Shown: piece by piece, positions 1-64,000 of the stretch
Layout: every line of letters starts with the position of its first letter
Position numbering within the stretch: the first letter of the stretch is position 1
Assembly (NCBI GenBank): GCA_902802905.1
Contig: CADCNT010000006.1
Span: 1-64,000 of the forward strand
Direction: 5' to 3'
DNA from: an uncultured Erysipelotrichaceae bacterium
Lineage (GTDB): Bacteria; Bacillota_I; Bacilli_A; RFN20; CAG-826
DNA length: 64,000 bases
Translations under genes and position numbers: made by a program
Notes under the pieces: model-generated
What the model was told of the DNA's origin: nothing
The model's database searches: none
What the model saw: the letters and a program-made list of their open reading frames with translations, nothing else

Positions 1-105
1 TTATATCATTGCTGTGAAATGAATAACTCACACGGTTCCCAAAGAAAGGATTATAGATGAAGATCAATCAATTCTTTGGTCGAATTCTATAATACAAGGA
101 ATAGT

Positions 106-525
106 ATGTACATTGAAATCACTTATGATGGAAGAATTAGGTCTAAATATTCTTCTGGTGGAAAAAGATTAACTGATAATGTCGAAGTTAATGGTAGCGT
201 TGAATTGGTTGTTAAAGTAGATGATGGACCTATCACTTACTACGATAATAACTATTTTGACACAGCCTCTAGAGGCAAAATTAAGTCTATTGGTAAAACT
301 CAAATTATATATTTTGATGATGGTTGCTACCCTTTCTGTATGGGTAAAGTTAGAAGCATAGGCAACGTTGAAATCTTCTATTATGATAATGAGGCCGGCT
401 CCACAAGTAGAGGCAAAGTTAAATATATTGATGATATCCTCATTACTTATTACGGCAGCGAATTTCCTTCATATAAAGCAGGAAAGCCTAAAGAAATAGG
501 ACATCTTAAATGTGAAATATTATAA
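106..525 (+). CDS. Small beta-repeat protein of unknown function
   Basis: A 139-residue protein that I do not recognise. The start was moved to the ATG at 106 because AAGGA (96-100) lies 5 nt before it; the upstream TTG at 76 has no such site. From about residue 50 it consists of roughly four tandem units of 23-24 residues, each with the pattern GK(I/V)-(K/R)-x-(I/V)-(G/D) followed by an I-x-YYD strand (GKIKSIG, GKVRSIG, GKVKYID, GKPKEIG). This alternating tyrosine and hydrophobic pattern suggests a small beta-solenoid or stacked beta-hairpins. No signal peptide or membrane segment is visible, so a cytoplasmic location is likely. It resembles WG-type or other short beta repeats in style only. 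Confidence 0.7.
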   Translation: MYIEITYDGRIRSKYSSGGKRLTDNVEVNGSVELVVKVDDGPITYYDNNYFDTASRGKIKSIGKTQIIYFDDGCYPFCMGKVRSIGNVEIFYYDNEAGSTSRGKVKYIDDILITYYGSEFPSYKAGKPKEIGHLKCEIL

Positions 526-660
526 TATAAGCCACCCTTGATTGGTTGCTTCTTTATGTTGTCTAGGCGGTCTAGGATCATTAAGGTGAGCCTAATTATG
601 CGATTACGTGTCGAAGCAAACGGCATGTCATAAGTCAAAAGAAGTAGAAATTAAAACCTA

Positions 661-1542
661 TTAAATAATAAATAAGACCATGCCTGTAACAGCAATAGAG
701 GCTTGAATAATATCTGGTAGAGTTGGTTTCTTCTTATACGCAATACAAGCAATAATTAAACCAAATAGCAGCGCTCCACCATTTGATAATGGGAACAATA
801 TTGAAGCAGGAATACGATCAGCGTAAGAATATTGTAAAAACATACCTACGCTATTGACTAAGCCATATATGAATGCAAAAAGTAGGGCCCAAGGATTGAA
901 TAAAACCTTAGTGTTTTCTTTTTTAAATATTGTCATCACTCCAAATGAGATTGTGGTTAAAATAAATATGCACATATACATGTAAAACATGTACTCTTTG
1001 ACTTGTAGGCCTTCTCCAGAAACAATATGGATTTTATTAACTGATCCAAAAAAGCCATTAGAGAAAAACACTGTTAAACATAATATCCAAAAGATAATAG
1101 GCTGCTTTTGTTTTGATTTTCGATTAAATATAATTGGCACAATTAAAGCAATCAAAACTAACAACACACCAATAATATGTGTGATTTTTATTTCCTCTCG
1201 GAAGTATGTAATACCGAATATATAAGCGATACTCATACTACCGGCAACGTTAAATAGAGTGTATATTTCCACTCTTCCTAAAGATAAAGCTTTGATACCC
1301 GCAATTTGTAAAATGATTTGAATAACCGCAGCAATAGAAGCATACATCAATGTGTACCAAGAAAATGAAAGATGGAAACCATTTAATGATAAAAAGACTA
1401 TCGCTCCAGTTAAGCTGAAAATTGAACAGAACAAAAGAATACTTTGAAAACTTTTACTATTCTTGCCTTGATATGCACTTAAGGCAATGAACTGACCGCC
1501 AAATAATACAGTGGATAAGATAATCAATGTGTATTCAAGCAT
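661..1542 (-). CDS. EamA/DMT-family membrane transporter
   Basis: A 293-residue protein with about ten hydrophobic helices and the two-fold repeat layout of the drug/metabolite transporter (EamA) superfamily, whose members export amino acids, sugars or drugs. The usual family length is 280-300 residues, so it looks complete. The substrate cannot be read from the sequence. There is no Shine-Dalgarno; TATAAT (minus strand, 1551-1556) ends 8 nt before the ATG, so the transcript is probably leaderless. It stands alone, divergent from the leader-peptide gene. Confidence 0.8.
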   Translation of the reverse strand: MLEYTLIILSTVLFGGQFIALSAYQGKNSKSFQSILLFCSIFSLTGAIVFLSLNGFHLSFSWYTLMYASIAAVIQIILQIAGIKALSLGRVEIYTLFNVAGSMSIAYIFGITYFREEIKITHIIGVLLVLIALIVPIIFNRKSKQKQPIIFWILCLTVFFSNGFFGSVNKIHIVSGEGLQVKEYMFYMYMCIFILTTISFGVMTIFKKENTKVLFNPWALLFAFIYGLVNSVGMFLQYSYADRIPASILFPLSNGGALLFGLIIACIAYKKKPTLPDIIQASIAVTGMVLFII

Positions 1543-1550
1543 AATGTTAT

Positions 1551-1556
1551 ATTATA
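1551..1556 (-). promoter_or_regulatory. -10 box of the EamA transporter gene
   Basis: TATAAT on the minus strand, 8 nt from the ATG and with no ribosome-binding site between. No convincing -35 is seen. This spacing puts the predicted transcription start within about 2 nt of the start codon. Confidence 0.5.
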
Positions 1557-1614
1557 AACAGAAATTACAATCGAGAAGTTAAATAATATCTATTTGCTTA
1601 TGATTGTGGCACAT

Positions 1615-1643
1615 TTGTGACAACATGTGTGATAGCATATAAC
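1615..1643 (+). promoter_or_regulatory. Promoter of the Nif11-like leader gene
   Basis: TTGTGA (1615-1620), a 17-nt spacer and TATAAC (1638-1643). The -35 is the right end of a 16-base motif TGTGGCACATTTGTGA (1605-1620), which recurs with one mismatch at 9432-9447 before the potassium-channel gene. Confidence 0.5.
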
Positions 1644-1664
1644 TAACAAAGGAGAACTTTGATA

Positions 1665-1952
1665 ATGAAAGAAGAATTATTAAAAGGTTTAACTGAAGAA
1701 CAAATCGCAAAACTCAAAGCCTGCAAAAGCCAAGAAGAAATTTTAAAGCTTGCTAAAGAAGAAGGCGTTGAACTTACAGATGAACAACTAGCCGCTATTA
1801 GTGGTGGATGTGGCAAATCAAAAGAATGGTACGAAATTGACAATATGCAATGCCCAGAATGTCTCAATAGACATTGCATGGAAAAAGTGTCAGAAGCATG
1901 GTATAGATGCAAGTATTGCAACAAAATTACAGTTAATAAGAATTTAAGCTAA
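1665..1952 (+). CDS. Nif11-like leader peptide with zinc-ribbon-like C-terminus
   Basis: A 95-residue peptide. Residues 1-48 form a Nif11-type leader: amphipathic helix, acidic LTDEQLAAI, then the double glycine S-G-G (47-48), where a C39-type peptidase would cut. The remaining 47 residues begin with Cys49 and carry CPEC (63-66), Cys71 and CKYC (82-85), a spacing typical of a Cys4 zinc ribbon rather than of a lanthipeptide core. The ATG at 1665 was chosen because AAAGGAG (1648-1654) precedes it; the TTG at 1659 is in frame but too close to that site. No modification enzyme, peptidase or exporter lies nearby, so processing, if any, would be by enzymes encoded elsewhere. Confidence 0.8.
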   Translation: MKEELLKGLTEEQIAKLKACKSQEEILKLAKEEGVELTDEQLAAISGGCGKSKEWYEIDNMQCPECLNRHCMEKVSEAWYRCKYCNKITVNKNLS

Positions 1953-2081
1953 TTTAAACAAAGCAAGAAATTTGAAATTAAATACATAGATTCCGCTTAT
2001 TCTGCATTCTATGAATTTATTGAAAATAATTACACATATATTTTCTATACATATAGTTGTGACTAAATCGCTAAGTGCAGT

Positions 2082-2127
2082 AAAAAGCACGACGTGGTAT
2101 CTTTATTACCAAGCCGTGCTTTTTTTC
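2082..2127. terminator. Bidirectional intrinsic terminator
   Basis: Long hairpin with arms AAAGCACG and CGTGCTTT and an inner TGGTA/TACCA stem, flanked by A and T runs on opposite sides. It can end both the leader-peptide transcript and the convergent phosphorelay operon. A separate weak dyad, CATAGA...TCTATG, lies upstream at about 1986-2013 without a T run. Confidence 0.85.
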
Positions 2128-2129
2128 TT

Positions 2130-2492
2130 CTATTTTTTTAAAAATTTTTCAATCTGTGAGACCACAAATTCATATTCGCTCTTGTAGTCGTTAACTTCTT
2201 TATCAATATTGATTGATGCGTTAACGTCTTTATTCCTTGTTGCCTCAACAACAGGAACTATCTTATTAAATAAGGCTGTTAGAGCAAGATTTCCGGTGAC
2301 TCCTTTCAAGGAGTGGGCGGCAGCAAAAACGCCTGGATAATCGTGCTTTTCATAGGCTAAAAATAAATCCTGGGAAGCGTTGTTGGCCACAAACTTGCCA
2401 AGCATTCTTTTGATGAACTCATCCATCATCATCATGTTGATTGCGGCTTGATAATCGCAATTGATACTTTCGTAAAAATCTTTAACTGTCAT
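2130..2492 (-). CDS. Stand-alone Hpt phosphotransfer protein
   Basis: A 120-residue all-helical protein with the histidine phosphotransfer signature AAHSLKG; the phospho-accepting residue is His60. Hpt proteins shuttle phosphate between a hybrid kinase receiver and a terminal response regulator. It is the last gene of a three-gene operon with the hybrid kinase (4167-6725) and the receiver-EAL protein (2495-4165), separated from the latter by only 2 nt. The context supports the relay kinase, receiver 2, Hpt, receiver-EAL. It ends at the terminator 2082-2127. Confidence 0.88.
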   Translation of the reverse strand: MTVKDFYESINCDYQAAINMMMMDEFIKRMLGKFVANNASQDLFLAYEKHDYPGVFAAAHSLKGVTGNLALTALFNKIVPVVEATRNKDVNASINIDKEVNDYKSEYEFVVSQIEKFLKK

Positions 2493-2494
2493 AA

Positions 2495-4165
2495 TTACTC
2501 TTTTTTTAATAATTCTTCAAAATCTAACGCTGGTAGTGGCTTAGAGAAATAATAGCCTTGGATGACATCACAGCCACTATCTTTTAAGAACTTATAATGT
2601 TCTTCAGTTTCTACCCCTTCAGCAACACTTATTGCATCAAATCGGTGTGTGATGTCAATAATCAATTTAATAATCTCTTTGTTCTTTGGATTGCTATCCA
2701 TTTTACGGATGAATCCCATATCGATCTTTAAGACATCAAATGGAATCATAGATAAGGTATTTAAACTGGAATAGCCAGATCCAAAGTCGTCAATTTCGAC
2801 CTTAAACCCTTTGCTCCTCAGCTCTTTTGCTAATTTGATGATGTTTTCGTCACTCACTCCGAAGGCACTTTCTGTAATTTCTAGATAGTACTTATCGTGT
2901 GGAATATGATACTTAGCAACAATCTTCATGATTTCATCAATTAAGTATGGATTAAAGACATCAACACGTGAGATGTTTACTGATACTGGTATATATCTTT
3001 GATATTTCTCGTGCCACTCTGACATTTGTCTAGCGACTTCTTCAAAGATATATCTATCTAGTTGCTGAATAAGACCATTTGTTTCAAATAGAGGGATAAA
3101 ATCACCCGGAGAAACCATTCCATATTCAGGATGGAACCATCTTACTAGAGCTTCTGCACTAGATAAGGTGTTTTTTGGCCCTTGAATACTATATTTAGGT
3201 TGATAAAAGACTTTGAATTCTTTGTTGCTCAAAGACTTTTCAAATGCAGCAACAAGTTTTTCATTAAAAGAGGCCTTGTCTTGTGCTTCTTTATCAAAGA
3301 TAGCAACAAAATTATTAATATCTTTGATACTAGTTCTTGTTGCGCCCGCTCTTCCGATTGCGATATCTATTTCAATGTTTGGATCAACATTAGGATAGAT
3401 ACCAATTCTGACATGAGCGTTCATCTTCTTTATCTTTTCATTTAATGTATTTGCAAGTTCATCGTGATTATCTTGGTGCAAACAATACACTGCAAGGACG
3501 TCACTATTAACTCGACCAGCGATTCCTGATACTTTTCTGATGTAAGCATTAATGATATTGACCATCTCTAAGATGACTTGGTCACCATATTTTCTACCAT
3601 ATAATTCATTTACTAAATGGAAGCCGTGTATATCGATGGAAATCATGTCTTTAGCGTCATGAGGATATTTAATATCAAATTGATGACAATATTTCTTAAA
3701 GAACTCGAAGGAGTATAAGTTTGTTAGTTTATCTTTTTTGAATTCTTTAATAACGCTTTTATCTTCGGATAATTCAATCATTCTTGCGATACGGGCAATA
3801 ATAATATCCGGGTTATCATATGGCTTTTTGATGAAGTCATTTGCACCAAGTAAGAAACATTCTTTTTCGATTTCTTTTTCAGATGTCATGATGACAAAAG
3901 GAATCCTTTTTAACTTAGCGTCTTTTTGTCTTACTTTTAAAACATCGATACCACTCATAATTGGCATCATCACATCTAAAAGCACTAAATCGATGACATC
4001 ATGTTCTTCATGAATGATATCTAAACATTCTTTACCGTTATAGGCGCGTCTAATTTCAAATGCATCACTTAAAATAGCAGATAAGATATCTCCATTGATT
4101 TCATCATCATCAACGATGAGAACTCTTCTTTTACTTTCTAAATCTTTTTCTTTAAGGTCAACCAT
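2495..4165 (-). CDS. Response regulator: receiver, degenerate GGDEF, EAL
   Basis: A 556-residue three-domain regulator. The receiver (about 12-130) keeps the acidic pair DDD, phospho-acceptor Asp64 (LLDVMMP), Thr of MTSE and Lys of KKPYD. The middle domain has GGDEF topology, but the signature reads RVNSDVLA, so diguanylate cyclase activity is unlikely. The EAL domain keeps EALVRW, SVNISR, TES, DDFGSGYSSL, LKID and AEGVE, the metal and catalytic residues of active c-di-GMP phosphodiesterases. Predicted role: phosphorylation-controlled breakdown of c-di-GMP. The ATG at 4165 is preferred over GTG at 4174 because AGGTGA lies 5 nt before it; it begins 1 nt after the kinase stop codon. Confidence 0.88.
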   Translation of the reverse strand: MVDLKEKDLESKRRVLIVDDDEINGDILSAILSDAFEIRRAYNGKECLDIIHEEHDVIDLVLLDVMMPIMSGIDVLKVRQKDAKLKRIPFVIMTSEKEIEKECFLLGANDFIKKPYDNPDIIIARIARMIELSEDKSVIKEFKKDKLTNLYSFEFFKKYCHQFDIKYPHDAKDMISIDIHGFHLVNELYGRKYGDQVILEMVNIINAYIRKVSGIAGRVNSDVLAVYCLHQDNHDELANTLNEKIKKMNAHVRIGIYPNVDPNIEIDIAIGRAGATRTSIKDINNFVAIFDKEAQDKASFNEKLVAAFEKSLSNKEFKVFYQPKYSIQGPKNTLSSAEALVRWFHPEYGMVSPGDFIPLFETNGLIQQLDRYIFEEVARQMSEWHEKYQRYIPVSVNISRVDVFNPYLIDEIMKIVAKYHIPHDKYYLEITESAFGVSDENIIKLAKELRSKGFKVEIDDFGSGYSSLNTLSMIPFDVLKIDMGFIRKMDSNPKNKEIIKLIIDITHRFDAISVAEGVETEEHYKFLKDSGCDVIQGYYFSKPLPALDFEELLKKE

Positions 4166-4166
4166 G

Positions 4167-6725
4167 TTATTCACCTGTTTTATTACTAACTACTTTTCTA
4201 ATTTCCGCTAAAACTAATTTTGGATCGATAGGTTTAGCAATATGTCCATTCATTCCTGCATTTAAACATTCTGCAACATTCTCAGAGAATGCATCAGCAG
4301 TCATGGCAACGATTGGTACATTTTTAGCATACTCAAAGTCAAGTTTTCTAATGGCTCTAGTTGCGTCTAATCCATTCATCACAGGCATTTGAATATCCAT
4401 AAATACAAGGTCATATGGACAGTCATTTCCTTGGTCTTTGATAAGCTCATAAGCAACCTTGCCGTTTTCCGCTCGTGAGCATGTGCAACCATACATTTCT
4501 AAGATAGTGGAAACGACTTCCCAGTTAATGTCATTATCTTCAACAATGAGAATGTTAGCGTGAACTTGTTCTGCCTCTTCACTGAGCTTGTTGTCTTTAT
4601 TTCCCCCAATCGCATTATCAATGCTTTCATAGGTTCTGCTTCTAAAGTATGGTTTAGAAACAAAGCCATCAAAACAATCTTCTTTATTCTCTAATTTGAT
4701 TTCGGAAGAATCATATGTAGAAACAAGAATAATTGGAGATTTGTCGATATTTTTGAGTTTTTTCGCGAGTTTTAAGACATCAATTTCTTTATCAACCCAG
4801 TCAATAATAACAACCTTATAATCTTTAGAATTGATTTTCTCCATAGCCTCTTTTTCACTAGATGCAACATCAACATTTGCCCCTAAAGATTCGATAGATT
4901 CTTCAGCATCAACAAGGGCGATTTGATCGCTATCGACAACTAAAATATCGACTTGTGGTAAGCTTTCTTCTTCTTGTGGTTTTTCTCCAAGAGGGATGTC
5001 TAAAGTAACAGTGAAAGTAGTGCCTTCACCTAGTTTGCTCTTGCAGTCAATTGTCCCGTTCATTAAGTCGACCATTTGTTTAGTGATTGCTAGTCCTAAA
5101 CCTGTTCCTTGAATGGAGTTAACTCTACTATCGGTAGCACGTGAGAATGGGGTGTATAGTTTGCTTATAAATTCTTCAGACATGCCAATGCCATTATCTT
5201 CAACGATAAAGATGAGTTTGACGCATCCTTCTTTTTCACTTTCTTCTTCTTTAACATAGACAGTGACTTTGCCGTTTTCATTGGTGTACTTTAAAGCATT
5301 GCTGACTAGGTTATTAAAGATTTGGCTTAATCTTAATTCATCTGCATATAGCCATTCACTGGTGAAGTTTCTCACTCTAAAGTGGAAATCAATATGTTTT
5401 GCTTTCACCATTGGCTGAGAAATATTAATGAGATTTTCAAAAGTGTTAACAACATAGAAAGATAATGGGTTCATTACAACTTTACCGCTTTCTACTTTTG
5501 AAATATCTAGAATATCGTTAATTAAAGTTAATAAGTGATTACTAGCGGATTCAATTTTATTTAAAGCATCCTTTGTGGACTCTGGATTATTTTCATTCTT
5601 TTTGGCAATTGTGGTTAAACCAACAATGGCGTTCATTGGCGTTCTAATATCATGTGACATTGTGCTTAAGAAGTCGGTTTTAGCTTTGTTAGCACTATCC
5701 GCCATTGCAGCAGCGGATTTTAAACTCTTATTCAATGTAAGGAGAATAACTAAGTCGATGATGAAAAGCATCGCTAAACCAGCGCCGATGGTGCCAATAA
5801 CAACCCAATCCACATGGACTTCATTAATATCTGCTAAAGGAAGATAAGTAAGAATAGTCCAATCTTCAATTCCATTTATTTGCGAATAAGCGATGAACGC
5901 TCTCTGCTTGGAATGGTTAAGCATTGTGATGTAGCCACTACCATTGGTGATGGTATTTTTGAGTTGCTCAATAGTGGTTGGGGTAGTGGTGTTATAGGAC
6001 TTGTAGTACTCATAGAAGTTATCATTATAGAAAGAGTTTCCCGCTAAAATATATTTTCCTTCCGAATCAATAATAGCGACTTCTAAGTGATTAAAAGAAC
6101 CAGATGGGAATGCCCATTTATTCCTTAAGGTTGATAATAAGACAACACGAAGTAAATAGGCGTCTATTTGTTTGGTGTTATCATCTGGATCTACCAATTT
6201 GACTTCCGTATAGAACGCTAAAGACTTACTAATGTTGATTGGATTCATATATGAAGAAGAGATGTTCATTCCTTCGCTAGCGGAAGAAAAGACATCGTTC
6301 TTGATACTGTTATAATCAACAGAATTATCGCTTGTATTGTTTTTAGGCTTTGTGGAATAACCCTTTAATGCCTGTGAGCCAGTTTTATAAACAATATGAC
6401 CCATAACTGTTTCATCAGTAATGGATTCTTTTACAAATGCAATAGCCTCATCCATGGTCTTGGGACTATTTTTTTCTGCTTCATTATTCAGATAATTGGC
6501 CCAAGAACGACATAAATGACTTTCTCCAATGAGATAGTTATTTGTCATGCTTCCTAATGAAACATTAGTGTTTAAAAAGATTTGTCTATTGTTCGCTCTT
6601 GTTCGTTCATTAGAACTTCTTATATACATAAATTCGCCAAAGAACAAAGCTAAAACGAAAAGCACATTAATTGTAATAATGAAAATGTTTGCGGATTTAC
6701 TAATCAGTCTTTTTTTCGTCGACAT
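4167..6725 (-). CDS. Membrane hybrid histidine kinase with two receivers
   Basis: An 852-residue sensor kinase. TM1 (about 13-35) and TM2 (about 306-332) enclose an extracytoplasmic domain of about 270 residues that resembles a Cache sensor. The HisKA domain carries STMSHDIRTP with phospho-accepting His358, followed by an HATPase domain with N, G1 (DNGIGM) and G2 (GTGLGL) boxes. The first receiver (about 615-725) is degenerate: the phospho-acceptor region reads IIDWVDKE. The second (about 745-848) is canonical, with Asp777 in FMDIQMP. Divergent from a solute-binding lipoprotein at 6815, which may present a ligand to the sensor (inference). TATAAC 6 nt before the ATG and no ribosome-binding site suggest a leaderless start. 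Confidence 0.9.
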   Translation of the reverse strand: MSTKKRLISKSANIFIITINVLFVLALFFGEFMYIRSSNERTRANNRQIFLNTNVSLGSMTNNYLIGESHLCRSWANYLNNEAEKNSPKTMDEAIAFVKESITDETVMGHIVYKTGSQALKGYSTKPKNNTSDNSVDYNSIKNDVFSSASEGMNISSSYMNPINISKSLAFYTEVKLVDPDDNTKQIDAYLLRVVLLSTLRNKWAFPSGSFNHLEVAIIDSEGKYILAGNSFYNDNFYEYYKSYNTTTPTTIEQLKNTITNGSGYITMLNHSKQRAFIAYSQINGIEDWTILTYLPLADINEVHVDWVVIGTIGAGLAMLFIIDLVILLTLNKSLKSAAAMADSANKAKTDFLSTMSHDIRTPMNAIVGLTTIAKKNENNPESTKDALNKIESASNHLLTLINDILDISKVESGKVVMNPLSFYVVNTFENLINISQPMVKAKHIDFHFRVRNFTSEWLYADELRLSQIFNNLVSNALKYTNENGKVTVYVKEEESEKEGCVKLIFIVEDNGIGMSEEFISKLYTPFSRATDSRVNSIQGTGLGLAITKQMVDLMNGTIDCKSKLGEGTTFTVTLDIPLGEKPQEEESLPQVDILVVDSDQIALVDAEESIESLGANVDVASSEKEAMEKINSKDYKVVIIDWVDKEIDVLKLAKKLKNIDKSPIILVSTYDSSEIKLENKEDCFDGFVSKPYFRSRTYESIDNAIGGNKDNKLSEEAEQVHANILIVEDNDINWEVVSTILEMYGCTCSRAENGKVAYELIKDQGNDCPYDLVFMDIQMPVMNGLDATRAIRKLDFEYAKNVPIVAMTADAFSENVAECLNAGMNGHIAKPIDPKLVLAEIRKVVSNKTGE

Positions 6726-6814
6726 AATCGAGTTATATGTATTTTACTATCTTTTATATAAAGTATAAATATTGTATTATTTCTTCAGTTGGAAAAACTA
6801 AACAGGAGAAAGTT

Positions 6815-8071
6815 ATGAAAAGACTATCTATTTGTATGTTTTTATGTGTCGGCGCCTTGTCGATTCCTGCCTGTCAAAAGACTGATGCAAAGAAATTTGT
6901 GCCAGAATTAGACAAGAACACTGAAGGCAGCATTATGGTTAGGGGCCACTATGAAAACTTCGAGGCCCTTACTGAAGAATTTATAAAGTTTAATGCTTAT
7001 TATCCAAAAGTGGAAATGAGCTATGAATATGATAAAAACCACAAGAAAAATATTCTTGATGCATTAAATGGTGATACTCCACCGGATATCTTCTTTACTT
7101 ATTCTTCACTTGATTTCTCAACTTTGGATGAGTTTACAGAAGACTTATCAGATCCTGAATTAGGGTTTGACCTAACATGTATCAGAGATAGTTTGATTTA
7201 TAAAGATAACAACGACAAGGTTCCATATCTTCCAATTTACACAACTTCATTTGGAATGATGATTAATGAAAACCTTTTCAAGAAACACAACATTAAAGTT
7301 CCTACTACTTATGATGGTTTAGTTAAAGCTTGCCAAGACTTTATGGCTAAAGGTGTTCAATACCCAATCTTAGGCCATAACAGCATGGTTTTATACCCTT
7401 TATATTTCCCACACTTCTTAGCTAGTATCAAAGATAATCCAACCGCGATTAACGCTTTGAACTCTATGAGTGAAGGCTGTGGAGAATACGCTAGAGAAAG
7501 CCTTACCTTAGCCAAAGACTTTATAGATCGTGGATTCGTCAATAAAGAAGAATGCGCAAAGATTGGTGATGACTATAACAAGACCATCCTCCGCTTCTTT
7601 GAAGGCGATGTTCCAATGATGTTGGCTAAAGGCTCCAGTTTCTCTGGAACTGAAAAAAGAGAATCTCAATCTGAAGCCTATAGCGCTAACCCATTCAATT
7701 ACAGTTTTGTCCCAGTCCCATCAACTGATAAAGGTGGATACTTCTATAACACAGTTGAATTATGTTTCTCAGTTAATAAAAAGAGCGTAAACCTTGATAT
7801 GGCTAATGAATTCATTCGTTTCTTATTATCGTCTAATGGCTTAGGACTTAATCGTATGGCTAAAGCCAAACGTATGATTACTCCATGCAAAAACTTATCT
7901 TATGATAGTGCTTATGCCGCGTTTAATAAGATTGACGCCAGTCGTACATTCACTCCTTCGCAAATCGGATTAGCGGATAAACCAGATCAACAAGTTAGAA
8001 AAGCAGGCACCGCTGTTTGTCTTGAAGATAAAACTGTCGATTACGTTATAACGAATTTTGCAACACTATAA
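6815..8071 (+). CDS. Extracellular solute-binding lipoprotein, family 1 type
   Basis: A 418-residue lipoprotein: signal peptide, lipobox ending IPAC with lipidated Cys20, then a type-1 sugar ABC binding-protein fold (early IMVRGHYENFEALTEEF strand-helix, later PVPSTDKGG and the hinge-region helices). The start at 6815 has AGGAG 6 nt upstream; the longer frame from 6737 would bury the signal peptide. No permease or ATPase genes adjoin it, and it diverges from the hybrid kinase, so it could serve as a sensor accessory instead of, or as well as, a transporter component. A plausible promoter TTTATA-N16-TATTAT lies in the 90-nt divergent gap. Closed by the terminator at 8085. Confidence 0.85.
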   Translation: MKRLSICMFLCVGALSIPACQKTDAKKFVPELDKNTEGSIMVRGHYENFEALTEEFIKFNAYYPKVEMSYEYDKNHKKNILDALNGDTPPDIFFTYSSLDFSTLDEFTEDLSDPELGFDLTCIRDSLIYKDNNDKVPYLPIYTTSFGMMINENLFKKHNIKVPTTYDGLVKACQDFMAKGVQYPILGHNSMVLYPLYFPHFLASIKDNPTAINALNSMSEGCGEYARESLTLAKDFIDRGFVNKEECAKIGDDYNKTILRFFEGDVPMMLAKGSSFSGTEKRESQSEAYSANPFNYSFVPVPSTDKGGYFYNTVELCFSVNKKSVNLDMANEFIRFLLSSNGLGLNRMAKAKRMITPCKNLSYDSAYAAFNKIDASRTFTPSQIGLADKPDQQVRKAGTAVCLEDKTVDYVITNFATL

Positions 8072-8084
8072 AAACCTAAAAAAG

Positions 8085-8113
8085 AGCCACCCACTTCAAA
8101 CGGGTGGCTTTTT
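8085..8113 (+). terminator. Intrinsic terminator
   Basis: Perfect 8-bp stem AGCCACCC / GGGTGGCT with a 9-nt loop and a following T run, 14 nt after the binding-protein stop codon. Confidence 0.9.
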
Positions 8114-8240
8114 GACAACCAATTACTTTTTCTAAACTTGACTTATTATATAACATTGAGACAATCATTAATGATACAATGGCTAAAGAAGGTTCGTTTT
8201 AATTGTTCATATAATCTCCAAAGTCCGAAAAAACTTGAAA

Positions 8241-8266
8241 ATTGCACTTTGGAATTGCATTTTGGA
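8241..8266 (+). repeat. Tandem 13-bp direct repeat in the alkD-like leader
   Basis: ATTGCACTTTGGA followed directly by ATTGCATTTTGGA, one mismatch, ending 17 nt before the ATG of the AlkD-like gene and downstream of a possible TATAAT at 8210-8215. Confidence 0.6.
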
Positions 8267-8283
8267 AATTAAAGAGGAAAACA

Positions 8284-8961
8284 ATGACTGATATTCAAAA
8301 GTATTTACTATCACAAGCTGATGAAAAGTATCGTGCTTTTAGTTTACCTTTAATGCCAACGGTCGATGAAAAGACTTTTATTGGTGTGAGACTTCCTGTT
8401 CTAAAGAAATACGCAAAAGACTTAGATGAAAAGAGTAGACAAGATTTTTTGAATTCTTTACCGCATTATTATCATGAAGAAAATGTGTTACACGCTTTCA
8501 TTCTTTCAAATATGAAGGATTATGATGTGTTTATAAGTTATGTTGATAAATTCCTTCCTTATGTCACTAATTGGAGCGTTTGTGACGCACTTTGTAACAA
8601 ACATTTGAATAAACACAAAGATAAACTTATCAAAGAAGTATATAAGTGGCTTAAAAGTAAAGAAGTGTATCGAGTGAGATACGCGGTTAAATGCTTGATG
8701 AATTATTATCTTGATGAAAACTTTAAAGAAGAGCATCTTGAAAGAGTACAAGAAGTCAAACTAACTGACTACTATGTGGAGATGATGATAGCCTGGTATC
8801 TCGCTACCGGATTAGCGAAAAACTACGACCAATTCATTAAGGCTATGGAAGAGAAAAAATTTAATGCCTCTATTCATAATAAAGCCATTCAAAAAGCGGT
8901 GGATTCTTATAGAGTAAGTGAAGAACACAAAACTTACTTAAAAACATTGAGAATTAAATAA
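8284..8961 (+). CDS. AlkD-like DNA alkylation repair protein
   Basis: A 225-residue all-helical HEAT-repeat protein of the DNA alkylation repeat (AlkD, COG4912) family, which excises alkylated bases such as 3- and 7-alkylpurines without flipping them. Family landmarks are IGVRLPVLKKYAK near the N-terminus, ENVLHAFILS, the central TNWSVCDAL, RVRYAVKCLMNYYL, and the C-terminal SIHNKAIQKAVDSYRVS. The ATG at 8284 has AGAGGA about 6 nt upstream; the in-frame ATG at 8242 lies inside the direct repeat and lacks a site. Likely co-transcribed with the next gene (15-nt gap). Confidence 0.85.
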   Translation: MTDIQKYLLSQADEKYRAFSLPLMPTVDEKTFIGVRLPVLKKYAKDLDEKSRQDFLNSLPHYYHEENVLHAFILSNMKDYDVFISYVDKFLPYVTNWSVCDALCNKHLNKHKDKLIKEVYKWLKSKEVYRVRYAVKCLMNYYLDENFKEEHLERVQEVKLTDYYVEMMIAWYLATGLAKNYDQFIKAMEEKKFNASIHNKAIQKAVDSYRVSEEHKTYLKTLRIK

Positions 8962-8976
8962 GAAAGAGAAAACAGT

Positions 8977-9429
8977 ATGAAATATTTTGTAAAAGTAGTC
9001 GTTATCAAAAATGAAAAGGAATGTAGCACTTATTACTTTATTCCTGAGTTAATTCCCACTGCGGAAGAGATTGATGAATATTTGTTTTTCGCTCGTTTAG
9101 ATGATGACAAGTATTCCATAGAAGTTAATTTTGATAGGAAATGTGAGTTTAAAGAAGAACTTAAACCTAAAGAAAAAATAGTGTTTAAACACAATAAATA
9201 TGAATTTAAATTATCTTTGTTATCCACCTTTATGGGCAAAGGCATAGTTAAGAGTTATTTAATAAAACAAAGGGCCTCCGTCAAGAAAATGGAAGAATTT
9301 TACTATTTTATTGGCAAAAAAATGCCTAAAAAACCACGTCGATCAACAGGTCCTTGGAACCCTTATAGCGGCATGGATCCTGATGTTAAAGCGGACTATG
9401 AACGTGGAGAAAATATAGAAAAAAAATAA
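8977..9429 (+). CDS. Hypothetical protein
   Basis: A 150-residue soluble protein that I do not recognise. It begins with a hydrophobic strand (KYFVKVVVIKN), has a lysine-rich middle and a charged, proline-containing tail (KKPRRSTGPWNPYSG). No signal peptide, membrane helix or cysteine motif is visible. It lies 15 nt after the AlkD-like gene with an AAGAAAGAG site, so the two are probably expressed together, and is followed by the promoter of the potassium channel. Confidence 0.65.
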   Translation: MKYFVKVVVIKNEKECSTYYFIPELIPTAEEIDEYLFFARLDDDKYSIEVNFDRKCEFKEELKPKEKIVFKHNKYEFKLSLLSTFMGKGIVKSYLIKQRASVKKMEEFYYFIGKKMPKKPRRSTGPWNPYSGMDPDVKADYERGENIEKK

Positions 9430-9458
9430 CGTGTGGCACTTTTGTGAAACGCATATGA

Positions 9459-9464
9459 TAAAAT
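9459..9464 (+). promoter_or_regulatory. Extended -10 box of the potassium-channel gene
   Basis: TGA-TAAAAT, 8 nt before the ATG with no Shine-Dalgarno. Preceded by the motif TGTGGCACTTTTGTGA (9432-9447), shared with the leader-peptide promoter. Confidence 0.45.
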
Positions 9465-9472
9465 AGGTCATT

Positions 9473-10405
9473 ATGGAAGAAAATAAGTCAAGAAAAAACG
9501 CAGCATACTTTGTTGGATTTATAAGTGGCATCTTAGCGATTATCTTTTGCTGTTTAACTATTGGTTTTTCTATCAGTGATAGATATTACGGCATCTACAC
9601 TTTATCACTCGCATTAATTTGCCTCGGCATTAATCGCATTGGTTTACATTTAAGCAACTTTAAGGAGAACATGTTTGAGAATATTTTCTTAACTGTCTTC
9701 GTTTTTGTTTTAGCGATATTAACTTCTTTAACTAAATACGGCATATATTGCTTAATCACTTCCATGTTCTGTTATTCACTAACAATCATTGGAGCTAGAT
9801 TATTAGCAATAAAAAAAGACCATTCCGCACAATCCATTTTGTTTAATGTTTTGTGTATGGTCCTATCTTTCTTGTTCTCGTTTGTTTTCTTCTTCCCAGC
9901 AATTTACGCAAAACACGCCACATCAGTGAGTAACTCAAACTTTATCGTTTTATGTTATTCGATCATGATTATTGTCTCTAGTAGTAAGAACTTACTCTTC
10001 CCATATCATAAAAAGCTTAAGATTCATCTAGTTTCTAAAATTATTAAGAAGTCCTTTGTGGATGAATTCTTGATGATACTAGCGGTTTTAGTACTTCTCT
10101 GCTCAGTTTATTTCACAGTAGTGGAACCAAACATTACTAGTTATGTTGATTCTTTATGGTATTCATTCTCCGTAATCACTACGATTGGTTTTGGTGATGT
10201 TGCTGTTACAACAACATTTGGCAGAATCTTATCTGTAATGCTTGGAATAAGTGGCATTGTCGTTGTTGCTTTATTTACTTCCTTTATTGTTAATCTTTAT
10301 AACGAAATGAATAAGAAGCGTCAAGATAGAGCCATAGAAAAGATTGATAAGAAAGTTGAAGAGATTGAAGAAGAGATCTCCGAACAGGAAAAAGACAAAG
10401 AATAA
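9473..10405 (+). CDS. Ion_trans_2-type potassium channel
   Basis: A 310-residue membrane protein with about eight hydrophobic segments. The pore loop carries the K+ selectivity filter TTIGFGD (236-242), framed by an outer helix (about 197-216) and an inner helix (about 253-277) that includes the glycine hinge region. The N-terminal 190 residues supply extra helices without the regular arginines of a voltage sensor. The C-terminus is a short charged coiled coil (EKIDKKVEEIEEE) instead of an RCK domain, so gating by NAD or c-di-AMP through RCK is not supported. Monocistronic, with a leaderless-type start and a strong terminator. Confidence 0.87.
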   Translation: MEENKSRKNAAYFVGFISGILAIIFCCLTIGFSISDRYYGIYTLSLALICLGINRIGLHLSNFKENMFENIFLTVFVFVLAILTSLTKYGIYCLITSMFCYSLTIIGARLLAIKKDHSAQSILFNVLCMVLSFLFSFVFFFPAIYAKHATSVSNSNFIVLCYSIMIIVSSSKNLLFPYHKKLKIHLVSKIIKKSFVDEFLMILAVLVLLCSVYFTVVEPNITSYVDSLWYSFSVITTIGFGDVAVTTTFGRILSVMLGISGIVVVALFTSFIVNLYNEMNKKRQDRAIEKIDKKVEEIEEEISEQEKDKE

Positions 10406-10411
10406 AAAAAG

Positions 10412-10440
10412 AGCCACGAATTAAATCGTGGCTTTACTTT
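10412..10440. terminator. Intrinsic terminator between convergent genes
   Basis: 8-bp stem AGCCACGA / TCGTGGCT, 6-nt loop, A-rich on the left and T-rich on the right, so it can serve the channel gene and the convergent esterase gene ending at 10439. Confidence 0.85.
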
Positions 10441-11371
10441 ACTTTTGTAAGAATGGTTCAAATGCTTCTGCAAACAGATGACCTAATTGAACTTGCGATT
10501 CAGAGTCATAGTGGGCAGTATCTGCGGTTGGATATGGTTCTTGGTTAGTATGTAATCCAGCGTCGATAGTGCTGAAGTAAATGTTATTTTCACTTTCTGC
10601 AGCGAAAGCTTCTTTTGCATCATTGACTTCTTTATATTTTGGCCAGTCAGCAGCGTTAGAGATACCAGCGTCAATAAATGGGATTTCTTTTCCACCAGAA
10701 TAGCCCGCTAAGTCTTCTCTCATGTTACCAACGAATGTTCTTAAGTTATCTAGATAAACGTTGCAATATCCATCCCAGGAATCACCTTCACCTTGCATCC
10801 AGCAGAACGCTTTAATGGTTGGGGTTAATCCTTTCTTTTGCAAGTTAGAAATTTGTTTTTTAACAAAGTCAATAAGAATTGGATACATCTTTGAGGTTCT
10901 ATTAGTCCAGTCATTCTTTAAGTTAGAAGCTCCACAGGCTAATTTGATGATAAATAGCTTATTCGCATATCTTTCATGTAATTCTTCAGCGATACCAATT
11001 TCAGGACCGAAAGTGTTGATACCATTTCCTTGACCTAATTTAACTTTCTCAAAATTATCGTTCTTTGATCTATTTTGAATTTCCCAAGTAAATGGTCCGT
11101 TGTTCCAGTCTCCATTAGGAGCATTCTTAGTCCAGGAATTAAAAGCGATTTGGATTTCTGGATATCCATCTAGGAAAGCTTCATATCTTTGTCCGACCGT
11201 TTCTATTAAGTATTCTTCGTGTGTACATCCAACAGCGTTAGATTGCCCGGAAATAATAACAACATCGACATTGTTTTCCACTTTTTTGTTTCCTCCTTGG
11301 CTAGAATTTCCACAGCCCACTAAAGAAAATAGAGCGGTGGATAATACTAATAAACATAATCTTCTTTTCAT
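10439..11371 (-). CDS. SASA-domain (CE6-like) acetylesterase lipoprotein
   Basis: A 310-residue lipoprotein: lipobox LVGC with Cys20, then an SGNH-fold domain of the sialate-O-acetylesterase-like family (CE6/SASA). The nucleophile block is GQSN with Ser44; FGPEIG and WMQGEGDS follow, and the C-terminal block DTAHYDSESQ supplies the Asp/His pair. Expected activity: removal of acetyl groups from plant or host polysaccharides at the cell surface. An AAAGGA site lies 9 nt before the ATG. It lies downstream of Nudix, manA and the CBM-like gene on the same strand and fits an acetylated-mannan role, although the exact substrate is inference. Confidence 0.85.
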   Translation of the reverse strand: MKRRLCLLVLSTALFSLVGCGNSSQGGNKKVENNVDVVIISGQSNAVGCTHEEYLIETVGQRYEAFLDGYPEIQIAFNSWTKNAPNGDWNNGPFTWEIQNRSKNDNFEKVKLGQGNGINTFGPEIGIAEELHERYANKLFIIKLACGASNLKNDWTNRTSKMYPILIDFVKKQISNLQKKGLTPTIKAFCWMQGEGDSWDGYCNVYLDNLRTFVGNMREDLAGYSGGKEIPFIDAGISNAADWPKYKEVNDAKEAFAAESENNIYFSTIDAGLHTNQEPYPTADTAHYDSESQVQLGHLFAEAFEPFLQK

Positions 11372-11393
11372 ATATTTAGATCCTTTCTGAGAC

Positions 11394-11849
11394 TCATTTA
11401 AGTCTACTTTTTAAATCTAGGATAATTTGCTTGTTTCGTTTCGACATCTTCTCTGGCATGTTGTCTAAGGAATAAAACTTCAACGCTTTAACTTCAGAGG
11501 CTTGAGGTTTCATCACTCCTTGATATTTATGACATATATAAACGATATCAATGCCATATATTTCATCTCCGTTGAAATAGACATAATGTGTTATTTCTCC
11601 AGAATATAGTTTAAAGAATTCTAACTCTAGAGCTTCTAGACCAGTTTCTTCTAATAGCTCTCTTTTTGCGGCTTCTTCGGCTTCTTCTTTTAAGTCGATT
11701 CCTCCGCCTGGAAAATCAAAGTAGCCATCATCCGCTCGTTCTTCAAGAAGTACTTCTCCTAATTCATTAAACAGGACAACTACTGCGTGAGGAAGTAGTA
11801 GTGGCATATGATTTGTTTTCGCTCGTAAGTCTTTTAAATAGTCGCCCAT
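11394..11849 (-). CDS. Nudix hydrolase
   Basis: A 151-residue protein with a complete Nudix box at about 48-71 (GGGIDLKEE...RELLEETG), which binds the metal used to cleave nucleoside diphosphates linked to other groups. Substrate unknown: ADP-ribose, nucleotide sugars and oxidised nucleotides are all possible. It starts 1 nt after the stop of manA, so it is translated from the same transcript, where a sugar-nucleotide substrate would make sense (inference). Confidence 0.85.
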   Translation of the reverse strand: MGDYLKDLRAKTNHMPLLLPHAVVVLFNELGEVLLEERADDGYFDFPGGGIDLKEEAEEAAKRELLEETGLEALELEFFKLYSGEITHYVYFNGDEIYGIDIVYICHKYQGVMKPQASEVKALKFYSLDNMPEKMSKRNKQIILDLKSRLK

Positions 11850-11850
11850 A

Positions 11851-12750
11851 TTATTTATTAACCGAGGAAATAATAACTACTCCATTTCCTTTAATTTGAC
11901 AAGATTTACCATTTGGTAGGAAGAAGGTGTCATACTTGTGATAATGGATATCATCAACCTTTCCTTCTCCTTCGATAAAAGTAAATGATAAGAATGAACC
12001 TTCATCCGCGGATAAAGTGAGTTCTTTATTAACTTCTTTTCTAACAACTTTGAAATATTGGTTATCCGCTAAAACGTTGCCTTTGATTGGCTTGTTGATG
12101 TATTGGTGATAATCAATCACTTTTAAAGCCTTATCGATATGAAGTTCTCGATAGTTTCCATTCTTATCTTTTCTTTGATAGTCGTATAAACGATAAGTGA
12201 GATTACTATTTTGTTGGATTTCAATTAAACGTACACCTTTGCCAATCGCATGAATTGTTCCTGGGTTAATTAAGAAAGTGTCACCAGGTTTAACATGATA
12301 AAAGTTTAAACACTCTTCAATTGTGTTGTTTCTCAGCTTCTCTTCTATTTCACTTTGGCTATAATCGCGTTTTAAGCCCACGTAGAGGCCCGAATTAGGC
12401 TCGGCATCAATAATATGCCACATCTCACTCTTTCCAAAGGAATTCTCGTGTTTTAGAGCGTATTCATCACTTGGATGAACTTGAATTGATAAGTTATCTC
12501 TTGCGTCAATTAATTTGATCAGTAGTGGGAAGTATGGAAAACGCTTACAATTAGGTCCTAAATCTTCTTCACTTATTAATTCATTAATTGGAACAGAAAA
12601 ACCCACCACATGATTGTTGTTATCTTTCCTGATAGAGAGTTCCCAAGACTCGGAGATTGTTTCTTCTTTACAATCTCTATAATTCTTAAAGAATGTTCCT
12701 CCCCATATATATGATTTGATTATGGGGACTAGTTTAACAACTTTGTCCAT
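11851..12750 (-). CDS. manA: Mannose-6-phosphate isomerase, class I
   Basis: A 299-residue type-I phosphomannose isomerase, which converts mannose-6-phosphate to fructose-6-phosphate in the cytoplasm. The zinc ligands of the family are visible: Gln90 and His92 (IQVHPSDEYA), Glu109 (KSEMWH) and His167 (PGTIHAIGKG). The short Firmicute form (about 300-315 residues) matches this length. First gene of an apparent manA-nudix pair; TATAAT lies 9 nt before the ATG with no ribosome-binding site. It supplies the last step of the mannose route that the GH130 enzymes and the phosphohexomutase open. Confidence 0.93.
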   Translation of the reverse strand: MDKVVKLVPIIKSYIWGGTFFKNYRDCKEETISESWELSIRKDNNNHVVGFSVPINELISEEDLGPNCKRFPYFPLLIKLIDARDNLSIQVHPSDEYALKHENSFGKSEMWHIIDAEPNSGLYVGLKRDYSQSEIEEKLRNNTIEECLNFYHVKPGDTFLINPGTIHAIGKGVRLIEIQQNSNLTYRLYDYQRKDKNGNYRELHIDKALKVIDYHQYINKPIKGNVLADNQYFKVVRKEVNKELTLSADEGSFLSFTFIEGEGKVDDIHYHKYDTFFLPNGKSCQIKGNGVVIISSVNK

Positions 12751-12759
12751 ATGGTGGGT

Positions 12760-12788
12760 ATTATATCAATTATTTAATCCAACTTAAA
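12760..12788 (-). promoter_or_regulatory. manA promoter
   Basis: On the minus strand TTTAAG (12783-12788), 17-nt spacer, TATAAT (12760-12765), then 9 nt to the ATG. Leaderless-type arrangement. Confidence 0.5.
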
Positions 12789-12799
12789 TAATAGCGAGA

Positions 12800-15352
12800 T
12801 TAGAATAACACGATGTTGTCGAATGTGAATGCTGCACCACTATTTGTGAAGTCGGCAATTTGGAAATTATAAATCGTTTTTTGTCCAAAGCCCATCACAC
12901 AGTAACTCCATGTATTTGGTTCAGCATAAACGGATCCGATTTGTTCGTTACTTCCTAAGTTAGAAGCTTTGTAAATCCATTGAGAGATTTCAATTTTGTT
13001 TGCTGTTGGGTTATAGACCCAGAAGCCAATGTTTTCAAGACTTCTTGCTGGGTTGAAGTCAACGTTGAGGTTTGTTGCGACAGCGCCACCAGTCCAACCT
13101 TTACGTTTCATAGCACCAGTACCAGAAACAAAGTGTTCTGTATCTCTTTCATATCTACTAGCGTTGTCTGTGTCGACTTGCCAGCTACCAGACATATATC
13201 TTCTCTTGAATGTGGCTTGCAATTGTTCTGTTGTGCCATCGCAATCGTAGTATGTTTGTGGCATTGTAGCCTCAAGGCTTCCGTTGTTAGAAACATAGTT
13301 CTCTACTGTTCCTTCAACGTGAATGTTTGTAATCTTGCAATGTTCAGGATCATAAACACCGGTGACTGTTCCAATGGAAATGGTTTCATTTTTTCCTTGA
13401 ATTTCCATTTCGAAACTACCGCTAGTAGGAATAGTAATTGCCCTAGTTTGTTGATTATATGTGATGCTGTCTGCATGCATATCTTTATTACTTACTCTGA
13501 CATTAATTAAGCCATTACTTGCATTGCCAATTGCTAATGCTAATTTCCATGAGCTTCCAAAGATTGTTGCTATTGCAACATAGGTTCCTTCTGGATAGTC
13601 TAACAAGACTGCTGGATTAACTGTGACTTCACACGTATCAGTGAAGTTGCCTTCATGTGTTTTTACGGTGATTGTAGCAGATCCTGCTTTAACTGCAGTA
13701 ACAACGCCTTGTGCATCAACTGTTGCAACTTCATCATTGCTTGATGTCCATGTTAATTGTTGATCTGTTGCTTTTTGAGGAGCAATTGTTGCTACTAATG
13801 TTTCTGTTTGACCAGCAGTAATTTCTGTTGAATTCTTATTTAAAGAGACACCAGTAACGGCTGTATAGACTGTATCAGGATCGTAGTTGTAAATTTGGAA
13901 ATCATCAAATGGAACGTATGGGGTATTACCAACTGTGTTTTTACAATAAATACCAATTCCATAATAAACTCTTCCGTCAGTATTTAACGTAAATTCGTGT
14001 TCTTCCCAAGCATTGCCTTGGTGACAAACAAAGTCGAAAGTTTCTCTGTTTGATTGAGTTGATGGGCCAATCGGAGAAGTGTAATACAAATATACACTCA
14101 TTGATAAATTAGCGGTGTAATTAACATATTGACTATTTTCAATTTTGTATGCACCGTGAGTCCAGAATCTTAATGTTGTTCCTTTACCAACAGCATGTTG
14201 AACACCATATAATTCATTCATTGAGATATATCTCATTGATTTGTCGTATGAGAATTTAAAGACGCCTGTTTTAGAATTGTTGTGTCCGCCTGTCGTGAAT
14301 AAGTTAGAGTTATCTGCAGAAGTCATGATTGGCCATCCGCTTCCACCAATTTCACCTGTACCTGATCCAGTCCAGAAATCAGCGTAGTAATTAGCTCTTA
14401 AACCTGTTGTTTGATATTTTTTGTTTGAGTCAACATAACCTTGTCCGGTTTCGCTGTAGCTTTCAAAATCTTCAACGTTATAAACTCTATAAAGATGATT
14501 GATTTGTGTGACAGCATTTGCAATCATTCCACCAGCGTCATCGGATTTTTCAACAAAATTAAATTGATGTCCATCATAATCCATAACGTAGAAAACGTTT
14601 TTAGTCATATAGACAAATGTACATTTTGCTCTTGTTTTGGTAAGCATTGTCACAGAACCAGAAAGATTTAATGGTGCTGAAGGATCATCTAGCTTGCTAA
14701 TAGCAACTTGGCCATTTTCAACTACTAATTTCCATGTAAAACCATCTTGTCCTTTGCCTGTGAATGTACCATTAAGCATCTTAATATCTAATATTCCTTC
14801 TGTTTCACAGGAATATGTAAAGGTTAAGTTTTGAATTGCAGCTCCGCCATCAGCGGCTTCAATTTCAAAATAGTCACAAGTAGGAACTGTTACTTTTCCT
14901 GCGTTAGCAGCGATACTAACTGGTTCGATTTCTGGATAAATAGCTGCGCCTTTATCTCCATACTTAATGGCTGGCTTGAATAACAGAGTGCCTTGACCTT
15001 CGAATGTCACTCCATTAAGGCCTCTTGTCTCAGAATTACCTGTAGCATAGTTATAAATCTTTCCGTGACTTGCCAATTGAGCAAATAGTCCTTCGTAAGA
15101 TCTTGCGTTAACAAAGGTAAAGTTGAGGTTATTATCGATCGCTGTTTTAACATTTCCACTAAAACTATTTTGGAAAGAAGCTGTTAACTCAGCTGGCCTA
15201 TTTGTGCTACTCAATGTTGTTGTGTAGCTTTTTGGATCACCGTGGACTCTAATTCCAAGTGTTCCATTTCTTAAAGTTGCAAAAGCAAATCCGCTAACTG
15301 CGAGAGCGCCAGTAGCAACTAAAAGAGCGATAAAACTTTTCTTAGTTTTCAT
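12800..15352 (-). CDS. Large secreted beta-sandwich protein with Big2 domain
   Basis: An 850-residue exported protein: an N-terminal signal peptide without a lipobox, then beta-rich domains. A bacterial Ig-like group 2 (Big2) domain is clear (VTGVSLNKNSTEI ... TWTSSNDEVATVDAQG). Just before it is a jelly-roll domain opening with DFESYSETGQGY, homologous by eye to one at the C-terminus of the 31459-33543 lipoprotein (DYESYSETGVGY, GLR-A-Y, GG-GW-M-S and YYG blocks). The last 150 residues form another CBM-like sandwich. No catalytic motif was recognised; glycan binding is the likely job. GGAGG precedes the ATG by 9 nt, and a GTAAAC-N10-GTTTAC dyad lies 100 bp upstream. Confidence 0.82.
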   Translation of the reverse strand: MKTKKSFIALLVATGALAVSGFAFATLRNGTLGIRVHGDPKSYTTTLSSTNRPAELTASFQNSFSGNVKTAIDNNLNFTFVNARSYEGLFAQLASHGKIYNYATGNSETRGLNGVTFEGQGTLLFKPAIKYGDKGAAIYPEIEPVSIAANAGKVTVPTCDYFEIEAADGGAAIQNLTFTYSCETEGILDIKMLNGTFTGKGQDGFTWKLVVENGQVAISKLDDPSAPLNLSGSVTMLTKTRAKCTFVYMTKNVFYVMDYDGHQFNFVEKSDDAGGMIANAVTQINHLYRVYNVEDFESYSETGQGYVDSNKKYQTTGLRANYYADFWTGSGTGEIGGSGWPIMTSADNSNLFTTGGHNNSKTGVFKFSYDKSMRYISMNELYGVQHAVGKGTTLRFWTHGAYKIENSQYVNYTANLSMSVYLYYTSPIGPSTQSNRETFDFVCHQGNAWEEHEFTLNTDGRVYYGIGIYCKNTVGNTPYVPFDDFQIYNYDPDTVYTAVTGVSLNKNSTEITAGQTETLVATIAPQKATDQQLTWTSSNDEVATVDAQGVVTAVKAGSATITVKTHEGNFTDTCEVTVNPAVLLDYPEGTYVAIATIFGSSWKLALAIGNASNGLINVRVSNKDMHADSITYNQQTRAITIPTSGSFEMEIQGKNETISIGTVTGVYDPEHCKITNIHVEGTVENYVSNNGSLEATMPQTYYDCDGTTEQLQATFKRRYMSGSWQVDTDNASRYERDTEHFVSGTGAMKRKGWTGGAVATNLNVDFNPARSLENIGFWVYNPTANKIEISQWIYKASNLGSNEQIGSVYAEPNTWSYCVMGFGQKTIYNFQIADFTNSGAAFTFDNIVLF

Positions 15353-15451
15353 GAGTTTCCTCCATTTATAAAAACATGTCGTTATCTACTTATATTTTGC
15401 CTTCTTAAAAAGAAGCAGTCTAAACTAATTGGTTAACAAACGTAATTATCA

Positions 15452-15473
15452 GTAAACAAAAAATAAAGTTTAC
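15452..15473. promoter_or_regulatory. Candidate LacI-family operator
   Basis: Perfect inverted repeat GTAAAC-N10-GTTTAC, 100 bp upstream of the secreted protein gene. The same half-sites with the same 10-nt spacing occur at 33624-33645 before its paralogue. Confidence 0.5.
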
Positions 15474-15492
15474 AAAAATCAGTAAATAAAAA

Positions 15493-15522
15493 AACTGTCT
15501 CAGCATGAGGCTAAAAACAGTT
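15493..15522 (-). terminator. Probable terminator of the ABC ATPase operon
   Basis: On the minus strand AACTGT and ACAGTT pair around an inner CTCA/TGAG hairpin, followed by a T run. The stem is interrupted on one side, so strength is uncertain. It lies 21 nt after the ATPase stop codon. Confidence 0.6.
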
Positions 15523-15542
15523 AATTTATGTTATAGATTTGA

Positions 15543-17483
15543 TTATTGCTCTGGTTTTGCAGTTTCAGGATCTTCTTTAATTTCTTCAGTTTCTTCTGCA
15601 ACTGGAATTAACTCAAAACCATCTGCTGGCACTTTCATTTTAAATGAAGACATCTTATAAACCGAGAATTGGTTCTTGATATTTAAGGTTACATATTCTT
15701 CAAAACCTTTAATTTTCACAAAGATGGTGTTCATCTTGTGTTGAGGTTCTTCATCGTAACAGGAAACGGATAAAAACTCTCCGTTGTTTACTTTTGTCAG
15801 TACTTCTTCTGGAATTGTCTTGGCGACTTTTCTAGTTATGACTGGTTCGCACTTATCTTGTTTGAGTACGAATTGATATTTTCCATCTGCAACACCAAGA
15901 TCTTCATAGACAAGTTTTTGTCCTCTATTAATAGAGATCGTGGTCTTTCCGTCTTTTGTTTTAACAGTTGCGTCTGCAACATTTGGGAATACCACTTCGC
16001 GGCAGAAGTAGGAATCATCGTTTTCATCATAAATTGCGATGTGATCAAGTGGTAAGTAAACCACTAATTCATCGCCAACTTTGATCTTACGATCTTTGTT
16101 AGCCTTGAAGATGAGATAAGGAATGACTCCATCAATTTGAGCAAAGATGATGTTATAGTTGGTTCTTTCTTCGATGAAATCAACTTTAACTTTTATAGAG
16201 CGATTGCTTTCAGTTTCTTCAAATTCGATGTGTTCTGGTTTGATAGCTAAGAAACGATTATCCGCGTATGCACCTGAAAGTAAGTGAGAGCCATATTCTT
16301 CATCAAATGGGATTTCAGAAGTACCAAGAATGATTTTGCCATCTTCCACCTTACATGGGAGTTTGTTATATGAAGGCATACCGATTAAGGAATGTTCACT
16401 GTCTTTATCAAAGAGATATACTCTTTGCATATCGATATCTAATTTGATGTCATCATTAACTCGAACATGGGTCACTAATGGGGACTTCATAATGACGTGA
16501 CCTTTATGACCTTCGATATTGGTGTAGATAATGGTTTCATCGCCTAATTGTTCAACAGCCTCAACATGTGCATCGACACCGGTCTGACCAATTCTGATAT
16601 GGTCTGGACGGACACCAAAGAGATATTTCTTTTCAAGGTCTATTCCAGAATTACGGATTTGTTTAGCGGTTTCATCTCTAAACCAGATAGTGTTGTTTTC
16701 TAAACCTTCGAGCTTGGCGCCAATCTTATTACCTTTTACCACTAGTTCAGATTCGATGATGTTCATTTGCGGCGAACCTAAGAATGTGGCAACGAATAAG
16801 TTCACTGGATCTTCAAATAAGGTCACAGGAGCATCTGCTTGTTGAATATAACCTTTATTCATAACCACAATAGTGTCACCCATTGTCATAGCTTCGGTTT
16901 GGTCGTGGGTAACATAAATAAAGGTGGTTTGTAGTTTTTCATGTAACTTAGTGATTTCAGTTCTCATTTGAACACGAAGTTTAGCGTCTAAGTTTGATAA
17001 TGGTTCATCTAGTAAGAAAACGTTTGGTTCACGAACGATAGCTCTTCCAAGAGCGACACGTTGTCTTTGTCCACCAGAGAGTTCTTTTGGTTTACGGTCT
17101 AATAAGTCAGAGATTTCTAATACTTCAGCGGCTTTTAAAACTTTTTCTTTAATGATTGCGGATTTTACATGTCTAAGTTTGAGTGAGAAACCCATGTTTT
17201 GATAAACGGTCATATGTGGATAAAGTGCATAGGATTGGAACACCATTGCGATATCTCTATTTTTACTTTCGACATCGTTCACTAGAGTGTTATCGATGTA
17301 AAGTTGACCAGAAGTAATTGTTTCTAGTCCAGCGACCATTCTTAAAGTAGTGGATTTACCACATCCGGAAGGACCAACGAGAACAACGAATGATTTGTCT
17401 TTAATATCAAGATTAAAATCGTTAACCGCTCTAACTCCTCCTCCATAAACTTTGTAAATGTGTTTTAATTTTAGACTTGCCAT
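15543..17483 (-). CDS. MsmK/MalK-type sugar ABC transporter ATPase, C-terminally extended
   Basis: A 646-residue ATPase. The first 240 residues are a CUT1-class nucleotide-binding domain: Walker A GPSGCGKST, signature LSGGQRQRVALGRA, Walker B VFLLDEP, D-loop SNLDAKLR, H-loop YVTHDQTEAM. A TOBE-type regulatory region follows, as in MalK, MsmK and UgpC. Those proteins are about 370 residues long; here a further stretch of about 270 residues contains a second TOBE-like unit (SGAYADNRFLAIKPEHIEF) and a third beta-rich unit ending in an acidic tail. The start has AAGGAGG at 7 nt. It probably powers the permease pair at 27555-29431, which has no ATPase beside it. Confidence 0.88.
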   Translation of the reverse strand: MASLKLKHIYKVYGGGVRAVNDFNLDIKDKSFVVLVGPSGCGKSTTLRMVAGLETITSGQLYIDNTLVNDVESKNRDIAMVFQSYALYPHMTVYQNMGFSLKLRHVKSAIIKEKVLKAAEVLEISDLLDRKPKELSGGQRQRVALGRAIVREPNVFLLDEPLSNLDAKLRVQMRTEITKLHEKLQTTFIYVTHDQTEAMTMGDTIVVMNKGYIQQADAPVTLFEDPVNLFVATFLGSPQMNIIESELVVKGNKIGAKLEGLENNTIWFRDETAKQIRNSGIDLEKKYLFGVRPDHIRIGQTGVDAHVEAVEQLGDETIIYTNIEGHKGHVIMKSPLVTHVRVNDDIKLDIDMQRVYLFDKDSEHSLIGMPSYNKLPCKVEDGKIILGTSEIPFDEEYGSHLLSGAYADNRFLAIKPEHIEFEETESNRSIKVKVDFIEERTNYNIIFAQIDGVIPYLIFKANKDRKIKVGDELVVYLPLDHIAIYDENDDSYFCREVVFPNVADATVKTKDGKTTISINRGQKLVYEDLGVADGKYQFVLKQDKCEPVITRKVAKTIPEEVLTKVNNGEFLSVSCYDEEPQHKMNTIFVKIKGFEEYVTLNIKNQFSVYKMSSFKMKVPADGFELIPVAEETEEIKEDPETAKPEQ

Positions 17484-17485
17484 AA

Positions 17486-18316
17486 TTAAGCCTCCTTATT
17501 TAGACCCTTTCTATAATGTTCAGGGTAATTTTCTTTGTTAATAAATTTATCAAACGCACTGATGCAGTTAAGTGACCAGATTAACGCTCCAAAAGCGATG
17601 AAAATGATGATTAGGGCAACAGCGACATACATCGTTATTTCCATAATAACCATTAAGGCAATAATAATGCCCGGATGGAGAATAAATAGTGGGAGATTAT
17701 ATTGAAATCTCATCAGTGTGAAGATAAACGAATTTTTAATAACGTACTTTAAGTTATTTTCATAAAGCACGATTTGTGCGATTGAATAGTAAGCAATAAT
17801 AAGGACCACTAGGGCTTGAACCACTAAGATAGCGATACCAAATCCTGCAACTACAGTGTTATAAGCAGATAGGTAATAGATAAAGAAGAATGAACCGATT
17901 ACTGTTAAGGAAACGCTTAGTCCTACTAAAGCACCAATAACGATACCTTTTTTCCAGTTTTGGACTAGTCCATTAAAGAAATCACTAGATGCATATTCTC
18001 CTTCAGCGTATATCATCTTCTTTAAGCAATAGAATAAGCCGGTTAATCCAGTAAAAGATGAAATCATGCAGACAAATAGTAAGGCTCCTGTAATGAGAAA
18101 CACTGTCATTGTAGAGTTAAGAGTGGTTGCACTTCTTAAGAAGAGATAGAAAGTAATAAGAGTAGCCACTAAAGGCATGTTAAACACTGCTTGAAGAATA
18201 GATAGCTTCAATAATTCCACAAAACGATGTTTTCCGAGATCGAAAAACTGGGCCAAACGGGTATTTGGTCTTTCGCTTTGTTGATAGTCAGTTTCTCTTA
18301 CTTTTTCTTTTCTCAT
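17486..18316 (-). CDS. YesL/DUF624-like membrane protein
   Basis: A 276-residue protein with about six transmembrane helices. The opening FFDLGKHRFVELLKLSILQAVF and the helix-pair layout resemble YesL (DUF624) proteins, which commonly sit beside carbohydrate ABC transporters, but the match is by eye. Its ATG overlaps the stop of the preceding gene (ATGA, 18313-18316), so translation is coupled, and the ATPase gene begins 2 nt after it. Function unknown; an accessory role in sugar transport is inference. Confidence 0.65.
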   Translation of the reverse strand: MRKEKVRETDYQQSERPNTRLAQFFDLGKHRFVELLKLSILQAVFNMPLVATLITFYLFLRSATTLNSTMTVFLITGALLFVCMISSFTGLTGLFYCLKKMIYAEGEYASSDFFNGLVQNWKKGIVIGALVGLSVSLTVIGSFFFIYYLSAYNTVVAGFGIAILVVQALVVLIIAYYSIAQIVLYENNLKYVIKNSFIFTLMRFQYNLPLFILHPGIIIALMVIMEITMYVAVALIIIFIAFGALIWSLNCISAFDKFINKENYPEHYRKGLNKEA

Positions 18317-18957
18317 TGATTTGTTTCTAATAAATGCTTCATGTATGTAATGGCGTTATCGTGTTTGTCATTTCCTTTATCGCTTTTATAGCCAAGGTTA
18401 ACACTGCTAGTGGATAAACAAACGTAGTAGTCATAATCTGTATCAAATGTCATAAATTGATCAAGATATGTGGTTTCTGTTTTGTCTTTGATCTTAATTC
18501 CGTATTTATGGGAGATGGATTCTTCATCGACGAAGGTATAGAAATCATAATTTTCCAAAGAATACTTTTCTAATAACTCATCATCTAATTCTACGAACAA
18601 TCTATCTTGATAGTTTTTAAATTCATCGATTGTTCTTTCATCTAACACGAGGAAGTCTGATTTAGATAAGTAGAGTTGTAACTTAGCATAATATCCAGCG
18701 TTAGTAGGTAGGCAAGAATAAGCATCAACTTGTCTTAGTTTTTCTTTAGCGTAGTAGGTCTTCATTAACTTTGTAGCGAATGATTCATCTCTGATACTTG
18801 TCGCAAAGAACAAGGTTAGTGATTCATGAGCGCCAGGAAGATGGAATGCTTGGAAACCCCATATCCATATCACAGTGATAAGACCTATAAGTAGAGGATA
18901 GATATACCAAGTATGTGCGAAAATGTTTTTCGCTGCTGATTTATTTAACAGTTGCAT
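18313..18957 (-). CDS. Membrane-anchored protein of unknown function
   Basis: A 214-residue protein with a single N-terminal membrane helix (about 20-36) and an extracytoplasmic domain rich in Tyr, Asp and Leu (YLSKSDFLVLDERTIDEF). The ATG at 18957 was chosen because GAGGAG lies 7 nt before it; the longer frame from 19038 would run through the previous gene. It overlaps that gene by 17 nt. I do not recognise the domain, though its alternating strands and helices could be a reduced solute-binding lobe. It is encoded with two other membrane proteins and the ABC ATPase. Confidence 0.65.
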   Translation of the reverse strand: MQLLNKSAAKNIFAHTWYIYPLLIGLITVIWIWGFQAFHLPGAHESLTLFFATSIRDESFATKLMKTYYAKEKLRQVDAYSCLPTNAGYYAKLQLYLSKSDFLVLDERTIDEFKNYQDRLFVELDDELLEKYSLENYDFYTFVDEESISHKYGIKIKDKTETTYLDQFMTFDTDYDYYVCLSTSSVNLGYKSDKGNDKHDNAITYMKHLLETNQ

Positions 18958-19444
18958 CCTTGATCTCCTCGAATGAAACGATGATGTTGTGATATGTGTA
19001 CATGGAGTAGTGGACTCCTTCTTTAAAGGCAACATCACTATCTAAGACATATAAGTTTTCTTTGTAAGTGTTTTCTCCCTCCTTATAAGAGAACAATAAG
19101 GTTCTAAAAGAGACGTTACTAATACCTTTTGGGTCTCTTTCTTCTAAATATTCAACGTTACGACGGTGTTCATAGGAAGTCTTATTGATCCTTCTAAATG
19201 TTCTGAAGTAGTAGGAAACTACTGGGAATATCGTAAAGAAGTAAAAGACTAGGAACGAGAAGAATAATGAGTCGATAACGATGTTTAGGATTAGGTTTAA
19301 TTGATAATCGAGCGAAGAGTAGATTAGAGAGAATACGCTACCTAAGACGACCCCTATTGCTAATAATGAAACGACAATAAGATGAACGATAAATCTTACT
19401 ATAGCTTTTCTTTTTATCTTTTCAGCATCGATTATTTGGACCAT
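18941..19444 (-). CDS. Two-helix membrane protein of unknown function
   Basis: A 167-residue protein with two long hydrophobic helices (about 16-42 and 50-78) and a charged C-terminal half that may be cytoplasmic. The stop of the SGNH lipoprotein gene lies 2 nt upstream and its own end overlaps the next gene by 17 nt, so the five genes 20741 to 15543 form one tightly packed transcript. No family recognised. Confidence 0.6.
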   Translation of the reverse strand: MVQIIDAEKIKRKAIVRFIVHLIVVSLLAIGVVLGSVFSLIYSSLDYQLNLILNIVIDSLFFSFLVFYFFTIFPVVSYYFRTFRRINKTSYEHRRNVEYLEERDPKGISNVSFRTLLFSYKEGENTYKENLYVLDSDVAFKEGVHYSMYTYHNIIVSFEEIKDATVK

Positions 19445-19445
19445 T

Positions 19446-20741
19446 TTATCCTAACCAATCTATGATTGCTTGTTTAACAGCGGCACCCCAAATGGCGTAG
19501 CCTGCTCTAGACATATGTAAACCATCAGTCTTGAAATAACCAAAGTGCGGTAATCCGTTAGGTTTAAGTAATCCCTTACCAGCATCAATACATGTTAAGT
19601 ATTCATGGTTTGCTTCATACTCGAGCGCACTATTATTAGCGATATCAAAATCATTTTGGAAACCACCATATAATGGTAATTTGTTGATTAACACATAGAA
19701 GATGTGTGCATTTGGTAAGTATTGATGTGTCTTATCAAATAAGGCATCTAACTTATCAGCGGTAATCTTACCATCATCAGAAGAGTTAATGATGTTATTA
19801 ACACCGACATAGTAGACGACAGCTTTTGGTGAATAAGGCATCACTAATCTTTCAAGTAACCATTTGGTCCATTGTTCAACAGTGGTACCACCGATACCAT
19901 GGTTAAATGAGACGATTGGTGCCATATCTTCAGTGGATGTATCCCAGTTTTCCATAGAGGATGAACCTGCTAAAGCGATGTGGTAATTTTCGATATCTCC
20001 GCCTTTGGCTTCATAGTTAACAGCCTTACCTTCATAATAAGAGTTATCAACTTTTAATGTTGCGGTGATGTCATTAACTTTAATAGTGACACTTTCATTG
20101 TTGCTAAATGTCACAGAGATGTTCTTATCAGTTTCATCATATGTTGCAGTTGTAACATCAACACCAACACGATGTTCAAATCCGATTGCGAACTTCACAT
20201 TTTCTTTATGAGTGGCTAATCTTTTAATACCTCCAGCGGTAAGATTAACTTCATTTTTGCCTTCTTCTAAAGGTTTGTTAAGAATATCAGTAATACGGAA
20301 ATCCATATCTTCAATAATCCTTTCTGGTGGAATATATTCTGGTTCTTGGTATGGTTGCTCTTCAGAGCCGTTTCCCCATTTGGCGTATAAAATCACGGAA
20401 CTATATGGAATATCGGTATCGAAGTTCCATTCATTAGTGCCTGAGGCTTCTTTATACCAACCCATGAAATCATAGTTTTCTCTTGTTGGAGCTGGATTTG
20501 GCTCTTCAAGAGGTTGACCTAACTTATCAGTAATATCAACTTTCAAATAGAGTGTGTTTTCCACAAGCTCATCAAGACCACTTTCAGAAGTGGAGTTTCC
20601 ACGAGCGATATTTAGCATATAAAGTGCGTAATATCCATCGTCGCCATACTCTCTACCTGGTTTATAGGAGCCATCGCTGGCATTTCCACAGGATGCGAGT
20701 AACGCTAAGACTGGAAGAAATATAAAGAATTTTCTTTTCAT
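19446..20741 (-). CDS. Lipoprotein with InlB-type repeat and SGNH esterase domain
   Basis: A 431-residue lipoprotein: lipobox LLASC with Cys18; an InlB B-repeat-like domain (PTRENYDFMGWYKEASG ... ILYAKWG); a small beta domain; then a C-terminal SGNH hydrolase. The SGNH blocks are GSSSMENW (nucleophile serine in place of the usual GDS), GIGGTT, GVNN and DGLHMSRAGY. Expected activity is deacylation of a glycan or lipid at the surface, consistent with a CE2/CE3-like acetylesterase, but the family is not assigned. A strong AAAGGAGG site precedes the ATG. It directly follows the GH130 gene. Confidence 0.82.
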   Translation of the reverse strand: MKRKFFIFLPVLALLASCGNASDGSYKPGREYGDDGYYALYMLNIARGNSTSESGLDELVENTLYLKVDITDKLGQPLEEPNPAPTRENYDFMGWYKEASGTNEWNFDTDIPYSSVILYAKWGNGSEEQPYQEPEYIPPERIIEDMDFRITDILNKPLEEGKNEVNLTAGGIKRLATHKENVKFAIGFEHRVGVDVTTATYDETDKNISVTFSNNESVTIKVNDITATLKVDNSYYEGKAVNYEAKGGDIENYHIALAGSSSMENWDTSTEDMAPIVSFNHGIGGTTVEQWTKWLLERLVMPYSPKAVVYYVGVNNIINSSDDGKITADKLDALFDKTHQYLPNAHIFYVLINKLPLYGGFQNDFDIANNSALEYEANHEYLTCIDAGKGLLKPNGLPHFGYFKTDGLHMSRAGYAIWGAAVKQAIIDWLG

Positions 20742-20742
20742 A

Positions 20743-21759
20743 TTATTTTCTTCCTCCTTTTAATTCGTCTAATAAGACTTTTTTATCAATTGTGGCAAGG
20801 CAGATACATTGATCGCCTGCTCCATAATAGAGGTAATACTTATCTTTGACTTCTACGATTCCAGTCGGGAAGACACATCCGCTATAAAAACCATCAGTCT
20901 CAAAATGGAATTCTGGTTCCATAATAAAGTCTTTAGTTCTAGCAAGAATCTTTCTTGGATCATTTAAGTCTAATAACATCGCACCAACGCGATATTCTTT
21001 ATCTTTAGAACAGACACCGTGATAGATAAATAGCCAACCATCTTCAGTTTTAATAGGTGGGCAACTACCTCCACACTTCGCATCTTCCCAAGGTTCTTGA
21101 CCTTGATAGAAGAGTTCTTCTTCCTCTCTCCATTCAAGTAGGTCATTGGAGAAAGAAATCCACATTGCTGGGTTCTTATTTGGATAACCTTTACCACATT
21201 TATCCATTGCTCGAGAAATCTTTACATACTTACCGTTAACTTTTTCAGGGAAGATGATGACATCACGGTCATCAAATCTAGAATCAGTAATGCGACCAAG
21301 CTTTTTCCAATTTCTTAAGTCTTTAGAAACCGCTAAATGAGTTTGAGTGTCGTTATAGATAATGGTTTTTGGTCCAGCTTTAGGTTGGAAGCCAAAATAT
21401 TCTTTATCTTCTCTCCAATATTGTCCTGGGGCAAATGGACGAGAAGCATATGTTAAGAAATAGTAATCTTCAATTTTCACTAAGCGAGGATCTTCAATGC
21501 CTCCTCCATCCGCTCCATTAACATCTGGAGCGATAAGAGGTTTATCTGATTGTCTTTCAAAGTGAATACCATCTTTAGAAGTTGCAAGTCCTAAATAGAT
21601 GTAATGTTGCTTGTCATTTCCTGCTGCTCTATAAAGCATGTAGAAAGTTTCATCATCCTCGTTATAAATCACTGCAGGATTTAAAACGCATAGTGATTCC
21701 CAAGCATTTTTCTCATTTCTAGTGAGGATTGGATTATGTGCATATTTTTCTAATTTCAT
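20743..21759 (-). CDS. GH130 glycoside phosphorylase (first copy)
   Basis: A 338-residue five-bladed beta-propeller enzyme of family GH130, which phosphorolyses beta-mannosides to alpha-mannose-1-phosphate. The family acid is the Asp of GIEDPRL; phosphate-pocket residues lie in blocks such as SRAMDKCGKG and YHGVCSKDKEYRVGA, and the C-terminal YYGAGDQCICLATI is typical. There is no signal peptide, so it acts in the cytoplasm on imported oligosaccharides. The block pattern differs from the second copy at 29439, so the two probably belong to different GH130 subfamilies and prefer different chain lengths or linkages. TGAGG lies 9 nt before the ATG. Confidence 0.9.
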   Translation of the reverse strand: MKLEKYAHNPILTRNEKNAWESLCVLNPAVIYNEDDETFYMLYRAAGNDKQHYIYLGLATSKDGIHFERQSDKPLIAPDVNGADGGGIEDPRLVKIEDYYFLTYASRPFAPGQYWREDKEYFGFQPKAGPKTIIYNDTQTHLAVSKDLRNWKKLGRITDSRFDDRDVIIFPEKVNGKYVKISRAMDKCGKGYPNKNPAMWISFSNDLLEWREEEELFYQGQEPWEDAKCGGSCPPIKTEDGWLFIYHGVCSKDKEYRVGAMLLDLNDPRKILARTKDFIMEPEFHFETDGFYSGCVFPTGIVEVKDKYYLYYGAGDQCICLATIDKKVLLDELKGGRK

Positions 21760-21772
21760 ATACAGAACCTCA

Positions 21773-24424
21773 CTATTCTGAAATTACTCTAGTGGTGTAA
21801 ACACTATAGAGGACGTCATAAATGAATGACATATTATCAACGTAAAGATGATATAAGTTAGAAGTACCATCATCACCAACCATACCAATAGAAATCTTGG
21901 TAATGAAGATTAAATCGACTGCACTTAATGGTCTGTTGAAACCACTAACGATAGCGAAGTTGTTTAATCCGATGGTGTATTCAGTCCACTTACTATTAAC
22001 GTTATTGATAGTGGCGCGATATTGGAATTCAGATGTTCCAATCTTCATGTAGAAGTTAATATAGACTGTGGTTTGCTTTTCAGCACAAAGTGACACTCTA
22101 ATTGCTCTTCCTAAGACATCTTGGTCAAAAGCAGGAGAGATGTAATAAGATGGTGATTTATCTTTTGATTTATATTGAAGTGACATGGATTTTGTTCCAC
22201 CTTCAGATGATACTTTGTCACTTAATTGGATATCTTGATAGTCATAGGTATTACCATCGTGCCAATTATCCTTTAAGTAGCTGGTGCTTGGATATTGTTC
22301 AAAGTTGTCAATTTGAGCAGTGTTTTCATCCATTCTGATAACTTTTTCTTTTTCAACAATAGATATTTCTGCTTCATGAGCAAATCTAATGTTATCCACT
22401 AAAACAGGGTTGCTGTTTGTGTATTGTGGGAGTGGATCACCAAGAGCGTTGTAGTAGAAGTATTGCATTGTAATAGCGATGCTATCAACGTTTCTACCTA
22501 AGATATCGTACTTATTGCCTCCCGCGTCTTTAAATTCTTCAAATGGAACGTTGTATTCAGTCCAAATTCTTTCCACAGAACCGAGTAAATAAGAAACTAA
22601 TTCTCCAGTGGCTAAAGTAAGATAGATTGTGACCTTTGCTCTCCAATCAGTGACATGACCAAATTTCGCATCGCCAGTCTTAACAGAAGCATCTTTCATC
22701 CAAATGGATAATGATTCAAATTCATCATTTACTTCGATTGGCAATTCATATTTAGCAGGAACCATATCGCTCTTATATTCAAATTGACCAGAATATGGGT
22801 TATCAGATCCACCAACTTTATTGCTATCGTTGAGCTTGATGTATTCGTCTTTATTTTCTTCAGAGACGTTCCAAATTAAGAATGCTTCATTAGAGGATGT
22901 ATAATTGTTAAAGTCTTCAATCATGCCATCCGCACCAACGACTCTTTTATCTTTTTCGACGAATTCTGCTTTATAAACGATTTCAAAGTCTTTAAAGGAT
23001 AAAGTTCCACCGTCATTTTGATTTTGTAGACCGAATTGTAAGTCTTTAATGCTGTAGAATTGACGTTTACCATCACCTTGGATATCACTCTTACCAAACG
23101 CTGCAAATGGAATAATGAAGGTTTGATATTCATCAGTGAGTGTGGAGTATGGGAACGTAAATGACCATCGGTCATTGTCTTCTTCAAGAATACGTATGAC
23201 CGCGTTAGTTGAAGAGCCTTTACCACCCGTATATTTCACATCGACTTTTATGGAGTCTCCGGAATAGAAATATTGTTCTACTTTGATCTTTTCAAAGCCG
23301 TATCCACTGATAGATGGTTTACCAGAGGTACCACTGTAGTACTTAAGTGTTAATTCGTTTTCTGCTTTCTCAACTTCAAATTCATAAGACTCATAGACCC
23401 ATTGAGATTCAACGTAGCTAGTGAAGTCTAATTTTTGAATGAAGAAATCACGATAGTTATCAAATTTGATTGCTTTAATATCTGACATAAAGAGAATGCC
23501 ATCACCAAAAGCGTGTTCAAAAACGATTTCAATATATTTAATTCTGTCGTAGTCAAAGGTTCTGTTACCAACTGTAACGTCAGCGGTAACTCTTTGTACG
23601 AAGTCAGAGAATTTTAAGATAACTTGTTGTTTAGCGTTATTAGAAACAAGAACAGGGCAAACCCAATATTCATTATCTTTATCTAATAAACGCACGAAGA
23701 TGTCAGCATCTTGTCCGGCGTAGAATAAGTTGAAATACATGGCGTCCGCGCCATAAATACTCTTTTCTACTGTACGGGCAACAACAATCCAACCATCGCT
23801 AGAAGCGATACCTTGGTTGGTGTCTTCGATTTTGAAGGAAATTTTTAAAGAATCCTTATTGTTATTAAAGTAGTTACTTCTATCGATTTCGATATCAGCG
23901 TAGGATCCGAGTGGGTGAAGTGACCAATCATCGGCTTCACCAATATCAAATACGACTTCATCAACTTCGGGAGCGACCATAAAGAAGCTAAAAGATTCAT
24001 TACTTTCTTTGCTACCTGATTTGTTATAAGCGATTACTCTCCAGTAATAGTTACAGTCTTTATCTGCTAATTGGGCAGTAACTGTCCAGTGAGTAACAGT
24101 GATGTTATCTTGACGATAGTAATCGATTGTTTCGATAGTACTAATAAAACGTGGGTCGGAACAAATCTCGATTGAATAACGATCGGCGTTTTCACTTGCT
24201 TCCCAAGAGAATGGCTCTAAAGAATCGAGGCGTTTACCATTAGTAGGTGAAACAAGTGAAAAACTACCTAATTCACCAGTGTGGCCTGGAGTTGGATGAT
24301 ATTCATTGTCTTCTACATCTCCACTTGTAGGGGCTCTTTTTGGAGTGTTGACTTTGTTATCAACTGCAGAGCACGCTCCTAAAGCAAGGAGTGAGGCTAA
24401 AAATATTACAATTCTCTTTTTCAT
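21773..24424 (-). CDS. Multi-domain carbohydrate-binding lipoprotein
   Basis: An 883-residue lipoprotein (lipobox LGAC, Cys18). After a linker rich in Pro and Thr comes a fibronectin-III-like domain (SLVSPTNGKRLDSLEPFSWE ... YWRVIAYNKSGS), then about four consecutive jelly-roll sandwiches, each ending in a conserved L-x-F-K-D-F or V-D-N-I/M-x-F motif (LSFKDFEIVYK, LVDNIRFAHE, YVDNMSFIYD), as in CBM families that bind beta-glucans and mannans. No catalytic residues were recognised. Encoded 2 nt from the GH-A hydrolase, so it may dock that enzyme to its substrate (inference). Confidence 0.8.
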   Translation of the reverse strand: MKKRIVIFLASLLALGACSAVDNKVNTPKRAPTSGDVEDNEYHPTPGHTGELGSFSLVSPTNGKRLDSLEPFSWEASENADRYSIEICSDPRFISTIETIDYYRQDNITVTHWTVTAQLADKDCNYYWRVIAYNKSGSKESNESFSFFMVAPEVDEVVFDIGEADDWSLHPLGSYADIEIDRSNYFNNNKDSLKISFKIEDTNQGIASSDGWIVVARTVEKSIYGADAMYFNLFYAGQDADIFVRLLDKDNEYWVCPVLVSNNAKQQVILKFSDFVQRVTADVTVGNRTFDYDRIKYIEIVFEHAFGDGILFMSDIKAIKFDNYRDFFIQKLDFTSYVESQWVYESYEFEVEKAENELTLKYYSGTSGKPSISGYGFEKIKVEQYFYSGDSIKVDVKYTGGKGSSTNAVIRILEEDNDRWSFTFPYSTLTDEYQTFIIPFAAFGKSDIQGDGKRQFYSIKDLQFGLQNQNDGGTLSFKDFEIVYKAEFVEKDKRVVGADGMIEDFNNYTSSNEAFLIWNVSEENKDEYIKLNDSNKVGGSDNPYSGQFEYKSDMVPAKYELPIEVNDEFESLSIWMKDASVKTGDAKFGHVTDWRAKVTIYLTLATGELVSYLLGSVERIWTEYNVPFEEFKDAGGNKYDILGRNVDSIAITMQYFYYNALGDPLPQYTNSNPVLVDNIRFAHEAEISIVEKEKVIRMDENTAQIDNFEQYPSTSYLKDNWHDGNTYDYQDIQLSDKVSSEGGTKSMSLQYKSKDKSPSYYISPAFDQDVLGRAIRVSLCAEKQTTVYINFYMKIGTSEFQYRATINNVNSKWTEYTIGLNNFAIVSGFNRPLSAVDLIFITKISIGMVGDDGTSNLYHLYVDNMSFIYDVLYSVYTTRVISE

Positions 24425-24426
24425 AC

Positions 24427-25953
24427 TTATAACCTCGTATTAGAAATAATTACTGCGGAACGACCAGGTATTGTCAGAGTTAATCTTTTATTTAATGAAC
24501 CTTCGATGACATCATTAGGTTCAATAAAACCATCGTCGCCTAAACGATATGTATCTTTACCAAAATAGTAGATATATAAGTTTTCGCCTTCTACTGCATC
24601 TTTGATATAGAAGGATCTTCTAGTTGAATTAGTTCCAGCGTTAACTGCAACATAACCACCTTTTTTGCCGTCTTGAGAGACGGTACCGATAGTTCTGAAG
24701 GAATTATCTAAAGTGGTGTCGTTTTGGGCTGGAGAATAGATTTTATTACCCTTTTCGAATAAATGAGTGAGTAAGCAAGTTGAATGATACCAAGGTCTTA
24801 ATTCTTGTTTTCTAGAACTTGCACCTGCTAAAGAGGAGAACATACCCCATTCTTTAGGTGTAGTGGAGTTAGCGCTATACATAAAGTGCATCGCGTCATC
24901 GAAATCCCAATAAACGATTCCGTTAACTCCGCCCGCTAAACATTGAAGGGTGAAATCCACCATTCTAATTGCATAGTCAGGTGTGGCGATTAAGCTTTGG
25001 CAGTCAAGAGCGGTTTTACCATCTCTAAGACCTGCTTCCCAGATATCTGCGTCTCTAACAACACCGATACCTTTATCGTTTTTCTTAACCATTTTATAGA
25101 TGGTTCTAATTTGTTCCATCATTTCGCCTCTATCGACGGCGATATTTGATAAGTATAAGTGTGCGCCGTAGTCAGCGACTAAATCAGGAATATTCTTGGA
25201 AATGCCTGTGAAGTATTCTTCTGTTCCTTCAAAGCCAGTGGTGTCTCCACCAACGATACCAATATTTTTTAAATTGGCTTCGTCTAAAGCTTTTCTGACG
25301 TTTTTCACGCCTTGCTCCCAGATTTCATAGGTATTGTTCCAGTTTTTGCTAGTTTCTTTGGTGCCCTTATAGTTAGGTTCGTTAGAGTTAACAAACCATT
25401 TGATACAAGTGAATCCTTTTTCTTTGACAAGGAAACTTAAAACATCGGCAGTGATTTTTGCCCAGCGGATATCACTGGTCACTTTTTCCATCATGCACCA
25501 AACGTCACCTTCACCGACGGTACCGATGACGTTCCACGCTCCGAAAGCGACATCCATATGGTGTACTTGGCAGTATTCCAATATTTCAATCATGTTTCTA
25601 GCGTATTTGTTTGTGAAATTGTAAGTCCAGGTATCATCTTCTGGATCTGTGTTTCCCTTGTTGTCAAAGTCTTGGCAGAACCAATCGTAGTTGATCATCA
25701 ATCTAATTCTTGATGCTTTTAAGTGATCCATGTATTTAATCACTCTTTCCCAACCACCTTCGGCGATTTTATCTGTGTCTTCATAGGCACCCCATTCAAC
25801 ACCTAATCCACCGAAAGATTTTTGGATAATGTCTCCGCTTGCAAAGGAGATGTTTTCTTTATCAACCACTGGTTTTGTCTCGTTACCTTTACCACAGGAA
25901 AAAACAGATAATAGTGTTACTAAACCTAATAAACTGATTCTTTCCTTTTTCAT
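24427..25953 (-). CDS. Clan GH-A glycoside hydrolase lipoprotein
   Basis: A 508-residue surface lipoprotein (lipobox VFSC, Cys20) with a TIM barrel in residues about 35-400 and a C-terminal beta-sandwich. The barrel shows WFVNSNEPN, the strand-4 Asn-Glu pair that carries the acid/base in clan GH-A; the strand-7 nucleophile may be the Glu of DADIWEAG. Strand 8 is followed by GIVYWDFDDA. Overall layout recalls GH5, GH30 or GH39, but I cannot assign a family. Given its neighbours it is the best candidate for the endo-acting enzyme that cuts the polymer before import. Confidence 0.78.
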   Translation of the reverse strand: MKKERISLLGLVTLLSVFSCGKGNETKPVVDKENISFASGDIIQKSFGGLGVEWGAYEDTDKIAEGGWERVIKYMDHLKASRIRLMINYDWFCQDFDNKGNTDPEDDTWTYNFTNKYARNMIEILEYCQVHHMDVAFGAWNVIGTVGEGDVWCMMEKVTSDIRWAKITADVLSFLVKEKGFTCIKWFVNSNEPNYKGTKETSKNWNNTYEIWEQGVKNVRKALDEANLKNIGIVGGDTTGFEGTEEYFTGISKNIPDLVADYGAHLYLSNIAVDRGEMMEQIRTIYKMVKKNDKGIGVVRDADIWEAGLRDGKTALDCQSLIATPDYAIRMVDFTLQCLAGGVNGIVYWDFDDAMHFMYSANSTTPKEWGMFSSLAGASSRKQELRPWYHSTCLLTHLFEKGNKIYSPAQNDTTLDNSFRTIGTVSQDGKKGGYVAVNAGTNSTRRSFYIKDAVEGENLYIYYFGKDTYRLGDDGFIEPNDVIEGSLNKRLTLTIPGRSAVIISNTRL

Positions 25954-25958
25954 AATTC

Positions 25959-27542
25959 TTATTTTCCTAACGCGTTATTTATTTCTTCTAAGACTTCTGG
26001 CCATGGATAACCGAATTTATCCTTATATTTGCTAATTGTGTCAACTTCTGGATCGCTCCACATATATTTCATTGCGTTCTTTAAAGCGGCTTTTCTCATA
26101 CCACCAGAAAGTTTTGATTTCCATTTTGTGGTGAGCCACATAACTTCAGTTCTTTCTTTAAGAACTTTAAGTTCGCCATTATCATAGGCTTCATGCATTT
26201 CTTTTTCCCAATTCTCGAGGTACTTAACGGTTGGTTTATGAGTTAATGGGTCATAACTTAATGTGTCATAGCCTAATGTTGCTAAATATCTAAGGTATTT
26301 GCCACCGTTATCTTTTCTAGCGTATTCGCCATCTAATTCTTTCGGCCAATAATCTTCATCGATAACGACTTTTCCGTCGACCATGTTGTAGTCATATCCT
26401 TCAAAGCCATAAATAGCGAATCTTGTACCTTCTTCTGATAATAGATAATCAAGAATATCTAAAATCTTTTCTAGCTTTTTATTACTAATACGATTATCAA
26501 ATAAGGTCATAGAGAACCAGTTGTCGGTTCCTTCTAGAACGTATTTGCCGTCTTCGCCTCTAATCTTCATAATCGCGACTGCGTCATCGATATTGAAGTT
26601 AGGAGTATCTGTATTAGAAGTAATTAGTTGTCTTCTAAGATCATTAAAGTTGGTGTATGAGAGGTTTTCGTAGAAAACGCCAATTCTATTACCATAATAA
26701 AGCTTGTTTAACTCACCATCAGCGGCTTCGTTTTGTGCTTCATAGTAGTAACCTTGTTGTTTGAATCTCTTAGCTTCATTTAAACCTTTGATATATTCGT
26801 TGGTTGTATAATTACAAACGTATTTATTAGTGGCTTCATCATAAGCAAAGCAGTGTGGTACTTGCTTATAGAAGTTTGTAATACTTGGAGCACCCCACTC
26901 AACATCGCCTAATGCATAGGTGTCAGATGGTAAATTCTTTTTGAATGCTTTTAATAAGGCTTCAAATTGTGTCCAGGTGTATTCATCATTCTCTTGGTAA
27001 ACACCATATTTCTTTGCCCAGTCTCTTCTATAGATATAAGTAAATGGAGAGAATGTGCAACTATAATCAGAAGTGTTTTTAGCAACAGGAATTCCATATA
27101 GCTTACCATTAAGCTTTAAAGCATCGATATTAGAAGTATTTTCAAGCATGGCATTTAAATTTGGCCATCTGCTTAAATCTTCAGGAAGTGGTTTTAAAAT
27201 TCCGTCTTCAGCCCAGAATTTATATGATGAACCAAAGTTATAGCTATCGATGTTCGCATGGAAAACGTCAGATAAGTTTCTACTATTAACTTCGCCAGAA
27301 ACTTTTTGTTCCCATGTATCCCATGGATATGAATATAATGTGAATTTGACTCCAAAATCATTCTGGATTTGTTCTAGATAACTATCTCCACCTTCATAAT
27401 CTCCAAAATAAAGATTACTAACTGAGATTTTTAATCTATTGTACCTATCATACTCATCGCTTTTGGTTTTTGCTCCACAGCCGTTGAGAGATAAGCTAGC
27501 AATAGCTCCTGCCGTTAATAATAAGAAATATTTGGTGCGCAT
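25959..27542 (-). CDS. Sugar ABC transporter substrate-binding lipoprotein
   Basis: A 527-residue extracellular binding protein (lipobox LNGC, Cys22) of the long LplA/YtcQ-like group, which works with LplB/LplC-type permeases and takes up oligosaccharides. The mature part starts with a typical strand (RLKISVSNLYFG) and keeps the aromatic-rich C-lobe. It is directly followed upstream by the two permease genes (12-nt gap), forming the order permease, permease, binding protein, hydrolase, CBM protein. Presumed ligand: mannan-derived oligosaccharide (inference from context). Confidence 0.88.
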   Translation of the reverse strand: MRTKYFLLLTAGAIASLSLNGCGAKTKSDEYDRYNRLKISVSNLYFGDYEGGDSYLEQIQNDFGVKFTLYSYPWDTWEQKVSGEVNSRNLSDVFHANIDSYNFGSSYKFWAEDGILKPLPEDLSRWPNLNAMLENTSNIDALKLNGKLYGIPVAKNTSDYSCTFSPFTYIYRRDWAKKYGVYQENDEYTWTQFEALLKAFKKNLPSDTYALGDVEWGAPSITNFYKQVPHCFAYDEATNKYVCNYTTNEYIKGLNEAKRFKQQGYYYEAQNEAADGELNKLYYGNRIGVFYENLSYTNFNDLRRQLITSNTDTPNFNIDDAVAIMKIRGEDGKYVLEGTDNWFSMTLFDNRISNKKLEKILDILDYLLSEEGTRFAIYGFEGYDYNMVDGKVVIDEDYWPKELDGEYARKDNGGKYLRYLATLGYDTLSYDPLTHKPTVKYLENWEKEMHEAYDNGELKVLKERTEVMWLTTKWKSKLSGGMRKAALKNAMKYMWSDPEVDTISKYKDKFGYPWPEVLEEINNALGK

Positions 27543-27554
27543 AAGTTGTACCTC

Positions 27555-28463
27555 CTAACCTTTAATCGCCCCAACAACGATACCTTTAACGAAGAATCGT
27601 TGTAAAAATGGATAAAATAACATCATTGGAATAATGGTGAAGAAGATTGCCGCCATCTTGATACTTTCGGTGGTAATCTTACGTGCGTTCGGATTTGGAA
27701 TCGAACTATTTGGTGTATAAACAACGTCTTGTAAGACTTGTTGTAACGTTTTTAAGTTTTGAGATTTGTTGAATAACATACCGTTATACCAAGAGTTCCA
27801 GTTACCAACAGCGAAGAACAAGCCAACTGTGGCGAGCATTGGAAGCGAAAGTGGAAGGAAAATCTTCACAAAGATTTGGATGTCGTTTGCGCCATCGATC
27901 TTCGCACTTTCTTCTAACTCTTTTGGTAACGATGCGAAATAGTTTCTCATCAAAAGCATGTTAAATGTATCAATCGCGCCTGGAATAATCATGACCCAGA
28001 TAGTGTCTGGCATACCTAAGGCAACGATAAGTTCATAGTATGGGATTAAGCCACCACCAAAGAACATGGTGACTAAAATCATATTCATCACAAAGTTCTT
28101 ACCAACCCAGTTCTTACGGCTTAAAGCGTAACCAGTAATAACGGTGAAGAACATTTGATATAAGGTACCTCCAAATAAGAGGATTAATGTAATTTTAAGT
28201 CCACCCCAAATTTGAGGTTCTTTAAAGACTGTTTCATACGCTTCAAATGAGACTTTAGGTGTCCATAAAAGCGTTGGATTGTTCACATAAATCTCTTGAG
28301 GAGTAACAGAAACGACAAACAAATAATAGAATGGGAAAATGATTGAGAACGCAAATACCAAGAGAATAATGAAAATGACAACGTCAAATGCACCAAAACG
28401 GTTTGATGGTCCTGGTTTTTCTCTTCTTGCTAGTGGGAGTTTTTCGAGTTTAATCTTTGCCAT
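27555..28463 (-). CDS. Sugar ABC transporter permease, LplC/YtcP type
   Basis: A 302-residue inner permease with six transmembrane helices. The cytoplasmic EAA loop reads EESAKIDGANDIQIFVKIFL, the contact site for the ATPase. The N-terminal cytoplasmic segment ends in GAFDVVIFIILL and the C-terminus in RFFVKGIVVGAIKG, both usual for the LplC/YtcP group. It overlaps the preceding permease gene by 1 nt. Confidence 0.92.
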   Translation of the reverse strand: MAKIKLEKLPLARREKPGPSNRFGAFDVVIFIILLVFAFSIIFPFYYLFVVSVTPQEIYVNNPTLLWTPKVSFEAYETVFKEPQIWGGLKITLILLFGGTLYQMFFTVITGYALSRKNWVGKNFVMNMILVTMFFGGGLIPYYELIVALGMPDTIWVMIIPGAIDTFNMLLMRNYFASLPKELEESAKIDGANDIQIFVKIFLPLSLPMLATVGLFFAVGNWNSWYNGMLFNKSQNLKTLQQVLQDVVYTPNSSIPNPNARKITTESIKMAAIFFTIIPMMLFYPFLQRFFVKGIVVGAIKG

Positions 28464-29431
28464 TAGATGATACCTCTTTCACCACATAATTTTGCGATTC
28501 TATCGGTAACGATAACTAAAGCGAATCCAATAAGTGATTTGAATAAACCGATTGCAGCGGATTCACCTTTAGATAAGCCATCAAATTGACCTAAAGTTCC
28601 TTGATAAATCAAGGTATCGATAATTTCTACAGAGTCAACGACTAGGAAGTTATTGAATCTACTAGTCATGTTATAGATCTGTTCAAAGCCAGCGGATAAG
28701 ACTCCACCAACGGACATGATAAGAAGTAAGACTGCTGTAGCTTTGATACCTGGGAGTGTAACGTGCCAAATCTTTTGTAAACGTGTTGCTCCATCGATAT
28801 TAGCGGCTTCGTATAAGTCGGTTGAAATACCTGCCATAGTGGCGATATAAATAATGGAACTCCAACCAGCTTCTTTCCATACGTCAGCAGAGAATATCAG
28901 TGATAGGAACCATTTTCCGTTGCCATAGAACCTAAGTCCTTGTCCAGTTGCCTGTTCTATCAATTTACTGATACCGCTTGTTTGACCAAACATCATTAAG
29001 AATAATGAGGCAACAACAACCCACGATAAGAAGTGTGGGAAGGTAACAGTAATTTGGACGAACTTCTTAAAGAATCTCATTCTGAGCTCGTTAATAAGAA
29101 GAGCAACTAAAACAGCAGATACGAAGGAAATAACAATCTTAACTGAACCGATAATAATCGTGTTTTTAAATGCTGGCCAGAAGTTTGGATACTTGAAAAT
29201 GAAGTCAAAGTTTTCCCAGCCAATCCATCTATTAGAAATAGATCCGATAATACCTTGAGTTGGGGAATACTCAGTAAACGCGATGAGAATGCCATACATT
29301 GGAATATAGTTAAAAACTGCATAGAAGATGACTGCAGGAATAATCATCATGATTAAAAATCTAGATGACGCTAGTCGTCTTTTAAATCCGTATGTAAAGC
29401 TTTTCTTTTGTTTAATTAATACTTTTTCCAT
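28463..29431 (-). CDS. Sugar ABC transporter permease, LplB/YteP type
   Basis: A 322-residue permease with six transmembrane helices and the EAA loop YEAANIDGATRLQKIWHVTL. It pairs with the following LplC-type subunit. The start lies 7 nt after the second GH130 gene, so import and phosphorolysis genes are co-transcribed. Confidence 0.92.
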   Translation of the reverse strand: MEKVLIKQKKSFTYGFKRRLASSRFLIMMIIPAVIFYAVFNYIPMYGILIAFTEYSPTQGIIGSISNRWIGWENFDFIFKYPNFWPAFKNTIIIGSVKIVISFVSAVLVALLINELRMRFFKKFVQITVTFPHFLSWVVVASLFLMMFGQTSGISKLIEQATGQGLRFYGNGKWFLSLIFSADVWKEAGWSSIIYIATMAGISTDLYEAANIDGATRLQKIWHVTLPGIKATAVLLLIMSVGGVLSAGFEQIYNMTSRFNNFLVVDSVEIIDTLIYQGTLGQFDGLSKGESAAIGLFKSLIGFALVIVTDRIAKLCGERGII

Positions 29432-29438
29432 AGCTTAA

Positions 29439-30425
29439 TTAACGGGCATTATCCTTTATATATTTCACGACACGATCAACAGTGGTGAACGCTAAACAGG
29501 TATATGTATCAGCAGAGCCGTAATATAGAGCAATTCTTCCAGTTTTCTCATCCACTAAAGCGGAAGTTGGGAAGATAACATTTGGTACGAAACCAACTGT
29601 TTCATATTCTGCTTCTGGAGTCATTAAGAAGTTCTTACATCTGTATAAGACTTTGGATGGATTATCCTTATCTAAGATAATGGCGCCGATAGAGTAGACA
29701 TAACCATTACATGTACGATTAACGCCGTGGGTGAATACTAGCCAGCCATCATCGAGTTCGATTGGGACTGGTCCTGCTCCTACTTTAAGAGCGCACCACC
29801 ATTCATAGCCTCTTTGCATAACTAATCTATGCTTGCCCCAATAAGTTAAGTCTTTACTTTCAGAGATGAAGATATCACCAAAAGCAGTGTGGCCACTGTC
29901 AGATGGTCTAGATAACATCATGTATGAATCATTAATCTTTCTTGGGAAGAGCACACCGTTACGATTGTATGGAAGGAATGGTGTATCAAATTTAACAAAT
30001 TTCTTGAAGTCGTATGTTTTAGCAATAGCAATAGTAGGTCCAGCAAAATCATCGCACCAAACGATGAAGAAATAATCTTCAAATGGAATGACGCGTGGAT
30101 CGTATTGATAATTTGTATCAGGGACTTTTTCTCCCTTTTCATTCACAAAATGGATTTGTTCTTTTTCAAATTCGAAGTGGATGCCGTCTTTTGAATGGCC
30201 AACATATAAATGTGGAATATCATCAACGTTATCGCCACGGAACACGCCTATAAATTCACCATTAAAAGGAACGGGTGCGCTATTAAAAACGCGCGAAACG
30301 CCTTCTACTGGTCTTCTTTTGATGATTGGGTTTTGAGAATATCTCCAAATTGGTTGTTCATAACCTTTTGGACATTCTTCCCATGGCATGTTTTGCATTT
30401 TGTTGCCTTTTACTACTTTGCTCAT
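29439..30425 (-). CDS. GH130 glycoside phosphorylase (second copy)
   Basis: A 328-residue cytoplasmic enzyme of family GH130, closest in layout to beta-1,4-manno-oligosaccharide phosphorylases. Visible family blocks are the opening NPI...VFNSAPVPFNGEF, YDPRVI with the presumed acid Asp, NRNGVLFP, KVGAGPVPIELDDGW and the C-terminal LYYGSADTYTCLA. It releases mannose-1-phosphate from the non-reducing end. The first ATG has only a weak site; an in-frame ATG nine codons on (AAAAGG at 7 nt) is an alternative start. It follows the LacI gene by 5 nt. Confidence 0.9.
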   Translation of the reverse strand: MSKVVKGNKMQNMPWEECPKGYEQPIWRYSQNPIIKRRPVEGVSRVFNSAPVPFNGEFIGVFRGDNVDDIPHLYVGHSKDGIHFEFEKEQIHFVNEKGEKVPDTNYQYDPRVIPFEDYFFIVWCDDFAGPTIAIAKTYDFKKFVKFDTPFLPYNRNGVLFPRKINDSYMMLSRPSDSGHTAFGDIFISESKDLTYWGKHRLVMQRGYEWWCALKVGAGPVPIELDDGWLVFTHGVNRTCNGYVYSIGAIILDKDNPSKVLYRCKNFLMTPEAEYETVGFVPNVIFPTSALVDEKTGRIALYYGSADTYTCLAFTTVDRVVKYIKDNAR

Positions 30426-30430
30426 AACAC

Positions 30431-31447
30431 TTACTTCAACTTTCTAATTGATTCTCTTTCTATGAAATCACATCTAATTGTGAATTCTGAATATTGTGGT
30501 TTGCCTTCTTGACGGAGACGATTGATGTAGTAACCAATTTCATCGCCGATTTGTTCTCTAGGAACATTGAAGGTGGATAGTGGTGGGAAGGCATATTTTC
30601 CAGAGCTGATATTATCAAATCCGATAACTGAATAATCTGCTGGAACGCTCTTACCCATGCTTTGAATAATTTTATAGACGTTAAGGGCGACGATGTCGTT
30701 TGCGCATACGATCGCGGTAACATCTTTATGCTTCTTTAAGAAGTCGATTAACATCTTGTTATCACTATATTGGAGATTACTGTTATCAAAGATAACAGAA
30801 TAACCACGAACATTATTCATAATGTTTTTAGTAATGCAGGCTAAGAAGCCTTCATGTCTTTCTCTAAATGAGAATGAGTGCATATCACTTCCATAGAAGA
30901 CGATTTCTTTATGTCCGTAATCAATTAATTTTTGTGTTACTTCAAATATTGATGTGTAGTTGGAATATTTGATTTGTGTGACGCCTGTGAAGTGCATATA
31001 TTTAGGATCGACTTCAACGATTGGTTTACCAAACTTCTTTAATTCCTTGAAGATAACGTCTGGATTCTTATGGAGAACCACAAATCCGAGGCATGGATTG
31101 TCTTTTAAAGCTTTAACTGCAGCCATATCGATGTCTTCAGAATCAAAGACAAAGTATTCCATTTTGATGGACGCTCTATTGAGTGTTGCGTACATATTCT
31201 TTAAGATTGGTTGCCAGAAATCTTCTTTAAGAAGAATGGTTTGAGAAACGATAACAACAACAGAACTAGTTTTGCTCTTTTTTACTCTGAGTTTATTGAA
31301 GTCATAACCGAGTTCAACAGCTTTCTGCATGATTTCGTTACGTTTTTCATCACCAACGTTATATTTACCGGCTAAAGCGCGAGACACTAAACCTTTGGTG
31401 ACTCCACATTCTCTAGCAATATCTTCTAGTCTTACTCTTTTTGCCAT
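30431..31447 (-). CDS. LacI-family transcriptional regulator
   Basis: A 338-residue repressor with an N-terminal helix-turn-helix (RLEDIARECGVTKGLVSRAL, then the hinge-helix region) and a periplasmic-binding-like sensor domain (VVVIVSQ..., VVLHKNPD, AIVCANDIVALNV, VIGFDNISSG). The ATG at 31447 is preferred because AAGGAG lies 7 nt before it; the ATG at 31471 would overlap the preceding gene. Encoded between the secreted CBM-like lipoprotein and the second GH130, so it most likely responds to a mannoside and controls this region. Candidate operators are at 15452 and 33624. Confidence 0.93.
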   Translation of the reverse strand: MAKRVRLEDIARECGVTKGLVSRALAGKYNVGDEKRNEIMQKAVELGYDFNKLRVKKSKTSSVVVIVSQTILLKEDFWQPILKNMYATLNRASIKMEYFVFDSEDIDMAAVKALKDNPCLGFVVLHKNPDVIFKELKKFGKPIVEVDPKYMHFTGVTQIKYSNYTSIFEVTQKLIDYGHKEIVFYGSDMHSFSFRERHEGFLACITKNIMNNVRGYSVIFDNSNLQYSDNKMLIDFLKKHKDVTAIVCANDIVALNVYKIIQSMGKSVPADYSVIGFDNISSGKYAFPPLSTFNVPREQIGDEIGYYINRLRQEGKPQYSEFTIRCDFIERESIRKLK

Positions 31448-31458
31448 ATTGCTACTCC

Positions 31459-33543
31459 TTATGCTGCCCATGGAGACATGGTGTTGTAGATGTAGATATC
31501 ATCAACAAGGATACATTGTGATTCATCACCTAAAGCTGCTTTGTTACCAAGTGTTAACATAGAAACACCGTAATATACTTTGTTGGAATCGAGTGTGTAT
31601 GTATATTCTTTCCATCCACTGTTCTTAGGAATGGTGAAGTCAACTTGTTTTCTAGCTGCGTCAATCGCGTGGTTAGATGGTCCAACAGGTTGCACAAAGT
31701 AGATGCCTAATCTTAAGGTCATATCAGCTTTCTCTCCACCTTTGACCCAGATGGAAAGTGTCTTACCTCTAATGCCTTTTAAGCTGGCATCGAATAAGCC
31801 CCATTGCATGAATCTGTTGGTAAGACCATCGTTAATTAAACTCAATGCTTTTGTACCTGTATGTGCGCTTGTTTCATCTAAAGACATATAGTTAGTATCT
31901 GAACTCATTAGTGACCAACCTTTGCCACCTAAAGGTGATGTTGCGCTTCCACCGACGTATTGATCACATAAGTAAGCGCCTCTTAAACCACTTCTTTCTT
32001 CAACAGGGTGATCTAAATCATATCCAACACCTGTTTCAGAATAGGATTCATAGTCATCTAAACATTTAACTGTTTCAGCGGTTACGCCTGCTAAATATTG
32101 GCCAAATGAACCAGTAGCAGAAATAAGATTTAAGGTATAGCCTCCATCTGGAGAATCGAATTTAGCAACAAAGTCCATACCAGATGTTGCACAAGTTAAA
32201 GTTAATACTTCATCTGCGATTTCGTATGTACAATCGAAATCTAATGGGAATGGTGAAGACATTCTCATTGTAGCGTGAGTTTCATCAGAGAATGTTAAGC
32301 CACCCTTACACATACTTCCTTTAAATGCGTAATATGGTTGAGCTGTTAATGTAGGAATGATTTCTTTAATGTCTGTAGCTTCTAAATCGCTATTTAATAA
32401 TTGAACATCATCAAAATAAGCGTGAGCGGCAGATCCGCCTTGAGCGTATGCTGCTTTAATTCTGAATTGGAAGACATCAAAGAATGGGAACATATCTGAG
32501 ATGCTACTAACTTTGACACCAGCAGCATTTATTAAAGTCGCGACTTCAGAGAATTTATAGTCTGAACCAGCATAGTTGATACGCCAGTTAGAATCGTTCA
32601 TCGAAACACGATATTTATGGAATAAAGTTGGCATTGTTGAAATTTCGTATTTCATATAGACGCCGTTTAAGTCGATACCATTAACTATCATTGTGTGTGT
32701 GATTTGGAATGATAAAGTAACAGCGACCGAATCAGATGCCATTGCAGTAAAGTCAAATTCGTTATAAGAACCATCTAATTTAATTTGTTTTTCGAACATG
32801 TAATAGTTGCCGTGATACCAAGTGTGGAAATCAACGCCATTTTCTGTGACATATTCTTCATGGTCGTAATCAAGTGTTAAATAAGAAGCAGCAACTTCCC
32901 ATCCACTTGTATATTTTGTTTTTCGATAATATTCGTTTAATGTTGCATCATCTACTTCTGTGCCGTCTTCAATGATGTATGGAGTGGCAACACCGAGGGT
33001 TGCGATAATACATCTGGATTGGATGTGACAGAAGTAAACATGTCCGTTTTCTCTAAATCCGTTTATTGTGCGGAAATAATAGACTGCGGATTTTTCGACA
33101 GGGAGAAAATTGTCAGTAATTGGAGTATAGCTGACGCCATCGCAACTAGTTTCTAATCCGAAATAATCGCTTCCTGGCCAAGAAATTTTTGTACCATCAA
33201 ATTGAAGATTACCAAGTCTTGTCACACGAGTTTCATAGCTGTAAGTTGCAGCCTCACTTTTGTTTCCGTCTTTATCAACAGCGACGACGGAAACTTCATA
33301 ATCTCCGTATTCTGTTGAAAACAGATATCCTGGAATATCAACGGAAGTGGTTTCTTCATCCACTGTGATTTCGTAAGATCTAGCTCCATCAATATCCTCC
33401 CAAATAAGACCATCATTGGAATCATTAAGAGTTAAAACTGGAGTGTCGATTGTAGCTGGTTCTGGTTTTGTGCCAGGGTTAGATCCACAGCCAACTAAAA
33501 ATAAAATGCAGGCAGCAGATAACCAAAGTTTATGGTGTGACAT
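31459..33543 (-). CDS. Secreted beta-sandwich (CBM-like) lipoprotein
   Basis: A 694-residue lipoprotein (lipobox LVGC, Cys19). Two fibronectin-III-like domains occupy about residues 27-185 (LIWEDIDGARSYEITVDEE; KISWPGSDYFGL), followed by a jelly roll, a short beta domain and a C-terminal jelly roll that begins DYESYSETGVGY. The C-terminal part matches a domain in the 12800-15352 protein by eye. No hydrolase residues recognised; glycan capture is the likely function. A TAGGAG site lies 9 nt before the ATG; TTCAAT-N16-TATATT and the operator dyad lie just upstream. Confidence 0.8.
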   Translation of the reverse strand: MSHHKLWLSAACILFLVGCGSNPGTKPEPATIDTPVLTLNDSNDGLIWEDIDGARSYEITVDEETTSVDIPGYLFSTEYGDYEVSVVAVDKDGNKSEAATYSYETRVTRLGNLQFDGTKISWPGSDYFGLETSCDGVSYTPITDNFLPVEKSAVYYFRTINGFRENGHVYFCHIQSRCIIATLGVATPYIIEDGTEVDDATLNEYYRKTKYTSGWEVAASYLTLDYDHEEYVTENGVDFHTWYHGNYYMFEKQIKLDGSYNEFDFTAMASDSVAVTLSFQITHTMIVNGIDLNGVYMKYEISTMPTLFHKYRVSMNDSNWRINYAGSDYKFSEVATLINAAGVKVSSISDMFPFFDVFQFRIKAAYAQGGSAAHAYFDDVQLLNSDLEATDIKEIIPTLTAQPYYAFKGSMCKGGLTFSDETHATMRMSSPFPLDFDCTYEIADEVLTLTCATSGMDFVAKFDSPDGGYTLNLISATGSFGQYLAGVTAETVKCLDDYESYSETGVGYDLDHPVEERSGLRGAYLCDQYVGGSATSPLGGKGWSLMSSDTNYMSLDETSAHTGTKALSLINDGLTNRFMQWGLFDASLKGIRGKTLSIWVKGGEKADMTLRLGIYFVQPVGPSNHAIDAARKQVDFTIPKNSGWKEYTYTLDSNKVYYGVSMLTLGNKAALGDESQCILVDDIYIYNTMSPWAA

Positions 33544-33623
33544 AGTGTTTTCTCCTACCTACATTTTCTCACACATGCGAGTAATGGACTAATATATTTT
33601 TTAGTTAACTTTATTGAATTACG

Positions 33624-33645
33624 GTAAACAAATGCAAAAGTTTAT
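33624..33645. promoter_or_regulatory. Candidate LacI-family operator with extra half-sites
   Basis: GTAAAC-N10-GTTTAT, the same geometry as 15452-15473, placed just upstream of the -35 of the CBM-like lipoprotein gene. Three further GTTTAC half-sites follow at 33651, 33663 and 33671, the last two overlapping the end of the esterase gene. Confidence 0.5.
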
Positions 33646-33664
33646 GCATAGTTTACTAAAATGT

Positions 33665-34288
33665 TTACATGTTTACTAACCATGACAAGTTGTCATAATT
33701 ATTGTAAGTTTTAGTCCAACAATCATGGTCACATTCTGGATAAATTGTTAAGACTGCATCAGCATTTGTATCTAACAAACGCGCATACATTCTTCTGGCT
33801 TCTTCAGGGTAAACACAGTTGTCTTTCTCCCCATGGAAAATACGGAATTTTATGTCTTTGATACGACCTGAGTTCCAATACATCCCACCTCCACAACAGA
33901 CAAGAGCTTTACTAAACAATTCTGGTAAACACATGAGAACTTGATAAAGAGTATACGCTCCCATGGAGATACCAGAGCCTGTAAATCTAGTTTTGTCAGT
34001 AAATGGTTGATTATAGATATGTTTGACTAATTCGAGTAGTGGGTTGAAGATGTCAAACCATGTATCAGTATGACACTGTGGGATGACAAAAAATGCATCT
34101 TTAAGTGGTGAGTCTTCTCTACCTAAAATGTCGAGAATAACAGAGCCTTTGAATTCTTTAAAATCAGTGCCTCTTCCGCCTGCTCCATGGAAATGGAAAA
34201 CTACAGGATATTGTTTTCCTTCAACATAGTTGACTGGATAAAATAATAAATATCTTATTCCTTTAAATGTTTTCTTATCAATTCTCAT
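33665..34288 (-). CDS. Alpha/beta-hydrolase, likely carbohydrate esterase
   Basis: A 207-residue alpha/beta-hydrolase without signal peptide. Visible elements are the oxyanion-hole loop HFHGAGGRG (32-40), nucleophile Ser108 in GSGISMG, acid Asp156 in FHGEKDNCVY and His188 in ECDHDCW. This small form resembles the dienelactone-hydrolase, PHB-depolymerase and feruloyl/acetyl-esterase groups. It overlaps the DUF4886 gene by 11 nt, so the two are translated together. A role in intracellular de-esterification of imported oligosaccharides is inference. Confidence 0.82.
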   Translation of the reverse strand: MRIDKKTFKGIRYLLFYPVNYVEGKQYPVVFHFHGAGGRGTDFKEFKGSVILDILGREDSPLKDAFFVIPQCHTDTWFDIFNPLLELVKHIYNQPFTDKTRFTGSGISMGAYTLYQVLMCLPELFSKALVCCGGGMYWNSGRIKDIKFRIFHGEKDNCVYPEEARRMYARLLDTNADAVLTIYPECDHDCWTKTYNNYDNLSWLVNM

Positions 34289-35051
34289 ATAAGTTGTATC
34301 CTTTATTATTTTCTAATGCCTTTTTAGCAATCTTAACTAACTCTGGGATTTCTTCAACTTTTGTTCCAGGAGTAACATCATCATATGTAAACCCTCTAGG
34401 AACAAAACCATCAAGGTTGAAATCAGTTTTTCCGGTAAAGAACATCACCCAAAGAATTCCTGTTAGTAATCTGCCTCTTTCATTGAGGTGATATCCATCA
34501 CGATTTAAATCATCTCCGTATACTTCTCTAGCAAGTCTAATAGCTTCGCCTGAAGGGATGATATATTTAATGCCGCTTCTTTCACTAACTTGGATATAAG
34601 CATCTTTAATGTCTTGATCCATCCAATCTTGATTTAAGGGATCTCTGCCGTATTTATCGTGTGAAAAGTCTTTTGCGTAACTCCAAGTTTTATGAAGAAC
34701 ATGTGTACCTTGATAATCTTTTTTAATAGCTTCTGTTAATAGATTTAATTCAGGGAAAAAAGTAGAGGCGTCCCCTGAATCTCCGCTTCTTTGTTGAAAG
34801 GTGATGTAATCATATTTTGCATAGCCTAAGCCATCATATATATCGCACCACATAGTAGGTTCTTTACTTCCATTGATGTAGAACTCATATTCTTTATCTT
34901 TGGTGAGTATATTTTTCCAGTGTCTATTAATTGGACAACCAGGAATATATAAAACATGGATATCAATATCTTTTTTGATGAATTCGGCGATTTGATGAAC
35001 GTATGTTGAAGCATCAACCGCAAAAGAATTACCTACACAAAGTATTTTCAT
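34278..35051 (-). CDS. DUF4886-type SGNH hydrolase
   Basis: A 257-residue cytoplasmic SGNH-fold protein of the DUF4886 type. Blocks: nucleophile GNSFAVDA near the N-terminus (Ser9), the central QQRSGDSG, and the C-terminal RDGYHLNERG with the Asp and His of the triad. Related proteins are found in polysaccharide utilisation loci and are suspected esterases. It begins 1 nt after the phosphohexomutase stop codon and overlaps the next esterase, so it is part of the mutase operon. Confidence 0.8.
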   Translation of the reverse strand: MKILCVGNSFAVDASTYVHQIAEFIKKDIDIHVLYIPGCPINRHWKNILTKDKEYEFYINGSKEPTMWCDIYDGLGYAKYDYITFQQRSGDSGDASTFFPELNLLTEAIKKDYQGTHVLHKTWSYAKDFSHDKYGRDPLNQDWMDQDIKDAYIQVSERSGIKYIIPSGEAIRLAREVYGDDLNRDGYHLNERGRLLTGILWVMFFTGKTDFNLDGFVPRGFTYDDVTPGTKVEEIPELVKIAKKALENNKGYNLYEN

Positions 35052-35052
35052 T

Positions 35053-36750
35053 TTATTGAACCTCTTTATTAATGATTTCTAATAACGAATCATAGACTTT
35101 TTTATTCTCTTCAAGTGAATTACCAGTAATAGAGAAATAGATTTTGATTTTTGGTTCGGTCCCAGAAGGACGGACCACAATAGAATGTCCTTCTTTAAAA
35201 TTGATTTTAACGACATTAGATTTAGGTAGTCCGTTAACCCCTTTAGCGTAGTCGATGACATTATCAATATGGTAGCCTTCGAAATTAACTTTACCTTGTC
35301 TAAATTTCTCAACAATTTCACTCATCTTTTTAGCGCCCACTGAACCTTCAAAAGCAAAGGAGTTTAGATAAGCTGAATAATAACCATATTCTTTATATAA
35401 CTCGTCTAACTTTTCTAATAGGGAAACACCACGAGTTTTATAATATGTGAACATTTCTGCAATAAGGAATACTCCGTTAACTGCGTCTTTATCTCTAACA
35501 TAGCTACCGCTTAAGTAACCATAGCTTTCTTCAAAGCCAAAGATATAACGGTTTTCTTCATGTTTTTGTTCTAAGAAAAGAATTTGTTCTCCGATGTATT
35601 TAAATCCAGTTAAAACTTCTTTGATTTCCACTCCATATTTCTTTGCGATTGGAAGCGCCATATCGCTAGTGACGATTGTCTTAACTGCGACTGGATTTTT
35701 AGGCATTTTGTTATGCTTGATTCTTTGAGAACAGATGTAGTCGAGCAATAGAATACCCATTTGATTTCCAGTGATTAAAACATATTCACCCGTCTTGTTA
35801 TCTTTAATAGCGGTGCCCACTCGATCACAATCTGGATCAGTAGCAATGAAAAGGTCTGCGTTTTGTTTTTGCGCATATTTGATGCCTAATTCCATTGCTT
35901 CTCTAATTTCTGGATTTGGATATGGACAAGTTGGGAAATGGCCATCAGGACGCTCTTGTTCTGGCACTACAAAAACGTTATAACCGTTCTTCTTTAAAAT
36001 CTTTGTTACTGGTTTTAGTCCAGTTCCATTAAGTGGAGAGTAGATAATGTTTAAGTCTTTATTGATTTCATCTCCAAAAAGGACACTTTCTTGTTCCACT
36101 CTAGCGATAAATCTTTCTAATAATTCATCATCGATATAAGAGATTAATTTAGCTTCAAGCGCGATATCAAAATCACAATATTGAACATCTCCAAATGGAT
36201 TTATTTTATCAATTTCTTCTAATATTGCTTTTGCGGCTTCAGTGGTGATTTGGCAGCCATCACTTCCATAAACTTTATAACCATTATATTTACTTGGATT
36301 ATGGCTAGCGGTAACCATGATACCACCTGAACATTTTAGTTCTCTTACTGCATAAGATAGATTAGGTGTTGGCATGAGTTCTTTATAGATATGAACTTTG
36401 ATGTCATTGCCTGCGAATACTTCCGCAGCGGTTTTGGCAAATAGGTCACTCTTGATTCTGGAATCATAACTAATGGCGACACTTGGATTTTTAAAGTGCT
36501 TATTCAAATAATTAGCGAAGCCTTGTGTGGCTTTTCTAATCACATAAATGTTCATTCTATTAGTGCCAGCGCCTAATACACCTCTTAGACCACCGGTACC
36601 GAATTCTAATTCACGATAAAAGGCATCTTCAATTTTATCTTGATTGCCTTCGATTTCTTCTAATTCTTTGACCAAGTCAGGATCTTCTTTGGCTTTTGAT
36701 TTCCATAACTTATAAATCGCTAATATATCTTGCATAGTTTTACTCTCCAA
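35053..36750 (-). CDS. Phosphohexomutase (phosphomannomutase/phosphoglucomutase)
   Basis: A 565-residue alpha-D-phosphohexomutase that interconverts hexose-1- and hexose-6-phosphates. All four signature loops are present: the phosphoserine loop TASHNPSKYNGYK, the metal loop DPDCDR, the sugar loop GFEESYGYLSGSY and the phosphate loop RPSGTEPKIK. Length matches the PgcA/ManB group. Here its natural substrate would be the mannose-1-phosphate made by the GH130 enzymes, feeding ManA. TGGAGAG precedes the ATG. GTTTAC/GTTTAT half-sites resembling the proposed operator occur upstream at about 36796-36819. Confidence 0.93.
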   Translation of the reverse strand: MESKTMQDILAIYKLWKSKAKEDPDLVKELEEIEGNQDKIEDAFYRELEFGTGGLRGVLGAGTNRMNIYVIRKATQGFANYLNKHFKNPSVAISYDSRIKSDLFAKTAAEVFAGNDIKVHIYKELMPTPNLSYAVRELKCSGGIMVTASHNPSKYNGYKVYGSDGCQITTEAAKAILEEIDKINPFGDVQYCDFDIALEAKLISYIDDELLERFIARVEQESVLFGDEINKDLNIIYSPLNGTGLKPVTKILKKNGYNVFVVPEQERPDGHFPTCPYPNPEIREAMELGIKYAQKQNADLFIATDPDCDRVGTAIKDNKTGEYVLITGNQMGILLLDYICSQRIKHNKMPKNPVAVKTIVTSDMALPIAKKYGVEIKEVLTGFKYIGEQILFLEQKHEENRYIFGFEESYGYLSGSYVRDKDAVNGVFLIAEMFTYYKTRGVSLLEKLDELYKEYGYYSAYLNSFAFEGSVGAKKMSEIVEKFRQGKVNFEGYHIDNVIDYAKGVNGLPKSNVVKINFKEGHSIVVRPSGTEPKIKIYFSITGNSLEENKKVYDSLLEIINKEVQ

Positions 36751-36819
36751 AATGATTATAACTTTGCTTCAAACAAATCTATTTTAAACCAAGTAAATTC
36801 TTTAATAAACTTTGTAAAC

Positions 36820-36846
36820 AAAAAATCGAAGCATTTCTACTTCGAT
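36820..36846 (-). terminator. Terminator of the SDR gene
   Basis: 7-bp stem ATCGAAG / CTTCGAT with an 8-nt loop, followed on the minus strand by a T run. The stem includes the stop codon of the dehydrogenase gene. Confidence 0.8.
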
Positions 36847-37649
36847 GTTAAGATTTTTTTGATGATCCAGTTTTGTAACCTGTGTGGCAAGGCATTTAAC
36901 ACTAATAGACCAAAGTTCCTGTTTATTTTATAAACATATTTAGATTTCTTTTTACTATTTGCCTTGTATATGAGTTTAGCTATCTTTTCAGGTGCCACTT
37001 TTTTACTTTCTACGGAAGAAACAACTTCTTTAAACTTTTTAGAATTGTAAGAGTAGTGCTTAGTTCCATTTGTAAACTTTTCTAACTTTTGTTCAGAGAC
37101 ACTAAGTAAGCCAGTATCAATTGCTCCTGGTCTAATTAAGACAACTTGATAACCTAATAGTTGAAGCTCCATTCTAAGGGAATAGGCATACTTTTCTACT
37201 GTAGACTTGGTGATTCCATATAAGCCGGTAAATGGCAAAGGGTCTAAAGGTCCTAATTCTGAAGATATCATAATGACTTTACCTTTTTCTTTTAGCAAAG
37301 GAATAAAAGCTTTATTAACTCGATACATTGAGAAAACGTTGATATCAAAGCTTCTAATAAAATCTTCTTCAGATATTTCGATAAGAGAATTTAAATCATA
37401 GATACCAGCAGCGGAAATAATCGCCTCTATCTCACTTACCTTTTCTTTTACAAAGTTAAAGGCTGAATGTATTTGTTGCTCTTTGGTGATATCTGTTTTG
37501 ATAAAGTGAAAACAATTTAGATTATCTTTTGGTTCTTTAATATCCAAACCAAAAACAAGATAGCCTTCAGAAATAAATTTCTTTGCTACAGCAAAACCTA
37601 TGCCACCAGAGGCACCAGTCAACACAATTGCTTTTCTAGTTTCTTGCAT
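36837..37649 (-). CDS. Short-chain dehydrogenase/reductase
   Basis: A 270-residue classical SDR. The cofactor motif is TGASGGIGFA near the N-terminus, with SAAGIYD after strand 4, the catalytic Ser in the MISSELG region and the YGITK tetrad pair. The Asp after strand 2 (GLDIKE) suggests an NAD preference (family rule). The C-terminal 40 residues are basic and hydrophobic (VYKINRNFGLLVLNALPHRL) and could associate with membrane. TATACT (37656-37661) sits 6 nt before the ATG, next to the GH2 stop codon, so it may have its own leaderless promoter. Substrate unknown. Confidence 0.88.
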   Translation of the reverse strand: MQETRKAIVLTGASGGIGFAVAKKFISEGYLVFGLDIKEPKDNLNCFHFIKTDITKEQQIHSAFNFVKEKVSEIEAIISAAGIYDLNSLIEISEEDFIRSFDINVFSMYRVNKAFIPLLKEKGKVIMISSELGPLDPLPFTGLYGITKSTVEKYAYSLRMELQLLGYQVVLIRPGAIDTGLLSVSEQKLEKFTNGTKHYSYNSKKFKEVVSSVESKKVAPEKIAKLIYKANSKKKSKYVYKINRNFGLLVLNALPHRLQNWIIKKILTSK

Positions 37650-37661
37650 ATGTAAAGTATA

Positions 37662-39341
37662 TCAATAATCAATCTTATCGTTGATTTCTTTTATTTGTTG
37701 AGGCTCAACTTTAACCACTTGTCTATCATAAGTGACAAAACCATTTAGTTCTTCTTCAACATCACTAAGTTGAGTATAGATAATTGCACTTAATCCATGA
37801 GGAATATTATCTATAACATCCTTTTGAATTGTGTCTTGATATTTCTTTAACCATTCTTCTTTATTCTTAAAAAATCTGTAGACGTGATTGCCTTTAATCA
37901 TATGTCCTTCGACTGGTAAAACAAATCCACCGAATTCAGATAAAATAATGGCTCTGCTACTAGTTTCTTCTTTGTTTTTAATCTTAAAGTGTTTGAAATA
38001 TACATGATAAGATTTGACATCACTAATACCTTGGTCATGCCAACCAGAAGCGTGATCATATAATCTCGTTGAATCAAGTTTAACTAACTCGTTATAGATA
38101 GGGACACTATCGAATTGACCCCATCCTTCATTGAAGATAGTCCATAGTCCAATAGAAGGAACATTATATAAATATTCAATTGTGTCTTTAAATTCTTGAA
38201 GGGCTTGTTTTCTTCCTTCTTCGCTTTCTCTATTGAATTTCTTGTAGTTATTATCTTTATGGTGCCTACCTGTAATAAGAGGAGCGGCAATGGTGAGAAA
38301 CTTGTAGTTTTCTCCTCCATTAACAAAGTCTTGCCAGACAATTAATCCTTTTTTATCACATTCGTAATACCATCTTGGGATTTCAATCTTGATGTGCTTT
38401 CTGATGGTGTTAAATCCTAACAATTTAACTAAATTGATGTCTTCTTCATATGCTTCATAACTTGGTGGAGTTAATAGACCATCATGATAATAACCTTGAT
38501 CAAGGACACCTTTCATGAAATATGGTTTGTTGTTCAATCCTAATCTAGTTATTCCTTGTTCATCTTTAACAAGCGAGAATTTACGCATTGCAAAATAAGA
38601 TGAAACTTCATCATGATCAGTTTTAGCTTTGAAGTGATATAGATAAGGACTTTCTGGACTCCATAGATGCATTTCTTTGATTTTGATACGTTCATCAACA
38701 TTGGTTTTAATTCTGTAGATGTTATCTTCATCAAAAATGATATCAACTTCTTTTGCCTCACCTTTCACATTCATAATCACTTCTTTATTATCGATATCAG
38801 GAGTGATTTTGATGTTAGCAATATAATCAGAAGAAACAGATTCAATCCAAACCGGGAAATAGATACCGCTTTGAGGGGTGTACCAGATTCCTCCATGTTT
38901 TAGCTTTTGTTTGCCTCTACTTAAAAATGAGGTGTCCGTTAAGTCTTGAACTTTTACGATTAGTTCGTTTTCTTCTTTAAGATATTGTTTGATTTCAAAT
39001 TCAAAAGGAAGGAAACCACCAACATGTTTTCCTAAATATTGTCCGTTAAGATAAACTTCTGCGATTTGATCAACAGCGAGGAAGTGGAGAATCACTTTAT
39101 CTTTAATCTCAAAGTCATCGAGTTTGAAGATTAATCTATAGAATAAATAGTCATCAGGCTGGACTGCTTTATTGACTTCGCTTAATGACGATTCCGGAGA
39201 AAAAGGAACAAGGATTTTTCCTTCATAACTTGTAGGAAGTCCCTCGTTTTTAGAAATTGTGCAGTCCCAATAACCATTTAAACAAAGATACGAATCTCTT
39301 TGTAGTTGTGGTCTAGGATATTCATTTAGGGGCTGTTTCAT
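37662..39341 (-). CDS. GH2-family glycoside hydrolase
   Basis: A 559-residue enzyme of family GH2: sugar-binding jelly roll (residues about 15-165, DDYLFYRLIFKLDDF ... QIAEVYLNGQYLGKHVGGF), an Ig-like domain, then a TIM barrel. The acid/base is the Glu of FNEGWGQF and the nucleophile the Glu of LSEFGGFV. The protein lacks the long C-terminal domains of LacZ. No signal peptide, so it is intracellular; beta-mannosidase or beta-galactosidase activity would suit galactomannan breakdown, but specificity cannot be read. It overlaps the MFS gene by 20 nt, suggesting import and hydrolysis of the same sugar. Confidence 0.88.
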   Translation of the reverse strand: MKQPLNEYPRPQLQRDSYLCLNGYWDCTISKNEGLPTSYEGKILVPFSPESSLSEVNKAVQPDDYLFYRLIFKLDDFEIKDKVILHFLAVDQIAEVYLNGQYLGKHVGGFLPFEFEIKQYLKEENELIVKVQDLTDTSFLSRGKQKLKHGGIWYTPQSGIYFPVWIESVSSDYIANIKITPDIDNKEVIMNVKGEAKEVDIIFDEDNIYRIKTNVDERIKIKEMHLWSPESPYLYHFKAKTDHDEVSSYFAMRKFSLVKDEQGITRLGLNNKPYFMKGVLDQGYYHDGLLTPPSYEAYEEDINLVKLLGFNTIRKHIKIEIPRWYYECDKKGLIVWQDFVNGGENYKFLTIAAPLITGRHHKDNNYKKFNRESEEGRKQALQEFKDTIEYLYNVPSIGLWTIFNEGWGQFDSVPIYNELVKLDSTRLYDHASGWHDQGISDVKSYHVYFKHFKIKNKEETSSRAIILSEFGGFVLPVEGHMIKGNHVYRFFKNKEEWLKKYQDTIQKDVIDNIPHGLSAIIYTQLSDVEEELNGFVTYDRQVVKVEPQQIKEINDKIDY

Positions 39342-40632
39342 CAGTCTTTTCCTTTTTCATTAAGAATAATAATGGAATAAGTGTTAATAAAATAAAGATA
39401 GCAGCGAATAGGAAGATATATTGATTTGGAAGAATTGTCATTTCCCCATATTCGTTTGGTGCCATTGTGCCATTGATGTAGCTAACGCCACGACCAATAA
39501 ACGGTCCAGTGACCATAGGAATCATGACGATAAAGACCATTCTCACACCTTGGAATAATCCAGTTTCATTTTCTGGAGTGTAGTCTCTGATTTTAGCGCC
39601 TAATACAGCAGTAGCTAATAAGTAACCGGTCATTAAGACGATGCCACCGATAATCACTCCAATCTGTTGTTGGAAGAAGAATAGGAGAACGCCACCGATA
39701 ATTGCGCCAGCAATCGCAGAGAACGCTAATTTATATTTACCAATTCTATCCATGAAGAATCCAAATAAAACTGTTAAAACACAAGCAGCACCTAAAATAG
39801 GTCCAGCAGTGGATACTAAATCAAATCCCAAAATGTCATTAACATAGACCATGAAGTATGGCATGAAGATTTGAATGCCAATGGAGAAAGTCATTAATGA
39901 CAATAAAGCTAAATAGAGTTTTGGTCTGCTTTTGATGACAGAAGGTTTAAATCCATGAACGATATTTTTCATATATGGTTCTTCTCTATTTGGCTTGATG
40001 TTGTCTTTAGGAAGTAAGAAGCAACAAGCAATACCGCTGACAGTGGTGATGCCACCAAAGGCAACAAAGAACCAAAGCCAATCAGAATGTCCTGGAGCGT
40101 TAACGTCTTCACCAACTAACATTCCTTGAAGAAGGACCACAGCAATCATGGCCACTAAAGGAAGAATGGATAAAACACTTTCTACCTTACCTCTATTTGT
40201 GGTGTCTGTAGTGTCGGTGACAAAAGCATTAAATGCAGCGTCGTTTGCGGTGCTACCAAAGAAAGTCATCACGCAGTCCATAATGACAATCATGGTTCCA
40301 GAGAGTAAAGCGGAGTGAGCAACAAAGTTATATGGTTTGCTTGGATCTAAGAAAGCAAACATGATGATGGATATACCCCAAATGATATAACCAAGGGATA
40401 CAAACATCTTTCTTTTACCCAATCTATCAGATAAAGCCCCCATGAATAATGTTGTTATGGTTGCGGCAACCGCACTGAAAACTGTCATATAGGTGATGAA
40501 TTTTGCATCACCAGTGCAGTCAAAGACATAAACATTAAGATAATTATTTTCAATTGCCCAGGCTAATTGTCCAATTAAACCCGCAACAATAAAGGAGAGC
40601 CATTTTCTCCAGCCTAATTTTGTAACATTCAT
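39322..40632 (-). CDS. MFS transporter, probably sugar
   Basis: A 436-residue major facilitator with 12 predicted helices, the first loop motif GALSDRLGKRK and the equivalent GFFMDRIGKYK in the second half. Its overlap with the GH2 gene suggests uptake of an oligosaccharide or disaccharide. TGAGGA lies 9 nt before the ATG. A TATAAT (40651-40656, minus) could be its own promoter; farther upstream lies a terminator-ended short transcript (40672-40748). Confidence 0.85.
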   Translation of the reverse strand: MNVTKLGWRKWLSFIVAGLIGQLAWAIENNYLNVYVFDCTGDAKFITYMTVFSAVAATITTLFMGALSDRLGKRKMFVSLGYIIWGISIIMFAFLDPSKPYNFVAHSALLSGTMIVIMDCVMTFFGSTANDAAFNAFVTDTTDTTNRGKVESVLSILPLVAMIAVVLLQGMLVGEDVNAPGHSDWLWFFVAFGGITTVSGIACCFLLPKDNIKPNREEPYMKNIVHGFKPSVIKSRPKLYLALLSLMTFSIGIQIFMPYFMVYVNDILGFDLVSTAGPILGAACVLTVLFGFFMDRIGKYKLAFSAIAGAIIGGVLLFFFQQQIGVIIGGIVLMTGYLLATAVLGAKIRDYTPENETGLFQGVRMVFIVMIPMVTGPFIGRGVSYINGTMAPNEYGEMTILPNQYIFLFAAIFILLTLIPLLFLMKKEKTDETAPK

Positions 40633-40671
40633 AATGAAATCCTCATGAATATTATAGTGCTAATCATAATA

Positions 40672-40748
40672 AAAATAAAAAAATCGCCGAAGCGATTTAG
40701 TTGGCTCTTATTTCCGTGCCTGAGCCTCAGTCGGCACCGCTATACAGC
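40672..40748 (-). ncRNA. Candidate structured small RNA or attenuating leader
   Basis: On the minus strand a good promoter (TTGTCA 40778-40783, 17-nt spacer, TATATT 40755-40760) would start a transcript near 40748 that ends at an intrinsic terminator (AAATCGC / GCGATTT, 40681-40698, then a T run). Inside, GTGCC/GGCAC arms (40716-40720, 40733-40737) form a hairpin whose loop region GAGCC (40722-40726, plus-strand reading) can also pair with GGCTC (40703-40707), an H-type pseudoknot. Length about 75 nt. It may be an independent small RNA or a riboswitch-like leader of the MFS gene; I do not recognise a known class. Confidence 0.4.
40675..40698 (-). terminator. Terminator upstream of the MFS gene
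   Basis: 7-bp stem AAATCGC / GCGATTT with a 4-nt loop (TTCG on the minus strand, a very stable tetraloop) and a T run on the minus strand. It sits 43 nt before the MFS start codon, where a terminator is unexpected unless it ends or controls a leader. Confidence 0.8.
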
Positions 40749-40754
40749 ATAATT

Positions 40755-40807
40755 AATATACTATTTTCACTATTAATTGACAATATCAAAGATATTTTTG
40801 CTACAAT
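40755..40807. promoter_or_regulatory. Overlapping divergent promoters
   Basis: Plus strand: TTGACA (40777-40782), 19-nt spacer, extended TGC-TACAAT (40802-40807), 8 nt before the FNT gene ATG. Minus strand: TTGTCA (40778-40783), 17-nt spacer, TATATT (40755-40760). The two -35 boxes occupy the same bases, so polymerase cannot hold both at once. Confidence 0.55.
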
Positions 40808-40815
40808 TATTGCTA

Positions 40816-41484
40816 ATGAAACAACAAGCATTAACATTTTTAAAAGGCACATTAGCAGGACTCTCTATTGGAGTAGGTGGTTTTCTCTATATTTTGATGA
40901 TTCACTTTGTTAAAGGTGAATTAGGTAATGTATTAGGTTCTCTCTTATTTGCAGTTGGTCTATTTACTGTCTGCACCTTCTATTTAGCGTTATATACCGG
41001 CAAGATTGGTTTAGTGTTTGAACAGAAACAAGAAAAGAGTTTCTATATCTCTCTTCCAATTATGCTTATTGGCAATGCAATTGGTGCGATTGCTCTTGGC
41101 TACGTTTGTTGGGCTATTTTCAAAGACAATCCGGAGATCATGGCCACTGTTAATGGTGTGTGTGATAAAAGGGTAGTTTTGTTCACTTTTGAAAACTATC
41201 TTTCACTCATTGTCAAATCACTTTTATGTGGGCTCTGCGTATATTTAGCGGTCAAATGTTTCGCTTTGAATAGATTAAAACCAGTTGGTGTTTGCCTACT
41301 TGTTCTCTTTGTTTTTATCTTTGTATACGCTGGCTTCCAACACTGTATCGCTAACATGTACTACCTGGGATTTGGTAATCAATATGGTAACGGTTATGCA
41401 TATGTTAATCTTATGTTGTGCATTATAGGCAATTCACTTGGTACGATACCAGGCGTATTGATATTAAAATTGATAAAAAAATAA
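40816..41484 (+). CDS. Formate/nitrite transporter (FNT) family protein
   Basis: A 222-residue membrane protein with about six helices. FNT landmarks include AGLSIGVGGF in helix 1, GLFTVCTFYLALYTGKIG, the LLCGLCVYLAV helix, AGFQHCIANMYYL (family central His region) and CIIGNSLGTIPGVL. FNT proteins form pentameric channels for formate, nitrite or similar small anions. It is shorter than FocA (about 285), mainly at the termini. The ATG at 40816 lies 8 nt after TACAAT, a leaderless-type start; the frame from 40777 runs through the promoter and is not used. Confidence 0.82.
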   Translation: MKQQALTFLKGTLAGLSIGVGGFLYILMIHFVKGELGNVLGSLLFAVGLFTVCTFYLALYTGKIGLVFEQKQEKSFYISLPIMLIGNAIGAIALGYVCWAIFKDNPEIMATVNGVCDKRVVLFTFENYLSLIVKSLLCGLCVYLAVKCFALNRLKPVGVCLLVLFVFIFVYAGFQHCIANMYYLGFGNQYGNGYAYVNLMLCIIGNSLGTIPGVLILKLIKK

Positions 41485-41505
41485 GTGGCTAAGCCACTTG
41501 TTTTT
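41483..41505. terminator. Bidirectional terminator
   Basis: Near-perfect palindrome AAGTGGCTAAGCCACTT with A-rich and T-rich flanks, shared by the FNT gene and the convergent permease gene. Confidence 0.85.
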
Positions 41506-41509
41506 GTTC

Positions 41510-42853
41510 TTAGATTCCTACCCATGGAAGCGCCATAATAATCACCAACGCTAGAGCGATAGTAGGAATAGAGATAATTGCTCCGTGTCCGACAAATTGA
41601 GTAAACGAGAACTTAACATCGTTCTGTTTTAATATCTTCATGAACATAATTCCTGCTAAGGAACCGATTGGAGTTAATAATGCACAAATGTTACTAGATG
41701 CTACAGTAGCGTAAGCATATGGATAGAAAGCAGGATTTGCAATATTACCAGCAGCATCAACCCAAGAGAAATCATGAAGTGTTGTGGTAAACATCATTGT
41801 CATCGGAATGTTATTAAGTAAGTTACCTAGACCAAATGAAATAGCGCCAGTCACCATCATGTGATTGCCTTGTAAGAATGTTGCAAATTCACTAATAAGT
41901 CCAGAATTTGACAAAGTCACGATAAATACCGACATAGAAAGAAGGAATGGCGCTAGTGAATATGGAAGTCCTGCTAAAGATTTCCAAATGATAGTGAACT
42001 TTTCTTTCTTTGCTAATAAACAAATGATGATAGCGATGTAAGTAGCTCCAGCACACACTAGGGGGATATACCAAAGTTCTACTCCTGGGATGTAGTTAGA
42101 GACCGCCATAAAGAGAACCATAACCGCTAAACCTGTAACGCCAATTGTGAGTAATTGCTTGTCTGGTTTAATGATTTCAACATCATCGATATTAATCTTT
42201 TCTTTAAGTTGTTTTCTGAACATGAAATACACCAAGAATGTTGAAAAAACCCCACAGACCGCGGTTGGAATGGCCATGACCGCTGCATATTCTAAGAAGG
42301 AAATACCGAATGTGGTGCATAAGTAAATGTTGGTTGGATTATCAATAAAGAAGAACATGCTCCACACATTTGCACACACGAATTCAGAGATGATATATGG
42401 AATAGGATTGATTTTCGCATTCTTAGAGAAATAACAGATAAATGGAGTGAATGTTAAGATCAAAATATCGTTTGAAGTAAAGATAGTGAGAATAGCGATG
42501 ATTGCGCTAAAAGAGAAAAACAATTTGGTTTGACTACTCTTGTTTTTACTTAAGATAACTGCCGCAATATAAGAGAAGAAACCAATCTTATCTAAGAGTA
42601 CTGAAATACTGGTGCATGATATAAATATCACCAAGATTTTAAGCGGGTTAATATTAGCGTCATTTAAGAAGATGTCTTTAATCGGATTTTGGCCAGCAAA
42701 GCCACAACACAAACAAACGATGGCGCCCACCAAACAAAAAACCCAATAAAGAGCGAATGAAACTTTTTTAATTTTAATCTTCCAATCAAGAGCGATTGCA
42801 AGAATCATCAATATTAATGAGATGCCAACAATAATTAACGCTGCAATGTTCAT
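41510..42853 (-). CDS. ArsB/NhaD-type anion permease
   Basis: A 447-residue membrane protein with about 11-12 helices of the ion transporter (ArsB/CitM) superfamily. Typical segments are TSNDILILTFTPFICYF and the mirrored NLLNNIPMTMMFT in the second half, the paired re-entrant motifs with N-D/N-N-P. The exported or imported ion (arsenite, citrate, other carboxylate) cannot be decided. The ATG at 42853 has TTAGGA 7 nt upstream and is preferred over the in-frame GTG at 42877. Confidence 0.82.
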   Translation of the reverse strand: MNIAALIIVGISLILMILAIALDWKIKIKKVSFALYWVFCLVGAIVCLCCGFAGQNPIKDIFLNDANINPLKILVIFISCTSISVLLDKIGFFSYIAAVILSKNKSSQTKLFFSFSAIIAILTIFTSNDILILTFTPFICYFSKNAKINPIPYIISEFVCANVWSMFFFIDNPTNIYLCTTFGISFLEYAAVMAIPTAVCGVFSTFLVYFMFRKQLKEKINIDDVEIIKPDKQLLTIGVTGLAVMVLFMAVSNYIPGVELWYIPLVCAGATYIAIIICLLAKKEKFTIIWKSLAGLPYSLAPFLLSMSVFIVTLSNSGLISEFATFLQGNHMMVTGAISFGLGNLLNNIPMTMMFTTTLHDFSWVDAAGNIANPAFYPYAYATVASSNICALLTPIGSLAGIMFMKILKQNDVKFSFTQFVGHGAIISIPTIALALVIIMALPWVGI

Positions 42854-42965
42854 ACGATTTCCTAAAAACAATAACACACAAGTGATGAAAAATCACTTAT
42901 TCTTTATGGTAAATCTCATAACTATGTTATAAGATATAAGAAACAAGTTTGCGCAGGTGACATTT

Positions 42966-44612
42966 ATGGCAGAAGAAGTTAAGACTGAAATTTTAGAAGA
43001 CAAATATTCGCCTTACAAAGGATCACATCCATTTGTTTTTATTAGCTATTCTCACGATGACAATATTGAAAGAGAAGGGCTCATTGATAACGTTATTCAT
43101 GGATTGATTGATAAGGGATATCGTGTTTGGTATGACGCTGGTATTCATCATGGTGAATGGTCACAACAAATCGATTCCAAAATGGATGAATGTTCTGCTT
43201 TTGTTGTCTTCTTATCTCCTAACTCTGTTGCCAGTAAATATGTTAATAGAGAAGTTTTCTATTACTGCAATAAACCTGCAGAAAAGAAAATTACTTTAAT
43301 CCCAATTTGGATTGATAAACCTGTTCCAACTCCAAAGGCTTTATCTTTGATTTTGGATGTTTATCAAGTTTTGTTTAACGATATTAAAGAACAACCAACA
43401 GTCAAACAATTGGTTGATAAATTAACATCAAAACACGAAATTCCAAGTCAATGTAAAAATGATCTTGAAGTGGAAGACGGTGTTGTCTCTAATACCCCAT
43501 TAGATTGTACCGATTTGAATTTATATAGTGGCATCAAGGAAGTTGCTCCAGGTGCATGTAAAGACAGAATTGAGTTAGAAGAACTCACTATTTCTGATAC
43601 AGTGGTTAAACTTGGCGCTGAAGCATTTAGAGGCTGTAAAGTTCTTAAAGAAGTTAAGATTCCCGGACCTCTTGAAAGCATTGGCGATAGCTGCTTTAGG
43701 GATTGTATCGAAATGCAAAAACTCATTATTTATGATCGTGTAGAAATCGGCGAAAGAGCATTTGAAAACTGTAGCAAATTATCTGAAATTATTCTTTCTG
43801 ACCAATTAGAAGAAATTTCTAATGGTGTATTCAATTCCTGTAAATCATTAGTTAGTTTAAAACTTCCGGCTAACCTAGTTGCTATCGGCGATAGTGCTTT
43901 TGCTAGCTGTGACAAATTAAAGACAATTGAGATTCCTTCTGGATGTACTCGTATTGATGATCTCGTTTTTGCTGGCTGTATCAATTTAGAGAAAATTATT
44001 ATTCCTAACACAGTGACAAGAATTGGCAAAAACGTCTTCAAAGATTGTAAAAAATTAAAAGAAATCTTTATACCTGCGAGTGTTAAAAAGATGGATCCAG
44101 GTTGTTTCAGAGGCTGTGCTTCTTTAGAAAAAATTGAAGTAGATGAGAATAACCCATATTTTAGAGATGTTGATGGCGTTCTCTTTGGCTTATCTCTAGA
44201 TAGAATTATTGCCTATCCAGCAGGAAAGAAGGCTGAAGATGGTGTGTTTAGATTACCTCCATCAGTTAAAACTGTTGAAGACTGGGCTTTTGCAGATTGC
44301 CAATATTTGCAAGAAGTTAAAATGGAACGTGGTGTTGAAAAGATTGGCGAAGGTGCTTTCTATAACTGCGACAAGATTAAAAAGATTGTTCTTCCAAACA
44401 CTACTAGAGTTATCCAAGATACAGCGTTTAGAGGCTGTGACAATTTAGAAGTGTTCGTATTAAAGAGTGACTCCTTATCCGAGTTTGGATGGGGCACATT
44501 GTATGGCTGTTCCAAAGTCAAAATTTACGCTGACGCACCTAAAGTTGTTAAGTATTGCAAGACCTACGATCTTGAAAGATATGAATTAAAAGAATACGAC
44601 CCAAATAAATAA
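42966..44612 (+). CDS. TIR-domain protein with BspA-type leucine-rich repeats
   Basis: A 548-residue intracellular protein. Residues about 22-140 form a TIR domain (FVFISYSHDD, YRVWYDAGI, GEWSQQI, AFVVFLSPNS, KYVNREVFYY, LIPIWID). Residues about 185-540 hold about 12 LRR_5 (BspA-type) repeats with the pattern AF-x-x-C-x-x-L-x-x-I-x-I-P. There is no signal peptide, unusual for BspA repeats, which are mostly extracellular. By eye, the position of the NADase glutamate of SARM1-type TIRs is His61/His62 here, with Glu64 nearby, so enzymatic activity is uncertain. The ATG at 42966 has AGGTGA at 6 nt. Translationally coupled to the next gene. Confidence 0.88.
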   Translation: MAEEVKTEILEDKYSPYKGSHPFVFISYSHDDNIEREGLIDNVIHGLIDKGYRVWYDAGIHHGEWSQQIDSKMDECSAFVVFLSPNSVASKYVNREVFYYCNKPAEKKITLIPIWIDKPVPTPKALSLILDVYQVLFNDIKEQPTVKQLVDKLTSKHEIPSQCKNDLEVEDGVVSNTPLDCTDLNLYSGIKEVAPGACKDRIELEELTISDTVVKLGAEAFRGCKVLKEVKIPGPLESIGDSCFRDCIEMQKLIIYDRVEIGERAFENCSKLSEIILSDQLEEISNGVFNSCKSLVSLKLPANLVAIGDSAFASCDKLKTIEIPSGCTRIDDLVFAGCINLEKIIIPNTVTRIGKNVFKDCKKLKEIFIPASVKKMDPGCFRGCASLEKIEVDENNPYFRDVDGVLFGLSLDRIIAYPAGKKAEDGVFRLPPSVKTVEDWAFADCQYLQEVKMERGVEKIGEGAFYNCDKIKKIVLPNTTRVIQDTAFRGCDNLEVFVLKSDSLSEFGWGTLYGCSKVKIYADAPKVVKYCKTYDLERYELKEYDPNK

Positions 44613-45139
44613 TGGAACTTGAATACTATTATTCAATACTATCAATTTATGATACATATTCCAGCGAGAAGATACTCGTTGGTTTATTTTGGGGTAGAAA
44701 TTTAAAAGAACTAGCGTTAGATATTTTGAACTTTTTTGAACCTATGCTCAGAAGCGCGACTCAAGATTTCAATAAAGTCTATAACAATCATTTAGACTAC
44801 GATAGCAAAGACTTTTATACACAGTGTGTGCAACATGGTTTTCAAGTCGCTCCAATCATCGCGTTAAAAGACAAACTTAATAGTGGCAAAGAGTTAACAA
44901 TGAATGATTTCAAATCTATAGATTTCTTCCAATTTTATGATGGCTCTCAACATGTTGTGTTTTCTCGAATCCCAGAAAGTATCAGAGACCTAAGAGATAT
45001 CTGTGCTTCCACAGCGGATGAGTTTGGTTTTTATGATGATTTACCGAGTGATTTTGAATTAGAAATTAGTGAAGAAAAAATCATCACTCCATTCTTCGAT
45101 TTGACAAAGAAGTGGAACGCAGCGCATTATTCGAAGTAG
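44612..45139 (+). CDS. Unknown protein coupled to the TIR-LRR gene
   Basis: A 175-residue soluble acidic protein that I do not recognise. Its ATG shares bases with the stop of the TIR-LRR gene (TAATG), and no separate ribosome-binding site is seen, so the two are made together, often a sign of partners in one complex. Sequence is rich in Phe, Tyr and Asp, mostly helical at the start (NLKELALDILNFFEPML) and with no membrane segment. Followed at once by a strong terminator. Confidence 0.72.
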   Translation: MELEYYYSILSIYDTYSSEKILVGLFWGRNLKELALDILNFFEPMLRSATQDFNKVYNNHLDYDSKDFYTQCVQHGFQVAPIIALKDKLNSGKELTMNDFKSIDFFQFYDGSQHVVFSRIPESIRDLRDICASTADEFGFYDDLPSDFELEISEEKIITPFFDLTKKWNAAHYSK

Positions 45140-45161
45140 CAACCGATTTGGTTGCTTTTTT
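45138..45161 (+). terminator. Terminator of the TIR-LRR operon
   Basis: 7-bp stem AGCAACC / GGTTGCT, 5-nt loop, then TTTTTT; it overlaps the stop codon. Confidence 0.88.
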
Positions 45162-45207
45162 CTTAATAAAGTTTTTTGAGATTTTCTTTATATAAATTCT
45201 CGAATTT

Positions 45208-45213
45208 TATATA
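45208..45213 (+). promoter_or_regulatory. -10 box of gdpP operon
   Basis: TATAAT, 11 nt before the gdpP ATG; no Shine-Dalgarno between. No clear -35. Confidence 0.45.
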
Positions 45214-45224
45214 ATGATTACACT

Positions 45225-47258
45225 ATGAAAAAGAAGATTAGTCGTATCCGTTTTATCGCTTTCCTTATCATTGTCTTTGAAATCTTAGGGATTGCGGCAT
45301 TTACAATTTTTTATTTCCTTAACTTATTTCACACCAAAGATGTTCTTAAAGTTGAATATGTCATCATTGGTGCTGCGGCATTAGTTTTACTTAATGTTAT
45401 CTTCCTATGGGTTTCCGCAGTGAGAATTTCTTTGTTTAGACATAAAACCGATTTAAAAGCTGCTGAAGTTATTGGTAGTGATGTGCAAGAAGCTTATAAC
45501 TTTGCGATGATTGGCTTAGTAGTCACTGATGATAATGACATTGTTATTTGGGATAACTCTTTATTTAAAGATCGTCACATCGATATCATTGACTCCAACA
45601 TTTTTGATTGGCAGCCGTCTTTAAGAGAACTCAAAGAAAAAGGTTCTCCTGATGAAGTGGCTAAGACCATTATCAATAACCGTAACTTTGAAGTTAAGTT
45701 TTTAGCGGACGCTGGTCTTTGGATTTTTAAAGACACAACAGATTACGAATCAATTTACGCATATAGCAAACAACAAGCTCCTGTCGTTGGCATTCTTTCC
45801 ATGGATAACTATGACGAAGTCATTAAAGGTGATGAAGACTATAACGACACGATTACTAAAGCAAAAGATGTTATCTTTGACTATGCGCAAAAATATGGCA
45901 TCTTACTTCGTAAATTCAAAGATAGTAATTATTTAATGCTTTTTAACTATGAAACCTACTCCAAGATTAAAGACGATAATTTCTCAATCGTCGATAAAGT
46001 TAGAGAAGTTTCATATGGTGAAGATATTCCTCTTACCTTATCCATCGGTATTGCTAGAGACTTCCCAGATGTCGTTAAGCTTAATGAACTCGCAAATGCG
46101 GCGTTAAGTATCGCGATGAGTAGAGGCGGCGACCAAGTCGTTGTTTCCGTTTACGGAAAAGAAATGGAATTCTATGGTGGTAAAACCGAAGCTCAAGAAA
46201 AGAGAAGTAGAGTTAAAATCAGAGTTCTTGCTGACTCTCTTATCAACTTAATTAAATCTGCCTCTAACGTATTAATCATGGGCCACACTAACATGGACAT
46301 GGACGCATTAGGCAGCTGTTTAGGTGTAAAAGCCATTTGTGAAAGAGTAAACATTCCTGCTCGATTGGTCGTGGATTTAAAAGCTACCGAAAATAAGACT
46401 AGAGCGGCAATTACATCAAGCTTTACCAAAGAAGAACTTGAAAAGTTAATTGTTAATAGTAAAGATGCGATTGGGATGATTCAAAGCGACACACTAGTGG
46501 TCGTTTGTGACGTCCATATTCCAAACATGGTTATGGCCCCATCAATTTTAGATCACACCAACAAGATTGTGGTTATTGACCATCATCGACGTGCTGAAGA
46601 ATATATTGAATCTCCAGTCTTTAACTATATTGATCCATCAGCATCTAGTGCTTCTGAACTTATTACCGAATTCATTAGATTCTCATCAATTTCTCCACGT
46701 ATTGAACTTAATTCAACTTACGCGACCATTATGTTAGCGGGTATCTTCCTTGATAGCTCATTCTATAAGAATAAGAACACTGGTATCCGTACTTTTGAAG
46801 CATCCACAATTCTTAAAGAATATGGGGCTGATAACTCCGCCGCTGATGATTTATTGAAAGACGACTTTGAAGAATATTTAGAGACTACTTCTATCGTTAG
46901 CAAGATGATTACTGCTGACTATGGGGTGGTTTATGCAGTGTGCGATCCAAATAAGATTTATGACACAGCCGCTATTGCTAAAGCTGCTAATGCATGTTTA
47001 GGTATGAAAGGAATTCATGCTGCCTTTGTTATTGGCAAAACAGGCGCTAGAGAGTGCAAGATTTCTGCACGTAGTGATGGCTTAATCAATGTCTCATTAT
47101 TATGTGAAAAATTAGGTGGTGGTGGACACTTTACAAGTGCTGCCGCAACTTTCTTAAAGAGTGACATCAAGGAAGTGGAAAAAATGCTTCTTAATGTTAT
47201 CACTCAACATTTAGCAGAAGCTAAGAGTGACGCCGCTAAAAGAGGGGCTGGTGAATAA
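45225..47258 (+). CDS. gdpP: c-di-AMP phosphodiesterase GdpP (DHH family)
   Basis: A 677-residue membrane protein: two N-terminal helices (about 8-30 and 39-62), a PAS-like region, a degenerate GGDEF domain (the signature region reads SRGGDQVVV), then DHH (MGHTNMDMDALGS, VIDHHRR) and DHHA1 (LGGGGHFTSAAA) catalytic domains. GdpP hydrolyses c-di-AMP to pApA and so sets potassium and cell-wall homeostasis. The order gdpP-rplI-dnaB is conserved in Firmicutes. First gene of the operon. Confidence 0.95.
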   Translation: MKKKISRIRFIAFLIIVFEILGIAAFTIFYFLNLFHTKDVLKVEYVIIGAAALVLLNVIFLWVSAVRISLFRHKTDLKAAEVIGSDVQEAYNFAMIGLVVTDDNDIVIWDNSLFKDRHIDIIDSNIFDWQPSLRELKEKGSPDEVAKTIINNRNFEVKFLADAGLWIFKDTTDYESIYAYSKQQAPVVGILSMDNYDEVIKGDEDYNDTITKAKDVIFDYAQKYGILLRKFKDSNYLMLFNYETYSKIKDDNFSIVDKVREVSYGEDIPLTLSIGIARDFPDVVKLNELANAALSIAMSRGGDQVVVSVYGKEMEFYGGKTEAQEKRSRVKIRVLADSLINLIKSASNVLIMGHTNMDMDALGSCLGVKAICERVNIPARLVVDLKATENKTRAAITSSFTKEELEKLIVNSKDAIGMIQSDTLVVVCDVHIPNMVMAPSILDHTNKIVVIDHHRRAEEYIESPVFNYIDPSASSASELITEFIRFSSISPRIELNSTYATIMLAGIFLDSSFYKNKNTGIRTFEASTILKEYGADNSAADDLLKDDFEEYLETTSIVSKMITADYGVVYAVCDPNKIYDTAAIAKAANACLGMKGIHAAFVIGKTGARECKISARSDGLINVSLLCEKLGGGGHFTSAAATFLKSDIKEVEKMLLNVITQHLAEAKSDAAKRGAGE

Positions 47259-47260
47259 TT

Positions 47261-47710
47261 ATGGAAGTAATCTTACTAGCAGATGTGAAAAAGGTTGGCA
47301 AAAAGAATCAAACTGTCAATGTTTCTGATGGCTACGCCAATAACTTCCTATTTAAAAAGAAATTAGCAGTCCCTGTTTCTAAAAGAAGTGTTGAGATTCT
47401 TGAAGAACAACAAGAGAATGCTCGTTTAGCGGATCAAAAGGCTAAAGAAGACGCCATTAAACTCGTGGAAGTACTTAAAGGCATTACTTTAGAGTTTGAC
47501 GCTAAAGTCGGCAAAGACTCTAAAATCTTCGGCTCTATTTCTTTAAAACAAATAGAAGAAGAATTAAAAGCAAAACACAATATCACCATTGATAAACGCA
47601 AATTCTTAGATAAAGGACCTCTTGATATGCTTGGGTTTTATAAACTCAAGATTGAATTATATAGAGGTGTCGTTGGTGAAATTAACGTCCATATTGTAGA
47701 AAGGAAATAG
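47261..47710 (+). CDS. rplI: Ribosomal protein bL9
   Basis: A 149-residue bL9 of normal length. The N-terminal RNA-binding domain (MEVILLADVKKVGKKNQTV, DGYANNFLF) is joined by the long helix to the C-terminal domain (GKIFGSIS-like GKDSKIFGSIS, HNITIDKRK). It begins 2 nt after the gdpP stop codon and 1 nt before dnaB. Confidence 0.97.
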   Translation: MEVILLADVKKVGKKNQTVNVSDGYANNFLFKKKLAVPVSKRSVEILEEQQENARLADQKAKEDAIKLVEVLKGITLEFDAKVGKDSKIFGSISLKQIEEELKAKHNITIDKRKFLDKGPLDMLGFYKLKIELYRGVVGEINVHIVERK

Positions 47711-47711
47711 C

Positions 47712-49223
47712 ATGGCAGGAACAACTCGTAAATCAGTAACTAAAAAAGTCGCTACAGAACTTCCTTATAACGAAGCTGCCGAAAGAGTGGTTCTTGGTAG
47801 TGCAATGCTTAAAAAAGACTATTGTCTTGATGTTTTAACATCCCTTGAAGAAGAAGACTTCTTTGTGGGCAAACATCAAATTATTTTTAGATGTATCTCA
47901 CAGTTAAGTGAAAGAAACGCAACAGTTGACGTCTTAACTGTAGCTGAAGAATTGCAAAACTTAAAAGAATTAGAAAATGTTGGTGGCGCTAAATATTTAG
48001 CGGAATGTACTAATACTGTGGTTGCTGCTTCTACCTTAACTTTCTATATCGGTATTGTTCAAGATAACGCGGTTTTAAGAAAGATGCTCACCACCATTAG
48101 AGGTATTGATAATGAATATCGTACCGAAGAAATTGAAAACATTAACGACTTCATTTTGGATAGTGAAAATAAATTCAAAGAAAGCATTTCTAAACGTCAT
48201 ATTTCTAACTTCGTGACTACTAAAGAAATTGCTCCTGAAATCGAAGAAGCTCTAGATAAGTTACAAGATGCGGATAATGATAGTGATGTTATCGGTGTTA
48301 CTACAGGTTATGAAAGACTTAATCAAATCACACAAGGCTTTAAACCTGGTGAATTAATTATAGTTGCTGCTCGTCCTGCTGTTGGTAAAACTGCTTTATG
48401 TTTAAACTTTGCTCATAGAATTGCTACCAGAGCTAAGAAAGCTGTCGCTATCTTCTCTTTGGAAATGTCTAAAGAGCAACTATTTAACCGTTTAGTGGCT
48501 ATGGATTCTACAGTGGATTGTAAAAGAATCAATGCTGGTAGAATTAATACCGCTAATGACAAGATGAAAGTTCTTAATTCTATTAAGATTTTAGCAAACT
48601 CCAAGATTTATATCGATGATACTCCGTCTATTAAGCTTAACGATATCATCACTAAATCCACCAAATTACAAGCTCATGAACCTGATTTAGGTTTAATCAT
48701 TGTTGACTACTTAGGCTTAGTCCAAATTGCCACTAAAGGTAAAGGACCAGATAGCAGACAAGAAGAAGTGAGACGTATTTCTCTTGCCTTAAAAGCATTA
48801 GCGAGAGACTTAAGAATTCCAGTTATCGCTGTTAGTCAACTCTCTAGAGCGGTTGAAAAACGTGATTCTCAAAGGCCAGTTATGTCTGACTTAAGAGACT
48901 CTGGTAATATTGAGCAAGACGCTGATATCGTTATCCTCTTATATCGAGAAGACTATTATCAAGATAAAAAGACAAAAACTGCTGGTGAGAAAAAAGGCGG
49001 AAAACTCACTAACGCTGAGAAATATGAACTAGCCAAAGAACAAAAAGAAAAAGAATTAGGTTCAGAAATTCCTGGTAATGCTTCATATACCGAAGTTATC
49101 GTCGCTAAAAATAGAAGTGGTCAAACCGGTACTGCTAGACTCTTCTTCTATAAAGACTATGTAAGATTTGACGCTCCAACTAAGGAGTGGGAAGATGCGA
49201 TGAACGCAATCGCTGAAGAATAA
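47712..49223 (+). CDS. dnaB: Replicative DNA helicase DnaB
   Basis: A 503-residue hexameric helicase. The N-terminal domain starts with LPYNEAAERVVLGSAML; the RecA-like domain has Walker A ARPAVGKTAL, Walker B LIIVDYLGL and motif H4 RDSGNIEQDADIV. No intein is present. AAAGGA precedes the ATG. Named dnaC in Bacillus subtilis. Confidence 0.97.
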   Translation: MAGTTRKSVTKKVATELPYNEAAERVVLGSAMLKKDYCLDVLTSLEEEDFFVGKHQIIFRCISQLSERNATVDVLTVAEELQNLKELENVGGAKYLAECTNTVVAASTLTFYIGIVQDNAVLRKMLTTIRGIDNEYRTEEIENINDFILDSENKFKESISKRHISNFVTTKEIAPEIEEALDKLQDADNDSDVIGVTTGYERLNQITQGFKPGELIIVAARPAVGKTALCLNFAHRIATRAKKAVAIFSLEMSKEQLFNRLVAMDSTVDCKRINAGRINTANDKMKVLNSIKILANSKIYIDDTPSIKLNDIITKSTKLQAHEPDLGLIIVDYLGLVQIATKGKGPDSRQEEVRRISLALKALARDLRIPVIAVSQLSRAVEKRDSQRPVMSDLRDSGNIEQDADIVILLYREDYYQDKKTKTAGEKKGGKLTNAEKYELAKEQKEKELGSEIPGNASYTEVIVAKNRSGQTGTARLFFYKDYVRFDAPTKEWEDAMNAIAEE

Positions 49224-49233
49224 TATAAACACC

Positions 49234-49986
49234 ATGTTTTTTGATGTTATAAATAGTGGTTCAAAAGGTAATGCGACATTAGTGTTTACCAATGAGGCCA
49301 CTATTTTAATTGACGCGGGAATTGCAGCGTCTTTGATCGAAAATGAGCTAAATAAGTTTAATAAAACCATCGCTGATATCGATGCTGTTTTAATCACTCA
49401 TAATCACACCGATCACATCAAAAACATCAAAGCTTTTTCGCCAAAGAAAATCTATGCTCTAGAAAGAACGGTTCCTGGTTCATTAAGTAATGTGATTGAA
49501 TTGAATCACCCATTTAAGATTAAGGATGTAACTATCACTGCTTTCCCTACAAGTCATGATGCGATTAATCCTTGTGGATATATGCTTGAAAGTAGTAACA
49601 CAAGACTTGTTTATATGACTGATACTGGAGTGTATCTATCTAGCAATACTCCTTTAATAAAAAATCCAGACTATTTAATTATTGAATCAAATCATGATAT
49701 TCAAATGCTTTTACACACCAATAGGCCAATGGAACTAATTCAAAGAATTATGTCTGATTATGGACATCTTTGTAATGAAGATAGTGCCTTCGCTGCTATA
49801 GAAATTATGGGCGATAAAACTAAAGAGATTATTCTAGCTCATCTTTCTGAAGAGGCTAATGATCCAGAAGTTGCTTTAGCAGCTTATAAGAAAGTCTTTG
49901 ATTTTGCTGGTAAAAGATTAGAAAGGTATAACGTTAGATGCGCCAATCAACATATCCCTACTATCGGAGGAGATTATGAACATTAA
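49234..49986 (+). CDS. walJ: Metallo-beta-lactamase fold exonuclease, WalJ/YycJ-like
   Basis: A 250-residue metallo-hydrolase with the metal motif HNHTDHIKNI, preceded by GSKGNATLV and followed by SNHD and AHLS blocks. YycJ/WalJ is a single-strand-specific 5'-3' exonuclease linked to mismatch repair and cell-wall control. In many Firmicutes it precedes rlmH, as here, where the two overlap by 11 nt. There is no clear ribosome-binding site before its ATG. Confidence 0.9.
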   Translation: MFFDVINSGSKGNATLVFTNEATILIDAGIAASLIENELNKFNKTIADIDAVLITHNHTDHIKNIKAFSPKKIYALERTVPGSLSNVIELNHPFKIKDVTITAFPTSHDAINPCGYMLESSNTRLVYMTDTGVYLSSNTPLIKNPDYLIIESNHDIQMLLHTNRPMELIQRIMSDYGHLCNEDSAFAAIEIMGDKTKEIILAHLSEEANDPEVALAAYKKVFDFAGKRLERYNVRCANQHIPTIGGDYEH

Positions 49987-50452
49987 AATTTATGCAATTG
50001 GCAAATGTAAAGACTTTTATAAAGAAGGAATAGATGAATACACAAAACGTTTATCAAGTTATTGCAAACTGCAAATTGTGGAATTAAAAGACGAACCAAT
50101 TCCTGATAAACCTTCAGAAGCGCAAATAGAAAAGGCTAAAGAGGTTGAAAGTAATCGGGTATTAAATTTGTTAAAGCCAAACGAGTATTTAATTTCTCTA
50201 GATTTAAATAAAAAAGAGATGGACTCCGTTGAGTTTTCCAAGTTTTTGAATGAAAAATTAGTGGAGGCGGGATCAAGCATTTCTTTTGTTATTGGTGGAT
50301 CATATGGTTTAAGTGACACTCTCAAAAAGAGAGCAAATTCTTCTATTTCCTTTTCGAAAATGACATTCCCACACCAACTCGCGCGATTAATTTTACTTGA
50401 ACAAATTTTCCGAGCATTTAAAATACTTAACAACGAGACTTACCACAAATGA
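49976..50452 (+). CDS. rlmH: 23S rRNA (pseudouridine1915-N3)-methyltransferase RlmH
   Basis: A 158-residue SPOUT-class methyltransferase. The knot-forming region reads FVIGGSYGLSD and the C-terminus SKMTFPHQLARLILLEQIFRA, with the final NNETYHK typical of RlmH. It methylates N3 of pseudouridine 1915 in helix 69 of 23S rRNA. GGAGGAG lies in the end of walJ. Confidence 0.95.
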   Translation: MNIKIYAIGKCKDFYKEGIDEYTKRLSSYCKLQIVELKDEPIPDKPSEAQIEKAKEVESNRVLNLLKPNEYLISLDLNKKEMDSVEFSKFLNEKLVEAGSSISFVIGGSYGLSDTLKKRANSSISFSKMTFPHQLARLILLEQIFRAFKILNNETYHK

Positions 50453-50787
50453 AATACGACGAGTTCTCCAAATTCAATATAGTTATCGAAAAGGATTGTC
50501 CTTTTTCTCCTCATATTATTATCGATGAAGAGAGCGATTTTTATATGGAACCGATGGTCTATACTCAGCTACAAGGTTTTAAAGAAAGGCATCCAGATAA
50601 ATATCAACTTATCATTGACTCAATGATTGATAGAGTGAAGAAAAATAAACATGTTGTCTTCGTTGGTGATTATGAATCATATTTCACAGAAGTAAAAGGC
50701 TATATATATCTAGAAATTACTGATATTACTAATCCTCTTCAAATCTTTGTGGAAGATAAATCTCGTGGATCGGATTATGGTGATTAA
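50449..50787 (+). CDS. Hypothetical protein after rlmH
   Basis: A 112-residue soluble protein not recognised. It overlaps rlmH by 4 nt (ATGA), so it is part of the operon. Acidic at both ends; a central helix pair (YQLIIDSMIDRVKKNK) is flanked by beta strands (HVVFVGDY, GYIYLEITDI). Confidence 0.7.
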   Translation: MKYDEFSKFNIVIEKDCPFSPHIIIDEESDFYMEPMVYTQLQGFKERHPDKYQLIIDSMIDRVKKNKHVVFVGDYESYFTEVKGYIYLEITDITNPLQIFVEDKSRGSDYGD

Positions 50788-50789
50788 TT

Positions 50790-52262
50790 ATGAAATTTAA
50801 ATACATTGCTTTATTATCTTTAACTGTTAGTTCAACTTTGTTAAGTTGTGGTCGCTCTATTTATGTTCCTAAACAATATTTTTCGAAATACACTTATCGC
50901 GATTATCAAAGGAACAATGTTTATAATGGCGGTTCCGCTCCAACAATTGGTGAATCTAGAGTTTTAGTTATTCCTATTTGGTTTACTGATTCATCTGACT
51001 ATATTCTTGATAGCAAAAAAGAAAATGTTAGAAGTGATATTGAAAAAGCATATCTAGGAACTCCTGAAGAAACTGGTTGGCATAGTGTCGCTTCATATTA
51101 CGCTTTAGATAGTTTTGGAAAATCACAAATCACTGGTGTAGTTACTCCTTGGTACGAGGTTGGTAAACCATCAACTGATTTCTATTCCTCCGACAGCGAT
51201 ATGATGGGTTTAATTAATAATGCAGTTAAATGGTATAAGAATTTATCAGGAGAACAACATCTTACAAGTTTTGATAAGGATTCTGATGGATTTATAGATG
51301 GCTTAGTCTTAATTTATGGAGCACCAGATTCTTCAAATCTTCCTGGAAAGGATGCTTCTAATTTATGGGGTTATACATCCTGGGTTACTTACACAAATCC
51401 AAGTAAAATTAATCCTAGTGTTAAAAACTTCTTCTGGGCTAGTTATGACTTCATGTATGATCAAGACACTGCTTTTGAAAGAGCAGGAACTGGTTCAAAC
51501 CGTGGTGATAACCAAATAGCGAAAATCGACGCTCACTGTTTCATCCACGAATGGGGTCACTGCTTTGGATTACCTGATTACTATGACTATAATGGCTCAA
51601 ATTTATTTGCTGGTGGTTTCTCCATGCAGGATTATAATGTCGGCGCCCATGACCCATTCTCTAGATATGCTTTAGGATGGACTAGCCCATATATTCCTAC
51701 ACAAAGCTGTACGATTAAGTTAAAACCAATCGAGGATAGTGGAGAATCTATCTTACTTGCACCTAAATTTACAAATTCATGTTTTGATGAATATGTAATG
51801 ATTGAATACTATACCCCAACAGGTTTGAATGAAATGGACACTAACCATGCATATCGAGGAAATTATCCTTCGGGATTAGTTGAGCCAGGAATTCGCATTT
51901 GGCATATTGACGCTAGATTATTAGAGATTAATCTCAGTGGCAATATTACTGGTTATACTACCGATCCTAACTCTGCACCTTATGTCTATCCAGCTACAAG
52001 CAATAACACATATAGTGAATCGTTTATGGAATCTGATATCCATACATTAACTCTTTTAAGAAATAATCGTTTTGCAAGCTATGATTTTGGGGCAAATGTA
52101 GTGATTGATGACTTGTTCTATGAAGGCGATTCCTTCTCCTCTAAAATGTTCTCTTCACAATTTAAAAACGGAAGATCGTTCAATAACGGTAAAGGGTTTA
52201 CTTGGACAGTTTCTATTGAAGAAATTAATGAAGAATACGCGACTATAAAGTTGACAAAATAA
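50790..52262 (+). CDS. M6-like metalloprotease lipoprotein
   Basis: A 490-residue lipoprotein (lipobox LLSC, Cys20) with the zinc-protease signature HEWGH (253-257) followed by CFGLPDYYDY, as in immune-inhibitor-A/M6 and related families. An N-terminal region with VLVIPIWFTDSS and SFGKSQITGVVTPWY is also typical of that group. It is expected to act outside the membrane. It follows the rlmH operon by 2 nt with only a weak site, so it appears to be transcribed with housekeeping genes. Ends at the terminator 52281. Confidence 0.85.
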   Translation: MKFKYIALLSLTVSSTLLSCGRSIYVPKQYFSKYTYRDYQRNNVYNGGSAPTIGESRVLVIPIWFTDSSDYILDSKKENVRSDIEKAYLGTPEETGWHSVASYYALDSFGKSQITGVVTPWYEVGKPSTDFYSSDSDMMGLINNAVKWYKNLSGEQHLTSFDKDSDGFIDGLVLIYGAPDSSNLPGKDASNLWGYTSWVTYTNPSKINPSVKNFFWASYDFMYDQDTAFERAGTGSNRGDNQIAKIDAHCFIHEWGHCFGLPDYYDYNGSNLFAGGFSMQDYNVGAHDPFSRYALGWTSPYIPTQSCTIKLKPIEDSGESILLAPKFTNSCFDEYVMIEYYTPTGLNEMDTNHAYRGNYPSGLVEPGIRIWHIDARLLEINLSGNITGYTTDPNSAPYVYPATSNNTYSESFMESDIHTLTLLRNNRFASYDFGANVVIDDLFYEGDSFSSKMFSSQFKNGRSFNNGKGFTWTVSIEEINEEYATIKLTK

Positions 52263-52280
52263 TCGCATTTAAAATATAGG

Positions 52281-52303
52281 CCTCTCTTAATAGAGAGGTT
52301 TTT
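52281..52303 (+). terminator. Terminator of the rplI-dnaB-rlmH-protease operon
   Basis: 7-bp stem CCTCTCT / AGAGAGG, 4-nt loop TAAT, then a T run. Confidence 0.88.
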
Positions 52304-52316
52304 ATTATGAAAAAGA

Positions 52317-52334
52317 AAAGAGCCAAGGCTCTTT
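52317..52334 (-). terminator. Terminator of the convergent membrane-protein gene
   Basis: 8-bp stem AAAGAGCC / GGCTCTTT with a 2-nt loop and a T run on the minus strand, directly after the stop codon of the 52336 gene. Confidence 0.7.
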
Positions 52335-52335
52335 A

Positions 52336-53502
52336 CTATTGATTGTAGACTGGTCTAAGTTGTTTCATTGATAGCCACATGATTCTAAGTGAGACCAAGA
52401 GAATGAACGCCATTTGACCAATTGAATTTCCAGCAAAGATTAGTGATAAGATTGTACCTAAGATTGCAGGAGATGCTGAGGCCCACCAAGAGATTTTTTG
52501 GCAGTGCCAGACATTTAAGAATTTGTATGGATTTGTCTTTCCTCTTGTAAGGATGAATACCATTAATCCTAAGAAGACAATAATACCAGCGTAGATGCCT
52601 GCATAGATACCAGTGGTTTGCCACTTAGTGATTTCTTTTTGGTATAAATATGTTTCTTTACAAATCTTTTTGAATTCTTTGAAACTTGATGCACTGTATT
52701 GATTAACAAAATCAGTTTCACTGAGAGTGGTGACTTTATCAGCTCCATCACCTAATAATCTTTCGATAATACCAACTTTCTTAGAAGTATTAACCCAGTT
52801 AAGTCCTCCATAAGAAGTAGCGGCTTGAGTGGTGGTGCTGGTTTTATAGACAGCAACAGCGAAAGTTGTAGGAGTAAAGATGACTAAGTTTGGTAAATAA
52901 TGTTTTTCATCTTTATCATCAGTTGGATTTAAAACTGTGCCAACTTTGAAATATTGTTGAGTTAAGGCTTTAACTGTTTTTCTTAAGTTGGTGTCAGAAC
53001 AAGTGAACACTCTAATGTCAACTTGGCCAGTCACTGAATTCACATAGTGATATTCATGATCAAGCTTATCAAATGTAACTTGGAAATAGGATAGCGATTC
53101 ACCAGTTACTGGATCTGTGTATTCTAATTGAGTTAAATCTTCAAATTTTTCTGGCTTTTCAGTGCCGTTTTCATAGTAGTGGAGTTTGCCACCTTCCACC
53201 ATAAGTTCAACATTATTTGAATCCATGGTGTAGGCGAATCTAGTCATCTCTTGATCTAAGCCAAAGTTATAAGTAGAAATGAAGTTTGCTCCGTTCGCGT
53301 TGCTTAAGCTAACAAAGTTAGGCACTAATGGTAGGAAAATAGAAAACACTAGGAAAATAGCGGCAACCCACCATGCGGATTCTTTGGAACCATCGATAAC
53401 TGCTTGGTTGCTGATTAATCCTTTAAAAACACTTACAAGTGTAAATTTAGCTTTAGGAGATAAAACCCTTCTTTCTTTTGCCTTCTTTAATTTCTTTGCC
53501 AT
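52336..53502 (-). CDS. DUF1189-like membrane protein
   Basis: A 388-residue protein: a basic N-terminus, one helix at about 45-62, a large extracytoplasmic domain (about 70-300) and three or four C-terminal helices (GIYAGIYAGIIVFLGLMVFI ... MAFILLVSLRIMWLSM). The layout recalls DUF1189 proteins of Firmicutes but is longer in the external domain; the assignment is tentative and the function unknown. Monocistronic with its own terminator; AGGTAGG lies upstream of the ATG. Confidence 0.68.
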   Translation of the reverse strand: MAKKLKKAKERRVLSPKAKFTLVSVFKGLISNQAVIDGSKESAWWVAAIFLVFSIFLPLVPNFVSLSNANGANFISTYNFGLDQEMTRFAYTMDSNNVELMVEGGKLHYYENGTEKPEKFEDLTQLEYTDPVTGESLSYFQVTFDKLDHEYHYVNSVTGQVDIRVFTCSDTNLRKTVKALTQQYFKVGTVLNPTDDKDEKHYLPNLVIFTPTTFAVAVYKTSTTTQAATSYGGLNWVNTSKKVGIIERLLGDGADKVTTLSETDFVNQYSASSFKEFKKICKETYLYQKEITKWQTTGIYAGIYAGIIVFLGLMVFILTRGKTNPYKFLNVWHCQKISWWASASPAILGTILSLIFAGNSIGQMAFILLVSLRIMWLSMKQLRPVYNQ

Positions 53503-53617
53503 GTTAATATACCTACCTGTTTTTGAAAAAACGCAAATAAAGTTTAAATGTTATTTATAAATAAGTAAAGCAATATTGTTTTTTACTAAATTGTGCCCGC
53601 AATTTATTTGAAATTTA

Positions 53618-53646
53618 TTTTCAAAATATAAATTGCATACTATAAT
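53618..53646 (+). promoter_or_regulatory. Promoter of the surface nuclease gene
   Basis: TTTTCA (53618-53623), 17-nt spacer, TATAAT (53641-53646), then a 23-nt leader with GAGG 8-9 nt before the ATG. Confidence 0.5.
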
Positions 53647-53669
53647 AACCATGCTTTTGAGGACGTCAT

Positions 53670-56600
53670 ATGAAAAAAAGGTTTATTTTAGGTCTGTCAT
53701 TCTCAGCGATTTTTACAGTATCGCTTCTGGCAGTGTCCGTTAGTGTTAAGAATGAAAATATTAAGAAAGCGGAAGGATATTCTGCTGCTAGTTTACCAAC
53801 CACAATCGATTTAAATGATACAAGCGCAGCGAATATTCGTTCGTATTATTCATCCTTAAACAACCTTTCTCAATCTGAAAGACAAGGCCCAAATCTTTTA
53901 AAAAACTTGAAGACAATCCTCAAAAATGGTCAAAAGTATTTTAGCTATGAAAATGGCGAAAATATTTGGAAAATGTATGAAATTACTGACAGAGACTGGG
54001 TAAAATCTCCGGCAAGCGCTATTACAAATGGTACTTATAATGCCAATACTAAAAAAATTACCGGTTATACATACAATACGACTGACCCATATATTCGCGC
54101 TATTTACATAAATAGAAACGTTGATAATAAAACTACTGCTTGGTCGGACCACCAACAAACACAATGGGGCATCAATCGTGAACACTTATGGCCAAAAGCA
54201 GAAGGCTTTGATTCTAAGGGTGCTGGTGGTGCTCGTGGTGATCCATTTCATTTAGTGGCTGCTAATGGCTATGCAAACAATATTCACAGTAACCTTTACT
54301 ATGGTTATGTCAATAAGTCATCTTCTTACACTGATTGTGGATCAAAATATTCTAATTTAAGTGGCAACATCAAAGGGGTGTCTAAAACTTTGGGCGGTTC
54401 TACTGATGTTTTTGAACCACAAGATTCAGATAAGGGTGATATCGCACGTTCTATTTTCTACATGGTTGCTAGATATAATTATTTGTCTGGCAGTGATAGT
54501 GACGGAATTAACGCAAACAATCCTAATTTAACTTTGACACAATCTTTAAGTGATTGGTCTAGCAGTGGATACACTTCATCAACAAGTAAATCTGGTAAAT
54601 TAGGCATATTAACTGATTTATTAGCGTGGCATCACGCTGACCCAGTTGATGAAATTGAAATTCATAGAAATAATCTTTTATATACAAACTTTACAAACAA
54701 TAGAAATCCATTTGTCGATTTCCCTGAATGGGCTGATTTTATTTGGGGAACCGCAACTTATAGTGGCTCTACTTATCAATCATATAACAGCACTCCAACA
54801 GGATACGCTAAACCAAGTAGCGATACTTTAAATGGTTATAACAGCGGTTCCACTGACCCGGTTGTTAACTATGTTACTGTTTCTCCATCATCAGTCACTA
54901 TTGATTTAACTGGGACTAAAACTAGACAATTAACCGCAACTGTCAATGTTTCTCATGGTGCTGCTCAAACAGTTACGTGGACTTCAAGCAATACAAGTGT
55001 CGCTACTGTTTCAAGCAGTGGCCTTGTTACTGGAAAGGCTGCTGGCAGTGCAACAATTACTGCAACTTCCACTGCAGATTCAAGCAAATCTGATGTTTGT
55101 ACAGTTACTGTTTTATCGGGCACAATAAGTGTTACAGGAGTATCTTTGAATTCTAATTCAGAATCGTTAAATGTTGGTGGTTCTGTTACTTTATCTGCGA
55201 CCGTATCTCCAAATAACGCAACTAATAAAAATGTCTCATGGGCTACAAGTGATGATACTGTTGCCGAAGTAGAAGATGGTGTTGTTACTGCAGTTGGTGC
55301 AGGAACAGCAACCATTACGGCGACAACAGATGATGGTGATTTTACTGATGAATGTATAATTACAGTCAATTCTGGTTCTTCTGAAGATCACACTCAACCT
55401 GGTAGTGCTACTATTTCAGAAGGTTACGCATCTGGTTGGACACAAAGTGGCTCATTTAAAAATGATTATCAAGATGGTTCTGTTGGCTTTACTGCCACAG
55501 GCGCTAAATTATATAAATTTGATATTTTTAGTGGTGATGCTAGTGTATATATGACCGATTTAAAAGTTACTATAAATGCAAAAATTAATGGTACTCCAAC
55601 TACAGCCAACTCTTATAGTGTAGAGGCAATTTCAAGTAGCGGGAATAATATAATCTCTAAAGCATCAGATCAAAAAACTGGTTCATCTATTTTTTCATCA
55701 TCTTCTTATGGTGAAGTTGATTTTGAGATGAATAGTGGTTTATCTGGCACAACCGGAATTCGTGTTACATATGTAACAAAAGGTGGTGGGAACTGGGCTG
55801 TTAAAGGCATTTCGTGGGTAGCCACATATTCCGTTCCATCCGGTCCTACTGTTACAGGTATTTCTTTAGACACCTCAAATGTTAATAAAAACTTTGAAAT
55901 TGGTGATGCATTCTCGTATGAAGGTTTAGTAGTTACTGCTGAATATGATGATGAATCATCTGCGATTGTTACTCCTGATTCAGTATCTACTCCAGATATG
56001 GATTCAGAAGGTTTTAGAGTTGTGACAGTTACATATGAAGAAAAGGAGGCGTCATATGAAATTTACGTTGGCGTCCCTGCTGGTACTTATTCATTAACTA
56101 GTGGTTCGCCATATATCAACGGCATTGCATATAAAATGTACATTACTAAATCAAATAAGAATTATTATTTCACTGGTGCTATGAATGGTGATTATGGAGA
56201 GACCAGCGAACAAATTGCTAATGCCATAGATGTTTATTTTGAACAAAATGGTTCAGGACAGAATATCCGTATGTCTTCAAACAAATATATATACATAACA
56301 AGAAGTGGTGGTAAAACTTATTTTAAATGTGATGCAACAGAAGCTCCTTCTACCCCTTGGATTTATAATTTAGAATACTCTGAACTTACCTACACATATA
56401 ATAACGTTGCGTACACAACTGGTTCTAAAGGAACACATCAAACTTTAGGTGGATATACTATCGAATATCCAGATTATAAAATAAAGTTCATGGCAACTGA
56501 CTCTAACGCTTCACTTGCCTTCGCAAATGTTTGTAATAACAATATCTCTTGTAGTTCGCAAGGAACATCCGCGCCAACATTTAATGGATTCTATTGGTCA

Positions 56601-56933
56601 CTATCCGATGTAAGCGCATCATCATTTGAAAATATATACAACAATTTAGACGACGATTCTAAATATGCTTTATATTCTTCAAGCGCTATCGCTAACGGAA
56701 CTGAAATTGAAAGATTTATTTCTCGTTACGACTATATCGTAGGCAAATATGGATCGAGTACTTATAATGACTTTATTCATAGAAATCCATCCCCAATTGG
56801 AAATGGAGCGTTAACTGATGTTGTAACAAAGTTAGATAGCTCCAATACAACAATAATTGTTACCTGTGGAGTAATAGGCGGTTTATTAGCTCTTGGAGCT
56901 TACGTACTCATTAAAAAGAAGAAAGAAGATTAA
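53670..56933 (+). CDS. Surface-anchored endonuclease I with Ig-like domains
   Basis: A 1087-residue exported protein. After a signal peptide (about 1-35) comes an endonuclease I (EndA/NucM) domain at about 60-330 with the beta-beta-alpha-metal core WGINREHLWPK (His172) and PFHLVAANGYANNIHSN. Two Big2 domains follow (about 395-470 and 475-555), then a beta-sandwich, an Ig-like group-3 domain (VTGISLDTSN ... VTAEYDDES), an unknown domain, a C-terminal helix (VTCGVIGGLLALGAYVLI) and a KKKKED tail, so it is membrane-anchored without LPXTG. It probably degrades extracellular DNA or RNA. Typical EndA proteins are about 250-300 residues. Confidence 0.87.
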   Translation: MKKRFILGLSFSAIFTVSLLAVSVSVKNENIKKAEGYSAASLPTTIDLNDTSAANIRSYYSSLNNLSQSERQGPNLLKNLKTILKNGQKYFSYENGENIWKMYEITDRDWVKSPASAITNGTYNANTKKITGYTYNTTDPYIRAIYINRNVDNKTTAWSDHQQTQWGINREHLWPKAEGFDSKGAGGARGDPFHLVAANGYANNIHSNLYYGYVNKSSSYTDCGSKYSNLSGNIKGVSKTLGGSTDVFEPQDSDKGDIARSIFYMVARYNYLSGSDSDGINANNPNLTLTQSLSDWSSSGYTSSTSKSGKLGILTDLLAWHHADPVDEIEIHRNNLLYTNFTNNRNPFVDFPEWADFIWGTATYSGSTYQSYNSTPTGYAKPSSDTLNGYNSGSTDPVVNYVTVSPSSVTIDLTGTKTRQLTATVNVSHGAAQTVTWTSSNTSVATVSSSGLVTGKAAGSATITATSTADSSKSDVCTVTVLSGTISVTGVSLNSNSESLNVGGSVTLSATVSPNNATNKNVSWATSDDTVAEVEDGVVTAVGAGTATITATTDDGDFTDECIITVNSGSSEDHTQPGSATISEGYASGWTQSGSFKNDYQDGSVGFTATGAKLYKFDIFSGDASVYMTDLKVTINAKINGTPTTANSYSVEAISSSGNNIISKASDQKTGSSIFSSSSYGEVDFEMNSGLSGTTGIRVTYVTKGGGNWAVKGISWVATYSVPSGPTVTGISLDTSNVNKNFEIGDAFSYEGLVVTAEYDDESSAIVTPDSVSTPDMDSEGFRVVTVTYEEKEASYEIYVGVPAGTYSLTSGSPYINGIAYKMYITKSNKNYYFTGAMNGDYGETSEQIANAIDVYFEQNGSGQNIRMSSNKYIYITRSGGKTYFKCDATEAPSTPWIYNLEYSELTYTYNNVAYTTGSKGTHQTLGGYTIEYPDYKIKFMATDSNASLAFANVCNNNISCSSQGTSAPTFNGFYWSLSDVSASSFENIYNNLDDDSKYALYSSSAIANGTEIERFISRYDYIVGKYGSSTYNDFIHRNPSPIGNGALTDVVTKLDSSNTTIIVTCGVIGGLLALGAYVLIKKKKED

Positions 56934-56935
56934 TT

Positions 56936-57160
56936 ATGGATAAGATTGAATTATTTAAAAAAGAAGACGGTTCTGTATGGTTCCGCTACAGAGGAAAAGA
57001 AGCTCCAATTGATGAGTTAAACGTTCCTTTATTTGCTCAACTATATAAGCAATTAGGACAGATGCCATCATTCTCTTTCCCGCTTGAAGATGTTGAACTT
57101 AATGTTTTGGCGAAAACCTTAACCGAAAATATTAAGCAAACAGCACAAAGATTATATTAA
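56936..57160 (+). CDS. Small hypothetical protein
   Basis: A 74-residue soluble protein starting 2 nt after the nuclease stop codon. It has a beta-hairpin start (IELFKKEDGSVWFRYRGKEA) and a C-terminal helix. Not recognised; an intracellular partner, possibly immunity-like, is only a guess from the coupling. Confidence 0.62.
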   Translation: MDKIELFKKEDGSVWFRYRGKEAPIDELNVPLFAQLYKQLGQMPSFSFPLEDVELNVLAKTLTENIKQTAQRLY

Positions 57161-57180
57161 TATCATTATTATAAATAGAG

Positions 57181-57207
57181 GTCAAATATCGCATTTGACT
57201 TTTATTT
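57181..57207 (+). terminator. Terminator of the nuclease operon
   Basis: 7-bp stem GTCAAAT / ATTTGAC, 5-nt loop, then TTTTATTTT. The right arm doubles as the -35 of the tmRNA promoter. Confidence 0.8.
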
Positions 57208-57222
57208 TGCGTGTGTTATACT
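57195..57222 (+). promoter_or_regulatory. tmRNA promoter
   Basis: TTGACT (57195-57200), 16-nt spacer, TATACT (57217-57222); predicted start about 57229, giving a short 5' extension that would be removed by RNase P. Confidence 0.6.
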
Positions 57223-57257
57223 TGTCTTGCTTTTCTTAAAGAAAGGCAAAAACGCAT

Positions 57258-57645
57258 GGGGTCGAATTGGATTCGACAGGGATGTGCAGGGCAGTAAATG
57301 CAGCGGTTGGTAACCTGAAACCAAAACAAAAATAACTGACAACAGTTATATGAGAGCTCCTAGAGCTCAATCCCTCTGCTTAGCTTAGTCTACCCGATAT
57401 AGGGACCCGGCAAAGGTCGGGACAGAGCGCTCTTCAAGGTTTTAGTCTTTCACGCTTGAAGTAAGTGTCATAACAAAAGAATAGTGGATTAGAGTGGATG
57501 TGTTACTAATCCATGAAACATTGTAGATCTCGCATAGTGTAGTCAGTCGATATACGAAGCTATGTCAAATTCAAATATCGTCTAAGCTGTAGACGTTATT
57601 GTATGGCCATCTCTGGACGTGGTTTCAACACCACCGGCTCCACCA
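57258..57645 (+). ncRNA. ssrA: tmRNA
   Basis: Transfer-messenger RNA of 388 nt. It opens with GGGGTCGAATTGGATTCGAC and ends with the T-arm-like GTGGTTTCAACACCAC segment, CGGCTCC and ACCA; GGGGTCG and CGGCTCC pair as the 7-bp acceptor stem with one G-U, and CCA is encoded. It is one-piece, not permuted. A likely tag frame starting at GAC near 57338 reads DNSYMRAPRAQSLCLA then TAG; the resume codon is my inference. It rescues stalled ribosomes together with SmpB. Confidence 0.95.
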
Positions 57646-57658
57646 AATCGTAAATTAT

Positions 57659-57679
57659 CTAAATCAATGTATTGATTAG
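57659..57679. repeat. Imperfect inverted repeat before degV
   Basis: CTAAATCAAT-GT-ATTGATTAG, one bulged base, immediately before the AAGGGG ribosome-binding site of the degV gene. It could mask the site or bind a regulator. Confidence 0.45.
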
Positions 57680-57694
57680 AAGGGGTATATAAAA

Positions 57695-58540
57695 ATGAAA
57701 ATTTGTATTTCTGCAGAGAGTACAATCGATTTACCACAAGAGATTCTTGATGAGTTTTCGATTAAAACTATTCCTTTTTCAGTTATTTTAGGTACTGAAA
57801 GTGGATTCGATGGAGTTATTACTCCACAAACAATTTTTGACTATGTTGATAAGACTGGTGTCCTTCCGAGAACATCTGCAATCAATGAGGCTCAATTCGA
57901 TGAATATTTTAGAAATCTTTTAAAAGAATATGATGCGGTTATTCATTTCTCTTTATCTAGTGAAATCTCTTCAGCGTGTAACAACGCCTTTAATGCCGCT
58001 AAAGAATTAAAGGGTGTTTATGTTGTTGATTCTAGAAGCTTATCTACTGGTATCGCTTTAGAAGCAATTTATGCTTCTCAATTAGCAAAAGAAGGATTAT
58101 CTCCAGAAGAAATTGTTTCTAAAGTCAGCGAAAGAATTCCTCACAATCAAACCAGCTTTGTTCTCGCTACTGTTGACTACTTATATAAAGGTGGTAGATG
58201 TTCAGGTTTAGCAAAGCTAGGTGCTCAATTATTTAGAATTAGACCACAAATCATTATGGCCGATGGCAAGATGTCTCCAGGTAAGAAATATTTGGGCAAA
58301 CAAGTTGGCTGTGTTGAATCCTATTGCAAAGACACATTAGAACAATTTAATAATCCAGATCTTAGCCTTGTATTCTTAACTCATAGTATGGCAACTCCAG
58401 ATATGGTGGAAGCCGCAAGAAAACAATTAGAAGCAAGAGGATTTAAGAGAATTATCGAGACCACAGCAGGGGCCACAATTACAAGCCACTGCGGACCAAA
58501 ATGTCTTGGCATTCTATATCTCAATGATGGCGGTAGATAA
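57695..58540 (+). CDS. DegV-family fatty-acid-binding protein
   Basis: A 281-residue DegV/FakB-type protein that binds a single fatty acid and, in FakAB systems, presents it to the kinase FakA. Landmarks are AESTIDLP near the start, PRTSAINEAQF, HFSLSSEISSACNNA, VVDSRSLSTGIAL and the C-terminal ITSHCGPKCLGI. Length is normal. AAGGGG precedes the ATG by about 9 nt. Monocistronic after tmRNA. Confidence 0.92.
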   Translation: MKICISAESTIDLPQEILDEFSIKTIPFSVILGTESGFDGVITPQTIFDYVDKTGVLPRTSAINEAQFDEYFRNLLKEYDAVIHFSLSSEISSACNNAFNAAKELKGVYVVDSRSLSTGIALEAIYASQLAKEGLSPEEIVSKVSERIPHNQTSFVLATVDYLYKGGRCSGLAKLGAQLFRIRPQIIMADGKMSPGKKYLGKQVGCVESYCKDTLEQFNNPDLSLVFLTHSMATPDMVEAARKQLEARGFKRIIETTAGATITSHCGPKCLGILYLNDGGR

Positions 58541-58699
58541 TACCGCTTTTCATTTGTTTTGATTGATTCAAAATAAGTAAAATTCTTTCGAATATCGATG
58601 TAGTTTAAACTTGTTTAGACACTGTCCAAAAGTTTATTAAAAAACTCTTTTTATATTAATATAAGTATGCTACCTTATTTGCATTGAGGTATGACGATT

Positions 58700-58840
58700 A
58701 TGCTATTTGGCCCAGGTGACAAAGTATTAACCGAAGACGAAGAGACCATCGAAGTGGTGGAAGCCATCGAAGAAGTCTACGATTATTCTGATCTAGACGA
58801 CGATGACAACATAATCGAAATTGATGACCTCATCATCTAA
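58700..58840 (+). CDS. Acidic microprotein
   Basis: A 46-residue open reading frame with a TGAGG site (58685-58689) 10 nt before the ATG; an in-frame ATG at 58691 is too close to that site. The product begins MLFGPGDKVLTEDEE, is almost half Asp and Glu, has DLDDDDN and ends EIDDLII; only one Lys and no Arg. It is followed 1 nt later by a strong terminator, which together with the ribosome-binding site argues for a real small gene. Function unknown; DNA mimicry or metal binding are possibilities only. Confidence 0.55.
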   Translation: MLFGPGDKVLTEDEETIEVVEAIEEVYDYSDLDDDDNIIEIDDLII

Positions 58841-58841
58841 G

Positions 58842-58872
58842 ATAACGAGTATAATGCTCGTTATTTTTATTT
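58842..58872 (+). terminator. Terminator of the microprotein gene
   Basis: 8-bp stem ATAACGAG / CTCGTTAT, 7-nt loop and a long T-rich tail. Confidence 0.85.
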
Positions 58873-58899
58873 TTTAGAGAAATATATTATTATATTCTT

Positions 58900-60288
58900 A
58901 TGCAAAAATTAAAAACCCTTGGTAAATACGCTCCTGCGATTACTTTTTTAGCATTTGAATTCTTTGCCTTAATGGCATTTAACTATAGTGGCAGTTTTGT
59001 TTTATTTGGCTCATTAACATTAGCCTTAACTGTTCTACTTATTCTATTTAATATCGCTGAGATCAAAACAAAAGGTTTATCTAATGTCGCATTATTCTTT
59101 ATTCCATTATTTTTATTTGTTTTATTAACTGCATTTGGTACTTATTCGATAGCGCACGCGAAAGTTGGAGACTTCTCCTATGCAGAACTAGTGTTTATTC
59201 CTTTAGGAATACTTCCGATGGCGTTTACTGGCTATATGCTAAGTGTGGATAAGCACTTTAATATCAAAACATTCTTAATTGTTGTTTTCTCGGCCTTAAG
59301 TGTTTATTGCTTAATCAACCTTTTCTATAACATCATCAACTTTGGTGCTTTTTATCCTGTAATTTATAAAGGTTACTATTTGTACTATGGTGGGGTAAGA
59401 AGTGCGGTCCCTGTTAATGAATTTGCTTACACCTTAGAAGGCTTTAAATTTATTGAAGTTGATATGAATCATTACGACTTATATCCACTTCTATTACTCA
59501 CTTCTAGCGTGATGCTCATGTACTTATCGCCAAGAAAAGAAAAGAAGATGTTTATTACATACTGTGCTTTTACTTTTGTAGCGTTATTATCTCTTGTCTT
59601 AGTGCCTTCTACTTTAGCTTTAGGTGGCATTGCATTTATCGCAATATTACTTTTAGTAATCTTCTTCGGAAAGAAGTTTGTTCGCGCTAGAAAAGTCTTT
59701 AAGTGGATATTAGTTATCTTCTTAATCTTGTTTGCTTTAGGCTTTGTGGGCTTTATTATGGTTCACCAAAACTTCATGTCTGGATTAGCATCTAATGCCT
59801 TTATTAATCGCTTATTCTTCTCTAATCGTTTTGCCAAAATGTATTCCCCACTTGTAGACAATCTATTTAGCGGTGAGAAGTTCTTAGGCTTTGCCGTTGA
59901 AACCCTTGGTCCTGGATTATATGAAGAAGTCCATTTATCTGGCTCATTCTTATTTGATAGCTTCATGACTAGTGGCGTTTTAGGTGCTTTAGGTTTATTT
60001 GCCTTTGTGTTCTTTGGCTTTAAAGCCTTTAAAGGATATTTTAAGTCTCATAGAGACGAGTTTAGATTGCAAGCTACATTATTAGTCTTCCTTGTTGTTT
60101 ATGTCGTTTATATCTCTGCTTTTGACGCTGGAGAATACGCTTTGTATTACAACATTTATAAGCCAATCTATTTAACCGCTCCATTTATGTTAATGATATT
60201 CATCTTCTCTTATGTACTTTGTAAATCAAAAGCGCAAGTTGAAGAGCAAAAAGCTGAGGAGGTAGAAGTAAATGAAGAGCAAGCTTAA
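58900..60288 (+). CDS. O-antigen polymerase/ligase-like membrane protein
   Basis: A 462-residue protein with about 11-12 helices, a large external loop between helices (about 290-345) and an acidic C-terminal tail, the topology of Wzy polymerases and WaaL-type ligases. No residue-level motif is decisive. It leads a surface-polysaccharide group that includes a TupA-like protein, a flippase and a glycosyltransferase. TATTAT lies 9 nt before the ATG with no ribosome-binding site. Confidence 0.7.
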   Translation: MQKLKTLGKYAPAITFLAFEFFALMAFNYSGSFVLFGSLTLALTVLLILFNIAEIKTKGLSNVALFFIPLFLFVLLTAFGTYSIAHAKVGDFSYAELVFIPLGILPMAFTGYMLSVDKHFNIKTFLIVVFSALSVYCLINLFYNIINFGAFYPVIYKGYYLYYGGVRSAVPVNEFAYTLEGFKFIEVDMNHYDLYPLLLLTSSVMLMYLSPRKEKKMFITYCAFTFVALLSLVLVPSTLALGGIAFIAILLLVIFFGKKFVRARKVFKWILVIFLILFALGFVGFIMVHQNFMSGLASNAFINRLFFSNRFAKMYSPLVDNLFSGEKFLGFAVETLGPGLYEEVHLSGSFLFDSFMTSGVLGALGLFAFVFFGFKAFKGYFKSHRDEFRLQATLLVFLVVYVVYISAFDAGEYALYYNIYKPIYLTAPFMLMIFIFSYVLCKSKAQVEEQKAEEVEVNEEQA

Positions 60289-61129
60289 ATATTTAACTTT
60301 ATTACCTGCAATTGCTTCTATTTCTTGTGGCTATAGTGCTTCTTATCTTGTACCTGGCAATCAATATAATTCTCCTGTTTTCCAAGAGAACTATTACAAT
60401 CACTGGGATGCAGAACTAAAGAATGCTACTAAAGTCGCCGCTAAAGATGTTAACGACGGAAAGATTACCAAGTTTGATGATTTAGAAAAGATTGACCCTA
60501 ACTTTGTTCTTCCTGGTGCGCCTGAGAGTCCAGAAGAATATGGTGTGGAATACAAGATGAACTCTGTTGATGACATGTTTAACTACGGCTATCAATCTAA
60601 GTTATTTGATGGTCAAATGGTATGTGGCGCGCAAGACGGACATCTTCAATATGCATATCAACTAGGTAGAGTGCAAATTAAAGATAGCGGCTTCTCTATT
60701 AGATTTGCTAAGGAAAGTAGTGAATTACATTACTTCGCTATGCAATTTAAATCGTCTACCGATAACACAGTGGATTGCTACCCTGTAGATTCAGATGAAA
60801 TATTACCAGCAGGAACCAATGACCGCGCTTTATTTCATAATTCTACAGTTCAACTCAATGTTACATTATATGTAAAGACGAGTAATGGCATTGAAGGGCA
60901 TCCATATACAGCCACAATTGAGTTTGATAATAATCACACCAATGATGGCCATTTCTATATCTTCTATGCATTTGATTTACAAGAAGAAAACTTATCTAGA
61001 TTAGTAGGTGCTTCTGTTACCTACACTTTTGATGATGAATTAGTGAATTGGAACAAACAAAAAGGTATTGATGTTGATCATGCCCTCTTCTTATACGAAA
61101 TGTTTTTACCTTACACTAGTTGGAATTAA
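60272..61129 (+). CDS. Lipoprotein of unknown function
   Basis: A 285-residue lipoprotein (lipobox SISC, Cys19). It overlaps the polymerase-like gene by 17 nt, with GAGGAGGT inside that gene as its site. The mature part is beta-rich and Tyr/Asn-rich with no recognised motif. Its stop overlaps that of the convergent TupA-like gene by 4 nt. Confidence 0.72.
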   Translation: MKSKLKYLTLLPAIASISCGYSASYLVPGNQYNSPVFQENYYNHWDAELKNATKVAAKDVNDGKITKFDDLEKIDPNFVLPGAPESPEEYGVEYKMNSVDDMFNYGYQSKLFDGQMVCGAQDGHLQYAYQLGRVQIKDSGFSIRFAKESSELHYFAMQFKSSTDNTVDCYPVDSDEILPAGTNDRALFHNSTVQLNVTLYVKTSNGIEGHPYTATIEFDNNHTNDGHFYIFYAFDLQEENLSRLVGASVTYTFDDELVNWNKQKGIDVDHALFLYEMFLPYTSWN

Positions 61130-62031
61130 CGATATTTACTAATATCAAGCCATTCACCCATTTCAAAGTCGCACTTATCATCATCTAAAATAAGTGTTCC
61201 CTTAGCAGGAGTGAATGTCATCTCTGAAAAATAAATCTTGCCGTTGATATTATATAAATCCACTCTCACAAATGGGAATGGAGCGGCTAACTTCTCAGCA
61301 ACCTTAACCATCTCATCAAAGTTAGATGGTTTTTTTAATGGATAATCAGTCTTTTTCCAACCATTAAATTGGCTGCCATCAAACGGAGTCCAATCAATGT
61401 AATAGTTGTTATATCTAATGTCTACTCCTCTAGAAGTAACAACATATAAATTCTTTGCTTTACCATTAAAAACATGAATCTTGTATTCAGTAGGAAGCTT
61501 GCCATTTTCTAACATTAACTCTTCGACAATGATTTGTGGTTTGATCTTACTGTAGTGGAGTTCGACAGTTTTCTTACCATAGTTAGTTTTAAGCCATTTA
61601 TCGAATTTCTTTTTTAACTCAGAAATATTTATTTTTGATTTGTCCCAACAGATATAGTTCATTGCGCATCCATGTGAACATTTCATCGCAAATTGATTTG
61701 GAAGTTTATCAAAATCAATGTCATCAAACTTATCAAAAACCCCGACACATTTAATTAATAACTCGTCGTAGCCCTGCTCTTTTACGTAATCACGAACACC
61801 TACTCTACCAGCACATTTAGAGACTAAATCCCATTTAGGATAGACATATAAACGAAGGTATTGGAGCTTTTCTGTATAACGAGACAATTTTTTCCAATCG
61901 AGTTTATGATGGGTGATGTATTTATATTGATAGGAAATATATGCTTTCTTGGAAGCACATTTAACAATACCCCTAAAAGGAGTTACTAACGCTCTTTTAA
62001 ATTTGTTTTCTTTAAGTCTTGGGTTAAGCAT
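61126..62031 (-). CDS. TupA-like ATP-grasp protein
   Basis: A 301-residue protein of the TupA-like ATP-grasp family, which joins amino acids to polysaccharides such as teichuronopeptide. Family landmarks are DKLPNQFAMKCSHGCAMNY, the central PQIIVEELM and EYKIHVFNGKAK, and the C-terminal FPFVRVDLYNINGKIYFSEMTFTP with metal-binding Asp/Glu. It overlaps the flippase gene by 8 nt. Confidence 0.87.
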   Translation of the reverse strand: MLNPRLKENKFKRALVTPFRGIVKCASKKAYISYQYKYITHHKLDWKKLSRYTEKLQYLRLYVYPKWDLVSKCAGRVGVRDYVKEQGYDELLIKCVGVFDKFDDIDFDKLPNQFAMKCSHGCAMNYICWDKSKINISELKKKFDKWLKTNYGKKTVELHYSKIKPQIIVEELMLENGKLPTEYKIHVFNGKAKNLYVVTSRGVDIRYNNYYIDWTPFDGSQFNGWKKTDYPLKKPSNFDEMVKVAEKLAAPFPFVRVDLYNINGKIYFSEMTFTPAKGTLILDDDKCDFEMGEWLDISKYR

Positions 62032-63535
62032 TTTCTGGATTCTTCTTTCTTAAGAATGAGGACACTAAATCTTCCTTTAATAGGCCTAATACCACAATAT
62101 AGATAATAGCGTCGATAACCACTAAACCAACAAGTTCAATAATCATAGCGGCAACATGAGAAACATTTTTAGAAATTAATAAATTAAATAATGGATCTTT
62201 TATAAAGAATGTGATTACAAAGATTAAAGCAGTAACACATAAAATCTTTAAGGAGTTGAAATTAAAGATAGCTTTTTTAATCCATTTCCATGTGACGGAA
62301 ATAAGATAAGCAAGAATTAATAAGTCAGTAACAGCAGTGCCGACAGCAACTCCAACTGCAGGCATTGTCTTAAAGACATATTTACCAAATACAATTGATA
62401 AAACAATGTTAAGAATGGTGCCACCCAATAAAGCATAGAGATAATATTTCTCTTTCTTCATTGGCAATAAGACTTGTCCATAGATAATGTCACTAATGGA
62501 ATAGGTAAGCATCATGCTGCTTAATATTATTAAGACGCTTGGCGCGTTTAAATAACCTAGGTCATCTGTGAATGAATAATTACCAGAAATTAAGCCTGTG
62601 ATTGGTTTCGCTAATGTTGTCATAGTGGCAATAGCAGGTAAAACGATAAATAAACAAATATTGATTGCATAAGCATTCAACCTATTAAAGTATTTTTTGT
62701 CTTCTTGAGCATAACAAATCGCAGCCCGAGGAATAAACACTGTACTTAATGCGGTGATAACGCCAATAATGACATCAATTCCTTTGACACCAACAGAATA
62801 AGAAGCAACTTCATCTTTTCCTTGATCGATAAAGCCAAGAATAAAAGTATCTGTTTGGTTATAGAAAGAAATGATAAGTGTGATGGAGAACAACACTAGT
62901 AGTGGCTTGATGTATTGTTTAAACTCATATGGCATTGTTTTCCTAAAGGAAATATACTTGCGAGAATAGACTAGGTTTATCACTGTTGTTACTAAAGTAA
63001 CTGACGCAGTAATTAATGCATAAATATAGATGTCGCTTGGATTAGTAACGAAGATGATGATTAAAAGAGCACTTAATGCTAAAACAATAATGCTTCTAAC
63101 TGACATGTAGAACTGTTTTTCTAAAGCAATGAATAACCACTCAAAAGAGAAGGCTCCTGATAGGAAATTTATGGATAACAAGAAGATGATTTCACTATTG
63201 GTGGCAAAATCTTTAACAGAGAAGACTAGAGCACACATCAATCCAAACGATAACAATGTCGTCACCATTTGAATTAGCAGGAATGTTTGTGCTTTATTCG
63301 ATAGTTTTTCTTTATCATCTTTGACTTTCACACATTCTCTAATTGCTAGATTTGGAATGCCGACTTTAGCAAGAACTAAGAAATATAAAACAAAGGTATT
63401 ACACCAAGTATAAATACCTACACTAGCTGAACCTAAATAACGACAAACCCATGGGAATGTCATAAAAGATAATATCGTTAACACTAAAGTCCTGGCGATA
63501 TTGATGATAACGTTTGTACGAGTGCGATCGTTCAT
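62024..63535 (-). CDS. Polysaccharide flippase, Wzx/RfbX type
   Basis: A 503-residue MATE-like flippase with about 14 helices; typical start RTNVIINIARTLVLTILSF and FPWVCRYLGSASVGIYTW. It moves lipid-linked repeat units across the membrane. The ATG at 63535 is used instead of the longer frame from 63589, because a promoter TTCAAT-N17-TATAAT (63543-63571) ends 7 nt before this ATG, leaving no room for an upstream start; the transcript would be leaderless. Confidence 0.88.
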   Translation of the reverse strand: MNDRTRTNVIINIARTLVLTILSFMTFPWVCRYLGSASVGIYTWCNTFVLYFLVLAKVGIPNLAIRECVKVKDDKEKLSNKAQTFLLIQMVTTLLSFGLMCALVFSVKDFATNSEIIFLLSINFLSGAFSFEWLFIALEKQFYMSVRSIIVLALSALLIIIFVTNPSDIYIYALITASVTLVTTVINLVYSRKYISFRKTMPYEFKQYIKPLLVLFSITLIISFYNQTDTFILGFIDQGKDEVASYSVGVKGIDVIIGVITALSTVFIPRAAICYAQEDKKYFNRLNAYAINICLFIVLPAIATMTTLAKPITGLISGNYSFTDDLGYLNAPSVLIILSSMMLTYSISDIIYGQVLLPMKKEKYYLYALLGGTILNIVLSIVFGKYVFKTMPAVGVAVGTAVTDLLILAYLISVTWKWIKKAIFNFNSLKILCVTALIFVITFFIKDPLFNLLISKNVSHVAAMIIELVGLVVIDAIIYIVVLGLLKEDLVSSFLRKKNPENA

Positions 63536-63542
63536 GCAAAAT

Positions 63543-63571
63543 ATTATAACCTTGATATAGTTTGAATTGAA
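63543..63571 (-). promoter_or_regulatory. Promoter of the flippase-TupA operon
   Basis: Minus strand TTCAAT (63566-63571), 17-nt spacer, TATAAT (63543-63548), 7 nt from the ATG. Confidence 0.55.
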
Positions 63572-63638
63572 AAGATATATTTTCAACAATCCCCATATTG
63601 AACAATAATTCTAACTTTTTAATCGAGTATGATTTTGC

Positions 63639-63644
63639 TACAAT
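63639..63644 (+). promoter_or_regulatory. Extended -10 of the GT4 gene
   Basis: TTTTGC-TACAAT, the same 12 bases as before the FNT gene, 8 nt before the ATG. Confidence 0.5.
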
Positions 63645-63652
63645 ACTTTCAT

Positions 63653-64000
63653 ATGAAAATATTGGTTGTCTGTCAGTTTTATTATCCAGAGAACTTCATT
63701 ATCACCCAGTTTGCTGAACAAATGGCAGCGGATGGCTATGAAGTTCATGTTTTAACTGGCAAACCAAACTATGGGTATGGGTATATTCTTCCATCATACA
63801 AAAACATTTCTGAAGAAGTGGTTAATGGAGTCAATATTCATCGTGTCAATTTAAAGCCTAGAAAGAAATCAAGATTATCCATCATCAAGAACTATTTATC
63901 TTTCTGGAGAAACTCGAAAAAGTGGGTTAGAAAGTGCAAGATTGAATTTGACTATGTTTACTCTATGAGTTTAAGCCCAGTGACCATTTGTTCAGCTGGT
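63653..64000 (+). CDS. Glycosyltransferase, GT4 family, partial
   Basis: The first 116 residues of a GT-B glycosyltransferase resembling WbuB-type enzymes: MKILVVCQFYYPENFIITQ, then VHVLTGKPNYGYG. It is cut by the window edge, so the donor-binding domain is not seen. Divergent from the flippase gene; part of the surface-polysaccharide locus. Confidence 0.85.
   Translation, partial: MKILVVCQFYYPENFIITQFAEQMAADGYEVHVLTGKPNYGYGYILPSYKNISEEVVNGVNIHRVNLKPRKKSRLSIIKNYLSFWRNSKKWVRKCKIEFDYVYSMSLSPVTICSAG

Follow-up and report, generated by a model that had tools for sequence, protein, structure and literature searches.

The locus analysed here raises the question of which gene its TIR-LRR protein works with. 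TIR and LRR modules combine in plant and animal immune receptors, and in most of the bacterial TIR systems described, the TIR protein is accompanied by an NTPase or by an effector that senses nucleotides. In the window, by which we mean the whole stretch of 64,000 nucleotides, a preliminary description of the sequence had proposed that the TIR-LRR gene and a gene for an acidic protein of 175 aa, directly downstream, form an isolated two-gene unit and a candidate for an undescribed system. As outlined below, the TIR-LRR gene does belong to a conserved gene pair, but the acidic protein did not hold as its partner, and the conserved neighbour is a divergent transporter gene that starts 112 bp upstream. 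The relevant features, in coordinates of the window, are:

41510 to 42853, minus strand: ArsB-like/IT-superfamily secondary transporter gene, start probably ATG at 42853, reading frame open to GTG at 42877
42854 to 42965: intergenic region shared by the two divergent genes, 112 bp from start codon to start codon
42966 to 44612, plus strand: TIR-LRR gene, 548 aa, reading frame open to GTG at 42957
44612 to 45139, plus strand: 175-aa orphan gene, translationally coupled, its start overlapping the TIR-LRR stop as TAATG
44661 to 44682, plus strand: terminator-like hairpin with a T-run, inside the 175-aa gene close to its start, a consensus match only
45138 to 45156, plus strand: terminator-like hairpin 3' of the 175-aa gene, a consensus match only

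The TIR-LRR protein and its downstream neighbour

The TIR-LRR protein consists of a TIR domain (residues ~20 to 140), a linker of about 30 residues and about 15 BspA-type LRRs (residues ~170 to 525). Pfam recognised TIR_2 at residues 24 to 131 (E 2.7e-16) and LRR_5 in the BspA-type region (E 2.4e-80), and found no nucleotide-binding domain, nor an NB-ARC, NACHT or STAND NTPase between the TIR domain and the repeats. By reading, the protein has no signal peptide or membrane segment and is cytosolic-looking. In a structure model, the repeats are 23 residues long, with strands at positions 183, 206, 229 and onwards to 519, and the LRR part matches the fold of BspA-type structures; the TIR part was poorly modelled (pLDDT 30 to 50, from an alignment of three sequences). 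The domains listed in the preliminary description, a TIR domain and BspA-type repeats without a nucleotide-binding domain, are therefore present, but the strands of the model give about 15 repeats and not about 12. Its comparison with a minimal NLR-like sensor fits as an analogy only, since the protein lacks an NTPase switch and its number of repeats is fixed across lineages.

The TAATG overlap between the TIR-LRR and 175-aa reading frames is indeed seen in the sequence, and the codon usage of the 175-aa frame is coding-like (+0.12, versus -0.09 to -0.45 for spurious ORFs). The two genes had also been assigned a common terminator, and a hairpin is found at the expected place, 3' of the 175-aa gene, but the second hairpin weakens the case for a shared end: since it lies inside the 175-aa gene, the transcripts of the two genes need not end at one place. 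This inner hairpin may lower the expression of the 175-aa gene relative to that of the TIR-LRR gene.

Relatives of the 175-aa protein were found neither in the genus (19 genomes) nor in the order (279 genomes), and none were found in viral contigs, plasmids and phages, where the lone phage match had an E value of 0.9 over 23%. Searches of Pfam, PADLOC and NCBIfam with the protein returned nothing above noise, and its structure model was of low confidence (pLDDT 63) and without a fold match. In the genome G178, a Fic/RhuM-like gene (by reading) is located 3' of the TIR-LRR gene instead of the 175-aa gene, which is also absent from this position in all eight Clostridia loci described below. The slot directly upstream of gdpP (~44612 to 45225 in the window; loci L213-L230) contains differing genes across species of the genus, and no relative of the 175-aa gene occurs at this site in congeners. 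Given the lack of homologues in the genomes, viral contigs, plasmids and phages searched and the variability of this slot, we rejected the 175-aa gene as the TIR-LRR partner, and it probably lies outside the core system. The preliminary description had named conservation of the partner beside TIR-LRR homologues as a test of its proposal, and there the 175-aa gene is not conserved.

Linkage between TIR-LRR and transporter genes

The product of the divergent gene matches the Pfam families ArsB (PF02040, 1.7e-26) and CitMHS (PF03600, 1.6e-28) and passes both gathering scores (94 bits versus 22.2, and 100.2 versus 31.9, respectively). The NCBIfam ArsB models, however, gave 103 to 157 bits, far under their cut-offs of 415 to 760, including scores of 131.7, 157.3 and 149.4 bits against a cut-off of 457. 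A relative in the PDB is 10tp (ArsB; E 1.3e-35), and no ars genes were seen beside the transporter gene. Judged by these profiles, the protein is an ArsB-like carrier of the IT superfamily and not a certified arsenite pump. It has no extra sensory domain, and recognisable homologues exist without a TIR-LRR.

The first two relatives of the TIR-LRR protein, from Clostridia MAGs (L016 and L017), were 41% and 40% identical over their full length. Both genes are preceded by an ArsB/CitMHS-type transporter gene whose product is 42% and 41% identical to the window transporter, and each of the three genomes contains exactly one such transporter. In a sample of 297 genomes from the Clostridia order, full-length TIR-LRR proteins were detected in seven (E<=5e-288), a count that may be too low because 3 to 4 candidates were scored per genome in the large scans; the next match (5e-85) covered the LRR only. 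The transporter was present in 78 of these genomes (E<=1e-60). All seven TIR-LRR genes have the orientation of the transporter gene and lie directly 3' of it (eight of eight when G612 is included), with a gap of 14 to 62 nt after the transporter stop and a ribosome-binding site that is mostly of the GGAG type. A TIR-LRR gene of this family without the transporter was not found in the 297 genomes, and since the transporter occurs in 78 of them and the TIR-LRR in seven, the transporter must be able to work without the TIR-LRR.

The seven loci represent six unrelated chromosomal sites with differing neighbours, by reading alpha-amylase, thrS, 5'-nucleotidase-like, glyS, helicase-like and gyrB/dfrA genes. 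Two close pairs of loci aside, the transporter and the TIR-LRR are the sole families that the flanks have in common. Among the 3' neighbours of 67 analysable transporter genes, a set in which several contigs break off near the transporter, only the TIR-LRR gene recurs more than three times (8 cases). About 390 genomes of the class outside this order contained no further full-length TIR-LRR, and the viral homologues were LRR-only matches. Reading of ~5 kb around the nine loci showed mostly housekeeping genes and no obvious defence islands, and an integrase-like gene (by reading) is located near locus L092. A defence role of the pair is possible, and the flanks lend it no contextual support.

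In the lineage of the window, the transporter is likewise common (143 of 273 genomes). In the transporter tree, the window copy groups with its sister from G178 and with the G007 copy in one small branch, and this branch correctly predicted the presence of a TIR-LRR. The G178 gene for a full-length TIR-LRR (E 2e-187) lies 230 bp from the start of a contig, and the transporter gene of this genome starts 195 bp from the end of another. This arrangement fits a broken divergent pair, but without an overlap of the contig ends the adjacency in G178 is not proven. G007, which belongs to the same genus as the window, encodes at a contig edge a C-terminal fragment, 75 residues long, from a TIR-LRR of the pair's family, with the signature QDTAFRGC...GWGLF..C...YC, 55 bp tail-to-tail from the transporter gene. 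The tandem and divergent orientations are thus seen intact and the tail-to-tail orientation by a fragment. A search with a three-sequence profile in the phylum sample of this lineage was flooded by LRR proteins and revealed no other full-length member.

GCGAAACGCATGAAA is found upstream of the G178 transporter gene, and its reverse complement recurs upstream of the G178 TIR-LRR gene (the last 250 bases of L189 and the first 260 bases of L209); it might be an operator common to both genes or a dispersed repeat.

As a control, we considered other TIR and LRR_5 proteins, G178:C35 (601 aa), G014:C14 and G014:C34. In these genomes the transporter is located on other contigs, indicating that the linkage is specific to the TIR-LRR family described here. 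Genes for TIR and LRR_5 proteins of other subfamilies, away from an ArsB-like transporter, were noticed at L210:5428-7230 (-), L014:779-2656 and L015:1-1881. The genomic coupling is family-specific and occurs in two distant lineages of gut bacteria, and it is the TIR-LRR that depends on the transporter, not the reverse. Based on gene arrangement and sequence comparison, the TIR-LRR and transporter genes very probably constitute one functional unit.

The pairwise identities of the two proteins in ten genomes were strongly correlated (Mantel r 0.95, 0 of 20,000 permutations), which fits joint inheritance, although species descent would also give such a correlation. Between the two lineages, identity is higher in the LRR (42 to 50%) than in the TIR domain (27 to 31%), as would follow from binding of the LRR to a conserved partner; within Clostridia, by contrast, the TIR domain is the better conserved part. 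The length of the LRR is near constant (a gap in 13 of 385 columns), a feature that does not resemble a diversifying pathogen sensor and would agree with a fixed binding partner. When the window and G178 are compared, the transporter is 73% identical and the TIR-LRR 47%, indicating that the coupling is looser there or that another pressure acts on the TIR-LRR. A possible TIR domain swap in the window lineage was considered: in the TIR tree, the domains of the window and G178 stand apart from the Clostridia members, but with weak support (0.54).

A possible mechanism and its rivals

The NADase activity of AbTir requires S140, D167, and E208 of the C-helix WxxxE motif, and the W240A substitution in TcpC has no effect (PMC11374754). 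We aligned the TIR domain with 7uwg, which we take to be AbTir since F138, S140, D167, W204 and E208 all fit one offset, and found that S140, D167 and E208 correspond to S27, D57 and E96 of the window protein. D57 and E96 are invariant in 10 of 10 homologues, and S27 is invariant in the homologues (A3) and also present in the G178 sequence. The NADase glutamate, which the preliminary description had found not obvious, pointing to Glu64 nearby, is thus Glu96 in this alignment. The WxxxE tryptophan (AbTir W204) is replaced by Y92 in the window protein and by His in G178, so that NADase activity is not assured, and AbTir R151 is not conserved. Overall, the putative NADase site is competent-looking.

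In the mechanism that we propose, the two genes would encode a module of two halves, the TIR-LRR in the cytosol and the ArsB-like transporter in the membrane. The fixed LRR fan would dock on the transporter, or on one state of it, and thereby hold the TIR domain silent, with the caution that neighbouring genes can share a pathway without their products binding each other. When the transporter is blocked, its gradient collapses, it is bound by a product of an invader or it is overloaded with substrate, the TIR domains might cluster and cleave NAD+, and the output could be either a cell-arresting drop in NAD+ or an ADP-ribose-type signal. Such a guard or regulator would be analogous to an LRR-type guard receptor, minus the NTPase switch. 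We put the probability of this mechanism as a whole, in which the TIR-LRR is a guard or regulator that depends on the transporter and has NAD+ cleavage as its output, at roughly 45%; the linkage was observed, and the mechanism is what we infer from it. That the pair is a categorically new two-part immune or stress module of bacteria, in which a cytosolic TIR-LRR receptor guards, or is gated by, a secondary membrane transporter without an NTPase switch, is a tentative suggestion. On this reading, the TIR-LRR would be a guard receptor in a prokaryote, and the transporter from its own operon would be the guardee.

The pair could also serve housekeeping, with the TIR-LRR tuning the ArsB-like transporter in metalloid, anion or Na+/H+ homeostasis, and the TIR domain acting as an NAD+-dependent signal or a scaffold. 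The transporter is common and mostly occurs alone in both lineages, the loci lie amid thrS, gyrB and glyS-type genes and the LRR length is fixed, all of which suits such a role. Nevertheless, a routine regulator would not be expected to be as rare and patchy as the TIR-LRR, which moreover retains its NADase residues and in the window lineage diverges fast compared to the transporter, so we regard this explanation as rather doubtful. Distinctly less probable is a defence system with the transporter as its effector, the LRR sensing infection and the TIR domain making an NAD+-derived signal that opens or deranges the transporter, so that the ion gradient collapses. Nucleotide-signal immunity is known to combine TIR proteins with membrane effectors, and in Clostridia the transporter and the TIR-LRR share one operon; yet as a secondary carrier this transporter is ordinary and widely conserved, has recognisable homologues that lack a TIR-LRR and carries no extra sensory domain, and the invariant repeat number of the LRR does not resemble that of a diversifying pathogen sensor.

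If the TIR-LRR and transporter genes merely hitch-hiked together, without joint function, as a mobile or transferred cassette, their patchy spread over two distant lineages and the integrase-like gene near L092 would be accounted for. However, they are found in at least seven genomic contexts and in tandem, divergent and tail-to-tail orientation, no other gene recurs with them, and the transporter phylogeny tracks its own lineages, unlike a recent cassette, which makes hitch-hiking very improbable. We give the least credence to a functional pair of TIR-LRR and 175-aa protein, for example an effector and its immunity protein. The TAATG coupling, the 3' hairpin and the coding-like codon usage would agree with such a pair, but not the lack of a homologue in the genomes, viral contigs, plasmids and phages searched, the missing gene 3' of the TIR-LRR in G178 and all eight Clostridia loci, or the variable slot upstream of gdpP in the genus.

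If the conserved operon of a TIR-LRR and a secondary transporter functions as proposed, it would represent a new logic, namely immune-type surveillance or control of a transporter. In addition, the ArsB-like carrier provides a concrete, testable partner for a protein that one would otherwise assign to an orphan pair with the wrong gene.

Comparison with known TIR and LRR systems

Several other TIR proteins were noticed in related genomes. G000:C4 (L193:7036-8613, plus strand) encodes a 526-aa protein with the unusual architecture of a TIR domain and, by reading, a C-terminal GNAT acetyltransferase; a TIR-GNAT relative is present in G014 (L013:1471-3045), so that this architecture is common to two species of the genus. 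A 290-aa protein of G000:C3 (L192:8741-9610, minus strand) has two TIR-type domains in tandem, the first of which is divergent. Finally, G004:C4 (L196:7011-9920, plus strand), of the same genus as the window, encodes a TIR protein of 970 aa in which a P-loop NTPase (GVGKT) and helical repeats can be read, as in a TIR-NACHT/STAND-type bacterial NLR.

In the open-licence literature, we found no description of a bacterial TIR-LRR with a transporter. The closest relatives of its TIR domain that we compared are the bacterial NADase TIRs AbTir, TcpC and Thoeris ThsB, which by sequence belong to the same TIR_2 family; the equivalents of AbTir S140, D167 and E208 are present and invariant here. In contrast to these proteins, the TIR domain is fused to a BspA-type LRR fan, and the Trp of the WxxxE motif is Tyr or His. 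The likeness to Thoeris is confined to weak ThsB profile matches in the TIR domain (8.9e-7 in PADLOC, 4.1e-5 in Pfam), and by reading none of the nine loci has a ThsA (SLOG/Sir2)-like neighbour. Thoeris, TIR-SAVED and other PADLOC systems were ruled out, their matches being weak and at the level of the TIR domain only.

The transporter belongs with the ArsB family and IT superfamily (PF02040, PF03600), above the Pfam cut-off for ArsB but below those of NCBIfam. In their LRR fold and repeat type, the TIR-LRR proteins resemble the BspA-type LRR surface proteins 4gt6, PcpA (4cp6) and TpLRR (6mlx); these are surface or secreted proteins, whereas the TIR-LRR has a cytosolic-type TIR N-terminus and, by reading, no export signal. 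Like TIR-NB-LRR receptors and bacterial TIR-STAND/NACHT proteins, the TIR-LRR combines TIR signalling and an LRR-type recognition module in one protein, but it does so without the nucleotide-binding oligomerisation switch, and with an LRR of the bacterial BspA/TpLRR class whose repeat number is fixed.
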